Assembly: GCA_964023275.1 (NCBI GenBank)
Contig: OZ029928.1
Coordinates: 20,235,686 to 20,299,685, forward strand
Reading direction: 5' to 3'
DNA: 64,000 bases
DNA from: Norana najaformis
Lineage: Eukaryota; Annelida; Clitellata; Crassiclitellata; Hormogastridae
Shown here: in pieces, positions 1 through 64,000 of the stretch
Layout of the letters: each line of letters opens with the position of its first letter
How positions within the stretch are numbered: the stretch's first letter is position 1
The notes under the pieces: generated by a model
Told to the model about the DNA's origin: nothing
Database searches by the model: none
What the model saw: only the letters and a program-made list of their open reading frames with translations
Made by a program: the position numbers and the translations under genes

Positions 1-1200
1 TGGATTCCTCGTTTTATGGCCATCTTTGTTTTAATTGTTTCTTTCTCGTCCGTTCCTAGATTTTATTATCTTTAAATCGCTTAATTAACTCATTAGTCTC
101 GACTGATGTACGTCGCGCCATCTGCCGGAGGAGGAAGACATTCGTCGAATTCGTTGATAGACGACGATTCTGTCTACAATGGGAGGCAAAAACAACGGTG
201 TATTAATTAGAGTCAGCTAACCATTCGGATTTGCCCAGTCATTACTAAAACATTTGAATTCTAGTTAATTGGATTCTAAAACCTTTGAATTAGAGTCATT
301 TGAATTCTTAAACCTTTGAATTATAGTCATTTGAATTATAGAATCTTTGAATTATAATCAGTTTAATTCTAAAACCTTTGAATTCAAGTCGTTTGAATTC
401 TGAGAGTTAGTTTTAGTTGTTGGAATTTTGTTCTGAAAAGAGCTTAGAGCCATTTGAAGAATGTCTTCATTTTGGAGGGTTTTTCAATGCACAATTGTTG
501 TCTACTGATGTTCGTATTATCTGTAGCACCCAGAAAAGTAGAGTCGCTAGAGAACCAGTCTAATCGCAGTCGATTGATCAGGAACAACATCTGTGATGCA
601 GGTCAGATTCGGTTCCAAGTCACGATCGAAGATTTAAAATGTAGGCCTATACGTTTTTCTATAGCGACCCATTGGCCTCGTCATGGGCCATTTTTAGTAG
701 TAGTTCCAGTTGTTAACGACACCTTATGGCATCAAAGGCCGTTGACGTCGCCCTCCACCTTTATCCAGGCTTGGGACTGGCACTACCCGATGAAGGCAGT
801 GGCCATTTCTTCAGTGAAGTAATCGGATCATATCCTTTACCAGTTAAAGGTGTCTATACACTGAGAATATTCTTTCGAAGAGGATTTCAAACTTGCGCAG
901 CTAAAATCTCTCTAGATTTTGTTGTACACAACGAGTCATCGTATCAGTTCTATTTATAGTTTACCTCTTGAGTTTTAATTTGTATTTTTTATCGTTGTTA
1001 TCCTATAGTTTCTGATTAAAGGCAGCTAGTGACACCTGGCGAATAGACTGTCTGGCCGCTCCTCGCGATCTGGTGAATGCCGCAGTAAACACAGACTGAA
1101 TGCTTGTCGGGTCGAGAAGGTGCCTCGTTCGTCATCTGTGCATGGAATATTAAGTCGCAATTAACACCATGGCATTCCCCAGATGGCGCTTCGACCTTTG
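1..1200. other. Intergenic stretch, no gene recognised
   Basis: Open frames here (for example 454-822 and 726-959, plus) match no family I know and overlap repeat-like sequence. Around 645-690 there is a worn match to the minus-strand tail of the tRNA-derived SINE family B (ctatagcgacc...ggcctcg). Nothing else can be supported apart from the minisatellite at 243-405. Confidence 0.5.
243..405. repeat. AT-rich minisatellite, about 31-bp period
   Basis: About five imperfect copies of a unit of the form CTAAAACCTTTGAATT-AGAGTCATTTGAATT occur head to tail. Each unit holds two TTTGAATT blocks, so there is also a half-unit periodicity. The copies differ by several substitutions, so the array is old. 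Confidence 0.75.
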
Positions 1201-1249
1201 CACTTATTTAAAATTAAATAAGTTGCCGGTGGTGTCGCCAGGAGACGAA

Positions 1250-1515
1250 GAGTTGCGTCAACAGGTGGAAGAGAAAAGATCTCCGATGGCTACAGCCAGA
1301 ACGAGAAAGAGGAAATGGATTGGACAAAAACTGAGAGGTGATTCCCTTCTGAGAAATATCATAGAGGGAAGAATGGAAGGAAAGGAAAGAAGAGGAAGAC
1401 CTAGACAAATACCACTTCATTGGATGATGGTGGACGGACACGATAGACTGAAGGAGGAGACCCAACAACGTTAGGATCGGCGCCAGTGGACGTTCGAACC
1501 TGCCCCCCCCCCCCC
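1250..1515 (+). pseudogene. LINE ORF2 C-terminal fragment
   Basis: The frame reading through 1294-1474 encodes RKRKWIGQKLRGDSLLRNII, then EGRMEGKERRGRPR, a pattern typical of the end of ORF2 in non-LTR retrotransposons ('WIGH.LRG..LL..IIEGR.EGKR.RGRPR'). No reverse-transcriptase palm is present upstream, so this is a short 5'-truncated remnant. A run of 14 C (1503-1516) follows the stop. Dating and clade are not possible from this fragment. Confidence 0.6.
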
Positions 1516-1623
1516 CTCCCGGGGGCAGAGAACTTGAAGAACACATCGCCATGAGGCAAGCGTTACAGAGCGGTCACAGGTCAGCTATATCGTTGGCAGA
1601 ATCACTTGTTCCACTTCCTGGAC

Positions 1624-1631
1624 GAGAGAGA

Positions 1632-1691
<60 letters not shown>

Positions 1692-1731
1692 AAGAGAGAG
1701 AGAGAGAGAGAGAACAAGAGAGAGAGAGAGA

Positions 1732-1767
<36 letters not shown>

Positions 1768-1795
1768 AAGAGAGAGAGAAAAAAAGAGGGAGAAG
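1624..1795. repeat. (AG)n microsatellite with AGAACA interruptions
   Basis: About 170 bp of almost pure AG dinucleotide repeat is broken by regularly spaced AGAACAAG variants. It grades into ACAGACAGAG repeats up to about 1960. All open frames across it (Arg/Glu or Ser/Leu repeats) are repeat artefacts. Confidence 0.95.
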
Positions 1796-2056
1796 GAGAG
1801 ACACAGCCACAAACAGAGACAAAGACAGGCAGAGACAGAAACACACAGACAGAGACAGAGAGAAAGAGAGAGAGCAGAAAACAATCAAACAGACAGAAAG
1901 GCAAATGGACAGAGCGAAGGAGAGAGGCAGAGACACAAAGAAATACACAGGGCAGCTATGTATATCCAAGAGATTAGCAACAGTAAGTCATGCGTGGTAG
2001 CCTTCCATAAACGTCGATTGCAATGCTCCTTCGAGTCTTCCTATCTCCTTTACCGC

Positions 2057-2122
2057 CACACACACACACACATACACACGCACGCACACACACATACATA
2101 CTCACACACACACACACGAACG
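2057..2122. repeat. (CA)n microsatellite
   Basis: CA dinucleotide repeat with CATA, CGCA and ACTC interruptions. Confidence 0.9.
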
Positions 2123-2399
2123 CACGTATAAATAGATTCTAATGGGCAGTAGCGCTGGCGATGTGTTAATGGCTTCTCCCCAACACAAACACGAACGTCG
2201 CATCAAATAAGAATATATCCCTTCGCGAGGTACTATTCCGTGCAAGTAAGGCTGGCGACCGAAAATACCAGAATCCCTTGCGTCGCGTGTTAATCAATTC
2301 CAAAACGATTCTGCCCTTCGCCCCTCCACCCAATTTCTCCCCCTCATCCTGCCCTCTTTCTTGAACGCCTAATGTTACACATGAGCCTTTTTTGTTAGC

Positions 2400-2620
2400 A
2401 TACAGACAGACAGTCAGAAAGACAGACTGACAGACTGACTGACTGACTGACTGACTGACTGACTGACTGACTGACTGACTGACTGACTGACTGACTGACT
2501 GACTGACTGACTGACTGACTGAATGACTGACTGACTGACTGAAACATAGACAGACTGATAGAGGCACAGACTGATAGAGGCACAGACAGACAGAAATAGA
2601 AAGAGAGACAGACAGAGGGA
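2400..2620. repeat. (CTGA)n / (CAGA)n tetranucleotide array
   Basis: At least 24 tandem GACT units occupy about 2426-2521. They are flanked by degenerate ACAGACTGATAGAGGC repeats and CAGA units, then a GGGAGA tract to 2670. Confidence 0.95.
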
Positions 2621-2748
2621 AAGGGCTGGAGAGAGGGAGAGCGAGAGGGAGAGGGAGAGGGAGATGAGAGGGATTCGGGCTTAGGATAGCCCTGTGTGAG
2701 TGCACTGGCGCAACCGTCGGTTCTCCTGTCCCAACGTTTATGTGTGTA

Positions 2749-5102
2749 TTATGTGTTTTTTATGTTTAGTCCGAACGGGATGTATGTCATCAGTTCGTTC
2801 ATCCAGTATTGTTCCCGTTCTAGTCGTTCCTTTCTGTTGGTGCTATTGGTAGTATCGTCAAATGGTTTTTTGTATGTCCAGTCTCGTTGAAGTGTGTTGC
2901 TATCGGTGTCGTTTTTCATTTTTATATTATATTTGTGATTAGATAATCTTGTTGCTAGTGGTCTACTAGTTTACCCGACGTATTTGGCACGGCCGTGTCA
3001 GACTCCCCTCGACTCATCGCTACTGCAGCAGACAACCCAGATGATGACGATCGGAAGGCCACGCAAGGACGACGACGCCTAGTGCTCATGACGGCAAAAA
3101 GACGCTATTCGTCACGCATCCGACGAACCTACCGGAACGAATGAATAACGGGCCTTCATCAACGAAGCTGAGGCCCATCCGCCGGCCGCCACTAATGAAC
3201 GCTCAGCACCCTAATGAACGATTGACACCTAATTAATAGGATAGTAATAAGGACATCTGGTAGATGCCATAAGATCGTACTCTCGAGTAGGCAATTAGGT
3301 TTGACTGTATATAAGGAACGGTTAGGTCTTACTTGAGAGATCACTATGGCGAACATAGGAACAACCGAACATTGGCAGAGCCAAACGAACGTCTCATCGA
3401 GGCCAGTTAACAGAGAGTGATTCTCAGGCGTTGTGTATAGATCGGTCATTTGATTTCAATAAAATTCGAAAACTTCCTTTTCGGCTTGAGAAAAAATCAC
3501 GTCACGATTCTCGACGCCACGAGAGAGCAGACAGGGTCGTGACAGTATTGTTTCTTACATTTTTTTGCAGGTAATTAGATAGACTATGTCTCGATTTTTA
3601 CAATCTAATGTATGTTTTATGTTGTAAGTTCTTCTTGTGTAGGTGCTGGAGAATTGTTTTGCTAATCGTTACGTGTTGGCAGGTTTGGCATCCCGCCGAG
3701 TTGCATTTGAAGGCACCTATCGTTTGCTTAGATGTTTTTGTTGTTTTTCTAGAGTTGTCGTGAGTTAATAATTGTCCCAAGTTTTTATGTTTTGTGTAGG
3801 CGGCAATAATTCTATAATCTGAAAAGCCTTCTTTCTTAAGTATTTGTCTCTTCCATTCTCTGATTAAATGTGTGCCTATTGGTGAATATGGAATGACCGC
3901 TGGTAATAGGATACCCCTTTGTGTTTGCTTTTCATTCTGTGTGTGATACAACCATATGTCCCTTTTCACTTTCCTAAGCATTCACTTATTGTAGCCTTTC
4001 TTTCGTAGGGATTTAAAGAGGATAAAGCATGCATTATCAAAGTCCGATTTGAAGGAGCTGAGTCTTTTGAATCGAAGAACCTGGGATTTGAGAACTCCCT
4101 GTGTGGTATGTGAGGGATGAAAGGAAGCGGTGTGAAGAAGCTGCAGGTGTGTATCCGTTTCCTTAAAGAAAAATCGTGTTTCTAGTGAGCAAATAGCGTC
4201 TCGCGTATGTTTAAAGACCGTGGTGTCCAGAAAGTTTACCTCAGTCTCGCTCGAGTTAAGAGTGATTTTTATGTCCGGAATCAAGTTGTTTAGGTATCTT
4301 TCGTATTCTGCTAGTTCAGATCTTGCGCCTGTCCATACAAAGAAGATATCATCGAGGGATCGATAGTAGAGGTGGCATGTCTTGTTGTGGCCATTTTTCT
4401 CGGTTTGTGGACCTTAGGTAGTAGATAAAAGTTTCTTTCCTTATCTGTATGTTTAGCACTTAGATAATCGAATTGGCGTTTAATGATAAAGTTCTTGTTT
4501 TTTTAATCTGCCTAGTATGTTTTTGATTTTACGTATTGCTTCAGTTCGTCTTGGTGTATCAATTTTACTATAGTATTTTGTATTACCCAGTTGTCTGCAT
4601 GCCTCTATTGTGTACGATGTCTTGTCGAGTATGCAAACTAGACCGCCCTTGTCAGCGGGTTTTATAACTATATTTTCATTGTTTTTTGTTAGTTTATGTA
4701 TACATTCTCGTTGTTCTCTATTAAGATTATGTTTGATGTTCTTCAGTTGGTAGTGGTTGTTGTTATTTATTTTGTATTTGCGTAGCGTTTTTTCTGTTAT
4801 TCCTCTTAAATCAGTGATTAGTTCTTTAGTTGCGGTTGATACCATATTAGGTGTCCATGTACTGGGATTAGAAAAGAGTTTTTTGGCCGAAATCGGGTTG
4901 GGGTGCCTCTCCTCATCTTTATCAAAGTAGTCATCTAATTTTAGTTTTCGTGTAAGTCTACCTAATGAAATTTGGATAGAGTTCGCCGGTACGCTGTTAA
5001 TCGAGGGGACGATGGAAAGGCCGAGACTAAGTGTTTCGATGTCTGTTTGTGTGAGCGTGTGTTGTGATAAGTTAAGTATATTTAGATTGTCCTTAAGTTT
5101 GA
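2749..5102 (-). mobile_element. Penelope-like retroelement (PLE), broken
   Basis: A single-ORF Penelope-like element is read on the minus strand in pieces. In element order: an N-terminal region at about 5099-4846 with the motif NLSQHTLTQTDIETLSLGL; fingers with IVIKPADKGGLVCILDK near 4670-4620; FYLLPKVHKPR near 4430-4395; reverse-transcriptase motif C as YYRSLDDIFFVW near 4365-4330; a thumb region with NFLDTTVFKH and the HPSHTTQGVLKSQVLRFKRL block at 4284-3982; the linker with CNSAGCQTCQH at 3981-3598; and a GIY-YIG endonuclease beginning DIVYLITCKK near 3575. The endonuclease resumes beyond a solo LTR at 2979 as YVG-stop-TSRPLATRLSNHK and ends REQYWMNEL...P.GLN, with a stop at 2749-2751. 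Breaks: palm sequence between FYLLPKVHKPR and motif C is deleted; frameshifts lie near 3600 and in a run of seven A near 3565; Tyr/Glu after YVG is a stop codon. The element is dead. The family assignment is strong because both the PLE-type RT motifs and the GIY-YIG domain are visible in the expected order. Confidence 0.88.
2985..3544 (+). mobile_element. Solo LTR with GTATT target duplication
   Basis: The 560-bp insert starts TGGCAC, ends GTGACA (TG...CA termini), and is flanked on both sides by GTATT (2980-2984 and 3545-3549). Inside lie a TATA-like TATATAAGG at 3308-3316 and an AATAAA at 3458-3463, placed as in a U3-R-U5 LTR oriented on the plus strand. There is no internal region, primer-binding site or gag-pol, so this is a solo LTR left by LTR-LTR recombination. 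Removing it together with one GTATT restores the reading of the Penelope-like endonuclease across the junction (KQY|VG), which proves it inserted after that element. I cannot tell Gypsy from BEL; the 5-bp duplication fits either. Confidence 0.85.
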
Positions 5103-5345
5103 TAGGGAGAGGCAGAGGCAGAGGCAGAGGCAGAGAGAGGGGGAGAGCGGGAGAGAGAGAGACAGAGGGAGGGGGAGGGAGAGAGAGGGGAGAGAGATAG
5201 AAAGAAAGACAGAGGGAGAGAGAGAGGGAGAGGGAGCGGGATGGAGAGGGAGAGAGGAGGATAGAGAGGGGGAGAGAGAGACAGAGGGAGACAGAGGGGG
5301 AGAGAGAGAGGGGAGAGAGGGGAGAGGGGGGTGGGAGAAGGATAT
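5103..5345. repeat. GGGAGA-rich purine tract
   Basis: About 240 bp of nearly pure purine on the plus strand, built from GAGGCA, GAGAGG and GACAGAG units. It directly abuts the 5' end of the Penelope-like element, so the tract may mark its boundary. Confidence 0.9.
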
Positions 5346-5741
5346 AGGGTAGCAGCGAAGGAAATTACGGTTGATTGGAGAGGCAGAGGAAACATTAAGT
5401 CGTGAGTCTGGACGGATGGAATGATGTGCGACTGCGCGATTTCTAGGAAAACGGCGGCATTTTATGCCATAACCCAAAAACACACATACTTACACACACA
5501 CACATACGTACATGCGTACATACTTACATACGTGCATGTGTGTGTGTTGTGTTTGCATGCAAATGTGCGTAGTGCGTAAGAAAGAGTGATAACAATGATT
5601 ACAAGAGCGGAAGAATGAAGTTCGAAACCGTTTCCATGGAGACGAATGGATAATATAGGAAACGCGTCAAATGTCACGTTAGATCTCTCCCTTTCTCCTT
5701 CTGTCCATCTCTGCTTCTGTCATTATCTGTTCCTCTCTCCT

Positions 5742-5788
<47 letters not shown>

Positions 5789-6440
5789 GTCTGTCTGTCT
5801 GTCTGTCTCCTTCTTTCCTTTTTGCTCCTCTTTCCTTCAGTCCTTCTGGAAAAGACAAAGGAAGGTGGAGGAAACCGGGGACGAGCAGGAAAATAGAGAG
5901 GACGATGAACAATGGATGGGGAGGATGGATGGGGAAGATGAGGCCGTATGGGGAGAAAGCTATCAAAGCTCTACGATTGATGAGGCTCTTTCGGATAAGT
6001 GCTGTAAATGATTCATGATAAAAATATCAGTCTGTCATAATTGGACGAGATGTAACCGCCTTCCAGGTGATTTCATTATTCTCTCACCGGATATTTTCTG
6101 GATCTTGAGGGGTCACTTCTTCCCTGGGAAAACAATAATTAAATCAGGCGCTATAATATTAGGTATTACTGCTATTTTATACCCGAGGTCGATTTAAGAA
6201 AATATTCGAAAAGTAGTTGAGGCTCGACAAAAGCATCGCGGACAGCAACGTACTGAAGCGCTGAGCAGCAAGACTTTGGGAGTTTTATTATTTATTATTA
6301 TCATTATTGTTGTTGTTGCTGTTGTTGTTGCTGTTGTGACCTTTGTTGTGACCTTCGCAGGTCGTAGGTCACAACGTTTTCAACCGATCCAATCATTACC
6401 TCATTTTGCTCAGCACACGTTTGTGAGACGATTATCTTGA
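5345..6440. other. No gene seen; simple repeats
   Basis: The stretch holds a CA/TACA-rich segment (5478-5550), a (TCTG)n array (5741-5808) and a (TTG/TTA)n segment (6285-6340). No coding signal survives outside the repeats. Confidence 0.6.
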
Positions 6441-6442
6441 TT

Positions 6443-6669
6443 TAACACAACGGGCTTCGAGGCTATCACCACGAAATTACCTCTGTCCATATATGGCAAT
6501 AATCTCGAGATCTTACATGTAGGCTAACACAACGGGCTTTGAGGCTATCACCACGAAATTACTTCTGTCCATATATGGCAATAATCTCGAGATCTTACAT
6601 GTAGGCTAACACAACGGCCTTTGAGGCTATCACCACGAAATTACTTCTGTCCATATATGGCAATACTCT
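6443..6669. repeat. 82-bp tandem repeat, 2.75 copies
   Basis: Copies begin at 6443, 6525 and 6607, exactly 82 bp apart, each starting TAACACAACGG and passing through CCACGAAATTAC, CCATATATGGCAATA and CTCGAGATCTTACATG. The copies differ at only a few positions (for example CTTCGAGG versus CTTTGAGG). The third copy breaks off after GGCAATA at about 6666. Confidence 0.95.
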
Positions 6670-6899
6670 CGCATTCGATTTTTTTTCTTATAAGAACACG
6701 GAGCGATGTTTTATTAGCAATCGTTTGGCAAAGGGCATTTTATCGCATCACGCCGCCTTTTAATGTACGATTTAATGCGCATTTTTCTAAAGGTCTGGAC
6801 CGGTGGTCTAGAAATAGGATGGGCGCTATACAGATTCTCGCGGCCAACACAGACATGAGCATCGAAGAGAACAGGCTGTCGCCGTTGCCTGTCATCTAA

Positions 6900-7649
6900 A
6901 TTCTTCGTTGGTTCGACTGTAGACGAAGATGAAGCGCGTGAAACGAGCGCATTATGAACTCAGCGGGTGGACGATAATAGGGGATTTTGAGAAAAAGGAC
7001 GTAGCAAAAAATTCCTCTGTTCTCTTTCCCAATGAACTCAAAAAATCTTAAACCTACAGGTTTATACATGCATACTAAGGCAGAGATGTGAGAGACACAG
7101 ATGCAAAGAGCGGTATAGAAGCAGACAGACAGACACACAGACAGACACACACACGCACACACAGACTTACATTACTGCACGAGGGTATTTAATATTTATG
7201 ATTCAAAGAGGGCCATTAATGCATAAATAATTCTCACTCAATCTATTTGGTATTGTCTAGACAGACAGACAGACACACACACACAGACACACAGACACAC
7301 ATACCCACATACACAGACACTCAGACACACAGACAGACATTAGAGGACTAATATTTGCATTGCTATCGAGCACTTCCACGGACACTTCCAGAAAAGTCGT
7401 TGAATGATATGAATTAGTGATGAGGCGAAGGTCAGGTGAGGTCAACAAACCCGGCGCCGTTTGGACTTTGATGTCTGGATCGGTGTGAGTCGCTGCTCAT
7501 TACAAGGTCACACGGTCCAGTTGAAGGTCAATCATGGAGTGGCCATTGGTCAGAGGGCTACAGATGGAAGGGGATGACGGTTGCCCAGTTGAACTGTCAC
7601 CTGGGCGCCGATGCATCTTTCGAATGCAGCTATTGTTAAGACTGACTCA

Positions 7650-7683
<34 letters not shown>

Positions 7684-8225
7684 GTCTGTCTCTGTCTCTC
7701 TGTCTCTCTGTCTCTCTGTCTGTCTCTCTCTCTGTACAGATCTGTCTCTCCCTCGTATAATTAAGTTTTCACCAGAAGGAACATGTATGCTTGTATTTTT
7801 TTCTATCTTTTCGTCCTTCCTTCCGTCCTTCCATCCTGTAGACTAATTTTTATGCTGGCGCAACCTAGCGCCAGTCTTTTTGCAACTGTCGCAGATGAGA
7901 GTTAGCGAGTCGTTGAGCAGAAGACAATCGCATAAAATAGAAGACATTGGTGAGATGTTGTATACTTTGCTACTCTTGTGAAAATGGGAAATTGCGTCAG
8001 CAGATGTAGCAACTGACAACAGATGTCGCCAGCATTAAACGCCACGATGAACGCGGAAGTCCCTTCGATGAAGGAATCTGTTTTATTTATAAGCCGACTT
8101 GATTAAAGTGTATTATCGTATGTGATGTGAATTGGCCAGTAGTAATATTTTCCTTTGGAAATGATCTGCTGATGCATCGAGGCGACCCCAGGTGGCGCTT
8201 GACTCGCATTGTATCTGATATGCCT
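6900..8225. other. No gene seen; (CAGA)/(TCTG) arrays
   Basis: CAGA/CACA repeats occur at about 7120-7165 and 7259-7340, and a (TCTG)n array at 7648-7738. The frames across them are Ser/Val/Cys/Leu repeats caused by the arrays. Nothing else is recognised. Confidence 0.6.
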
Positions 8226-8261
8226 AGCCTCCGTGAAACAGCAAATGTGATCGCATTCGAA

Positions 8262-8391
8262 ATGAGATAGCAGTCATAATGTTATAGCAGTCATAACGTG
8301 ATAACAGTCATAGCGAGATAGCAATCATAACGAGATAGTAGTCGAATTGAGATAGCAATCATGACGAGGTAGTAGTCATAATGAGATGATG

Positions 8392-8476
<85 letters not shown>

Positions 8477-8598
8477 GACAATTTATATAGCGCCGTAGCA
8501 CAGCCGAGACCGAAGAAAAGGGCGCTGTACATGGGTTAAAATATAGCAGTCATAATGTGATAGCAGTCGAATGAGATAGCAGTCATAATGAGTCCAAA
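8262..8598. repeat. 16-bp minisatellite split by a retroelement tail
   Basis: Tandem units of the form GAGATAGCAGTCATAAT run from about 8262 to 8388 and resume at about 8541-8598. Between them lies an (AAT)n run (8390-8475) followed by about 65 bp containing TATATAGCGCCGTAGCAC and GGGCGCTGTAC. The insert read on the minus strand is a family F retroelement 3' end, so it appears to have landed inside a pre-existing array. Confidence 0.75.
8390..8540 (-). mobile_element. Retroelement 3' end, family F
   Basis: Read on the minus strand the sequence runs GTACAGCGCCC ... GGCGCTATATAAATTGTC and then a long (TTA)n tail. The same end recurs at 18840-18890. The GGCGCT(A/C)TATAAAT block followed by a short tandem tail is the terminal signature shared with families A, B, C and D in this window. 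Confidence 0.6.
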
Positions 8599-9107
8599 AC
8601 GATTTCAGTTAACAAGGAATGTCAAATAAAATTTCAATTGTAAATCGAAATCACCTGTCAACGTCCAGTAGAAATGAATTTAGTAGTTTGTGTCTCTGTG
8701 TCTCTGTATCCTTGTGTCTTTGTCTGTCTGCGTCTATGTCTGTCTGCGTCTCTGCGACTGTATGTCTGTGTCACTGTCACAGTCTGTGTGATTGTATCCC
8801 GTTCAGTCGTGGTATGACTAAAGTCGCACGAAATGTCGCTGACGTTTAAGTAATGACAGATGTCAAAGTCAGCGTCAAACGACGGTTCTCCGGTGGAAAG
8901 GAAAAAGTGAAAGCACCCTCAATCCATCATTTCTCCTCCTCCTCCTTCTTCTTCCGGAGGAATGGGCTGCGGCGAGAGGATGGAGGGAGGGAGGGAGCGA
9001 GGGAGGGAGGACTTGTTTTATGGCTGACTGGATGTCCATAAATTACAGTTCGCAAGTCGCAACCGCGAAAAGCATAATCTGAACTTTCGCCAGCGGTCGA
9101 AACAGCA

Positions 9108-9562
9108 ATAGCAGGAGGAGGAGGAGGAGAAGGAGGAGAAGGAGGAGGAGGAGAAGGAGGAGGAGGAGGAAGGAAAAGGAGGGAAGGACGAAGAGAAGAA
9201 GGAAGAGGAGAAAGAAGAGAATGACGAAGAAGAAGAAGATGAGTAGGAGAAGGAAGAAGAGGAAGAGGACGTGGAAGAGGAGGAGGAAGAGGAAGATAAA
9301 GAGGAGAGGGAGTGAAGAAAGAGATGAGGAGGAGGAGAAGAAGGCGGTCGAGGAAGAGGAGAATAAAGAGAAGAGGAGGAGGAGGAGGAGGAGGAGGAGG
9401 AGAGGAAGAGGAGGAAGAAGAAGAGGAGGAGGAGGAGTTAGAAAAAGAAGAGGAGGTGAAGGAGGAGGAAGAGGAGGAAGAGGAGGAAGAGGAGGAAGAG
9501 GAGGAAGAGGAGGAAGAGGTAGAAGAAGTGTAGAAAGATGAAGAAGAGAAGGAGGAGAAGAC
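9108..9562. repeat. 450-bp homopurine (GGA/GAA)n tract
   Basis: The plus strand is almost purely G and A for about 450 bp, made of GGAGGA, GAAGAA and GGAAGA units with rare T or C. Open frames on both strands (Glu/Arg-rich, or Leu/Pro/Ser-rich on the minus strand) are by-products. The tract has the composition of an intramolecular triplex (H-DNA) former. Confidence 0.92.
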
Positions 9563-9984
9563 TTTGGCAAGTTGTCGTCTTTCTGAGTGGGGGTCAAGAA
9601 ATCAAGTGGAGAATATGGATGGAGGGCAAAAAATCCGAACAGGAATCGTAATCATCGTCGGAAATGGGTTCTTGCCACCCGCCACTCCCACTTCCGTCTC
9701 TCGTCTCTACGCAGTCGTCTGCCTAAGGAGGACATCGGAGTCACAACGAAGAAGATAAGCATCGCCTCCTCCCTCTCTTCCCCTCCCCTCCTCCTCCTCC
9801 TGCAATCAGCCCTCGGATTGGCACTACTCGATTAGAGGGAGAGACGGGGTTGTGGTCAACGAAAGTCAATCGTTGGCTTTCAGATGTCGCTCTCGACAGA
9901 CTTGCAATCTATCAGAACAGAATCCGTCCGTGATTCATCGATTCAATTTATCACTCACTCAATGATTCGTCGGTTCATTTATCC

Positions 9985-10195
9985 ATCCATTCATCTATTC
10001 AGTCTTTCGATTGTCCTCGCTAGCTCGATCGATCCATCCACCCATCCATCCACCGATCCATCCGCCCATCCATCCGCTCATCCATCCATCCCCCAAACCA
10101 TCCATCCATCCACCCATCCATCCATTCCCAACCCATCCATCCATCCCCAACCCATCCACCCATCCATCCATCCATCTACCCATCCATCCAGTCAC
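9985..10195. repeat. (CCAT)n array
   Basis: CATCCATC/CACCCATC tetranucleotide repeats with CCCAACCCATCC variants. A short (GACA)n run follows at 10338-10365. Confidence 0.93.
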
Positions 10196-10483
10196 CGTGG
10201 ATGGCCTGACACTTTGGCCAACAGAGTGGATGATCCGGAAGTAAGAAGCACGCTTTCTCTGATTGGCTCCTTGAATTGCGAATGGAGCCAAGCTTTGACT
10301 GCTTGTGAAACAGCTGCACGCCATCTATGGGACGAGTGACAGACAGACAGACAGACAGACAGACTCGGAGGTAAGCTTTGCTTCTGCATTCAGCTGAGCT
10401 GAGTCGTGTGTGTGGCCGTTAATGAATTGGCCACGGAGATTGAACTGCGCTTTTATGCTCTGAGTCTGACTGTGGAAAAAGCT

Positions 10484-11142
10484 ACAACCTCTCTCCCTCC
10501 TTCTTTCTCCCTCTCCCTCTTTCTCCCCTTTCTCCCTGTTTCTCCCTCTCTCTTTCTCTTTCTTTCCTTATCTCTCTCCCTCCTTCTGTCTGTCTGTCTG
10601 TCTGTCTGTTTCTCTCTTTTTTCTCTGCGCCTCCACTGTCTCTATCTGTAGACCCTTGGCTTGTGTCGTTGACTTCGTCGTCTTCCCCTCGGGACCCTTT
10701 ACATCTCTCCAACTCTGTGCCGCAGTCCCAGCCTCCACCTACTTTACCTTCCTCTGCTTCATCACACGTTCCTCTCTTAACTCCATCTAGCGGAGGGAGG
10801 CAGGAACAACCGAAGAGGAGGAAGAGGAGGAGGAGGAGGTGGAGCAGAGAGAGAGAGAGAGGGAGAATCGGAGAGGGAGAAAATCAGAGTCGTGTCAATG
10901 TCTCTGACCCTACAAAACGGAAGGAGAGCCTTAGAAAGAGGCGACCTCGGTCCTTGGTTCATCGTACACGGCGTTGATTGTCCCTCCTTCCGTCCATCAG
11001 TCCCCCCCCCCCCCCCCCCCCGTCCAGCAAAATGCAGACGAGACTTTGTCAAAGAGATCGTCGAATTATAGTCAATGCAGCCGCGCGAAATGGTCACAGA
11101 CCGAGAACCGTTCAGTTGATAGTATAACTAATTATACACACA

Positions 11143-11195
<53 letters not shown>

Positions 11196-11645
11196 CTCTC
11201 TCTCTCTCTCTCTGTTTCTCTCTCTCTTTCTCTCTCTCTCTTTCTTTCTCTCTCTGTCTCTCTCTGTGTCTGTCTGTCTGTCTCTTTCTCTGTCTCTGTC
11301 TCTGTCGCTGTCTTTCTCTCTCTGTCTCTCTTTTTCTTTCTCTCTGTGTCTGTCTGTTTTTCTCTGTCTCTGTCTCTGTCTCTGTCTGTCTCTGTCTCTC
11401 TCTGTGTCTCTCTCTGTCTCTCTCTCTTCCTCTGTGTGTCTGTCTGTCTGTCTCTCTTTCTCTGTCTCTGTCTCTGTCTCTCTCTTTTTTTTTTCTCTCT
11501 CTCTCTGTCTCTGTCTCTCTCAGTCTCTTTCTCTTTCTCTCTGTATGTCTGTCTGTCTGTCTCTGTCTCTGTCTCTGTCTGTCTCTGTTTCTCTCTCTTT
11601 CTCTCTGTGTCTGTCTGTCTCTCTTTCTCTTTCTTCGCAAGTTAT
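10484..11645. repeat. Long pyrimidine/purine simple-repeat region
   Basis: It comprises CT-rich tracts at 10484-10620, a GA tract at 10810-10880, a run of 20 C at 11002-11021, then about 500 bp of (CT)n and (TCTG)n at 11143-11640. No gene is present; the long Ser/Leu and Arg/Glu frames come from the repeats. Confidence 0.9.
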
Positions 11646-11812
11646 GCTTCCTCTTGATTTCTATTTTCTCTGGTAATTCGGGCCTTTAAATAGATTTTAT
11701 GGTCGAATTTTCTTTCCTTCTTTCTGCTCTGGAATTTCTATCGACGATTTTAACGGAATATACCCGGTGAAAGAGAGGAAGAGAAGAAAGGAGAAGGAGA
11801 GGCAGAGTGTGC

Positions 11813-11813
<1 letters not shown>

Positions 11814-11893
<80 letters not shown>
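11814..11893. repeat. (GA)n microsatellite
   Basis: About 40 uninterrupted GA units. Confidence 0.97.
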
Positions 11894-11897
<4 letters not shown>

Positions 11898-12507
11898 ATT
11901 CATGTGTTCTAATTTGCAACAGTTCCACAGGTCCTGCTGTTTCTAAACGATTGCAAACATAGAATTTTTAATGATTTATTTTAAAACCATTTCGGAAAAA
12001 CGCAGAAACAGTCAAATGTAGAGAATTCAAAGAAAAGAACAAGAAACAAGAGAAGACGAAAAGATGAAGAAGAATAAAAAAACAAATTGGCTGCTCATTG
12101 ATTTAACAACTCGAAAACTTAAATAAATTATTGCCTGAGCAGCTCAGTTAATGAACTCTTGATTATGATAGAAATCAGAGGCGACGGTAGTTTCCTCGAA
12201 ACGAGGCCGAAAGAGAGTGAAAGGTAGATTGAATAATAATATTGAGGTGATAGTGAGACAGGCAGCCAGACAGACAGACAGATGAAATGAAGGCAGAGAG
12301 GGGGTTTAATCGATTGGCCAATCAAGTGGACAAAGAGTGGACAGAACTTTGTCTGGGAGCGGATGAAGAACGCATAGAAGAAGAGAGAGACTGACCAGGG
12401 GAGGCAGAGAGGGAGGAAGCGCCGGGATTCAGAGGCTGGCAGGAACTTCGCATCGTCCGCAGGCATCCTAGATTCTCTCTGGCTGCTGCGACAGACAGCG
12501 ACCGAGA

Positions 12508-12825
12508 TAATGGATCTCAATGCGGCGAACATGGAGGAGGGCATGGAAGAGAAGATGGATGGAGAGATTTGGAAGAGCAGAGCATTAGGGAAGCGGAGGG
12601 AAGATGGAAGAACAGAGGAATGGAGAAGGAGAGAACAGAGGAAAGAGAGAAACAGGAGGAGGACAGAAAGAGAGAAGGGAAGAGGAGAAAAAGGCTAAAG
12701 ATAACAGGGAGAGAGAAGAGGAAGGGGGAGAGAGACAGAGAGAGAGACACACACACAGAGAGAGACAGAGAGTGAGAGACAGAGAGAGAGAGAGAGAAAA
12801 GGAAGAGGAAAGAGAGTGGAATATT
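12508..12825. repeat. Purine-rich GA tract
   Basis: About 300 bp dominated by GGAAGA, GAGAGAA and GACAGAGAGA units. It ends beside a family D tRNA-derived SINE. Confidence 0.85.
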
Positions 12826-12975
12826 ATTATTTCTGCATTTATTAAGCGCCACTATCTAATGACTAAGCATCAATCGATGGCGCTGAGCAATCGCCAGCGA
12901 AGGACTTGATCAAGGTCCCTACACCGTGACCGTCCCAGAGAGACTCGATTCCGTGCTCTCCACGATACAAGCAGA
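12826..12975 (-). mobile_element. tRNA-derived SINE, family D (5' truncated)
   Basis: Read on the minus strand it contains GAATCGAGTCTC (degenerate B box), GTAGGGACCTTG, GCGCCATCGATTGATGCTTA and a terminal TGGCGCTTAATAAATGCAG followed by AATAATAAT. Related copies lie at 33676-33830 and 46930-47115. The A-box end is missing or unrecognisable here. Confidence 0.65.
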
Positions 12976-13118
12976 TACAGAATTATTGTATATAGCATCG
13001 TTTGGAGACAACATTGCAAGCTTTTTGTGTTGTGTTCGTTGCTATGTTTGATTAAACCAAAGCATAAATAACAGCAGATGTCACAAAAAAACAAGCAGAA
13101 CGAAAGAGAGACAGACAG

Positions 13119-13126
13119 ACAGAGAC

Positions 13127-13176
<50 letters not shown>
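13119..13176. repeat. (GA)n microsatellite
   Basis: GA dinucleotide run, flanked by ACAGACAGA repeats. Confidence 0.95.
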
Positions 13177-13177
<1 letters not shown>

Positions 13178-13591
13178 CAGAAAGACAAAGACACAGAGCG
13201 CCAAACAGATATTGAAGCCGATGTTGAATGAATGAAGGAATAGCACATATCTATATGGCGTTCTGTCTCTCTGTCTCTGTCTCTCTGTCTCTGTTTCTCT
13301 GTCTCTCTGTGCGCCTCTGATAAGTATCTCTTGACGGGGGAGCTAAAATAATCCGTGATTACAATTACAATTGCAAAGGATACAGATGGAGCTCATATAC
13401 ACAGAGGCTGCTAGTGAATCCACAATGGCGGATGAATAGTTGGAGAAACAAAGGAACGGTTTCCTTTCTATATCCGCTTCTCGTTTCTTTAACGATGCTT
13501 TTCTTCCTCCTGTTCCTCCTCTCTCCTCTCCATCTCCCTGCTTCTCCTTCTCCTCCTCCTTTTCTTCTTCCTCCTCCTCTTCCCCATCCTC

Positions 13592-14851
13592 TTAAGTATC
13601 TGCAAGTTGTGTCGGAAGCTGTTGAAACAATTGCTTTGGTCCATTGCTTCCGCCGTTATTTCTCGTTGCCTTGGAGACGGGGCAGAACAGTTGAATGAAC
13701 GTCATGCGGAACTTGGTGCTCATTGTGCAGTAGAGCGTGAAGTTGATTCCGTTGTTGACAAGTGCCACAATGTCCATGACATCGCCGAGCGGCGCATAGT
13801 ACCTTTCGAAGAACCGTGCGCCGATGACTCCGCTGAGCAAGGCGAGCATACCCTGCGGCAGTTCGGTTACAAGGAAGAGGATGATGACGACGATGAGCAT
13901 CGATGTCGTTCGGTTGTGCTCTCTCTGCCTCAGCAGCTGGGTGTCCGTTCGGGTCGAGTTGCTTCGAAGGCGCATCGAAGTGCGATGGTTCGATCGAACG
14001 GCGCAGACGATCAGCAGACCGAAAACGGACATCAGGCCACAAGGAATCAATTTGATGAACAAAGCGTGAATCCAGAAATTGAGCTGCATCACCAGCCAAC
14101 CGTATCCAACGCCGACATTAACCCCGACGACCTCATAGATCGTAATCCCATCTTCCTGCTCCGCCTCCTTGTCCACGAATCCCGAACTGCTTTCGTTCTG
14201 CATGACGTAGTCCACGGGCGTGACGTCACTGGCCTGTGACGTCATCGTAGCAGTGACGTCGTCGTGACGTGTGCGGCTGGGGGCGATTGGGCTGTGATTG
14301 GATCGGAGGGGCATCTGGTGAATGGTGAGGGAGAGATAGTTGGGCACGAGGCATACGACGGCCAAGGCGTAGACGCAGACAATGGCAACCTTCGTCCTGC
14401 GCAGGTGGTTGGAGGCGGTCCCTGCCTCTCCCGAGGCCGGGAGGCGCACGAACGAGTAGCGGAAGACGGAGAGAAGGACTCCGAGCCAGATGGACGTCGT
14501 GTGTGACGTCACGGACAGGTGCGCGTGGAAGAGAACGAAGCGCATCCAGTGGATGGTGTTGCGCTGAGGAGTGGCGCGGGTTCCGTGCAGACAGTAGAAC
14601 TGAAGGGCGAATGGAACGTAGCTGATCATCGTCGCCATGTCGGAGACCGCGAGGGCCGTCAGGATGAGGTTCGTCGAGTTGATCATCGATCGTCGACGGA
14701 GGACGATGACGATGAAGAGGTTTCCGAGGACGCCGACCACACACACAGTCAGACTGACGTACCCATGGACAGCGGCGTACGAATGGTGGAATCGACCGAG
14801 ATGGTCAGACAGACTGGCCAGTCCAGCGCCGGACTCATTATTTAGCGCCAT
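13592..14851 (-). CDS. Rhodopsin-class neuropeptide GPCR (DMSR / sex-peptide-receptor-like), intronless
   Basis: This is a complete 419-residue seven-helix receptor in one exon; the ATG at 14849-14851 sits in a good context (GAGATGG). Approximate helices: TM1 30-52, TM2 61-83, TM3 104-130, TM4 152-176, TM5 250-286, TM6 313-340, TM7 352-376. TM1 has the GNxxxI pattern (GNLFIVIVLRRRSM), TM2 has LAVSDM, TM3 ends SVFRY in place of DRY, TM6 contains the VTELPQG motif, and TM7 has NNGINFTLYCTMS in place of NPxxY. HGYVSLTVCVVG, TELPQG and INFxLYCxMS are hallmarks of the invertebrate FMRFamide/myosuppressin-type and sex-peptide (myoinhibitory peptide) receptors, related to vertebrate GPR139/142; such receptors signal through G proteins at the plasma membrane. 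The ligand cannot be read from sequence. N-glycosylation sequons lie at N5 and N219. Extracellular loop 2 is long (about 75 residues, 177-250) and acidic, with no cysteine, and no Cys sits at the top of TM3, so the usual disulfide is missing. The subfamily call is inference; the receptor identity is firm. Confidence 0.9.
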   Translation of the reverse strand: MALNNESGAGLASLSDHLGRFHHSYAAVHGYVSLTVCVVGVLGNLFIVIVLRRRSMINSTNLILTALAVSDMATMISYVPFALQFYCLHGTRATPQRNTIHWMRFVLFHAHLSVTSHTTSIWLGVLLSVFRYSFVRLPASGEAGTASNHLRRTKVAIVCVYALAVVCLVPNYLSLTIHQMPLRSNHSPIAPSRTRHDDVTATMTSQASDVTPVDYVMQNESSSGFVDKEAEQEDGITIYEVVGVNVGVGYGWLVMQLNFWIHALFIKLIPCGLMSVFGLLIVCAVRSNHRTSMRLRSNSTRTDTQLLRQREHNRTTSMLIVVIILFLVTELPQGMLALLSGVIGARFFERYYAPLGDVMDIVALVNNGINFTLYCTMSTKFRMTFIQLFCPVSKATRNNGGSNGPKQLFQQLPTQLADT

Positions 14852-14899
14852 CTCAACTGGAACAACGACGCACAGCGACTGCAGATGAAGACAGGAAAT

Positions 14900-15863
14900 C
14901 CGTCTGATTCATCTAGCGCCTGTTTTCCAGTTGTCCCTGAGCGCAGCTGGCCTAGGAAGGGAACACCGGTGCTTGTTAAAAACGAGATGTGATTGATTAA
15001 CTTGTAACAGAAGGGTTAATTTCTATGGAAACAAGAGAAATTAACCCTCTACATTCAACTTATTTAACTGTTGCTAAAGCTGGTACCCGGTCCAAACACG
15101 GGGACCTTAAATGGCGTGGCGCCCGTTCAAACGGGCAGCGGTGGTGAAGGATCTCACCCGATCAATTCATTGAAAAAAGAGCAGGGTCGAAATCATACTG
15201 TCACTGTAGAAAAACGTCTACACTTACATTCAGTCTTCGTTTTTAAAACTGTTTTCAATTCTAATTGATGTTATTATATTTGGTTTCCGCTATTTATGTA
15301 ATAAATGTGACGACATCGGTTCTACTGTATGATTCGATTAGTTTTCTATCGCCACACGATGAAGAAGGAGCAAATTGCATACCTCGTCCGTTGGAAGTCC
15401 CACGTTCTCGCTAGATACCCGCTTCTCTTGTCGTCTTCTGCTGTTTTAAATGAGTTTTACGTCTCCCCCGTATTGCATGTAAGAAAGTAATTCGCTGATC
15501 ACGATGTCGAATTCAGTTAGGCCTGTAATACGACGAAGAATTCGCAGTTTCACTTTCGCTTTCTGTTTTAATGTTTTTATTTCAATTTGTAGTTTTATTC
15601 GTCAGTTACAGTAGAACAGTTCTGTATCGATGGCTTCACTTACAACGACTTCATCACCAACAGCATTTGCCTCAGCAGCTGAATGGCCAGAGGTGGAGAA
15701 ATGTCATTTATTTCCGTTGAAGATGCTTCCGCCCTCCTGCGCCGTCAGCACCAGAACATCTGGCGAATGACGAACAAGTGGCAGCGGATTCAGCAACAGA
15801 GGCCAACGAGTAATTGGTCGAATACGAACCACGGATGACAATCTCGTTCATCTCTCCTTTGGT

Positions 15864-15906
<43 letters not shown>

Positions 15907-16703
15907 CACTCTCTCTCTCTCTCTCATTCTCTGTCTGTCTGTCTCTCTCTCGCTCTGGCTCTGCGTGTGACAACTCCGTTCATAGACCGGCGCGCCTTGC
16001 TAGTTCGTGACGCGATCTCTTCTAGTTTCTTGTGTCGTTCGCCGTTTATTCTTTATTTCGCACGAACTCCGCTTAGTTCTTCCGCAATTTCTTTCTCTGC
16101 TTCTGTACGTGATGCACGCTTCCGACGGAGAGCGATGGACATGCGTCGTGACAAAGGACCATCAATGATCCAGGAACGAAGGGAAGGCGATTGGTGACCG
16201 CAGACCAGAGAGAGACAGGAAGAGAGACAGAGACAGAGACAGACAGAGACATGCAGAGAGACAGAGAGACAGAGACAGACAGAGAGACAGAGACAAAGAG
16301 ACAGAGACAGCGACAGACAGAGAGAGACAGACAGAGAGACAGAGATACGTTGACACAGACAGAGACAGAGACAGACAGATAGAGGCAGACAGACAGATAG
16401 ACAGAGACAGAGACAGAGAGTGAGAAAGACAGGGAGACAGAGAGAGAGAGAATGCATCGAACCTCTATAAGGAGTCTACAATTCCTATGCGTTTACTCCT
16501 CGGCTCTCTCGCCTTTCGCTTCTTCTAGACTCCTTCTCCTCACTGGTCTGTCTGTCTGTCTGCCTGTGTGTGTGTCTGTGTGTCTGTGTGTCTGTCTGTC
16601 TGTCTTGCTACGGATCTTATCAGCGTCGCACGCAGTCTCTCTAACACGAGATAGAAAGAGACTGCATGAGAGGCAGAATTTACTTTCAGCTCGTTTGCGT
16701 CTA

Positions 16704-16760
<57 letters not shown>

Positions 16761-17000
16761 ACTCTCACCATCGCTCATTCCTCGTTAACTCACTTTTTCT
16801 GTCCGTCTGTCTGTCCGTCTGTTTCTCTGTCTCTGTGTCTCTGTCTCCTTCTCGTCTTGGAGCTGGAAAAAAAACATAAGGCCTTGTCTTCGAGGGCCCA
16901 TGAAATCCTGCGATCTAATCAGACTCTAAATCTTGCTGCATGTCCAAATGGTGCTCATAAATGCTCGTCTGTCCGACTGTGTGCGTGTCTGTGTCTCTGT
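14900..17000. other. No gene seen; repeats
   Basis: Beyond the SINE at 15078-15240 the stretch holds a (CT)n run at 15868-15905, CAGA-rich repeats at 16205-16450 and (GTCT)n arrays at 16545-16605 and 16708-16760. The open frames at 15814-16197 and 16452-17093 run through these arrays and are not supported as genes. Confidence 0.6.
15078..15240 (+). mobile_element. SINE family B, 3' part
   Basis: It starts at GGTCCAAACACGGGGACC and runs through TTAAATGGCGTGGC, GGCAGCGGTGGTGAAGGATC, CAATTCATTG, GAGCAGGGTCG and TAGAAAAACGTCTAC to a tail of ACTTACATT units. The same order of blocks is found in at least nine other places in this window. The tRNA-derived head seen at 24345 is missing here. Confidence 0.8.
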
Positions 17001-17154
17001 GTCAGTCCGTCCGTCTGTCTGTGTGTCTATCTTAGTGCGTCCGTCTGTAATGGTGCTTTGGATTTAGCCGGATCCGATGGCGAAGGAGTCTAATGGTCCC
17101 TCGAGTCTTCCGTTTTAAAGCTCCCTCTTACTATCAGCAGTCTCAAATTATGAT

Positions 17155-17510
17155 GATGACGACGACGACGACGATGATGATGTAGATGATGATGCTGGTG
17201 ATGATAACGACGAATACGACGACGACGTGGAAGATGGGAAAGGAAGAGGGAGAGAAAAAAGAGAGAGAAAGAGAGAGAATGCGAGAGAGAGTGCGAGAGA
17301 TAGAGAGGAAGAGACAGACAGACAGACAGACAGACAGAGAGAGAAAGAGCGAGATAGACAGTGAGAGAAAGCGAGAGAGAGAGAGAGCGAGTGAGTGAGT
17401 GAGAGAGAGAGAGATGGGAGGAGGAAGAGGATCGAAAGAATAGGAGTGGACTTGGAGGAGGGAGGAGGGGAGGAGAAGGAGGAGACGTGAAGTCTGTCGA
17501 CTGAGGATGT
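17155..17510. repeat. (GAC)/(GA) purine-rich tract
   Basis: GACGACGAC units give way to GAGAGA, a (CAGA)n block and GGAGGAGG repeats. Confidence 0.85.
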
Positions 17511-17727
17511 CTTTGCTGACTTCCAAATGAAGATTGGTTTAATCGCTAGGTGGCGACTGTTTCCTTCCTGTCGCCCATTAATCGTTCGACGCCGAACACT
17601 TTTCGACTCATTCGACAGATGGCGACTCTGCCACCACAATATCACAGCTTAACATAACAGCAGAGATGTGCGTATGCGTGTGTGGGATGTTTTCATTGAT
17701 TAGACGAACGCTACAACGTAGTCGTGA

Positions 17728-17790
17728 CTCCGGCGGCTACTCGAGTACTCGGCGAGTAGCTTAACGAGTACTCGATTACTCGCCGGTATT
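17728..17790. repeat. Imperfect GC-bounded palindrome
   Basis: The segment begins CCGGCGGCTACTCGAGTACT and ends AGTACTCGATTACTCGCCGG, so its two arms pair over about 20 bp. ACTCG-type repeats are common in the ends of some hAT transposons and their MITEs, but no target duplication is seen. Confidence 0.5.
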
Positions 17791-17899
17791 CAGTCGCTTC
17801 TTTATAAAAGGGGAACTAAAGCAGTATTTCCTCTGATGAAAGCCCGACGTATTTCTTAAAAGAAACTTTCACGGGCAATACACAGAATCGGCAATTTGT

Positions 17900-18720
17900 A
17901 CCTAATCTGACTATCCTTCACTACATCGCCACCTGTTATGAGTCAGGGTCCAATTCAAGGACTGCCCGGCCCTTTCAAGGGGAGGGGCAGTTCGCAACCC
18001 TAGGTTGGGTTTAGGGGTAATTATAGGAGCAAAGGCGGATGTGGAGCTGCCTTTGGGAGGCCCACTGCCAATCACAGAGGCATCGGCCATTTTGAATGTA
18101 GGTCGGTATAGGCGACATCTAAGCGAGATTGAGAGTCGGAAGATGCAAGAAGTTGCGCAAAACAAGTCTGCGACTCTTTTCAGCCTGGCTCCAAATTATC
18201 CAAGCGTCACGCCTCGCTGCAACAACATGCATCTCGAAGTCTTCCAAGGTCAACCTCGGAGTAGGTGCGATCCAGGCAACCTGGTCATTCGTAAGTCTAA
18301 ACGTAAATGTACACGGGCTTTATGTAGCGCCTGTATGGCCTCGACCCTGCGCACAGAAGCACCTGCACACGCGGCCTACTTAGAGACGCCCACTGATGAT
18401 TATTCGCTGGAGCCTGAGCTGCTATTTATAGGCCGATGGAAACAGACGCCGTAATTCGGCCTTTCAATTATTACCGAAACCTAGTTCCGCCTGGCTGTGT
18501 GTATGACGAATGTATGCCATTGAACCTTGACCTTAATATCGCATGTAAACCTGGCCGCACGTGCGCCGCATCGGTCTGTTTATCCCGCGATAAACACCGC
18601 AACACTCCCCCCTCGAGGGAGAACATAATTCGTCGAATCGTCGATCTAAACATAGAAGAAATGAGCCTCGGGGTGGATCGAGATAGATCTATAGACGCCT
18701 CTGCTTCTTAATACAACTTC
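17900..18720. other. No recognised gene; partial SINE B
   Basis: Two plus-strand frames (18005-18454, 18436-18711) are open but match nothing I recognise. The first overlaps a minus-strand SINE family B tail at about 18295-18362 (CTTTATGTAGCGCCTGTATGG, ...GACCCTGCGC), which argues against a conserved protein. No splice pattern or upstream exon was convincing. Confidence 0.45.
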
Positions 18721-18839
18721 CTCGTCAGTTGTACCACCGACAGATTTGTAAATTCTAGAATATATGCATGCATATGTATTTATATACATATGTATACAGT
18801 TGTTTACAGTATATATATATATATATACATGTATCATGT

Positions 18840-18892
18840 CATAATAATAGTAATAATAAGACGATTTATAGAGCGCCGTAGTGGGTCGATGT
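18840..18892 (-). mobile_element. Retroelement 3' end, family F
   Basis: Minus strand: CTACGGCGCTCTATAAATCG, then TCTTATTATTACTATTATTA. This is the same terminal block as at 8390-8540. Confidence 0.55.
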
Positions 18893-18920
18893 ATGGCGTT
18901 TGGTATTCATCTAGGATGTG

Positions 18921-18925
18921 TGTGT

Positions 18926-19008
<83 letters not shown>
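18921..19008. repeat. (GT)n microsatellite
   Basis: About 44 GT units with very few interruptions. Confidence 0.97.
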
Positions 19009-19199
19009 GAATAACCTTATGCACTTGAGGGGAGGGGAGGGAGGGGTTGTTTGTTTTCTGCTGAATCTGGGCCTAGAATCCGGCCAACGTTGGCCGCATC
19101 CCTCCTTCCATCCTTCGGGAAAGTAACAGTGATGGGGAAGAATGGGTTGGATAATATTGGGTGCGTCACTTTGAGCGTGTGTGTGCCTCCCTCGTAGGC

Positions 19200-19318
19200 G
19201 TCTCGCTATAAATAGATCAGACGGAGCAGACGGGCGCGCGTGTCTTTGCGTCATTTCCGCTTCAGTCGGCGCATGCGCGCTGCGGGACATTGCAAAGACG
19301 CCCACAACTGGTAAATGC
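19200..19318 (+). promoter_or_regulatory. Candidate core promoter with TATA box and NRF1-type palindrome
   Basis: TATAAATAG at 19207-19215 is followed about 55 bp later by the NRF1-type palindrome GCGCATGCGC (19269-19278) in a CpG-rich stretch, and then by a possible 5' splice donor (CAACTG|GTAAATG near 19310). No product is seen downstream, so this could be the first exon of a gene with distant exons or chance. Confidence 0.3.
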
Positions 19319-19399
19319 ACGAATGTATGTCAAGTGAATTTGAATGCACGATTTAAGTGCATTTAAATGCATCAGTGCATTTTACCATGCGAAGTTACC

Positions 19400-19697
19400 A
19401 TCGTTTTACCGCCTGCAATCTCTGCGCAGGTCTTCCACTCGAAATTGAAAACAATCCTCTTCCGCAGACCCTATCCTGATTCCTCTTCTGCCCCTTATCT
19501 CATTTTCCGGTTCAATTCCAAACACCACCCACCGTAGCCGTCTGACTGCCTGCCTGCTGCCTGACTCTTGGATCTTGACGTGGAACCGAACCCTTCCTGT
19601 CTATCGATTTTCTTTTGACTGAGCGCCTGTGAATAAGCTGGTTCCCGCGACTTAGCTTTCGTTGGGCGCTGCAGAAATCTCGAGTTTACCATTTTAA
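19400..19697 (+). mobile_element. LINE 3' end, family C
   Basis: The 5' part still encodes the end of a non-LTR ORF2: a frame with VFHSKLKTILFRRPYP, matching the usual 'FKSxLKTxLF' C-terminus of CR1/L2-type elements. The 3' untranslated part has GGATCTTGACGTGGAACCGA, TTTTGACTGAGCGCCTGTG, AATAAGCTGGTTCCCGCGAC and ends TTGGGCGCTGCAGAAATCTC. At least five more copies lie in the window. Confidence 0.7.
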
Positions 19698-20264
19698 ATC
19701 CGGGACTCTACTGTCAGCCGTTGCTCTTGGTAACGCGGCAGTTTTCTCGCGGGAAACGAATGATTCCCAAGGGATGCAGGGCAGATGGGAGTGTCGTCTG
19801 AAATCTGCTCTTCCTTGGCTCAGAGCCGTTTCTTTTCGAAACTGCGTCGTAATATTCGAGAGCGCCTCTGATGTTCGTCCACGAGGTAAAAACACTCTTG
19901 GATTGAGGCCAACAGAAGCAGCTACCAGCTTCTTTTAACCTTCTGCCCTGGAACCCTCCCCCCGTTAGTTTGTTTTGCATATCAAATGAGGTCAACGCCC
20001 TGTGTCTCTGGGGTGACACAGACAAGGTCGTTGACTGGAAATTAAACAATGGGTAGCGCCAGGCCCCAAACTAAGATTTACTAGCGCCAGCCAGCGAGCG
20101 ATAGTCACCCAGGTCGTCTGCTTTCTATAGCTGATGTACGAAGTCGTCTGCTGCTCAGCGGTTCCAAAAAATGGCGTCTGGATTGCACTTGGACCGACCC
20201 AGGGCCCCACCACTTTGAAATAAACTCCCCCCAGAACTGCGACAGATTTCTGACCCATCATACA

Positions 20265-20578
20265 AACTCATCGACGCTCCACCACTTGCAATTTCTGCAT
20301 CGGCCTTTCACTCAAAACTGAAAACATTCCTCTTTCACAGATCCTATCCTGACACCCCTTCTTCCTCTTATCTCTCTCCTCTCCAACCCCAAACACCATC
20401 ACCCATAGCTGCCACGCTGCCTCTCTGCCTCACTCTTGGATCCTCACCTGGAACCGAACTCTTTTGTCTATCGATTTGGTTTTGACTGAGCGCCTGTGAA
20501 TAAGCTGGTTCCAGCGACTTGTCTTTCGTTGGGCGCTGTAGAAATTTCGGAATTTACGATTACGATTCGTAGGGGACC
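20265..20578 (+). mobile_element. LINE 3' end, family C
   Basis: A second, similarly long copy. A frame encodes AFHSKLKTFLFHRSYPDTP, followed by the shared 3' UTR and the end TTGGGCGCTGTAGAAATTTC with GATTACGATT tail units. Confidence 0.75.
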
Positions 20579-20659
20579 CGTAACGGCCCTGTTGCCTGGC
20601 CAATCAGATTTCGACCGGTCTTCAATAGATCGTGAATCTTTACTTCGCTCTCACTCGAA

Positions 20660-20815
20660 GCGACCATCGATTGATGTAAGTAAGTAAGTCATGCACATTT
20701 ATTAACACGCCATATGTCCAACGACTGGGCGAGGAAGCGTAGGATGCCTTGTGTATTCTGATAATGGCGCTATAGAAGTCTTTAGATTAGATTAGATTAG
20801 ATTAGTTATAAATGC
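20660..20815 (+). mobile_element. LINE 3' end, family A, with (GATTA)n tail
   Basis: It contains TCGAAGCGACCATCGATTGA, a short insertion, then TCTGATAATGGCGCTATAGA, AGTCTT and the tail (TAGAT)n/(GATTA)n of at least four units. The clean tandem tail marks a 3' end laid down by target-primed reverse transcription. Confidence 0.7.
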
Positions 20816-21360
20816 GTTCGTGCAAATGCGTAGCAGATGTTTGTTGAACCAGTTGAGGGATTTGATCGAAAGAGGTTTTCTAACTAATCCTAAGAAGTTC
20901 TCCAAGCATCCGGCTAATTTCAGTAGCCGCGTAGTCGGAGATGCCTTTATATACCGCCTTTTGTTCGGGAATCTTGAAGAGAGGGTCTATCAGTCTTATG
21001 CATTTGTTTCAGATCAGAAACGGAAGTCCTTAACAGCCTCCATTGTGCAGAGAAACTTCGTCTACCCAGGCAATCAGTTCGTTCGTTCTATTGGTCGCTG
21101 ACACCCAGCTGTGACTAATCCGGTGTAAACAGCGAACATATTGGACCATTCTTTTTCTGCCGAACACCGGAGGAGAAGGGACCAACGTTGACTGTGGGCT
21201 GTAGATCCCGTCCCCAATCATCGTTCAGCTCACGACTTCAGTCTGTACCTTTGAAGACCTACATCGAATGATGGCAGTCATCTGCTTCTCCTTCTACGCT
21301 GGATATATGACCTTTTAAGCCAATGTGCCTCTCAACATGAACACATCTTAACCAGGGCTT
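20816..21360. other. No recognised gene
   Basis: The plus-strand frame at 20820-21101 (93 residues) is free of repeats but I recognise no domain and see no flanking splice signals that would tie it to a gene. Confidence 0.4.
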
Positions 21361-21379
21361 TCGCCGGGTGCCCTATAGT

Positions 21380-21558
21380 TCTCTTCTCTTCCCTTGCCTT
21401 CTCTCTTCTCTTTCTTCTCTTCTCTTGCCTTGCCTTCTCTCTCTTCTCTTCTCTTGCCTTGCCTTCCCTTGCCTTCTCTCTCTTCTCTTCTCTTGCCTTG
21501 CCTTCCCTTGCCTTCTCTCTCTTCTCTTTCTTCTCTTCTCTTGCCTTGCCTTCCCGTG
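21380..21558. repeat. CTTGCCTTCTCT minisatellite
   Basis: Tandem TTGCCTTGCCTTCCC / CTCTCTTCTCTTCT units, pure pyrimidine apart from G. Confidence 0.9.
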
Positions 21559-21562
21559 GCTG

Positions 21563-21675
21563 TAGGTTGTCTAATTGCAGTGGTGAGGGATCTCAGCCGA
21601 TAAATTCATTGCAAAATGAGCAAGGTCGAGCCATACGGTCGCTATATAAAACCGATACATTTACATTTATTTTTA
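21563..21675 (+). mobile_element. SINE family B, 3' part
   Basis: Blocks GTGGTGAGGGATCTCAGCCG, AATTCATTGCAAAATGAGCA, GGTCGCTATATAAAACCGAT and tail ACATTTACATTTA. Confidence 0.7.
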
Positions 21676-21897
21676 TTTAATTGCAATCCCCGATGATTTA
21701 TCTCTGCCAATCCTGGAGCGTCTTCGCGACACGTAGCGAATAAATGATGATAGATCGTTTTAAACAAAGAATTAAATAGAATTAGTGGGCCTAATTAGTG
21801 CTCTGCTTAATAATTAATAAGCATCTTAATTTCAGTTAGAGCGAACAGAACAAGAAATAGTGCGACACTGAATTAGACGAATATTGGAATTATGACT

Positions 21898-22042
21898 AAA
21901 TGAGGAGCTTAAATGGCGTGGCACCCATTCAAAGGGCAGCGGTGGTAAGGGATCTCACCCCATTCAGTCTTTGAAAAATGAGCAGGGTCAAGGCCATACG
22001 GACGCTATGGAAAAACCTCTACATTTACATTCATCTGAAAGC
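21898..22042 (+). mobile_element. SINE family B, 3' part
   Basis: Blocks TTAAATGGCGTGGCACCC, GGCAGCGGTGGTAAGGGATC, TGAGCAGGGTCAAGGCCATA, CGGACGCTATGGAAAAAC and tail CTACATTTACATTCAT. Confidence 0.78.
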
Positions 22043-22959
22043 CGCGTGGAACCTGCTGCAATCAGGGAAAGAAACTGGTCTTAATTCGTTCCGATGATAT
22101 CTGGGACAGCGAGATGCAACTTCCTTGAAAACCCATATTCAAAAGCAGTCAGAATTTCCTTGAGAAGCGTGTAAACATGAGTCCTCCCTTCATCAGAAAC
22201 CTTAACATATTTCGCTGAGTCCACTCGAAAGCTGTGTCGATCAAGTTACAAACAGAGGATCCGCTGACTGTGGCCCATTTTTGTCGGAGCCCTAACCAGG
22301 CCAAAGTTCACGTGAAAAGCGCCACCAACCGATTCCCAGCGACAACTAAAGGCAAAATCTGTTTATGGTGCAAACACGAAACGATCATCGAGCTGTTGAA
22401 ATCATCGCAAAAGTAATAAAAATTAGTAGCTTCTAATGCGCCGGTGTCTAATGCACAAGGAATCAACCGATGGCGCACCAAAGCCAAGCCGCAATCAGGT
22501 CAACATTCAGAAGGTCAGTCCATAAGACAGAGATAATCAATTTGAAAAAGATGTAGTTTTCAGTTGAGAAGGAAAAAGGGCGAGTGGGGGGGGGGGGGGC
22601 TGATCTAAGGACATAAGAACCAGTTCAACCCTCAAACTCCGTCAACATCCAAGGCGCAGAAGTGCATCACATACACAGAGGAGCCACACGTGTGAATACA
22701 GAACAGTTATGCAAATACTGCATCTGTCTGCATTTTTAAACCCAGATATTCGTCCGCACGCGCCGTGTATATCATCAATGCTGTTCTAGGTCAGAGGTCA
22801 GAAGGTCAGGCACGAGGCACCAGGGGTTGGGATGAGAGGCCTCCCCTATACACGACTGGCGTGATCAGTTGTCCGTTATTTTCCAGCCGATATCGAGATT
22901 CGAAAAGAATTCTTGGCCTATCCCCTACGCCGCATGTAGGCTATAGTGCCGCATAATAT

Positions 22960-23380
22960 ATGCTCAGCAGCGCGAACTTACTGGGTCGGGTCAGGCGAAG
23001 GCCATCCGCCGCTGCCGCTGCCGTCGACTGCAGCGGGCCAGTAAGTAAGTAAGGCAGAACAGTTTGGAGGACGTAATCGTCGGCTGCGCCCGTGAAGCAA
23101 ACACGCACTCATAGATACGCAGGCGGCTTTCAACGGCGGCCGACTTTTCCAGTCTTGTTTATTATTGCTATCAACGACCTCTAAGCAGCGCCTACGGGCC
23201 TTCGTGTCACGGCCATCGACGCTCACCCGCCCGCCCGCCCGAGCGACCGCGGCCCGGCTCCATGGCGGGCCGGCCGGCCGGCCGGCGTAATCACAACCGA
23301 CACAACAGCGCGCTCGCTTGGCGCGTGTCTCTGTCTCTCTGTCTCTGTCTGTCTCTCTGTCGCTCGCGCGCGCTGCATGG
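22960..23380. other. GC-rich, CpG-dense island with (GGCC)n palindrome
   Basis: Base composition changes sharply from the AT-rich surroundings. The island contains CCGCCGCTGCCGCTGCCGTC, (CCCG)n at 23226-23242 and a self-complementary GGCC repeat at 23266-23285, ending in (TCTG)n. No gene product could be tied to it; it may be a promoter or simple repeat. Confidence 0.5.
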
Positions 23381-23639
23381 CACTATCAAGGTCGTCTGGT
23401 GACCGATTGATTCACCAAGTACGCCGCGCTGCGCGTGTGATAGTCTCGACGCCAGACGAAAATTTTCTCGCGCACGAGCAGCGGTTCGAGAGTACTGCTC
23501 TAAATATGCTCCATGTTTGTTTCTCAATCACTGGAGATATGCGCCGCGGCTCGTACGTCGCCGTCGCCGGCTCCTATGGACGCCGCGGAAAGCATTACAT
23601 AATCACTGTGAACTTGTTAAAACGCAGTTGGTTGAGATA

Positions 23640-24340
23640 ATGAGGCAAAGCATGACTATGACTAAACAAAAAAAGCTATTTTAACAGGTTTTTATATGAA
23701 AAATGTCCAAAATAACATTTTTGACAACCATGTTGTGTTGCAATTTCATACCCTTGCAAGTTCATACATGCAGGATTTCAACCTTTATATTCATTTGGAC
23801 AATTATTTTTATTTATATGAGACTTCAAAATTAGCATATCAGTCACGCTTAATACAGCACAATAGATATTCTTTCACTAAATTATCTTGCTCTCTGCCTG
23901 CCCGACATTTGACTTGCTCAAGTTTATGGTAACGATTGAATTTTTACTCGGAACTTCGGCCACGCAGACGTTTGATGTAGATTTAAGACGACTGAGCTTT
24001 TTTGGATCTAGGTCTGCTGGAGAAATGATGTGAATTTTGCAATTACGATTATTGTATCGTTTATTCAAAGAATTAGGGCAAATTAGAAAACTTTAGAATT
24101 GGATTGAAACTGATGTTGATTTGGAACGATTCAGCATATGGACAAGGATCTTAACAGGAACTTAAGATGAGTTCCTTAACATAGACATTCAAATTAATTA
24201 ATATGATTTCATGCATAATATCAAACTGTCTTCTTAATTATAGGACCTGAGAACCGTTAGACTAATCCAGTTAAGTTTGCAGTTTTCTATAGCGCCTGTC
24301 CTGTTTGTTTTGTCTATGGAATGTAATAGAATTAATGCCG
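23640..24340. other. AT-rich, nothing recognised
   Basis: No repeat, RNA or coding signal that I can support. Confidence 0.4.
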
Positions 24341-24342
24341 TA

Positions 24343-24570
24343 ATCTGGCCTAGTTAGCTACATCAGTAAGCGCGTACGCCGAGGAAGCCTCGGTGTGTGA
24401 GGATCTCAGGTTCGCGTCCCGGTCGTGGCTTATTTCAGAGATTTGAATCTCGGGCTAGTACGGTCCGTGCGCGGGGACCTTAAATGGCGTGTAGCGGTGG
24501 TGAAGGATCTCGCCCATGCGCGGGTGGAGGCCATATGGCCGCTATAGAAAAACATGTACAATTTACAAAA
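24343..24570 (+). mobile_element. SINE family B with tRNA-derived head
   Basis: This copy carries the 5' head: TAGTTAGCTACATCAGTAAG is A-box-like and AGGTTCGCGTCCCGGTCG holds a Pol III B box, as in a tRNA. The family body follows: GTGGCTTATTTCAGAGATTT, GGTCCGTGCGCGGGGACC, TTAAATGGCGTG, AGCGGTGGTGAAGGATCTCG, then GCCGCTATAGAAAAACATGT and an ATTTAC tail. It ends a few hundred bases upstream of the nuclear-receptor-like gene. Confidence 0.8.
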
Positions 24571-24899
24571 AAAAATTTAATCTCAACCATCAGTTGGTGC
24601 TGTTACGAGAGTTGTTTAAAATACACCACCGTTGATGTTTGTTTTATTTGGTTTCGATAGGCTGCAGATGACGTCAGAGCACGAGCTTAGGTTCAATCGA
24701 TGCGATCGATCGGCGCAATAGGCTGTTGACGACCGCCTCACGCAGTCGGCCCTTTGGCTAAATAAAAGCACTGGACACCGGCGGCGGCGGCGGCGACGGC
24801 ACCTGAGTTTGAGGCGCATTGGTCTGGCGAACGCTAGTACGTTGAACTGGTTGTCTATATTTAGCCGAAGCGGTTGGGGAGAGCAAGAAGAAGAACCGA

Positions 24900-25114
24900 T
24901 GACTGTTGTGGTCGTAGTCGTTGTTCGTAGACAATTTAGTAAACTATTTCTGCGGCCATTTCTGTCGGATTTTAGTTGAAACTTATTATTACGGACTTAT
25001 TACTTCGGAAGACGACGATGTCTGGTGTTCTGTTCGGACGCCGCTAAGTTTGATTCATGAAACAGCGCTGGAAATTGAAGAATTCTAATCGGTTTCTACT
25101 AATTGTTTTCATAG
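24900..25114 (+). other. Candidate 5' UTR exon of the nuclear-receptor-like gene
   Basis: A good splice donor, CATAG|GTAAGAACG, lies at 25115. The preceding sequence has a ten-codon upstream ORF (ATG at 25018, stop ending 25047). The nearest downstream acceptor before the main ATG is CCATAG ending at 26664. The link is inferred from position only. Confidence 0.3.
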
Positions 25115-26407
25115 GTAAGAACGGTGAAATGTGTTGTTCTGGTTCAGTGGATGAGGCCACATTCTGCGTGTGTCATAGTTTGGTAAGATTAGTGAGAGTC
25201 GTCGATTCCACCTGGACTTAAAATTGTTTTGGATCTCTGGATTAGTGGATGAATAATTCCTGGGCTGTCGGTTGGGTTGCCGGCCGGCCGGCGTTTTGCG
25301 ACCTTGAGATCGGAGTGTGTTATTGGGAAGAAGGGTGGAGGCATCCGCCGCTAATCGATAAACAGTCGAACGAAAGCCATTTGTTTGATGAAATTTCATA
25401 AGGATTTCGCTAATTCCTTAGTTTAGAGCAGCGAAACGCGAAGATTTCTTTGAAGATTTCGATTGACGGTGTAAATAATATCGTCATTTGAAGTGAGAAT
25501 TCTGAGCGTTGCACACAGCGGTCACAGTTTGTTACCTTTGGGGTTTTGACGGAATGGTTAGCGCAAAGTGTATTGATGTTCGAAACTCCTTGTCTCAGTG
25601 AGATATTTCCTTATAGACGGATGTAGCTACGACTTATGGCACATTGACAATTCTGTGATCGATTATGAAGCGCCCTTATAATTTATGAGGCATTCTATTC
25701 ACAGTGCTGACTGGTGTTGAGCAATTTAAGGCTTGGCAAATGGAAGACCACGAATGGTCAAGGACCTGAATAGATGTTTTAAGGTGTGGCCAAGTCTCTA
25801 ACGAGAGACTGAGCAGTTGATTTGATCGATTGCTGTAATTGCACCAACTGGTCCTTGAAATATCCAGGACGAGGTGCTAAGCAGTTTTTCCTCAATTTTT
25901 TTCAATTTTTTCTTGTCTGCCATTTATCTTATCTTTTACTCTGATCCAGTTTTGCCTGTATTGAATTGAGGAAGGTGTATAATTTGACTGATCGATTGAT
26001 AGATATGCTATAGATATATTTTTGAGTTTTATCACTAGGCTCGGCTATTGGTTCTTTAAAAGAAAACTTATCTCAGCTTGCGGGGTTTTTGAGTGCACTG
26101 GAAATTCCAGAGCAGGTCTTTGTTCCGTTCTTTAGGCAAACATTTCGCGCGTGTGTGTGTGATGACTGGTGGTGGATCTGCGTTTGGTTGGTCGATGGGT
26201 CTCGAGCTGTTTGGTTCTGTTTGCCGAGAGGGAGTCTTTCGGTGATCGAGTGCGTTTTCTGGATCGTGTTCTTCTGATGAGGAAATTGTCATTCCGTGCA
26301 CGAATTCCGATTCTGCAGTTTGGAATCGGAAACCCTTTGAACTGAATCGATTCTAAGTGTCGTTGTTATGTGGTCTTCGTTGTCCATTTATTAATAAATT
26401 GTAGTTT

Positions 26408-26510
26408 GACCGAACCCATCTCGCCTGTCAGTTTAGTTTTGACTGAGCGCTTGTGAATAAGCTGGTTACTGGAGCTTAGCTGTTGAAGGGTGCTGTTGAA
26501 ATCAAGCGTT
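26408..26510 (+). mobile_element. LINE 3' end, family C, truncated
   Basis: Contains GTTTTGACTGAGCGCTTGTG, AATAAGCTGGTTACTGGAGC and a worn GGGTGCTGTTGAAATC end. Confidence 0.6.
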
Positions 26511-26688
26511 TAAGTTGACTGGTCTGAATTGCTATGAAGATCTCTTTAAATTCTTGACAGTTATGAGTTGTTCGATGTTGGTTAATGATTTTTCGGTGGT
26601 GATCAAGAACAGCTGTAAACTTTGTGAATGTGTCGTCTGTTTTAGAGGCTTTTGACTACCATAGAAATTTTCTGTGAAGCTACACAGA

Positions 26689-29600
26689 ATGGAGCGCTTA
26701 CAAACGTTCTGTGACTCTGCCAGTCAGTCTCTTGCTTATCCGCGACATGATGGTCCAGTGACGCTGATGACGCCCGAGACGCCGGCTGGACACGTAGGAC
26801 AGGGATGTTCGAAGCAGCTGACGCGGGGACCCTCGCGCTCGTTTGGCCAGTCGCCCTACTGCTGCCCAAGCACAACGCAGCAGTCAAAGCTTCTCTACAA
26901 CCTCCTGAGCAACTGGCCAAAAGATGGCGCCGAGCAGATGAGCTGTCTGCCGATCATTGAACACCAACCGGTCTGCCACCAGACACATTACGCGGCGAGC
27001 ACCGAATCCTCGGCCACCGGATCCTCCCAGCCCAATCCACCGCCGTTTAAGTTTGAGTTCAAAGGTCAGCTGGCTCCGGATTCGAGTCGCGACCTGCTGA
27101 TGCCTTACTGTCGCCAGCGCAGTCAGTCGATGGGTTCCAACGGGTGGAGCTTCCTCGACATGAGTCGTACGTCGAGCCACGACAGTCTGACAAGCTACGA
27201 CAGTTTCTCAGACGAGAACCTGCGGAACCACAGCCCGAATCAGCAGCAGTCGGAGGCTCTTCTTGAAATAACGCGGAAGAAACTGATGAATCTGTTGATG
27301 GGTGGAAACGGAGCGGACCAGGGCAGCCCGCACTCCCAGTCGCCCGTGAGTCAGGACGAAGACATGAGGAGCCTGAGTCAACCGGGGAGTCCGCCGTCCA
27401 GTCTGAACTCGCAGGAAGTCTGCCGGAAGTACTCGGAGGGCAGCCAGAGGGTGCACCTGAAGGCGAAGCTGCAGAGCGCCCGCGCCAGGTACGACCACCT
27501 TCCCGTCGACCTCTCGTGCAAACGCAAGAAGTTCATACGGAGCGTCGCGAAACAGTCGCTCATCGAAGGCATCGAGGCTGACATTTTGCCGGACGAAGGC
27601 ATCGACGAATCCACCGACCATTCCATCTTGAAGTCGGTCCTGACGGGACGCGGACGGTCCAACTCTCTGTCCGTGTTCGAACTGAGACGGCTACGCATGG
27701 CCGGTCGGAGTGGCGAAGCGCGTAACGGACACGCTCTGCTGAACGTTAACTTGGACCTGTCGCAGCTGACCGGGCGGATCAACGGTCGCCAGAGGGTGAC
27801 TCTGGCCAAGAAGAACCTTCTGCCGGTCATCGCTCGCATCTCCGATCGGCTGAACAAAATCGTCGAGTTTGCAAAGTCGCTGCCGGAATTCACACGTCTG
27901 TCGCTCGCCGACCAGAAGACGCTGCTCACGAACGCCTGTCCGCGTCTTCTGCTCCTCTACATGGCAGAGACGAACCTCCAGTTCGCCGTGACGACGGTGC
28001 CAGAGGCAGGTGGGTTCCAGGCACCACAGTCTGCGTCCGCGAGCAATTCGTCGCTGAACATGGCGCAGTCTGAGTGGGAAACCCCTACGATGCAGTTCGT
28101 CGAATGCGTCCAGAATTTCATCCGGAAATGTCAGACGGTCGGAATCAGCGCAAATGAATATTTCTACATGAGAATGATTACGCTTTTCCACACTGGTGAG
28201 TCAGTTACTCGTTGCAGTATGTTGTAGGGTCTGTTTATTTCTATGGCGCTCCTGAAGAACCTCTCAGAGGAGAGTAGGTCAGTATTGCATTAATAAGGTC
28301 TGTCTGCCTGTCTGTCTGTCTGGATCTTGTTTTGAACTTAAGTGCAAGTGTGACAGTGGGAGGAATGGTGTAGTGGTTGGGTCATTCGTCAACAAACTGG
28401 ATGGTGTGAGTTCAGTGTCTGGCTATACAGCTTCTGTTTGCATTTACCTGGTTGAAGGGTTTCGAATCGAAGGTGATAGAAATGCTTGCCATTCAAAATG
28501 AAAACTGGGAGGTCTCGCTGTGCTCAAGAAAAGTAGATTTTAGCAAATTCTTTGAAAAGTAGACATGACATTCATCAAAAGCTTCATAAGATTCTTTAAA
28601 AAGTGGATTCTGAATTGTTTTTTTAAAATGTAGATATCAAATTATTTTTGGAAAGTGGATATTAAATTATGTTTAAACTTTTTACAGATTAGCTGTTAGA
28701 TTCTTTTGTCCAAGTTGACCTTTGAAGTCATAAAAACTAGGTAGTTATTGGAAAAATAATTAAATCTAAATAAAGAGCTTGTTTGAAGGCAGTCATAAAG
28801 TTGTTTGGAATGTCAAATGAAGCCGTTGTTCAGTAGTGCATCGTGTAATCTAGTGGCTCTGCTGACGGTGGGGGTGGGGGCTGGCATATTGCCAACTCGC
28901 TTTTTAGTCAGTCAAAGTCTTACTCACCAATCAGTCGCCCAAATGTGTGTGTGTGTGGTTGTGTGTGTGTATGTGTGTGGGTGTGGGTGGGAGCGTAACG
29001 AAGTGGTTATGATGATTATGATTGTCTGACGACGTAGTTGAGAATGACTCTGTTGTACTTGGGCCTAGATGCTGTGTGTGTGTGTGCGTGCGTGTTTGTG
29101 TTTTAGGCGGTTGTTAGCAAAGCCAGAGGCGGGCAATAGATCCGAATGTTTTTTTACAATTCCTGAAAAGACCCTTCGGTCGGTCGTGCTAGAAAATTCC
29201 GGCGAATTAGCCGACTTCTTAGTCATCGTCGTCATCGCTGGTTGTTGGCCTACGTGGGATGGTTACTGTGTCATTCGGGATGTTTGTTCCCTCCTCCCTC
29301 ATCGGAGTTTGCAGTCTCGTTCGTCATTGCTAGTTTTATCAGGCCAAGCACGATCCTCTCCTCTTCTTCCTCTTTGTCCTCCACCTCTTCATCCTCCTCC
29401 TCCTCCTGCTCGTCCTCCTTCGTGCCTGTCCTTGTCCTCCTGGCAGTCTCTGTGTAAATATGACCGAATGGATGCAAACAACCCCTGAAGGTATGTTGTC
29501 TCTTGCCGATGAACACAACAGACAGACAGACAGACAGACAGACGGTCGCCCCCTGGTGTCCACTGACAGATTGTCCCACTCAACCTCATTCAGTTTTAAA

Positions 29601-32600
29601 GGTTTTTCTTCGTGATGTGTTTCTTTTCAAATGACATAAATCTTTTTAACGTTTTTGTTGATGATGACGTCATCAGTCGGTGTCCTCTGTGGTTGGACGG
29701 TTGCCAAGGGTGCAAAAAGGGGGTTTTTCGGCTTTAAGGGGTTTGTCTCTGTCTCTCGCTCTGTTTGCCTGCCTGCCTGTCTGTGTGTATGTCTGTCTGT
29801 GTCTGTATATGTCTGTCTGCTGGAGACGGTGTTTGGTTGAATAGAGGGACAGGTTTTCTTGTGCTTTAAGAAGCAGATCTGTGTTTCTGGGTCGGTTATC
29901 CGTCGCTTGCAATGATTGATTTAAATGCCCCAGTCGCCAGCCAGTGAGAGGGACTCCCTCTTCCACAAATCAGACCGTCCTCATTCCTCCTCTTCCCCTT
30001 ATCTCCCTTCCTGCACCATTTCCATGCACCATCCATCGATGGTGGTCTGACTCTGTCTGCCTGTGGCTCTTGGAACTTGGCCCCGAACCGAATCTGCCTA
30101 TCGGTTTTGTTTTGACTGAGTGCCTGCCTGTGAATGAGCTGGTTCCCGTGGCGACTTGGAATTCGTTGGGCGCTGTCGAAATCTCGAGTTTACGATTTAT
30201 GAAAGGAACAGATTGTGATCTGGGTCAGGTTGACTGTTGGAAATGGGTCGGGACTCGGGCTGATGGAAAATGTGGGTTAAGTAGATCGGTGAAAGTAGGT
30301 CAGTTGGGACTAACCAAGTTGGCGCTAAACTAAGGGGTAAGAATGGGTGGTGATGGTCACCCAAGGGAGGGAGGGTCGTTGCGGGTGGGGAGAGAGATGG
30401 ACAAGAGAAGATCGTGGGTGGTTGAAAGGAGGCCATAGTGCACCAAGTGTGATTAAGTCTGTATTGGCCAAGGCCGTTGTTTGGATTCGTCCAGGGGTAA
30501 AGATCGCCTGCGATGATGGTCTATTCCAGTTTCTAAGAAGTTTCTGGATGTTCCCTACGGAGGAAGACGCGGGGGCTGACTTTAGACAGACAGACAGAGA
30601 CATGTAATCTGATTAATGTCTTTTATTTCCATTTCGTTGCTATTAGTTGTCTTCATAGCGCACGAGTCCCGTCCGTCGGTCGGGGGGTTGGTGTGGTGTG
30701 GGCGGTGGGCCAGAGTAGACGTGGTCCTGTTTATCGGGACCTGACTCAGGGCGAGTGGGTGGGGTCAGTCTAGGCCGGGCGGGGAGGTTGGGCCAAGGTC
30801 CCGTTTGCCCGTGTCTAGGTGCTCATTGCGTTTGCGTTGTTTTTGTGGGCTGCTGGGTATCGCTGTGAGCTGGCGCCTCAGGGCGAGTGTTATCTGTGTC
30901 CCTCTAGCTGTCCGTCCGTCTACTTGACCGTCCGCCTGTCTGTCCGTGTGTTCGTCCTTCAGCTTGTTTTCACTGGCTGCCTGTTTTGCACCGAAGCTTG
31001 TTTTCAGTCATCGTCGTTTCCTTGGACCGTTCTGAAGGCCTCGTGAAATGGGCCGCTGAGGGCTGAGGCCACGACAGGCGCTGAGTTGTTTAAAGCTCCA
31101 GCGCCTGATGACTAAGACTCTGGAGGAGCGGTTCACCCTTGGAAGGGCCTCCGTGGGTGTCGGGATGGAAAAAACCCAACGGTGGGTTGACCTTAGCGGT
31201 CAAGATGGTCATACCCTCGGGAGCGCCGTCTGATGTGGGAACATTTAAAATTGAATTGACTCGGGGGGGGGGGGGGGTCTTCAGCTTGTGTTGCCACGTC
31301 GCTGATCCTAAGAACCGTTCGATGGTTTGGAAAGTTTTGCCTGAACTTTGCCCTGCGCGTGTGTTGTGTTACCTTCGCTTGCCGTGACCTTCCCTTGCCT
31401 TGCTGTGCCTTGCTCGGAGGTTGCCATGCGCCGCTTGCCGAGTATTTTCTGGCAACAGGATATAGTATCAAGTGTCGATAACGACGTCTTGTGTCTGCCA
31501 CGGCCTTTACCTCATTTCAAAAAGACCTCAGGCACGCAACAGTTCGTGAGCATTTAACTCTTCCATCCATCCATCCAGAGAGGGGAAGGAAACCCGGAGT
31601 TGGGTTAATGAGGATAATCGTGAGAACGAGGGGGGAGGGAGAGGGAGAGAGGGAGGGTAGTTGCCTTGTGCGTTGAGACCTAAATACTACGTTTTTGCCG
31701 TTGTTGGGTGGTAACTTCATCGCTGTCAACACGACTTGTTTAGAGTGACGTTTATGAAACTGTACTCGCATGAACCGTGTTTACTAGTGCTCTGCTTAGG
31801 TACGGAGGAGGCGAGGAAAAGGCTAATGGCATCGCCAGAGTCTGAGCTAGGAATATGGAATATGGACCGATGTATACTGGGGGAGGGGAGAGGGAGAGAG
31901 AGAGACCTGGTCTGCTCTCTTACTCACTTGGATATGTTTTGCTACCAATGTGAATCTACACGGTTTTATATAGCAACCTTATGGCCTTGACCCTGCTCCA
32001 TTTTCAAGGTGTTGTGTTTACCAAATAACCTTTGACATTCTCCGGCTCATCTACATAAATATATATATATATGTAGATGTGTGTGTGAGTTTTTATAGCG
32101 CCTGATATGAAGCGGTGGCAAGCGCTGAAGCATGGCAGAGCTAAACTGGTGTGACTTGAGATGCATTTACCGAGGAACCTTTGCCATTTTCTGCCCATTA
32201 CTTTATCCGTCTCTTATGTCGGAGTATTTCCTCAGGATGTTATTGTTTGGGTCTTTTTGGAAAGTGATGAGATGCTTCGTAATTGTTGCCTTGTATTTTC
32301 TGTTTCCACGCAGCATGTCTTGCGTCGAAGGAATTCGTGGAGTCGTCTGATATTCTGCCCTTTAACGGTCTTTAATCGTAGCAGCGCTTTTGCTGCTAAA
32401 AATCTCGGCGGTTCTAAAAATAACGTCTTATATTTTTCTTGTTGACGTCTGATGCAACGTTATGTAGGTCTTAGATGCCTCACCGTTGTGTTGTCTGTCT
32501 GAACGTCTCTTTCTGCGTATCTCTCGCTCTCTGTCTCTCTCTGTCCCTCTCTTTGTTAGTCTGCCTGATGGCTGGATCTTTTGACTCTGTCTTTTTGATG

Positions 32601-34293
32601 AGTTTTTCGTGATTTTTAAAATTCTAATCTTTGACATTTGGGTGTCTCCTGTTCGAAGAAACAGCAGAGGCACGTGAGGTGACCAAGGGCAAAACTAGAA
32701 GAGGAGGTCATTGATCCGCAATGAACCGATCGACCGTGAACTGTCCTGAAGATGGGCGTAGCCAGGGAGAGAGAGAAGGAAGGAAGGAGCAGAGGGTTAT
32801 GTGGCCGTGTGGCAAATGCAAGAAGCAGAACTATCATCGAATATTTGGCCTCGTGTGTGTGTGTGTGTGCGTGTGTGAGTGCGTGTGTCGATGTGTTTAG
32901 CATCACGGTGTCCTATTTTCGTGTCAGCATCTGAGTCAAGGAGAAAGGAGAGAAGATGGAAGCAACATCCGTAGCCATTCGAGCGGCTGAATTCGCCGAC
33001 GTTATTAAACTGAAAACGATCTGCGTATGAAGCTAATAGATTCGCTCTTTTTGCTTATTGCGGCAGAAGTTCATCTATCCGTCCGCCGTCCATTCGGCCG
33101 TTGACCTTTCACTGACCTTTCGTCCGTTGCTGTCTTTGGCTTCCGGCCAGTGGCTTGCTTATCGTTGCTGTCTGGCAGGTACAGCGTTAGGAAGGGAGGG
33201 AGGGAGGGAGGGAGGTATCAGTCGATGCCAGTGTCTTCTGGTGCAGCCGCCGTGGATGGCCAGGCGTCTGATTCTGTGTATTGCTGTCTGTCCGTCTCTG
33301 CGTCCTTCTGTGTTTATGTCGGTTGTTGGGTGGGGAGGCTCTGTCTTGGCCTTGCTGCTTCGTCGGTCGGAACGTGCGGCGCAGCGCAGCCTTTGATTGG
33401 TCAAGTCTCGCACGAGCAGAGACGCTTTCGATGCACAACCAAAACACAGCAGCAGCATCATCAGAGATGGAAGCAGCTGCTGAAACATCAGCAGCAGCAG
33501 CAGCGTTGAGCTGAAGCAGACTTCGTTTGTTCGTTTGGTGGCGTCGTCCAAAATATCCGACCACTGATGCCCTCTGCCGTCACCCAACTGGTTCAGGGAC
33601 ATGGTAGAAAACACGCTCAGACAGACAGACAGACAGGCAGACAGACAGACAGACAGTGAGGGATGGAGAGAAGGCAGCTGATTATTTCTGCATTTTTCTA
33701 ACACCACCATCGAATGACTATACATCAGTCAAGGTCGCTACCCAGTAGCCGTCTCAGAGGAGGAGACTCGACCCTGTACTCTACGCGCTACAGGCAGAGT
33801 GCTCTAACCAATCGGCTACCGTGACCCACATATAAGAGTGATTACCTCATGATGAGCCTATCTCTTGTGTCTGAAATTCTGGGACTGATTACTCGCTTTT
33901 AGGATGATGATGGTGGTGGTGGTGGTGGTGGTGACACACAATTATGATAATTGTTGTTGTTGCATAGATGGTTGTTCTGTTGTAACGGTTGTCTGTGTTG
34001 TTGTCTGTGTTGTTACAGGAGCTGGGATGCTGGAGAGGTCAGACCTGGCCGACCTGATGTACTCGGAGGCGAGACAAGACCTTCAGGACCTCGTCCAACA
34101 TAACCACCCAACAGAGAAACTGCGCTACTCGACCCTTCTGCTGTCACTGCACACTCTGTTCGGCATCCACTGCGGGATGCTGCAGTCGCTCTTCTGCCAG
34201 CACCTCGCAGACTCCGGTGGCATCGGCGCCTTCGTCAACGACGCACTAAATGCCGCCGCAGCAGCCGCTGAAGATTCGACGCCCAGCAACTGA
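26689..34293 (+). CDS. Nuclear-receptor ligand-binding-domain protein without DNA-binding domain
   Basis: Two coding exons, 26689-28195 and 34019-34293, join in phase (G|GA, Gly503) across a 5.8-kb GT-AG intron to give 593 residues. Residues about 372-575 are a nuclear-receptor LBD: the helix 3-5 signature EFAKSLPEFTRLSLADQKTL at 393-412, then a helix 7/8 block GISANEYFYMRMITLF (485-500) and a helix 9-10 block HNHPTEKLRYSTLLLSLHTL (527-546), closest in style to NR2/NR0B receptors. No C4 zinc-finger DNA-binding domain precedes it. The first 370 residues are Ser/Gln/Pro-rich and carry two LxxLL motifs (LYNLL 69-73, LMNLL 199-203), an ILKSVL motif (313-318) and PVDLS (272-276), a CtBP-binding type followed by a basic CKRKK. 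Helix 12 lacks the acidic AF-2 core. By analogy with DAX1/SHP it may be a corepressor that pairs with other receptors; that is inference. An in-frame stop (26662-26664) precedes the ATG unless an upstream exon is spliced at 26665, so a longer N-terminus is not excluded. Confidence 0.8.
29965..30203 (+). mobile_element. LINE 3' end, family C
   Basis: Contains GGAACTTGGCCCCGAACCGA, TTTTGTTTTGACTGAGTGCC, GAATGAGCTGGTTCCCGTGG and GTTGGGCGCTGTCGAAATCT, ending GAGTTTACGATTTA. Confidence 0.7.
33676..33830 (-). mobile_element. tRNA-derived SINE, family D
   Basis: Read on the minus strand it starts GGGTCACGGTAGCCGATTGG, TTAGAGCACTCTGCCTGTAG (tRNA A-box region), then GTACAGGGTCGAGTCTCC (B box), and ends with the family D body and AAATGCAGAAATAATC. 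The tRNA resemblance is clear, but the 3' half of a tRNA acceptor stem is absent, so it is a SINE and not a tRNA gene. Confidence 0.75.
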
Positions 34294-34299
34294 TGCTGC

Positions 34300-36640
34300 T
34301 GTGCCAGTCGCTTCTTCTTCTTCTTTATCCCGGTGAAGACTGTTCGCAACATCCCTTGTCACAAGGGGGCTGTGTGTTTGTGTGTGTCTGTGTGTGTGTC
34401 TGTGTGGGTGTCTGTGTGGGTGACTGTAGGAGACGAGAGCACCCCCTCCATCTGTGTTGCCTCCTTCTTGCCATAGGGGGTTATTCGCAGTGGAGTGGTG
34501 GACTGGTGACCTGCTTGGAGTCTTTGTAGAAGAGATTGCACTTCGGAGGCAGTTGGTGCAGCCTGCCTGCTGTCTGGAAGCGGATGATGCACTGGATCTG
34601 GTTGACCTGTTGGAGCGGCTGACTAAATGGACTTGGTTGACGTCGGAGGTCTTTCTCCGGAGTCTGTGTTGGCCGTTGGAGCCACTGGGTTTTTCCAATC
34701 AACTGACCCACAGGGCGGGTGGGGTTTCCATGGGTTCTGGACTTAACAAAGCCCTTCGGAGACCCAGCTGAGTTCGTAGTTTATTTAAGCAGGCAGTTCG
34801 TCTGAATGTTGCTGTCCTCTTCTTTCAGTGTTTTTAAGTTTTGCCTCGAGAACAAAGACACTGATTCTGAGGCTTAGGTGGTGACGCCTGGTGTCTGTCT
34901 TTGACAACACAAAAATAATACACTTGCCCCTCCACCACACACCACTGAGCAGTGACGAGTGTCTTCCTTGTGGCAGGAATTGTTGATCACGTGAACGGGT
35001 AACAGAGGGGCAAAGGTTAAGAAGCAACGGTCAACATAACAGAAAAACAGATTCCGACCAACTGCTTGTTGTCTGCTCTCTCGGTGGCCAAAGGAGCAAC
35101 GACCGAAGGATGCTCGGCTCCAGCCCAGTCGTGACCTTGACCTCTAGGGTCACAATCCCTGAACCTCACAGAGCAACTGACCTGAGACTGTGGACAGTTA
35201 TCGTCTTTCTGTGCAACTGAGCAGCAGTCGGCGGACAACTGCACTGAGCCTAATAAGAAGGGCCTCTCTTAGATGGGTCAGTTTAGAAGAAAACTGTCTG
35301 TGTGTGTGTGTGTGTCTGTGTGTGTGTGTGTCTTGGTATCTGACAGTCTGTGTAAAAAAGACAATGATACAGAGGGAGATTGGTTTTGGCAGTAGGTTCT
35401 CGTCTGTGTATAGGAACAATCGATTGTCTGACAAAAGGAGTTTAGCTTTTGTTTGGAAGAGACCGACTGATAGATTTGATCGTACAATCAAAAGACGGCG
35501 TCTGATCCGATCCTGCAACATTGATGATTATGTTGGATCGTTTGAGAACCGATGGATTGTTCAACAGGACCTAATATTTATTTCTCCTATTTATGCTCCG
35601 ATGTTTGAACGATAATCTTACGAACAGACTTGGAATTCGGTTACCTCGGAATTCTATTCGGTTTTCATTTTGTCTTCTTGTTGTTGTTATTATTATTATT
35701 GGTTGCAAAACCGGTCAGCAACGCTTTCTTGTTGTCGGCATTTTTGGGGTGTCTTATTAATTGGTTAATTAATTAGTTAATTAATTAACAATTAATTTGT
35801 AAAGCTGGATCTTGGATAAACAGTTGTTTGAAGTTTAAAACAACAGTCTGTTTAAAGTTGTTGTTGGCTAGATTGGATTTTCAGATTAAAATTAGTTCAA
35901 AATTAATGTTTTCTTTGTTGATGAGAAAAAGCTGTCTGTCTGTGGGCTTGGTTAGAAAATACGAACAGAACGAGAGTATTATGGATGTTAATAGCCGTCC
36001 TGGAATCATAAATATTAATTAGTACAATAGACTAATAAATATTAATCAGATGTCTTAGTTCTAAGAAGGTCTTCAGCGGTTTTTATTGTCGGCTTCTTCT
36101 GTTTTTTCCTCGCATTTTATTTAGTTCGAATGTTATTTGCCCGTTAAGAGTAACAGTCATCGAAAACCTCTGAAGTGTGTTCTTTTCCTCAGCTTTCTCC
36201 TCCTCCTCCTCTTCTTCGTCTCCTTCCTCCTCCCGATCTGCGAGAGAGCGATGAGATGAAGGTGTGGCTGATAAAGTCATCCAAACAGGGCTTCCTGTAA
36301 GTTCATGGACCTGAATATTTGGCTCTAGCAGCGCTCGGGGTCTTCAAAAGGCTTCTTGGATTCTGTGCGGAGAGCGTTGCAGAAGATACCTTCCAGCTAA
36401 ATACCAAAGATACTTCGGGAAAGACAGACAGACACGGAGACCATTGCATGCAGCTGGACGAGAGACACAGAGGGAGAAAGAGAGACACGGAGGGAGAGAC
36501 ATACACAGAGAGAGAGAGAGACGTTTTGCATGTCTCGTGGGCTTTTGAGCTAAGTCGGTTAAAGCGAAGTACATAAACTGTCTCTGGTCGAAAGAAAAAG
36601 CTGAGGCGTCGGCCACATTTATTTAAATGGTCGACTGAAA
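34300..36640. other. 3' flank of the nuclear-receptor-like gene; no further gene
   Basis: The 3' UTR must start at 34294. A GT/TCTG stretch lies at 34374-34425 and another at 35298-35333. AATAAA occurs at 36034-36039 but is too far away to assign. AT-rich sequence with TTAATTAATTAG repeats occupies 35757-35800. No other gene recognised. Confidence 0.5.
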
Positions 36641-36687
36641 TTCATGGCAACCACTTGTTGCCACCGCCTAATACTTACCACCTCGGT

Positions 36688-36842
<155 letters not shown>

Positions 36843-37047
36843 TACATATACGTATACATATATATATACACACACATTTATATATGTACACAAATACATA
36901 TTTATACACAGTATCACGTGATCATGCATTACTTTGACCATATATGTATATATTTACATGTTGACCGACGTTTCATATGTTTTTGGCCTTGTATATTATG
37001 AACCAATCGGGCAATGGTTCTGGGTTGTTGAGTTTTGACTTTCGTTT

Positions 37048-37078
<31 letters not shown>

Positions 37079-37344
37079 GGCGGATACACGTGTCACCTTT
37101 AAAACCGTGTCAGACGATAGTACATAATATTTTTGTCGGAACTTCACCTAACCTATTGAAACACCTGCTCTCCAAAGACGCAAACAAGCGACCTGTTTTA
37201 TGAAGAGAGAGATAATATACCTACCGCTCTGGCTGTAAATACTTAGACCACAAAGTAGGTCAGTTAAAAGGTCAGTAGGTCGACGATAGATTGGTAGGCG
37301 CCACGAAATAATTAGAGGTTTGCAATCTTCATCACATGCTTAGC

Positions 37345-37645
37345 TATTCTACACGGCGGTCTATCGGTAACACGTTTGGTCATTGATCATGCGGTTACGG
37401 GTTCTAATCCGTGTAACGACCCTGGGCAAGTTGTTTGCGCACAGCGTGCCTCTGTCGGCAAGCAGCGTAATTTAGTACCGGCGTAAGCTGGGAAGTAAAC
37501 GGCAAGTCCTGCGATGCGCTGGCCCTGTGTCCAGGACCTTGGCATTCTTCCACTGCCGGCTCAAGGGCCTAGAAAAGGAAATGAGCGCCTCCCCTACGTA
37601 TCACTTAGTGGGATATGGGATACTTTACATCACGTGAAGTCGTGT
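37345..37645 (+). mobile_element. tRNA-derived SINE, family E
   Basis: It shares a colinear block order with 50195-50475: TTGGTCATTGATCATGCGGT, TACGGGTTCTAATCCGTGTA (B box GGGTTCTAATCC), ACGACCCTGGGCAAGTTGTT, GTACCGGCGTAAGCTGGGAA, GCAAGTCCTGCGATGCGCTG, TGTCCAGGACCTTGG and GGGATACTTTACAT. The CCCTGGGCAAGTTG block resembles the central core of CORE-type SINEs; that link is tentative. Confidence 0.75.
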
Positions 37646-38014
37646 CAAGTAAGACGTTACTCATGTGAGCTCAGATGGCGCCACTTTCCTGATTAGATTC
37701 TAATTAGCTCTACTGATTGAAGCGTCGTTGCCTTTGAAGTTGGGAGGTTGTTTTTCATTTACAATTTGTCCCCAAAGACAAAATCTTTTCTGATTAATGC
37801 CATCGTTTCTTTGATTTTCTTCTCTTGAATCTTTCGTTGGCAGAAAACCCCTCCTCCTAAGAAGAGAATTCTTTGGGAGAGGCCGTCAGAACAGCGTCCG
37901 AGGGGGGAAGACATAAGGGCGGAGGAAGGGAGGGTCAACTGAACAGGGGTGATCATTATACGATATAAAATAGAAGGGGATCGTTTATCATTTAGGATCA
38001 GCTGTTTTAAAAAC

Positions 38015-38170
38015 TCACGAAGAGGATGAGAAGGAGTAAGAGAAAAAGGAGGGAAGGAAGTAAGGATGGAATGAAGGAAAGAAGGCGGGAAAAGGGAAGA
38101 AGGAAGGAAGACGGACTTGATAAAACGAAGAAGAAGCAGCAGTCACAGAGAAGAGGAAGAAAGAGGAGTG
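38015..38170. repeat. GA-rich purine tract
   Basis: AGAAGGAAGG-type units on the plus strand; the minus-strand Phe/Ser-rich frame is an artefact. Confidence 0.8.
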
Positions 38171-38300
38171 AATTCCGCGGATGATCGATTGTTCCAAGAA
38201 GCAAAGGCATCGTCGGCAGCCATAAAGTTGCTAGGAGGAGGAGGAGGAGACGGCAAGTCCTTGAAGTGTTAACATTCTCAGCCCATCAGCTGAGGACGGA

Positions 38301-38301
<1 letters not shown>

Positions 38302-38362
<61 letters not shown>
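38302..38362. repeat. (GACA)n microsatellite
   Basis: Fifteen or so uninterrupted ACAG units. Confidence 0.97.
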
Positions 38363-38365
<3 letters not shown>

Positions 38366-38487
38366 AGGAGGAAGAGATGGAAGGAGACAGAGTGGCACGT
38401 GTCGACGCCAGCCTTTAGTCGGCCTATCTCTAGACCTGTGATAAAGTTCAGCCGGATGAATGTAGGCCTATCTCAAGGCCTACACAG

Positions 38488-38750
38488 AAGTGTTTGGTTC
38501 GAAGGAGACCACTAGGTCTTCGTCCAGGCCTAATCTACAGTACATCGGCCAACAAGGCCTAAGTTGTCAGCCAGATCGACTTAGGCTGAGTCTGGACTAC
38601 GATGATCTAAAGTCCAGTGGTCTAGAAACAACATCGTCACAAGCATCATCTCATCACCATCGTCATCTGCAGCAGCAGCAGCTCATCTCAGAGGCACCCA
38701 CCACCATCCGCCCCACCTCTCCCGCACCCACCACCCACCACTGTGGGTGA
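38488..38750 (+). CDS. Doubtful orphan coding exon, unknown product
   Basis: After a possible acceptor (CCTACACAG, ending 38487) a frame stays open to TGA at 38748-38750. It encodes Ser/Gln/His-rich sequence with PNLQYIGQQGLSCQPDRLRL and SLDYDDLKSSGLE before a HHHRHLQQQQ run and a Pro/Thr-rich end. Composition is more protein-like than the repeat frames nearby, but no domain is recognised and no partner exon was found, so this may be chance. AGGCCT motifs recur around the acceptor. Confidence 0.2.
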
Positions 38751-38759
38751 ACGCGCTAT

Positions 38760-40890
38760 CGGAAAGTGCATCAAAGTGACATAGGCATTTTCTTAGTCAG
38801 ACAGGCTTCAAAGGAACTCGTGTCACGTGACTCTGGAGCCTGGAGAAAGGGTTTTTGTGTCTGGATGAGGACGAGTGAGAATGGAGGACGGAAGTGAGCG
38901 AACTGACCGCTTTATTGGTCAACTGTCCACCGAAAAATCGTACGTAAAAAAGAACGAACACGTGTCCAGTGCAATGGAACAAATACTGACTGAGGCGAGG
39001 CTGCAACATTGGGTGGCTGGGTAAATAACCTACAGCAGCCACTCAGCAGGCGTTCATCATCATCATCTTCGTCGTCGTCATCATCATCTGCGCTGCCGTT
39101 GCATGGACAGCGGGTGGGGGAAACTTAAGAGATGCGACGAACCCCTGGAGATCTTGATATCAGATAGAGGTCGTTGCGGAGGAGTTCCCGTGTTGTCCAG
39201 CAGCAGAGGTTCCATACCCCGTAGCACCTGCCTCTAACTGAGGTTGGCTCTAGATCCCTCTGGTACTGGAAGTTATTGGGGTTTCCGATGCCACACCCAC
39301 CCGACCGCCGACAGGACCCTGACAGCCCCTTTCCACTTTTCCAGACGGGCAGACAGTCGATACTTTTTCTTGTTGTAGACGGCCAGCCAGCCCCCCAGAC
39401 AGCCAGACAGACACGCAGACAGACAGACACACAGACAGACACACAGACAGACACACAGACAGACACACAGATAGACACACAGACAGACACACAGATAGAC
39501 ACACAGACAGACCTGCTTTCGTGACTCGAGACTTGTAATAGGCGGGGAAGAAAAGAGGGAGAAAAGGAGGGAGGGCGAGGACCAATCGTAAAACTCAAAG
39601 CAGCGCAGCACCGGAGTCTGATCGCTGCGCTTGCCGTCGCCATGGCAACAATTGTCGTTTAACGACGTCTGTCTTACTGCAGACAATGACGACAGGCGTC
39701 GCTTCTGTTCAAGGACACTCCCTCCCTCCCTCCCCGTCCCACTCTCCCCTCCCGCGTTGGCTCCGCTAGACGGCGTAACCGAGCGGTCGATCGCTAGGCG
39801 GCGACACTAGAGTCGATACTGAAATTTTAATAGGAGAGCGAAGGTGGCGCCGAGACGAGGCAGAGACCACCAAGAGGGAGGAGGAAGACGACGACGACGA
39901 GGAGGAGCAGGCAGACAACGTCGAGGAAGAGGAGCAGGAGGAGGGGCGAGGCCATCAACAGCAGCGAACGAACGCCATTGCTAATTACGTAACACGGCTT
40001 TTATTAGCCTGACTTGAGGCATGACATCGATGTAGCTACGTTGCTAAGAATAGAACCCATCTCCAATTAACGCCAGCATAATACATATTAGAGCCGGCGG
40101 CATTGTCAGATCTTGTCTCTGTTGTGTCTTTGTTCAACTGGGCCTCGCGTCATCACATGTGTGCTGTCTATCTATGGAAAGGCGCTAAATAAAAACAGGT
40201 CTTTTGGTTCCTGAATACCTCGATAGAGGTCGCTAGAAGAGCATCAGCAGCCCCCCCCCCCCCCCCGTTCATTTAAAGTGGATCAATCTAAGACAGTTAA
40301 TATACATAAAAATAATTTCCCTCTGGCCACCTTTTCACCTTGGCTATGACCTCGCCTCAAAGGTCGCCCACACACTCGATTATTTAATATTATGTGCAAT
40401 ATTTCAACTAACGACACCTAGCGACCAAATCTTCTCAATTGAGTGAGTAAGATCTAGAGCTGTCATTTGTAGAGAGTGAAGGCAACTAAGGACAGCAGCT
40501 CAAGCCATTGTTTCAGGGACGCCTGCCTATCGGCCTATGTCGCCCCATTTACCCGTCGAGGCGCATTAGAAAAACATGTTCAAAATGTTCATAATTGGAT
40601 GTGATGATCAAATCGAGGGAGACTTCTCCAATCTATCGATCGAACTTCAGTTCAATTAAACAGTTGGCAACGAAATGATTTGATAACAATACGTGACATC
40701 CATTAGGCGATAATATACTTATAAACGGAAACTCTAGCTAATTATAGCAACCATTACATCATTTTCGCTTGTTATCAGACGTGATTTCTTTGCAAGTCAC
40801 AGACTTGTAACGAAAACCCTTTTCGTTTTCGAAATCGGTCGAAGACCCCGGTAAAAATGAACACGTAAACAAAAGACAATTTTACGCCAA
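38760..40890. other. No gene seen
   Basis: It contains (ACAGACAG/ACAC)n repeats at 39397-39512, GGA/GAC-rich sequence at 39870-39950 and a run of about 15 C at 40252-40266. The long minus-strand frames at 39125-39686 pass through the ACAGACAG array and are not supported. Confidence 0.55.
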
Positions 40891-40892
40891 AA

Positions 40893-40895
40893 CAC

Positions 40896-40938
<43 letters not shown>
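40893..40938. repeat. (CA)n microsatellite
   Basis: CA units with one CGCA variant. Confidence 0.95.
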
Positions 40939-40939
<1 letters not shown>

Positions 40940-41162
40940 ATCGTCGATTAATGCGGCGACGAATCTAAAGTATTGGACTTTGTGCCAATTCATACGTCTA
41001 AGCTGAGGGGAGGGAACTGGTGGGAGGGACTAAGTCGTAAATAAGTCTGAAAATATTAGTGGAAGAGAAAGGTAAAGGACTTCTTCACTCGATGATGAAT
41101 TCAGTGCAAACTGTTTAGGTTCGAGAAAAGGCAGTTCGTTTGAGAAAGGCATAAACATTCAC

Positions 41163-41308
41163 CATTGGATCTTGACCTGGAACCGAACACTTTTGTCTAT
41201 TGTATTTGTTTTGACTGAGTGCCTCTGAATGAGCTGGTCCCCGTGACATGGCCTTCGTTGGGCGCTGTAGAAATCTCGGGATTACGATTACGATTACGAT
41301 TAATTGTT
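41163..41308 (+). mobile_element. LINE 3' end, family C, with (GATTAC)n tail
   Basis: Contains TTGGATCTTGACCTGGAACC, TTTGTTTTGACTGAGTGCCT, CCTTCGTTGGGCGCTGTAGA and AATCTCGGGATTACGATTAC with three further GATTAC units. Confidence 0.8.
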
Positions 41309-41449
41309 TTAGAAATGAAGAAAGGTTGAAGACGGTTTTAAAGAACGCAGTTTTTTTGTTTCATGGGCGATCAAAGACGACTGCGCCATCTACCGAATCC
41401 CAACGAAGAGACGCAGAACACAGACTCATCGGATGGAAGTCTAAAAGCG

Positions 41450-41660
41450 TAATCGTAATCGTAATCCCGAGATTTCTACATCGCCCAACGAAAGCCACGT
41501 CACGGGGACCAGCTCATTCACAGGCGCTCAGTCAAAACAAAATCGATAGACAACAGGGTTCGTTTCCAAGTCAAGATCCAAGAGTGAGGCAGAGAGACAG
41601 CGTGGCAGCTACGGGGGTGGTGGTGTTTGGGATTGGAGCGGAAAGAGGGATAAGAGGAAG
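41450..41660 (-). mobile_element. LINE 3' end, family C, inverted partner
   Basis: The reverse complement of the copy at 41163-41308: CGTAATCGTAATCGTAATCC, CGAGATTTCTACATCGCCCA, GGGGACCAGCTCATTCACAG, GCGCTCAGTCAAAACAAAAT. The two copies face each other tail to tail about 140 bp apart. Confidence 0.8.
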
Positions 41661-41682
41661 AAGGGGAGAAGGAAGAAGCAGA

Positions 41683-41768
41683 GTGTAGATGTTTTTCTGT
41701 AGCGACCGTATGGCCTCGACCCTCCCTGCTCATCTGTCAGTGAATTAATCGGGTGCTCTAAGGACTCA
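41683..41768 (-). mobile_element. SINE family B, 3' part
   Basis: Minus orientation: GTTTTTCTGTAGCGACCGTA, TGGCCTCGACCCT, CAGTGAATTAATCGGGTGCT. Confidence 0.7.
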
Positions 41769-41995
41769 CGTCGTTTGGGTTAAGTGACCTTCAAAGACAC
41801 ACACACTGCCAAACAACCGTCTTAGCAACGACAGCTACGGATCTATGCGACAGAACGCAATGATATACAACTACTTGTTTATTTATTTAGCGCCGTTCTA
41901 AGGTTCGCGAAAGGCGCTAAATGAATATCCATAACAGAGAGGCGTTGCATCTGTGCCAAGGACACGCGAAGTTTCCAATGCAATATGCATATGCC

Positions 41996-42278
41996 ACACA
42001 CACACACACACACACGCACGCTCGCTCGCACGCACACACGCACACACACACGCACACACGCACACACACACGCACACACGCACACACACACGCACACACA
42101 CACGCACACACACACGCACGCACGCACGCTCGCTCGCTCGCTCGCACGCACACACGCACACACACACGCACACACGCACACACACACGCACACACACACG
42201 CACACACACACGCACGCACGCACGCTCGCTCGCTCGCTCGCACGCACACACGCGCACACACACACACACACGCACACA
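41996..42278. repeat. (CACACG)/(CTCG) higher-order array
   Basis: CACACG and CACGCA units are punctuated by blocks of CGCTCGCTCGC near 42018, 42128 and 42224; the last two are 96 bp apart and their surrounding units match. Alternating purine-pyrimidine throughout, so it is suited to Z-DNA. The His/Thr/Ala/Arg frames are artefacts. Confidence 0.93.
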
Positions 42279-42371
42279 AAGCTTTAGTGTAGTAATATAT
42301 CAATGAACGCATACTTCTCGTCTATTGTCTCTCTCCTAGTGCTTAAGCAACACGGCGTAGGCACACTCCTC

Positions 42372-42426
42372 CTGAGAAGAAGAAGGAGGAGGAGGAAGAA
42401 GAGGAGGAGGAGGAGGAGGAGGAGGA
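42372..42426. repeat. (GGA)n tract
   Basis: GAAGAAGG/GGAGGA units. Confidence 0.9.
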
Positions 42427-42741
42427 CAACAAGCGATCATCGGCTGATCGGTTGTTTGTTTATCTTACTCTTCAGTCGTGTATCACGTGTGAGAGCGATG
42501 ATAGTTCCCGCGTCGTAAGCCCTGCGGTCTTTCGTAGGCCTCGCTTGTAGCTCCGTCTTATCCATCACGTCTGGAGCTGAACAAAATAGGCCTTGATGCT
42601 GTGGATCTGATTTACGAAGTTTTTTGGACTGAAGAGCTCTGCCAACAGATCTCAACAACTTCCTAGCGATGTCGCTCCATTCAAACAAACCGTCATTCAG
42701 CCGCAGGCGCCCAACACAAGTGGCTACAACATCCAGGCATG

Positions 42742-42890
42742 AAAATGTAAATGTGCACTTTTTTCTATAGCGTCCGTTTGACCTCGACCCTGCTCATTTG
42801 TCAATGAATTAATCGGGTGAGATCCTTCACCACCGCAGGAATGTTTTCAGTTTTGAGTGGAAGACCTGCGCAGAGATAGCAAGGGGTGAA
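42742..42890 (-). mobile_element. SINE family B 3' part next to a LINE C fragment
   Basis: The first part is SINE B reversed (TTTTTTCTATAGCGTCCGTT, TCGACCCTGCTCATTTG, CAATGAATTAATCGGGTGAG, ATCCTTCACCACCGC). It is joined at about 42837 to AATGTTTTCAGTTTTGAGTG, GAAGACCTGCGCAG, which is the reversed ORF2-end segment of LINE C. One may have inserted into the other, or the two parts belong to one composite repeat. Confidence 0.65.
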
Positions 42891-43154
42891 ATGGTGGTGA
42901 GTTAGTAGGATGGGTCAGATTACTGTCGTAATTTTGGCGGGAGTTTTCCAGAGGGGTGGATCAGCTATGGCCTTGGAGCGATTTCCAAATTTTAAGGATG
43001 GGGTGACGGGAGGGCGAAGAAATGTTAGCACAGAAAAGCAGCGGATTGAACGGAGTGGTTGGATTGCAACTAACCGACAAAGATAGGAAGGTTGGGAGGA
43101 TTTAATTGTGTTGTAGTAAATGATTGGACTTTGTGCTCAGTTCGTTCGGGTTTT

Positions 43155-43335
43155 TAAGCCAGTGAGGTGATCCCAAACATCACCCACCGTAGCTGCCACG
43201 CTGTCTCTCTGCCTGACTTGGATCTTGACCTGGAACCGAACGCGTTTACCTATCAATTTTGTTTTGACCGAGCGCGCATGATGTGGCTTTCGTTGTGAGC
43301 TGTAGAAATCTCGGGATTACGATTTCGATTCTAGA
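43155..43335 (+). mobile_element. LINE 3' end, family C
   Basis: AGCTGCCACGCTGTCTCTCT, TTGGATCTTGACCTGGAACC, TTTTGACCGAGCGCGCATGA, CGTTGTGAGCTGTAGAAATC, TCGGGATTACGATTTCGATT. Confidence 0.75.
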
Positions 43336-43451
43336 ACTGGAGTGATGTGATGGTGTTTGAGGCTTTGGTGATACACGAGAATTCCCAAAGATCGTTCAAC
43401 TAAGGAAGCACGAACAGGGGAACAGTGTCACTACCATTTGTCGTTGCTATA

Positions 43452-43622
43452 AATGCATGGGTAGCAAGGTCCGTACACGGGGATTAAATGCCGTGGCATC
43501 CATTCAAAGGGGCAGCGGTGATGGAGGATCTCACCCGATTAATTCATTGAAGAATGAGCAGGGTCAATGAGGCCATATGGTCGCTGTAGAAAAACATGCA
43601 CATTTACACTTGCATTTACTAT
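43452..43622 (+). mobile_element. SINE family B, 3' part
   Basis: GGTCCGTACACGGGG, GGCAGCGGTGATGGAGGATC, ATTAATTCATTGAAGAATGA, GCAGGGTCAATGAGGCCATA, TGGTCGCTGTAGAAAAACAT and tail ACATTTACACTTGCATTTAC. Confidence 0.8.
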
Positions 43623-43629
43623 GGCAAGG

Positions 43630-44500
43630 CTGCAGCAGAAGCAGAAATACCAGCTGATATCAGTGGTACGTGCTGCTGCTGCTGCTGCTGCTGATAGCGA
43701 CCACGATGATGATGACAACGACGCGGTGGGTCAACTGGTGAAACGGATACAGTGAACACAGTAATTTACAGATGTACTTACTTATTTGCGACGGGCAGTG
43801 AAGGGTGCGTTCCGTTACTGCTCTGAACATGGTTCGGGCTTGACTCGAAGTACACTCGGTTCGACATGGAACAAGAACATGTAAAACAGGCGTTGTCGTC
43901 GTTTGACATCATCATCGTCGTCGCCGTCAATACCACAATCATCATCACCACTATGGTGAGCATCTTTGATTAGGTCACCACACTTGTCAGTGTTAGACTG
44001 AAAGTAACCTACTCCGAGTAATGTAAATGCAAATCTCCAAAATATCTCAGCGCCACACAAAAGCCTCGTCAGGGAGACCAGCTTACACACCAGCGCTATA
44101 TAAAATCAGGTCCGCAAGAGCCAAGTTATTTGGTTTTCCTCACCAGATCCGTGATCCTCGTCCAGCCTGAGGTAGCATAGTAAACAAAGTCTTAGAAGGA
44201 GGCACAGAGTTCGTTACAGGATAAAACTGGCATATAAAAGTAAATAAATTTAAAGGAAGCTATTACAATTTATCCATATATCCATATACATACATCTTTT
44301 CCCACGTATTAAATAATTTTGCTCAATTTTCATGGCTTCAGTGAGCCAACATGGACATGTGTTGACACGTATCCATGATGCAGATTAAGAAGTAAATGAA
44401 AAATACAAGACATGTCACAATTGCCAATAAGCCGATTTTTACACTGGCAAAAAATTTAACATTACGGTGCGGAGGGGCATAGTGTTGGACCTAGTAATCC
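43630..44500. other. No gene seen upstream of COPB2
   Basis: A short (CTG)n run at 43672-43692 and GATGAT/CATCAT-rich sequence at 43704-43960. An ATG|GTGAGC at about 43949 is a possible but unsupported alternative first exon for COPB2. Confidence 0.45.
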
Positions 44501-44527
44501 GTTCCCAGCATAAACAGATTTAAACCA

Positions 44528-44677
44528 GCGCGTGCGCATTTTGCGCTCTCTTCTTGCTCTTGTTCTTCGTCGACACCGAGTATACTCCGAGTAAAGCCCG
44601 AGCCACGCTCCGAGCAGAAGTGGAACGCGCCCCAGAATCTCGCGCAAACTATCGCAAAATAGGCCGTGCGCATGCGC
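44528..44677 (+). promoter_or_regulatory. COPB2 promoter region with two NRF1-type sites
   Basis: GCGCGTGCGC at 44528-44537 and the perfect palindrome GCGCATGCGC at 44668-44677 lie in a locally CpG-rich stretch 46-195 bp upstream of the proposed start codon. NRF1 sites (GCGCNTGCGC) are typical of TATA-less housekeeping promoters. The assignment rests on motif and position. Confidence 0.5.
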
Positions 44678-44722
44678 ATTGTGTGGCCACGTCGAACCGA
44701 TGACGGTGTTGTCGATAGAAAG

Positions 44723-47700
44723 ATGGTTGGTATTTTAGCTTGTACGCGAATCTGTTGAATTATTCTTAGATAATTCGCCAATAATTTGGCTATCGGGAGT
44801 TTAGATGAGGAAATGGCTTTGCTGCTAATTGTGCCAGTTGTCCTAACCTGCGATTGCGTCTGTTTTGGAGAAAGGCAAGACGCCATGTCAGTTTCCGGCA
44901 GAATGTACTGTGAATCTCTTAGAATTCTCAGTGCCACACAAAAAAAAGCTTAGTCGCAGGGACCAACTTATCGCCTGGTCGTCATTTTGCATTGATGGGG
45001 TTATAGTTAAAATGTGCCCACCCCATTTGCCCCGTAAAGAGTAACCCAGCTAATAAGTCATCATGTAGGGCAGGCTGCCATTCAGTCTCCAGCAACCGGA
45101 ATATAAAAAAATTATGCACAAACTGCAGAAAGTTTGTTGATTTGTGTAGTCGTTTTGCCAGCTTCTTTTTAAAGCTGCCCAAACATTCCACTGAATTGCA
45201 GTTGTTCTTAAACTTGTATGCATACTAAATTCTTTCCTGCTTACAATTTGAATTTTAGCCGTTACGATTGGATATAAAGAGGAAATTGTCAGCACGGTCC
45301 GACCGTGTCAAATGTTCGGATCTTCATCCGTCGGAGCCATGGATGCTCGTGAGTCTGTACAACGGAAATGTCCACATCTGGAACCACGAGTCCCAGGTAG
45401 GTCCCTCTCGGCGTGAAGTTATCTAGCAGCGCAGCAATAGCATTTTATGAATAATTTTGCTCAATTTTCATGGCTTCAGTGAGCCAACAGGGACATGTGT
45501 TGATACGTATCAAAGTCCAGTCTAATCTAATCTTATGACTTCTGTAGTGCTATTATCATAATGCCCAAGGCATCAATCGATGGTTGCTTCAAGTGAAAGC
45601 GTAGTCAGAATCGTAATCCGTTGGAGAAAACAGGAGAAACCAGTCTCTTGATGTCTGAACTTCTAGATGGCAATAATTTTGACTTTATTTTGTCTTCATC
45701 AGTTTCTTTTTCTGACTTTTTCCCCTGGTCCATTGTTACGAGCAGTGCAGGAATCCTTCTGGGATATTTGCCCCAAATTATCTGTTCTTACAACTGAGGC
45801 ATAAATTTGTCTAAAGAATTAAGTTTTCGTAATTTTGTGTTAACGTTTTAGCAACTGATAAAGTCGTTTGAGGTGTGCGACCTGCCAGTTCGAGCGGCCA
45901 AGTTCGTTCCGCGCAAGAACTGGGTCATCACAGGATCCGTAAGTTGACATCTGCTGCCATCTGGTTGATAATTCTATCACTCACACATGAGAACTTTGAC
46001 CGATTCATGCAATTGGCATTTGGCGAAATTTTGATGTTCTTACTTGTGATTCACCATTGGTCCAATGGCTCCTTGGAATTAGCATTACTATTATAATTAA
46101 ATTTTTAATGAATAATGAGCCTTTGTTTTCTTACAAAGCATGTTTTTCGTTTGCACAGGATGACATGCACGTACGAGTCTACAATTACAATACGCTCGAG
46201 CGAGTTCATCAGTACGAGGCGCACTCGGATTATCTGCGCTCGATTGCTGTTCATCCAACTCAAACATTCATCCTTACAAGCAGTGGTAGGTTGTTGCGTC
46301 ATTCCACTTCTCTGCCGTTCAACTGTTATGTTGGTCCTGATGTGGGAGAAGTTTGATTTTGTGTTTATGCCTTGAGAATTATGATAATGGTGCTGTAGAA
46401 GTCGTTGGATAAGACTAGAGACTCCATTTAGGACCCCTATGAGATATGTCGGACAGCATTTCCTTACGTAAGATTGGACCGTGGTGATCTGTTGCAGACG
46501 ATATGCTGATCAAGCTGTGGGATTGGGAGAAGAAATGGACGTGTACTCAGGTATTTGAGGGTCACACGCACTACGTGATGCAGATCGTCATCAACCCCAA
46601 GGACAACAACACCTTCGCCAGTGCCTCCCTCGACAGGACGATCAAGGTATGATCATATCATCAAGGTATGAGCCAGGTATCATCAAGGTATGAGCCAGGT
46701 ACAGCAAGACTTTCGTGGGATTGATGCATGAGCGAATGATGCTTCTGCTTTCTTGTCTCGTTAAGAGCAGATCCATTTGTAGTACCTTTGAGTTATTCGT
46801 AAAAAGGTACTATATAAGGCGGTTAGTAAGAAACGGTGAAGGTGCTGGTTGTAGGATTAATGATGAAAATGATGCCACTGCTGCTGTTTTCCTGCATCTG
46901 CTTCTGCTGCTGCTGCTGTTTACTGAGAAATGAAGTGTGGATTATTATTTCTGCATTTAGTAAGCTCCACTTTCTAATGATTAAGCATCAATCGATGGCG
47001 CCGAGCAACTGAGTGAAGGAATTGGTTAAAGTCCCTACACAGTACGTCTGAGAGGAGGAGGATTTGAACCTGTACTCTTTGCGTTACAAGCCGAGCGCTG
47101 GTATCGAATCAGCTACTGTGGATGGTGGGTCACTGTGGCTTTAGATCATGAAGTAAATGGTGGTGGAGGGTTAAATGTAGTCTATGGAGATGATGCGCGT
47201 CTTTGGTTTCTTTGCAAATGTCTTGTGTTGCTGTGGATTGGATAACGGTTGAGTTGATTTCTCTACTTGCAGGTCTGGAACCTGGGATCGAGTTCTCCTA
47301 ACTTCACCCTCGAGGGTCACGAGAAGGGCGTCAACTGCATCGACTACTATCATGGCGGAGACAAACCCTATCTCATCTCAGGAGCCGATGATCGTCTCGT
47401 CAAGATCTGGGATTACCAGGTGCGTCCGTCCATCCGTCCCTCCCTCCTTCCTCCGGTTTCTTTGATCCGATTAGTAGACGGGAGGCTGTTCAGCTCCTGG
47501 AACTGCCATTGTGCTGAGGAATTTTCTCTCCATAATTTGTAACAGTCTTTTCCCTCTCAGTTCAGAGACAATATCTAGCACCAACAGATCTCTCTATTCC
47601 TGAGATGTTCAACTATTCGGATCTCACGTAAACATGTGTTGCATCACACAGTTGCAATTTTTTGACTGAGTTGATTTGCGGTTAAGTATTATTGAAAGTT

Positions 47701-50700
47701 GAGTGTAGAAGTTGAGGGATTTGTCTTAGCAGTCTGAGGCAGACTACGATAAAATAGGTTGCTTGTGATTTTGATGTTGGATGGAAAGAGTGGTGTGTTT
47801 AGAATGTAGGTTTTGAGGAAGCTGATTGTTGTCGCTGTAGAACAAGACGTGTGTTCAGACGCTGGAGGGCCATGCACAGAATATTTCCTGCGTTGCATTT
47901 CACCCAGAACTTCCGATCATTCTCACTGGATCAGAAGATGGTAGGTGGGCGTGTAGTCGAGTTCCAGCTAGGAGTTTTTCAGCAGATGAGTCAGTCGGTG
48001 GTTGTTAATGAATTGTAACGTTTCTCGGCAGAAAATGAAAAGACGATTCATTCCTATTTCATCTGTGAAAACTGTTAACAATAGTAAAGAGTTTCCTGGG
48101 CTCATCTTGAGTCCCAAAACCAATGACGTATGGCTGTCAAGATGATGCTTGTATCTGGTGCTGCTCTTAAAATCGACCTTGATTTAAAACAATAGCAATA
48201 ACTAATTAATCATAATAATAAATTAACATTATTATTTATAATTATTAGTAAAGTATCTCAAATCGCACAAACGAGACGTAGGGAAGGCACTCATTTCCGT
48301 TTCTTTAGGCCCTTGAACCGGAAGTGGACAAATCACAAGGTCCTGGACACAAGACACAGGGGGCAGTGCATCACAAGACTTGAATTCGGTCCATAGTATT
48401 TGTTGTTTGTTGTGGGATTTAGGGACGGTGCGCATCTGGCACGCAAACACCTATCGCCTGGAGAGTACGCTGAACTACGGCCTTGAGAGAGTCTGGTCCA
48501 TTTCCTGCCTCAAAGGATCAAACAACATCGCCCTCGGCTATGACGAGGGAAGCATCATGATCAAGGTAAGGGGCGAAAGGGGCTTTGAAGTTTGAAGGGG
48601 CGAAACGGAGGAGAAGGAGAAGACAGGTGGTTGCGGTGGGGTAGTAGCAAAGGTAGATGATGGGGTCTGTTCCACGGGGATGAATGCTATTGTGAAATTT
48701 GTATCACAGTTTCACAGCCGTGTGATGCCTCGGCAAAGCTAGTCAGGTGATGGTGGTGATGATGATGAGGGAGTTGATGATAATGAGGGTGAAGATGATG
48801 ATAATTTTATTTTGATTGCTTGACAATTGAAAGGTGGAATTGAAACGAAGTGGAGTAACAACTGCCATTCCCGTCTTCCTATTGAAGATGTAATTGAAGG
48901 ATTTGACTGTCATTTGGCAAAGTACTACTCCTTGTGGAATGCTGAGGTTAAGTTGCTGATGAGATGGATGATGTTGTCATTTGCAGCTGGGACGGGAGGA
49001 GCCGGCGATGTCGATGGATTCAAGCGGTAAGATCATCTGGGCAAAGCACTCAGAGATCCAGCAGGCTAACATCAAGGCCCTTGCTGACCAGGAGATCAAG
49101 GACGGAGAGAGACTGTCGCTCGCTGTCAAGGACATGGGCAGCTGTGAGATCTACCCACAAGCCATTGCACACAACCCCAACGGGAGGTACGTAAGATTTC
49201 TGTTGCGGACGATGTCTGGGTTCTCTTTGGCCTTTTCAGTCACCTCCTCATTGTAACGCTGGAACATTCTTGTATTTGAGGAAGATTTAATCTGAATTAA
49301 TGTCACGGGACTTGTCTTTCCTTTGTGATTTGCGAGTTAAACGACCCTTGGTGGCCTTAAGAGATACCGATATCTGTACTGTAGTGTGTGTGTGTGTGTT
49401 TGTGTGGGTGATAGATTCGTGGTGGTCTGTGGTGATGGAGAGTACATCATCTACACTGCCATGGCCCTGCGCAACAAAAGCTTCGGCCAGGCGCAGGAGT
49501 TCGTCTGGGCTCACGACTCGTCAACCTACGCCATTCGAGAGAGCAGCAACGTCCTGCAGATCTTCAAGAACTTCAAAGAACAGAAATCGTTTAAGCCGGA
49601 TTTTGGTGCCGAAGGTCAGACTTCGACCGATTTACTATCGCTTGCAAACAGACTTTTTTTCTCATCTGCTCATGATTACATTTAAGATGAGCTAATCGAT
49701 TTTTCGTTAGCAACTCTAAGACTTGTGTTGTTATTCTGTGTTTTTACTAATACTAACATTTGCGAGTATTTTCTTTTATTGTGAGTATTTATTAAGAGCA
49801 AGTGGATGAAATTGGTGTCCAATGGGTGTTGGTGTTGTACCTGGTGTCTGGTTTGTCTGACCTATCGGAATTCAACCGAGCTTCTGCAACGGATTATGAT
49901 TTTGATTGCGATTTTGACTTGAAGCTACCATTGACTGATACCTTGGGCATTATGATAAAGGCGCCATAGAAGTCATTAGAATAGATAACATTGTGCCATG
50001 GTTGATGGATTTGCTGGTCGTTTGCAGGCATCTATGGCGGCTTCCTTCTCGGTGTGCGATCAGTGAGTGGTCTGACGTTTTACGACTGGGAGAACAGTAC
50101 GCTTATTCGTCGAATTGAAATCACACCTAAACTGGTGAGTAAGAACTTCACAGCTAATCCAGCAAAAATAACTGAACTGAGTGAGTAACATTCGTAAGTA
50201 ACATCTGCACGGGGGACAGTTGGTCAATGATCACGCAGTTACGGGTTCTACTCCGTGTAACGACCCTGGGCAAGTTGTTTGCGTACGCTGTGCCTCTGTC
50301 ACCAAGCAGTAGAATTTGGTACCGGCGTAAGCTGGGAAGTACACGGCAAGTCCTGTGATGCACTGGCCCCGTGTCCAGGACCTTGGGATTCGTCCATTGT
50401 GGGCTCAAGGGCTTAAAGAAAAGGAGATGAGTGCCTCCCCTACATCGCACTTTATGGGATACTTTATGTTTTTACTTTAACACTTTTTGCCCATGGCTAC
50501 CTGTTGGGTCTAGATTAAGGGACTGCTAGAAATGCTCTGTTAAGTTGGTTCTTGGTGATTTCTTGCAGATATTTTGGAACGACAGTGGCGAGTTGCTGTG
50601 CATAGCGACCGAAGAGTCGTTCTTCATCCTGAAATACAATGCAGAAGCGATTGAAAAGGCCAAAGAGAAGCCAGATGTTGTCACCGAAGACGGAATAGAG

Positions 50701-53700
50701 GAGGCGTTTGATGTTAGTGCCTATCTCTCTGTCTGTCTCTCTGTCTGTCTCTCTGTCTGTCTTGGTTGATGTCTAGAGTTGTGTTGCTCGATTCCGGAAT
50801 TTTCAGATTCTGAGTTGTTGCTTGTGATGAAGATGATGATAAAGTAAACATTTGAATGGTTACGATGATTATGGTGGTTAGGATGATGATAATGATTATT
50901 GATGATTATGGGACAATCATAAGGGTTTTGGTGATGATGATGTTGACAATGATGATGATTTTCTGTGGCAGGTGGTTGGTGAGATTCCAGAAATGGTTCG
51001 CACAGGGTGTTGGGTCGGCGATTGTTTCATCTACACGAACAGCGTCAATCGGCTGAATTACTACATTGGAGGCGAGATCGTCACAGTTTCTCACCTAGAT
51101 AGGTATTGTGTCTCACCTTGACAGGCATTTTACTGCACCTGGACAGGTATTATGCCCCAAGTGTTAGACTTGGCCAGGGCAGGGGCTTTGCCTACAGGTC
51201 TTTTAATGTCTTCCTTCTAGTTTTCCCTTCAGCTGATGTGTGTATGTTTATGCTTCTGTGTACCTGCTTGAAGTCACTGAGTAAATCCACGATTCAGAAT
51301 CAGATAGGACTACGAACACTTGTGATTAGTTTCCGTTAGGGCATATGAACGAGCGTGTTTTGCTGATGGTTGTAGGGTGATGTACCTGCTTGGTTACATT
51401 CCGAAGGACAACCGCATCTATTTGGGCGACAAGGAGTTGAACGTCGTCAGCTATGCTCTGCTGCTGTCGGTGCTCGAGTATCAGACGGCCGTCATGAGAC
51501 GAGACTTTGAAACGGCCGACAAGGTGCTTCCGACCGTTCCGAGAGAACAGAGAACGCGAGTGGCACACTTCCTTGAGAAGCAGGTGAGCAGTGCGGTGAC
51601 GGGCAACGCTCGCTACACATGGGGCCGAAAAACCAGATGGGTTGGGTTGGGAAGGACAATGAATAGAGTGGATCAGAGAAACCATGTGTAGAATGGGGTT
51701 TAGTCTCTTTGAAACTGATACTTCTGTTTCTGTTTGCTCGACGGCCTTTTTAAGGCTGACGTCATTTGCACAGTGTTTAGAGTCTTAGTCAGGTTGTTTT
51801 TGATTGATCTCATTTCATTACAAACACGTGAAGCATCCACCAACAATCACTTAAGCCTTGATGATGATGATTGTTTTTGATTGAAAGATGAGTGTTTACC
51901 TTAGCTTTACAGAAGTTGGATTAAGTTGGTAGAGGGTGTTTGCTGTTGACAGGGATTTAAGTCGCAGGCGATGGCTGTGACCTGTGACCCAGAGCATAAG
52001 TTTGATCTGGCACTTCAACTGGGAGACCTTAAGATCGCCTACCAGTTGGCCAAGGAAGCTGAGGTATGTCGACCTGGTTCTTGTCTTATGGCTGCCACAG
52101 TTGCGTCTGAGCTTATCTTGAACATACCTTCATACATAACATAGGTTCAGCTTTAAAGGTAAATTTAAGCAGTTTGTTTTGAATTGATAAATAATTTAAT
52201 GAGCAATTTTAATGATGAATTTACCAGATGTTTCTACAATAATTTAAAGTCGGTGATGTCTATAAGTGGATTTGGGAATGGTTTCAGTTTGGGCTGCTTC
52301 ATCAGTTGGCCTTAGAAGCAATTCACATTCATGGCAGACGCATTGACAGGAGGCAGATGCGGACCTTAATCCTCGCAGCAGTTCAGTGCTATTAGCAGTT
52401 GCTACTAGCAGTTGCTGTTACTGGCTGTTGCAGTGTGACTGTAGCAGTGTTGTCTTGTTGCAGTCTGAACAGAAGTGGAAGCAGTTGGCTGAGCTGGCCA
52501 CATCCAAGTGTGAGTTTCAGTTGGCACAGGAGTGTCTGCACGAGGCGCAGGACTTTGGCAGTTTGCTTCTGCTGGCCAGTTCGGCTGGCAACGCTAGCAT
52601 GGTCGGTCGGTTGGGGGAGACAGCGGAGAAGGCCGGCCAGAACAACGTTGCTTTCCTCTCCTACTTTGTCCTTGGAAAGTAAGCAAAGTCTCTGTTTTTG
52701 GGAAGACTGCGGTTGTAGAGGGTCGTTGTCTTACATGTAAATGCAACCTTAGTTAATCTCACATGTACAGAGGACTGCTTTGTTATGACTTGCAAGTGGA
52801 AACCCGTAAGACGAGATGACCAGATCTTATGTTGTCTGTCAGTGAGAGCTTTCAGCTGGCAACAAAATTCTGTGTATGTGTTGTAAGATGTGGTGTGTTG
52901 TGCACAGTTGACTCAAATGCCCTGACTTATAAGATGCCCTGACCTATAAAATGCCCTGACCTATAAGATGTCCTGACCTATAAGATATAGAAGCAGCAGG
53001 TGGCTTTGGTCTGTGTCGTAATGGATGCATAATCAGTGCTTTGAAAAATGCAACGTTTGGCTGGACGACGGCTGCCAAACTCTAAACTGCAAGATGCATG
53101 TGTCTGGAATCTGTTGGTTTAGGATGTGCGTGACGCTTTGTAAGAGGCGCAGGGAGCAGTGATGATGGGTGTTTGTTGTAGGCTGGAAGAGTGCTTGGAG
53201 CTACTGATCAACACTGGACGAATGCCAGAAGCCGCATTCTTCGCAAGGACCTACATGCCAAGCCAAATCTCAAAGTATGTGTCAAGTTGTTGAACAACTT
53301 CATCATCATCATCAATAACTGTGGGCTCAATGCCCGTAGGTGTCTGATGCCCGTTTCACAATGTGTCTCCACTCGATTCTGTTCTGAGCCGCATGTCCCA
53401 GTCTCTGCAAGTCCGCCCCACACCACTCCTCAATGTCATCCACCCACTCTCGATGTGGTCTGCCTCTTTTGTTCGTACCTTCCATAATTCCAAACATCAG
53501 AGTCTTAATATTTCTGTCATCCTTCATTCTACAGATATGTCCAAACAATCCAAGTTTTCGCTGAATAACCTTCTGCAGTAGATTCTCGGTTATAGCCACT
53601 CTTTCGTTAACCTCTTCATTCCTAATCTTCTGAGTCCATCCGATCCTTAAGATTTTTCTGTAACATTTTCTCTCAAATGCCAAGACTCTCCGTCGTGAGT

Positions 53701-56169
53701 CTTTTGTCAGGACCCATGTCTCACATCCATACATCATGGTGCTAAATACACATGTCTTTAATACCTCCAGTTTTGTTTTCATGCTGATTGCTCTGCTCTT
53801 CCAAGTTTTATCCATTGCTTTCAACACTGCTATTCCCCTCGCTATTCGTATCTTTATTTCACTTTTGCAATCTAGGTCATATGTCATATGTCATAACAAC
53901 TTGCACTGCTGTTAATTGAAAGATAGTGCTTTAAATGAACTGCTTTGCATTGAATTGCTGGCAAGTGGGATTCTTTGCAAATTATTAGTTTAAGAATTGT
54001 AACTGACAGTAATTCTGCTTTGATGTAGTCACTGTTGTCATATTTGAGGTTGTTTCCTTCGAGATGATTCATTCGATCGCTTTGCAAACTTTGACTGATG
54101 ACTTCGTATAACAGCAGTATAGAAGTCTCTTCGGTTTAGGTAGCTTCTTTTTTTCGTGTGTCACAGTGTGCTTACTTGTTGTGGTTAGGGTGGTTGGTTT
54201 GTGGCGCGAGTCGCTGTCAAAGAAGAACGCCAAAGCAGCACAGTCGCTGGCCGATCCGACGGAGTATGAGAACCTCTTTCCAGGACTCGCAGACGCTTTT
54301 AAGACGGAACAGTTCCTGTCCGATCAAAGACGTGACGTCATTCCAGCTGCCAAGTTCTCCAACGTACAGGTATGCATTGTCATCTGTTGAGTCCAGAATA
54401 AAGTAATTCTGTCATTAATGCTTCATGGTCGATTTAGGCGTCTGTTTACCCCAAAGGACACAAGTTCAAGTCCTGGGCGTTTTTTGCTGGGTCAGAAGTT
54501 TACTGAGGGTTTTTTAACCCTAACCGTTGACGTGATGATTGATTTTATTTGTAGCCGAATCACGAGAGACAGCCGGTGCTGGAGATGAAGGAGGCAGAAG
54601 AGAGCGGGGAATTCACGTACATAGCTGGCCTGAAGTCTGCTGCTGCAGCTGAAGTTACGAATGAGGAAGGTCCACTTTCTCCGCCTCCAACCCCTACATC
54701 CGTAAGTTGTATTCGCTTGACCAGCGTTTCTTGTTTTTGTTGTCCAGAGTGCGAATGGAGTTGTCTGTTAACCAGTGTGTTTTGTTATGGATTAATGTTA
54801 TGGATTATGTTACGTTGTCTTGATCCAGTTCTAACCGTGACTTTCTCGTTTTCTTTTGAGGTAAACAAAGTCTGACTGAGACAGCCTTTACAAAGGGTCA
54901 GATTTTGCAGTCTAGCTAGGTAGGGTGATTGCAGACATTGCCTATGATGGAATCTCCTAAGGTTTTTGAATCTGATGACAAGAAATTTTGCAATCATGTG
55001 TTTGTCCTTGCCGTATAAGCTCTGTGATTAATAATCATGATAATAATCGTAATCATGATTTATCAAGTACAGTAAATGTCACTTGTTTTTCTGAGGCTTA
55101 GTTTAAATTATTCCAATGAGTACCAAGGAGTTGGCTTTGAGGAATCTGTAATTAGCTGAATTTCATTTTGTGAAGAGTTTAAATGTGTTGTTCTTGTGGT
55201 GACATTGAAGGAGACGAGCCATTTGCAGAAGCCGCCATTGCTAATGCCATCCTCTGTCACTCCAGCAACACCACCCGCTGCTGCTGCACCCGCTGCACCC
55301 ACTCCACCAGCTGCTACTGCTGCTGCCAGTGCTCAGCCGCCTCAGCCAGCCGTGGAAACCGTGAAGCAGTCAACCGTGAAGACGCTGCCATCCAAGCTGG
55401 ACGAGATGGAGCTGGATTTGGATATGGAAATAGAAAACATGAAGCTCGATGACAACATTTATCCCTTGGTAAGCAAGTGAGACTCGGTTGGATTGTGTCA
55501 GTTTCATGGGGGCAGGAGGAGGTATATTGGGGAGTGGTATATTGTGCCTTCAAGTACTGGTAGAGCTCTCAAAAGCCAGACTTCTTGTTTCCTGGATGTA
55601 GTCATTTAATTAGAGTAGGTGAGAAGACCTGTTCTAGGTTGATGAATTTAAAATGCCAGTAGGGCGTTGGTGGTGTTTGACCAGACGCCCAAAAGCGCAT
55701 AATATTTTAATATAACTATTTTAACTGTGAAACACAGAATCAGACACAGAAGTCGAAATATAAGAGAATTGTGTAGCAAATTCCACACATGACGAACTAA
55801 TTATCCAAATGAACGAGAAACAAAAACAACGGCCATCTTGGCCACCGGATACACAGCGAGTCCCCTGGTGGATCGGATGGAGTTGCAACTGGACAGGAGG
55901 CAGAAGAAAATCAAAAATCAGATTAGAAATCAGATAAAACTGTTGATGGGAATCTTTTTTTGAAATTAGGAAAAGAGTGAAATGTCATTTAGGATTGGTG
56001 AGAAGCACTTGTGAACACACGAGTAGTTTGAAAATGGTAAAACACGAGAACCAAGTGGCGGTTGGTCTAAGCATTTTGGTTGGTCTGTTGTTGATGATTG
56101 GCGATTGGTGTTGTTCTCTTGTAGGCAGCTGATATAAACTTGGACGATGATGTCGAAGACTGGGAGTAG
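44723..56169 (+). CDS. COPB2: Coatomer subunit beta-prime (COPI coat)
   Basis: Beta'-COP is the WD40 subunit of the COPI coat that retrieves KKxx/KxKxx cargo from Golgi to ER. Exons: 44723-44725 (ATG only), 45259-45396, 45852-45938, 46159-46285, 46498-46646, 47273-47419, 47841-47940, 48423-48565, 48987-49186, 49415-49614, 50028-50134, 50569-50712, 50972-51102, 51376-51583, 51953-52063, 52464-52678, 53182-53274, 54189-54369, 54555-54701, 55211-55468, 56125-56169. All junctions are GT-AG and keep frame, giving about 977 residues. The first WD40 propeller spans about 2-300 (DHLRCIAVHP-type repeats, [17 protein letters not shown]), the second propeller/coatomer WD region about 300-610, and the alpha-solenoid about 610-830 ([16 protein letters not shown]). 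The tail (about 878-963) is Ala/Pro-rich, then acidic, ending DDVEDWE; it makes the protein longer than the roughly 900 residues usual in vertebrates. Exon 1 is the weakest part: its donor is ATG|GTTGGT, but exon 2 opens exactly at [10 protein letters not shown], as in other animals. Confidence 0.95.
45512..45612 (-). mobile_element. LINE 3' end, family A (in COPB2 intron 2)
   Basis: Reversed copy: TCTAATCTAATCTTATGACT, TCTGTAGTGCTATTATCATA, ATGCCCAAGGCATCAATCGA. It ends near GTCAGAATCGTAATCCG. Confidence 0.7.
46368..46420 (+). mobile_element. LINE 3' end, family A, short (in COPB2 intron 4)
   Basis: TGCCTTGAGAATTATGATAA, TGGTGCTGTAGAAGTCGTTG, GATAAGACTAG. Confidence 0.6.
46930..47118 (-). 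mobile_element. tRNA-derived SINE, family D (in COPB2 intron 5)
   Basis: Minus strand: CACAGTAGCTGATTCGATAC (A-box region), GTACAGGTTCAAATCCTCC (B box GGTTCAAATCC), TGTAGGGACTTTAACC, GGCGCCATCGATTGATGCTT, ending GTGGAGCTTACTAAATGCAG, AAATAATAATCC. Confidence 0.78.
48236..48402 (-). mobile_element. SINE family E, 3' part (in COPB2 intron 7)
   Basis: Reversed: AGTAAAGTATCTCAAATCGC, GGGAAGGCACTCATTTCC, AGGCCCTTGAACCGG, ACAAGGTCCTGGACACAAGA, GTGCATCACAAGACTTG. It lies directly before the acceptor of exon 8. Confidence 0.65.
49850..49992 (+). mobile_element. LINE 3' end, family A (in COPB2 intron 10)
   Basis: AATTCAACCGAGCTTCTGCA, ACGGATTATGATTTTGATTG, ACTTGAAGCTACCATTGACT, ACCTTGGGCATTATGATAAA, GGCGCCATAGAAGTCATTAG. 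The upstream part corresponds to the coding end seen in the longer copy at 58225-58545. Confidence 0.7.
50195..50475 (+). mobile_element. tRNA-derived SINE, family E (in COPB2 intron 11)
   Basis: TTGGTCAATGATCACGCAGT, TACGGGTTCTACTCCGTGTA (B box), ACGACCCTGGGCAAGTTGTT, GGTACCGGCGTAAGCTGGGA, CCGTGTCCAGGACCTTGGGA, GGGATACTTTATG. Confidence 0.78.
52919..52987. repeat. 17-bp tandem repeat, four copies (in COPB2 intron 16)
   Basis: Units of the form GCCCTGACCTATAAGAT. Each holds TGACCT, except the first, which reads TGACTT. Confidence 0.85.
53285..53890 (-). mobile_element. 5'-truncated LINE, ORF2 C-terminus (antisense in COPB2 intron 17)
   Basis: A 186-residue frame (53887-53327, minus) matches the region after the reverse transcriptase in many non-LTR retrotransposons: [20 protein letters not shown], then [38 protein letters not shown] and [20 protein letters not shown]. 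The palm and the endonuclease are absent, so only the 3' end was copied. After the stop come about 40 bp ending in GATGATGATGATGAAG-type units, a likely 3' tail. The frame has no internal stop, which suggests a young insertion. Confidence 0.85.
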
Positions 56170-56585
56170 CAGCTGGTGTAAGCCATGGAAGGTAGGTACC
56201 TGCATTTTCAGTTGCTATGACAACACGTGGTCATTACAGTCTAAGTGGCCAGCAGTTGATGGGGCCTTTTGTGTTAAGGGCTTTTGTCTTCATTTTTGGT
56301 GCAATCTTTCTTCTGCTCTGTTTATCTGGGTGTGTTTGAAAATGCTGCACAGCCATCACTTTAGACCCTGTTTCTTCTGATTTTCCTTATTGAAATGATC
56401 TGCATTGATGTCGTCTTGTAAGAGTAGAATATTTATAAATCCTGTGGTTTTTGTAGATTTTACACCTGCACTGAGGAGGAAGAACCAGTAAAGCTTGCGT
56501 GCGAATGGGAGACGTTGCTAACCAAAGTGGTCAAAGTGACTGACCGATTGGTCAGACTAAATGGACATTGATTGACTTCTGAAGA

Positions 56586-56591
56586 AATAAA
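56586..56591 (+). terminator. COPB2: COPB2 polyadenylation signal (AATAAA)
   Basis: AATAAA lies 417 bp past the stop codon. A possible 3' UTR intron runs from the donor GGAAG|GTAGGTACC near 56190 to the acceptor TTTTTGTAG ending near 56456. A second AATAAA occurs at about 56930. Confidence 0.55.
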
Positions 56592-56639
56592 ACACTTCCT
56601 TCTGGAATTTGTAAATTTATGAATATTAGGTAGACGCCG

Positions 56640-57532
56640 TCTGGACGTTGGATCAGTCTGTCTTGTATCGATTGCCCCATTTTTGTTGGCCCTCGTATCA
56701 TTTGCCCCGTTGTTTGTTGGGCCTTTCTCTTTGTCTCACTCTTTCTCCGTCTGTATCTCTTGTCTCCCTACGTCTGTTGATGGACGCTCACACGTGCTGC
56801 AACGTCCCCCTTTGAATTGGACATGTTGTTCTTGAATAGTAATTATAATTAAATGTTTCTGTTGTTGGGTGATTTAGGAATTTCGGACAGTCGTTGGGTC
56901 TGTAACTGTTGAAGGGGATTTGGAAGTGAAATAAACTTGAACCCCACAGTGGTCGTCTTTTCTGAGTAGAAACAATAAGATTTTGCAAACAAAAGGTAGA
57001 GAAAAATGACGGAAGCAGCGGCTGAAAAAATGTCCATAGACAAAGTGGCCTGATTATTAGCCACATGAGATGCCATGAACTTTTTCACATCTGGCTGTTC
57101 AATAATTTATATCCATTTTTACACAAAACATCCAAGCTAGTAGTTGTCCGTTTAAGTTAAATTGGATGGAAGAAAGGTGTATAAAATGATTGCACGGAAG
57201 TCCTGTTGGTTGGTCATTTTAGTGTGTATATGCATTTGAAAAATCCTATCAAAAGTCGATTGCAATGATGATACCTCGTGAATTGACCCTGAAGAAACTG
57301 AAATGTTGGCTGTACCTCAAACGACGACCTTACACTAACGTACCGATTCATGGTACAGCAGTTACATGGTGGTCTAATTGAGTAACGCTTAAAGAAACGG
57401 TCTCTGGAAGCGGCATTCCTTGGAAGAAAGCAATCAGTTCCAAGCAGAAAAATATGCTTTCATAGGTTCCAGAAGTCCGTAGCCATAGATCTCAGATGAC
57501 TATGTGAAAAATGTTTTTGAAGCGTGAGGCAA
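56640..57532. other. Convergent intergenic / 3' UTR region between COPB2 and LRRC49
   Basis: No repeat or gene recognised. It must hold the LRRC49 3' UTR on the minus strand, but I see no clear AATAAA for it. Confidence 0.5.
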
Positions 57533-60500
57533 TCATTCGGTTAGTTCCAGTTGTGGAGGATTGCTTGGTGTGGCTTCCTTTTCCTTTAGATTTGTGCTTC
57601 TTGTCTTCTCAAGTTCTTCCATGCATCTCCGCATATAACTCCTTCCATCCCACATTTCCACCACCGCACTGCGCACAAAACTTGACAGAATGTCCACCCA
57701 ATTGACGTACAGCAAACTAAGTTTCTGATTGGCGTGGATGGCAGACGAAGTCGTCGACTGAAGGTAACTCTTCAGGAAGCTGCGTCTTGTCTTCGCCTCC
57801 TGTAAACCCAGACGAAAAAGCAAAGCTTCAATGGAACAATGGCAGATGAAGAGATAAATGAATGACACCTGATGATCATCTCTGATCTTCAAATCTAATT
57901 TACAGAACATTCGGATCAACTGTCCTCAAAATCACGGCAGTTGCATCTGACTCAAAAAATCACATAAAAATTGGCAATGTGTTAAATTAATTTCGAGTTA
58001 AGTTAGACCTACTGGACTTATTGTGTAATGACTGACTGACCTGAGATTTCTGTCCCTGGTGACCGTCTGACTGGCCGTAGGTGAGGACTGCGCGTCCAAC
58101 TGGTTCTACTTTGTCGATTGAAAAGGCTTTAAAGGCATCCGACTGAGTGCGCTGTTGTTTGGCCTTTTCCTCCACAAGCAACTGTTTCTTCCTAAACAGA
58201 AGGTATCCATTATCACAGTATAACTTGGTTTTATTATCAGCAGGTCTGAATCAGACAGGGGGAAAGGCAGAATTGGATCAAGTGCTGAGTGGATTCACTT
58301 TAAGACGATTCTACCCGAGGCGAGTCATGCCCCAACCAACGAGGTTAGACTCGCTTAAAAACTCCCTCCCACACACAGTGCACTATTTATCGCTTTCTGC
58401 TCGAATTGCCCTTTCCTTTAATCTGGAATTCGACCCAGCTTCTCTAACAGATTATGATCTTTGTGATTTCGTTTGAAGTGACTGTCAATTGATGCCTTGG
58501 GCATTATGATAACGGCGCTATGGAAGTCATTAGATTAGAAAGGACCTTAGTCAGTAGCAGAAGAAACCCACTTACTTGTCTCCAAGGAGTGACATCATCC
58601 TGGATTGCAGAAGATTCGAGGAGACTGTGTTCGCCAAGCAGCCAAAGTACTTCTCTGCTCCAACAATGTCGGACACACTCACCTGAAACAATCGCCACAC
58701 CCAGTAACCAGATGAAAAGATCATGCATTCAAAGCAACTCTACAGCAAACGAGGAACTGCCACAGCCTCAAGTGCCTCAACGTCTGTGCTAGAAAATGTT
58801 TGGCCGTTCACTCTTTCCCATCAAAACCTGCTTTAAACGCCTTTAATCAGAGTAACTCAGTAACAACCTGACCTTCTTTAAAGAAACTTCATAACCTGAC
58901 CTCCTTTAAAGAAACCTCATAACCTGACCTACTTTAAAGAAACCTCATAACCTGACCTCATTTATAGAAAACTTCATAACCTGATCTCCTTTAAAGAAAC
59001 CTCGTTACCTGACCACCTCAACATAGCCTGATCTGCTTTGCAGAACCCCAACAAAATGGGTTAGGGTATAGTTTAAGGAGAGAGAGAGAAGAAAATGGCT
59101 GACCTCCTTGCCGTTGACTTTCTTGAGGCTGAAGTGTGCCAATCGAAAGATGACGTATGGTCGCCAGAGACTTAATTTGGTCACCGGATTTCCATCTGGT
59201 TCTATCACCAAGTTATCCAGGCGCCTTACGTTTGACAACGCGTTCAGCTGAGCAAACGACTGGATGTTCGTCGAACCAAAAACCAGCGTCTTGCAAAAGC
59301 AGCAAAACCATCCACTGATAAATGAACAAATCCTAACGAACTTCCGTCATGCAGTGCTGGCGTTTTTTGGACCAAAGTTAAGCCCTAACTTATGGCAATT
59401 TGTGACAAGGTCACTTCAACTAGATTCTGCCTCCAACAGCTACTGATCTGAGCAGTTACACAAGCAAAAACATGGCAACAATAATCCAAAAAGAAAATGA
59501 ATTCAAATTACATAATCTTGGAACTGTATCCGAACGTTTCAGCAGTGCTTTTTAAAAACATCACGACAACTTCATGTGTGCTGGCAATTATTTTCACGCT
59601 ATTTTTCCATCTAATCCAGCAACAGCTGAGGTTTTTACATCTTTTTAGTCAAGAGCTTTAAAGTGATTCTCACATGCACATTTGGAAATCGCACTCGGAT
59701 CTTGGAAAGGACTTTGACAATCTCGTTGAAATCGATGAACTGAAAGCAGACCGTTGTGACTGCGCCGGCCGCCTGCAGTCCCCAGTTCTTGTCAAAAGCG
59801 TCAAGTGACCCAGAGCCGTAGAGATTGAGCGTCTCACCCTCTATCTCCGACAGATGATCAGCAGTCATCGACCTAAGACAACACATGAAGCTTAAAAATT
59901 CCATCCTAGTTTTCCTTTATTTGACATCAGCTTCAGGAGAAACAGCCAAATTGCTCCCAGCCACGTCATGAAATTCAACGCACAAGCTCTGGCTTCTTCT
60001 GGTTAGGCTTCTTTTAAAGATCTCTATCAACATTGCAATATTCCTCAGAGATTCAGCACTCCTTGGGTTGAAAGATCTTTTCACTGAAGTGCAGAAACAT
60101 CTACCTAACAGCCTCTAGGTCATAGAGATCAGTTACAGTCAATTTCACGGTGTCCTCAAACAGGCACAAGGGTGAAAGGCATTTGAAACATTGGCCAGCA
60201 TACTTACCTCAAAGAATACCTCAATGCCTCTGTAATTGCTTGAAGTCTGATGTGAATCAAACTTCACCAGAATTCATTGTCCACCGCATGGCATATTTGT
60301 AAATGGGATTATCTGCAGAATTCCATACGATGTTGACAATAAACGGTTCTTACGGCTAAACTGGCAACTGAGACTGAAATGAGTTCCCCTGTGAATTGCC
60401 TCTGACTTTACTGTACCTCGTTTCCTTCTCACAAATGTTTTGAAAGCTGGCATCTGCAACATCCTGTGACGCCGTTTGAAAGGCAGGTCCACTTGACTTT

Positions 60501-63500
60501 GGACGCACGGTCGCGTTCGTCGCCTTCCTGTCCTTCTCCGAGTGACCGCTCTTTGGACTTGAAGGACCACTGACACAAAGGCAATCAACAGGTGTGTTAA
60601 TTACATCACTCACGTGAACCACCAATACACATCTTCACTTTGCAAAAACAGTACAGCTCTGTGATGAAAGCGTTTCGGACAGTCAAGAAAACCATTTCGC
60701 TTGAAGCAACCATCGATTGATGCCTTGTGAATTATGATAACAGCGCTGTAGAAGTCAATGGATTAGATTACGTACATCTGAGAGAGAGGAGACAGCAAAC
60801 CAGACCAGACCTGGAGGAACTGGAACTGGCAACATCTTCTGCAACAGCAGCATCTGAGTTGGGTATGGTAGCGATGTGAGTGGCGTAGAGATCAGGCATT
60901 GTCTTCTGCTTGCTCTGGTGACGGCCGTTTCGAGAACTGACCATCTTCTCCCAGTTATGTCTTGCATTATTGATCGTTCGCCGTCTCTTTTCCTGACAAA
61001 AAACAATTGAAAAGCCTCCTACAACTCCATCTCACAGGTAGATGAAAATGTCAATGTACACGTTTTTATATAGCGACCGCATGGCTTCAACCCTGCTCAC
61101 ACTTTTCAATGAATTGATCAGGAGAGATCCTTCACCACCGCTGCCCAACTGAATGGGTGCCACACCATTTAAGGTCCTCATGTACGGATTGTGCTACCCA
61201 AGATTCAGATCTTGAAATAAGCCACAACAGACGAACAACGTCCAGTAACTTGATCATACAATCGGTCGAAGAACGAGACATGAATATCAGCAGAGATCAG
61301 AGAAATTTGTGGAGGATGAAAAGCGATGTTCCACTTACCACAAGGATGGCCATCTTGGAATTTTCTCGTCTCTTCTCCTCCTCCTTTCGTCCCATCACAG
61401 TCGCAATTCTTCTTTCGTCTTCCTAGACAAAATCCGAACACAGCAGATGACGTTTTCGCTCCCTCATCTCAGACTGATTCAATTACACCAGCTCATGTGG
61501 CACCAGTGTTATGTCACTGAACACGTCATCTCATATCACCTCTTACAACAGATTTATATAGCTCAAGCAAAACCTATTTCAACTTATATAACTCTACTAC
61601 ATTCCAGCTTAAACATGTTTAGTAGTGAAATATCGCTGATAACATTTCAAACAGTGGAGTCTATTTGAAATGCATTTCATCTGATCGACAATGTTTTTGA
61701 TGAAATTCTTGACAAAACCCTTGTCCAATCGAGAAAGAGAGAGCCAGAGAGAGAAAGAGAGACAGGGAGGGACAGACAGAGATTGACAGGTACTGAATCT
61801 TACTGTAACGCGCTTCATGTCAAGTTGTTTGAGCTGCTGAACGTGGCGTAGAATCATCTGCTTGTAGTTGAGTTCCAGCGCCAGTGGATTGTTATCGAGA
61901 GCCAACTCTGATAGGCTGTTCGACTCAGCGATGCAAGAAATGTCATCAAAGCTGTAAATAACTCAGCTGTCAACAAGACTCTAGAAAGATTCTTGTTACA
62001 ATTCCACTGGAAGAATTTTAAATATTTAGAAAGTGAAAACTTGTCCTACGAGAGAACAGCCATCACACAGAAAAAGTTTCAGTGCTGGCAATAACGGCAA
62101 TGAAACCACTGGAAACACGGCTATTCGTACAAACAGCAACACTTGTGAAAATGCAACATCTCAATTAAATAAAATAATAATGATATTCATGAAGTTATCA
62201 TCATCGTTGTTGTTACCAATGTGGTAGTTGTTATAGTCATCATCTGTTAGTAAAGAGTAAACAGCGAACCTGGTGATGTCGTTGAAACTGAGAAACAGGC
62301 GTTGAAGATTTGGTAGAGCATCAATATCCGACTGAAACAGAAATGACCTCTGACCTCAGCATTTCTAATGACCACCAGAGGGAGCCATCAGTCCAAACAA
62401 AAGACTGACCAACCCCCGCCCCACCAACCTATCTGTATTAGCAATACGCAGATGAAATCAGACAATTGCAATCCAGCATCTGTCTCGTTCGAAATTCAGT
62501 CTTATTTTCATCCGTTTATAAGGATGGTGAATTCTGGCTGGAAAAAAATGCCACTGTAGATGAAATACTACAGGTTCTCTGTTAGAGTAAAGACTGATTA
62601 AATAACTGGTTGGGTGATTGACTGGCTTACCACGGTTCGAATCTTGTTCCTTCTTAGGTTGAGTTCTGTGAGGAGGTCCAATCCAGTCAGATTCTGAACG
62701 TGTTCTATCAGGTTTCCAGCCAAGTTGAGCACTCGCAGGTCAGATAGATGATCAAGGTTCTCGATCCGTTTGATCTGCAGCATAACCACAAACACTCTTT
62801 AAGAAATGCCAACACACACAACAGTCCTAACAATACAAAATCTGTAGAGGAAAATTACGAACAAGCCTTACAAATATAAATGTACACACATAGATGTACA
62901 CGTTTTCTCCAGCAACCGTATGACCTTGACCCTGCTTGTTTTTCAATGAATTAATAGGGTGAGATCCTTCACCACCACTGCCCGTTTGAAAGGCAGCCAC
63001 GCCATGTAAGGTCCCCATGTACGGACCGTGCTAGCCCAAGATTCAAATCTCTGAAATAAGCCACGACTGGGACACAAACCGCTCAGAGGTGCCTTGACGT
63101 ACAGATGTAGGGAACCAGGCCAGACGGTCTTGAGCTTCAAATACCACTGTTTAGCATAATTTGGTTGACTGTATCGACGATTCACCTGATTTCCATGAAG
63201 ATCAAGAACATCAAGTTTTGTCAGTGAGTCCAGGTTTTCGATGACTTTGATTCTGAAACAAAAGAAAGACTTACAAAAAAAGGCCAAACGTCTCAATTGC
63301 TGATCCATGGACAATCAAAACAGAAATCATTCTTGCTCAAAAACACCTTCTTAAAATACCTTACGTACTAACTTTCACTTTCAATACCTGTTTTTTCCAA
63401 GCATAAGGACGCGAAGTGATCGCAGCGCGTCAAGACCTGAGATCTGCTCGACTTGGTTATCATAGAAGTCAAGGAAAATGAGTCGCGTCAGAGAGTTGAG

Positions 63501-63591
63501 GCGCTCGATCCGTTGAATCGCATTGTGTTGGTAGTTGAGCAAACGCAGCTGGTCTTCGCCGTCCAACAGCGGACACACGGACAACCGACGC
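57533..63591 (-). CDS. LRRC49: LRRC49, tubulin polyglutamylase complex subunit (5' end missing)
   Basis: LRRC49 is a leucine-rich-repeat subunit of the TTLL1-type tubulin polyglutamylase complex and acts at microtubules, centrioles and cilia. Thirteen exons on the minus strand: 63591-63388, 63252-63186, 62774-62631, 62331-62270, 61951-61804, 61422-61339, 60992-60811, 60569-60417, 59872-59674, 59289-59104, 58682-58576, 58191-58041, 57799-57533. All join in phase at GT-AG borders and encode about 650 residues (human about 686). The first exon here opens in mid-codon with RLSVCPLLDGEDQLRLLNYQ; LRRs follow (LIFLDFYDNQVEQISGL, LDVLDLHGNQ, LRVLNLAGNLI, LTELNLRRNKI, LQRLFLSFNDI), then a basic region and a conserved C-terminal half (EGETLNLYGSGSLDAF, NWGLQAAGAVTTVCFQFIDF, NPVTKLSLWRPYVIFRLAHF). 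The missing N-terminus probably lies beyond the right edge. The gene is convergent with COPB2. Confidence 0.93.
58225..58545 (+). mobile_element. LINE 3' end, family A, longest copy (in an LRRC49 intron)
   Basis: A plus-strand frame ends with RLDSLKNSLPHTVHYLSLSA and FDPASLTDYDLCDFV-stop (58476), which looks like an ORF2 C-terminus. A 75-bp 3' UTR follows: AGTGACTGTCAATTGATGCC, TTGGGCATTATGATAACGGC, GCTATGGAAGTCATTAGATT, AG. It lies antisense between exons 11 and 12 as listed for LRRC49. Confidence 0.7.
58855..59022. repeat. 28-30-bp tandem repeat (in an LRRC49 intron)
   Basis: Five or six units of the form CATAACCTGACCTCCTTTAA-AGAAACCT. The copies differ at a few positions. Confidence 0.88.
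60688..60772 (+). mobile_element. LINE 3' end, family A (in an LRRC49 intron)
   Basis: TTCGCTTGAAGCAACCATCG, ATTGATGCCTTGTGAATTAT, GATAACAGCGCTGTAGAAGT, CAATGGATTAGATTA. It ends about 40 bp from the splice donor of the exon at 60811-60992. Confidence 0.72.
61040..61215 (-). mobile_element. SINE family B (in an LRRC49 intron)
   Basis: Minus orientation: ACGTTTTTATATAGCGACCG, CATGGCTTCAACCCTGCTCA, CAATGAATTGATCAGGAGAG, ATCCTTCACCACCGCTGCCC, CACACCATTTAAGGTCCTCA, ending at the GAAATAAGCCACA block. Confidence 0.8.
61700..61795. repeat. GAGA/CAGA simple repeat in LRRC49 intron
   Basis: GAGAGAGCCAGAGAGAGAAA-type units sit just past the donor of the exon at 61804-61951. Confidence 0.7.
62868..63133 (-). 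mobile_element. SINE family B, near full length (in an LRRC49 intron)
   Basis: On the minus strand the copy starts CTGGCCTGGTTCCCTACATC, has a degenerate B box in GCGGTTTGTGTCCCAGTCG, then CGTGGCTTATTTCAGAGATT, GGTCCGTACATGGGGACC, GGCAGTGGTGGTGAAGGATC, AAGCAGGGTCAAGGTCATAC and a GTACATTTATA tail. Block for block it matches 24343-24570, including the tRNA-derived head, so it defines an element of about 265 bp. It lies in the same orientation as LRRC49. Confidence 0.82.
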
Positions 63592-64000
63592 CTACATCAA
63601 GAAAGACATCCATGTATTGCTATTCAACCAACAAATGAAAGACTGGATCTATCTGAGGTGGTAAATGGATCACCTGAAAAACGAATTGGATGATAGCCAA
63701 CTGGTCAGAGCTAGGCTTCAAATGGGTTCAAGCTTCTCTGAGGCAGCAACTGCAGAGACGTTGAGCAAGTCCTTCATGCAAAAATTGCTCAACACCATCA
63801 ATGCATTTCTTAACTTTGGAGGGAGGGCAATATCAAATACAGTTATACCATGTGTGTGTGTGTGTGTGAAATGAATGAATTAAGTAGGTGATAAGAAAAA
63901 GGTCACATTTCACTGCTGAAGACACTCATCTGACTCAAGGTTCCGTCATAGTTTCTCTGTGTTACAAATAAAACTTTTGTCTCATGAATATTCATAGAGT
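63592..64000 (-). other. LRRC49: LRRC49 upstream intron to the window edge
   Basis: The acceptor of the first visible exon is TTGATGTAG at 63592-63600. I see no preceding LRRC49 exon; a short (TG)n run lies at 63851-63868. The remaining coding sequence is presumably outside the window. Confidence 0.45.

Follow-up and report, generated by a model that had tools for sequence, protein, structure and literature searches.

What is made by a gene that encodes a nuclear-receptor ligand-binding domain (LBD) without the C4 zinc fingers of a DNA-binding domain (DBD), and what could such a protein do? The question is raised by a locus within the window analysed here, a stretch of 64,000 nucleotides, for which the original prediction had proposed a repressor joining an LBD to cofactor motifs, an exact architecture that it knew from no described family.

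Gene structure and the search for zinc fingers

As judged from open frames and splice sites, the gene comprises two exons on the + strand, runs from an ATG at 26689 to a stop at 34293 and encodes 593 residues, with the following features:

26662..26664, + strand: in-frame TAG, 8 codons 5' of the ATG
26689..28195, + strand: coding part of exon 1, holding the N-terminal region (residues 1-366) and the first half of the LBD; open frame with a GT donor at 28196
27787..28195, + strand: first half of the LBD, from residue 367, including the FAKSLPEFTRLSLADQKTLL signature (Pfam and PDB profile)
28196-34018, + strand: GT-AG intron joining exon 1 to exon 2
34019..34293, + strand: exon 2, with the second half of the LBD, a poly-Ala tail and the stop; relatives of this exon at 5/5 loci
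34231..34248, + strand: FVNDAL, at the AF-2 place, with Asp replacing the expected Glu (alignment)

Counting this gene, the family has five members, each on a contig of its own and each with two exons; exon 1 has its relatives in the other four, referred to here as C7, C6, C4 and C3. The intron has the same position and phase (FH-x-G) in these four, with the join chosen by us for each, and three alternative joins that keep the frame of the present gene would give proteins of 592, 588 and 590 aa. This intron place may correspond to that of the vertebrate NR0B LBD intron, but it does not discriminate, since many other receptors in the genome break near the same place in the LBD. The exon 1 frame is open from 26665 for about 510 codons; further upstream it is closed, barring a splice from an earlier exon within the 8 codons between TAG and ATG. 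In C4, C3 and C6 the first ATG lies 1-3 codons past an in-frame stop, whereas C7 differs in having no such stop placement.

The clear LBD of the original prediction was recovered as a Pfam Hormone_recep match of 40.2 bits (cut-off 23.5) in exon 1; exon 2 alone gave no Pfam match above cut-off. The last helix was also correctly described as wanting the AF-2 glutamate, and across the paralogues (C6 FIAEAL, C4 FVEHEL, C7 and C3 diverged) the alignment has the Glu in place in one of five copies, C6. A structure prediction for residues 300-502 together with five paralogues was of low confidence (mean pLDDT 44.6, pTM 0.28).

The absence of C4 fingers was borne out by sequence searches. An HMM built from five DBDs of the same genome, which matched both RXR loci as a positive control, found no DBD in the window or in the 53 kb upstream of 26665; the upstream zinc-finger exon that would have overturned the original prediction was thus sought in genomic sequence and not found. 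When zf-C4 candidates were listed across the genome, with 150 of 151 scored, the closest match upstream on the same strand lay 14 Mb from the gene, and no listed match is near any of the five family loci. Pfam lists 45 clusters of LBD genes, and in 40 of them a listed zf-C4 lies within 26 kb upstream; the three family members among the 45 have none at that distance, and the C4 and C3 copies, checked against the genome-wide zf-C4 list, are likewise without one. A COUP copy on C17 also has no nearby DBD match, and an LBD without a listed DBD thus exists outside the family. A weak DBD-like match upstream of the C4 copy (15 residues, E 0.008) was taken as chance because it falls in a 29-residue frame without a zinc-binding pattern. 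The idea of an isoform of the E75/E78 type, short of one finger, was set aside because the locus has no DBD.

The family and its N-terminal motifs

The five members are monophyletic at 100/100 in the LBD tree, and the paralogues have LBDs 39-57% identical to that of the present gene, exon 1 frames of 466-604 codons and open exon 2 frames. In the viral and prokaryote contig collections 14 and 74 stretches, respectively, matched a pattern, but no relative is encoded by any of them, which fits a gene of animal origin; NCBIfam returned nothing useful and Rfam no match at gathering scores. The N-terminal region carries the following motifs:

26893..26907, + strand: LYNLL; C4 has LFQLL at its own residue 69, unpaired with LYNLL in the alignment
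27112..27132, + strand: RQRSQSM, basophilic Ser motif; C7 RPRSQSM, C6 RERSQST, diverged in C4 and C3 (alignment)
27283..27297, + strand: LMNLL, not kept (C7 FKRLS, C6 LLKLW, C4 LVGLM)
27424..27447, + strand: RKYSEGSQ; C7 RKYSVGSQ, C6 RRYSEASQ, absent in C4 and C3 (alignment)
27502..27531, + strand: PVDLSCKRKK, PxDLS motif of CtBP type with a basic run after it
27622..27642, + strand: SILKSVL, NR0B-type LxxLL-like box; pattern in 5/5 paralogues
27649..27672, + strand: RGRSNSLS, basophilic Ser run directly after the SIL box; C6 RSRSYSMS, C4 RSRSQSFS, C7 RKRSHTFS, absent in C3

The four motifs of the original prediction lie where it had placed them (LYNLL at residues 69-73, LMNLL at 199-203, PVDLS at 272-276 and ILKSVL at 313-318), but comparison among the paralogues of this genome separates them. 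PVDLS is kept by three of the four paralogues (C7 PMDLTCKRKK, C6 PIDMTCRKKR, C4 PMDLTCKRRC) and lost in C3 (PLCLTFKKRK), so that the pattern P[VIM]D[LM][ST]C[KR][KR], with its flanking Cys and basic residues, is found in 4/5 copies. ILKSVL also holds as a conserved docking motif, but in the form SILxx[VIML]L, an NR0B-type box present N-terminal to the LBD in all five members; SHP, too, has an LxxLL-like box N-terminal to its LBD. LYNLL and LMNLL, by contrast, on which the earlier argument had centred, are poorly conserved and barely above chance: strict LxxLL occurs in 3/5 N-termini (in C3 solely as its SIL box), and the two in the N-terminus of the present protein compare with 0.37 expected by chance (P 0.052). 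The corresponding expectations are 0.024 for PxDL[ST] and 0.003 for SIL..[VIML]L, all for patterns picked after the sequence was seen; conservation is the stronger test of these motifs.

Placement among nuclear receptors and rival readings

In the LBD tree that the original prediction had called for, the family groups with DAX1 and SHP (NR0B) with support of 97/95, and when the data were reduced in five ways a quick search recovered this grouping each time, with SH-aLRT values of 76.6-89.7. Neither a family plus COUP clade (p-AU 0.073) nor a tree joining DAX1 and SHP with NR2C and leaving the family outside (p-AU 0.053) was rejected, and the branches of DAX1/SHP and of the family are both long, which makes long-branch attraction possible. 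In a PDB profile search, COUP-TF2 gave the best single score (75.8 bits, vs 59.1 for NR0B1 and 56.9 for NR0B2); this superseded a single-sequence PDB search in which RAR came best over 38 residues and NR0B1 (1.5e-4) and NR0B2 (5e-4) matched over the whole exon stretch. A whole-genome search with SHP placed the exon of the present gene on top (1.9e-4), equal in bits to an NR2E-like exon (both 29.3), while DAX1 placed the NR2E-like exon first and the present gene second. On these sequence comparisons, NR0B membership is well supported but not proven. The DBD-less, DAX1/SHP-like corepressor design proposed originally stands, but not its position outside described families, as the family groups with NR0B, which is known in molluscs.

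The COUP scores also fit a family that arose as a DBD-less offshoot of the genome's own COUP-TF (NR2F) expansion, with convergence and long branches producing the resemblance to NR0B and with heterodimerisation with COUP-TF/RXR as the main activity. The ten COUP-type LBD loci counted in the genome, one of them diverged (named by eye), agree with this, as do the best profile match and the unrejected COUP clade; yet the NR0B grouping withstands data reduction, the SIL box is common to the family and DAX1, and the slow evolution of COUP by itself lifts COUP scores, and we judge this origin to be quite improbable. It is very improbable that the gene encodes an ordinary receptor with a DBD exon that is far upstream or escaped the searches: possible acceptors were seen by eye just 5' of the ATG in exon 1, and the C17 COUP copy is in a similar situation, but the in-frame stop 8 codons 5' of the ATG, the empty window and 53 kb, the 14 Mb to the nearest same-strand upstream match and the want of a listed match near all five loci weigh against it. 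A decaying pseudogene family is likewise very improbable, since the degenerate AF-2 and diverged C3 are set against long open exon 1 frames here and in the paralogues, open exon 2 frames and LBDs 39-57% identical to the present one.

Of greater weight, if still unlikely, is an NR0B-type protein whose repression works solely through competition and dimerisation, in part like SHP, with the PxDLS-like motif serving as a nuclear localisation patch or for another partner. The basic run CKRKK after the motif is consistent with this, C3 retains basic residues without the PxDLS core, and CtBP occurs 0 times in the available text of a SHP review; a nuclear signal, however, would not require the P-x-D-[LM]-[ST] core that 4/5 copies keep.

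Proposed mechanism and comparison with known systems

We favour as the probable reading, from sequence, a protostome-type NR0B orphan receptor, belonging to a set of five paralogues dispersed in the genome, that would act as a DBD-less corepressor docking via its SIL box and recruiting CtBP via PVDLS. Because it has no zinc fingers, the protein would lack the usual means of binding hormone response elements and would instead dock on DNA-bound nuclear receptors, with SILKSVL filling the coactivator groove of its partners and PVDLSCKRKK bringing in CtBP. As AF-2 is degenerate, the protein is probably constitutive rather than hormone-switched, and its docking or location may be controlled through the basophilic Ser motifs next to the box. 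We infer docking, CtBP recruitment, repression and phospho-control alike from these motifs. The conserved docking box and CtBP-type motif in five copies make the repression mechanism directly testable by point changes, with C3 (PxDLS core missing) and C6 (AF-2 Glu present) as natural controls. To our knowledge, repression by DBD-less receptors, and the pre-vertebrate age of the DAX1/SHP mechanism, have been little tested outside vertebrates. A real, if tentative, possibility is that NR0B in this lineage is a five-member family of self-contained corepressors, with docking box, CtBP site and LBD in one protein, doing the job of LCOR and RIP140 in vertebrates; should PxDLS also occur in the NR0Bs of other protostomes, the use of CtBP could be an ancestral trait that DAX1/SHP have lost. 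RIP140 (NRIP1) is a CtBP-using corepressor with an NR box and PxDLS motifs.

The receptor and CtBP comparisons draw on excerpts of published work (PMC4070562, PMC4388693, PMC7827873, PMC12965858, PMC3346990, PMC1891300, PMC4649613, PMC3038971, PMC9139824, PMC4063256, PMC5041327). With DAX1 and SHP the family shares an LBD without C4 fingers, an LxxLL-like box before it (printed as NSILYNILKS for sea bass DAX1) and the tree clade; with DAX1, according to these excerpts, it also shares two exons and a single intron within the LBD. It differs from both in its five copies and in an N-terminus that is longer and carries PxDLS and Ser motifs, and from DAX1 in its degenerate AF-2, the core of which is described as conserved there, a feature that in our judgement does not define NR0B. 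Although the SHP review, in the text available, calls the NR0B group vertebrate-specific, oyster CgNR0B is stated to be DBD-less and to carry weight late in oyster development, and two snails each have a DAX gene, BgDAX and LgDAX, entered under group 0B; NR0B is thus not confined to vertebrates. As described there, and N-terminal motifs aside, these molluscan NR0Bs are single genes, unlike the five found here. No multi-copy NR0B family or PxDLS-bearing NR0B was among the matches listed from the open-access literature, and both the expansion to five copies and the presence of a CtBP-type motif within the receptor itself may be new.

COUP-TF (NR2F) has the closest LBD by single profile score but has a DBD, and the tree separates it from the family, though not decisively. 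CtBP-type motifs are reported to include PIDLS and PVDMS, of which PIDLS was tested by mutation in E2F7, and LCOR is described as having one NR box plus PXDLS motifs that recruit CtBP. By sequence, the family, C3 excepted, resembles LCOR and RIP140 in carrying both an NR-type box and a PxDLS-type motif, a likeness of presumed working only, since LCOR, which has a helix-turn-helix domain, and RIP140 are without an LBD and not homologous to the family.

Gene structure, paralogues and neighbourhood

Contig 16 of a 17-contig, 608 Mb genome, judged from its genes to be an animal's, carries the window, and the gene under study was read from the sequence as follows:

26689 (ATG)-28195, + strand, coding exon 1
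between the two exons, + strand, GT-AG intron of 5.8 kb
34019-34293 (stop), + strand, exon 2

The joined product has 593 residues, three alternative joins also keep the frame, and a stop stands in frame 8 codons 5' of the ATG. The predicted nuclear-receptor ligand-binding domain (LBD) was confirmed by a Pfam match in exon 1; exon 2 alone gave no Pfam match above cut-off. With the exon 1 product as query, a genome search recovered this gene and four relatives on contigs C7, C6, C4 and C3; exon 2 and the most diverged copy, used as queries, led to the same five loci. In all five, a single large exon, which encodes the N-terminal region together with the LBD's first half, is followed by a short exon 2, across introns of 5.8-8.3 kb that all fall at FH-x-G (the matching join was picked where several kept frame); the start of the C7 relative is uncertain. 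LBD identity to the study gene is 51% (C7), 55% (C6), 57% (C4) and 39% (C3).

A neighbour in the window is:

13592-14908, - strand, G protein-coupled receptor (GPCR) of Srw/rhodopsin type

The best-scoring paralogue of this GPCR among 44 matching genome places (C7:19189679-19190788, 56% identical) lies some 55 kb away from the family member on C7, and the two are arranged divergently, as at the study locus; this suggests, by one GPCR neighbour, a block duplication behind the C16 and C7 loci. Among LBD loci named by eye, ten are of COUP-TF type (one each on C5, C10, C3 and C17, two each on C8, C14 and C15), nine of one NR1 type, two HNF4, two RXR and three of ERR type; since the COUP-TF, HNF4, RXR and ERR types are all multi-copy, large-scale duplication in this genome is possible. 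An open frame at 53327-53890 (- strand) resembles by eye a piece of non-LTR retroelement reverse transcriptase, its only Pfam hit being a sub-cut-off DUF6451.

Absence of a DNA-binding domain

A six-frame search (150 of 151 candidates scored) yielded 126 hits to the zinc-finger profile zf-C4 genome-wide. After 63 LBD hits were collapsed into 45 clusters, 40 had a listed zf-C4 on the same strand within 26 kb upstream; the other five were the study gene, its C7 and C6 relatives, a C17 copy of COUP-TF and a weak hit, interrupted by stops, on the same contig. Neither the C4 nor the C3 relative, both absent from the LBD list, has a zf-C4 nearby in the genome-wide list. An HMM built from five DNA-binding domains (DBDs) of the same genome, which detected both RXR control loci, found nothing in the window or in the 53 kb upstream of 26665, in line with the original reading of a DBD-less gene.

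A DBD-like fragment of 15 residues (E 0.008) sits some 4.9 kb 5' of the C4 copy, in a 29-residue frame lacking the zinc-binding pattern; it is probably a chance match, possibly a relic. The C17 COUP-TF-type LBD (C17:14296249-14306139, - strand) has its nearest listed upstream zf-C4 1.7 Mb away, and the same HMM was empty over 13.9 kb upstream, making this locus a candidate second DBD-less receptor or one whose exon is far off or missing.

NR0B or COUP-TF identity

Against PDB chains, the five-LBD profile scored COUP-TF2 highest (75.8 bits), followed by NR0B1 (59.1), NR2F6 (58.4), NR0B2 (56.9) and RXR (55.2). In the reverse direction, SHP matched the study-gene exon best (1.9e-4), with an NR2E-like exon at 2.1e-4 and equal in bits, while DAX1 matched the NR2E-like gene first (5.6e-4, 56 residues) and the study-gene exon second (1.5e-3, 135 residues). 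An LBD tree of 30 sequences (6 PDB, 5 family and 19 chosen among translated loci of the same genome, with near-copies of the COUP and NR1 types among those omitted) united DAX1, SHP and the family (97/95), and this grouping persisted in five reduced sets (SH-aLRT 76.6-89.7, quick search). Constraining the family to COUP gave a worse topology that was not rejected (p-AU 0.073), nor was an alternative uniting DAX1 and SHP with NR2C in place of the family (p-AU 0.053). The family is accordingly assigned to NR0B, an assignment that is well supported, though on long branches. The gene does not stand outside described families: it groups with NR0B, and a DBD-less NR0B gene is described in oyster (PMC4070562).

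Cofactor motifs and comparison with known corepressors

The motifs originally named in the protein (LYNLL, LMNLL, ILKSVL and PVDLS among them) were all recovered at their residues. Among the paralogues, the CtBP-type motif, P[VIM]D[LM][ST]C[KR][KR], is present in four of five members, LMNLL is not conserved, and LYNLL has a counterpart (LFQLL, at the equal residue number) in C4 only. The N-termini can be aligned in part; SILxx[VIML]L (the SIL box) occurs in every member, with two copies in C3 that do not align with the others. In shuffled sequences, two strict LxxLL motifs were barely unusual (P 0.052), and because the patterns were picked after the sequences had been seen, the weight rests on conservation rather than on this P. 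At the AF-2 place, the study gene reads FVNDAL, a degenerate AF-2 that lacks the glutamate as originally noted, C6 FIAEAL and C4 FVEHEL, with C7 and C3 more diverged. Three serine motifs with upstream basic residues, conserved in three or four of the five paralogues, are possible kinase or 14-3-3 sites:

27112-27132, RQRSQSM, recurring in C16, C7 and C6 (alignment)
27424-27447, second such motif
27649-27672, adjoining the SIL box, in C16, C7, C6 and C4 (alignment)

For a protein whose sequence combines this gene structure with no DBD hit, a conserved SIL box and CtBP-type motif and a degenerate AF-2, the SIL box would dock into the coactivator groove of DNA-bound receptors and PVDLS would recruit CtBP. 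The protein's own hormone response would be weak or absent, and the serine motifs adjoining the SIL box may switch docking.

Among known systems, a review of SHP terms the NR0B group vertebrate-specific and lists AF-2 competition, corepressor recruitment or a block of DNA binding as the ways in which SHP represses (PMC3346990); for two snails, BgDAX and LgDAX are entered under group 0B (PMC4388693). The sea bass DAX1 box reads NSILYNILKS, and two exons with one LBD intron are common to DAX1 genes (PMC1891300). LCOR carries one NR box and tandem PXDLS motifs, the latter recruiting CtBP (PMC9139824). The PIDLS of E2F7 binds CtBP, a change of its DL abolishing binding, and the PVDMS of p66-beta is classed as PLDLS-like (PMC4063256); these precedents favour taking PIDMT and PMDLT for motifs of that kind.
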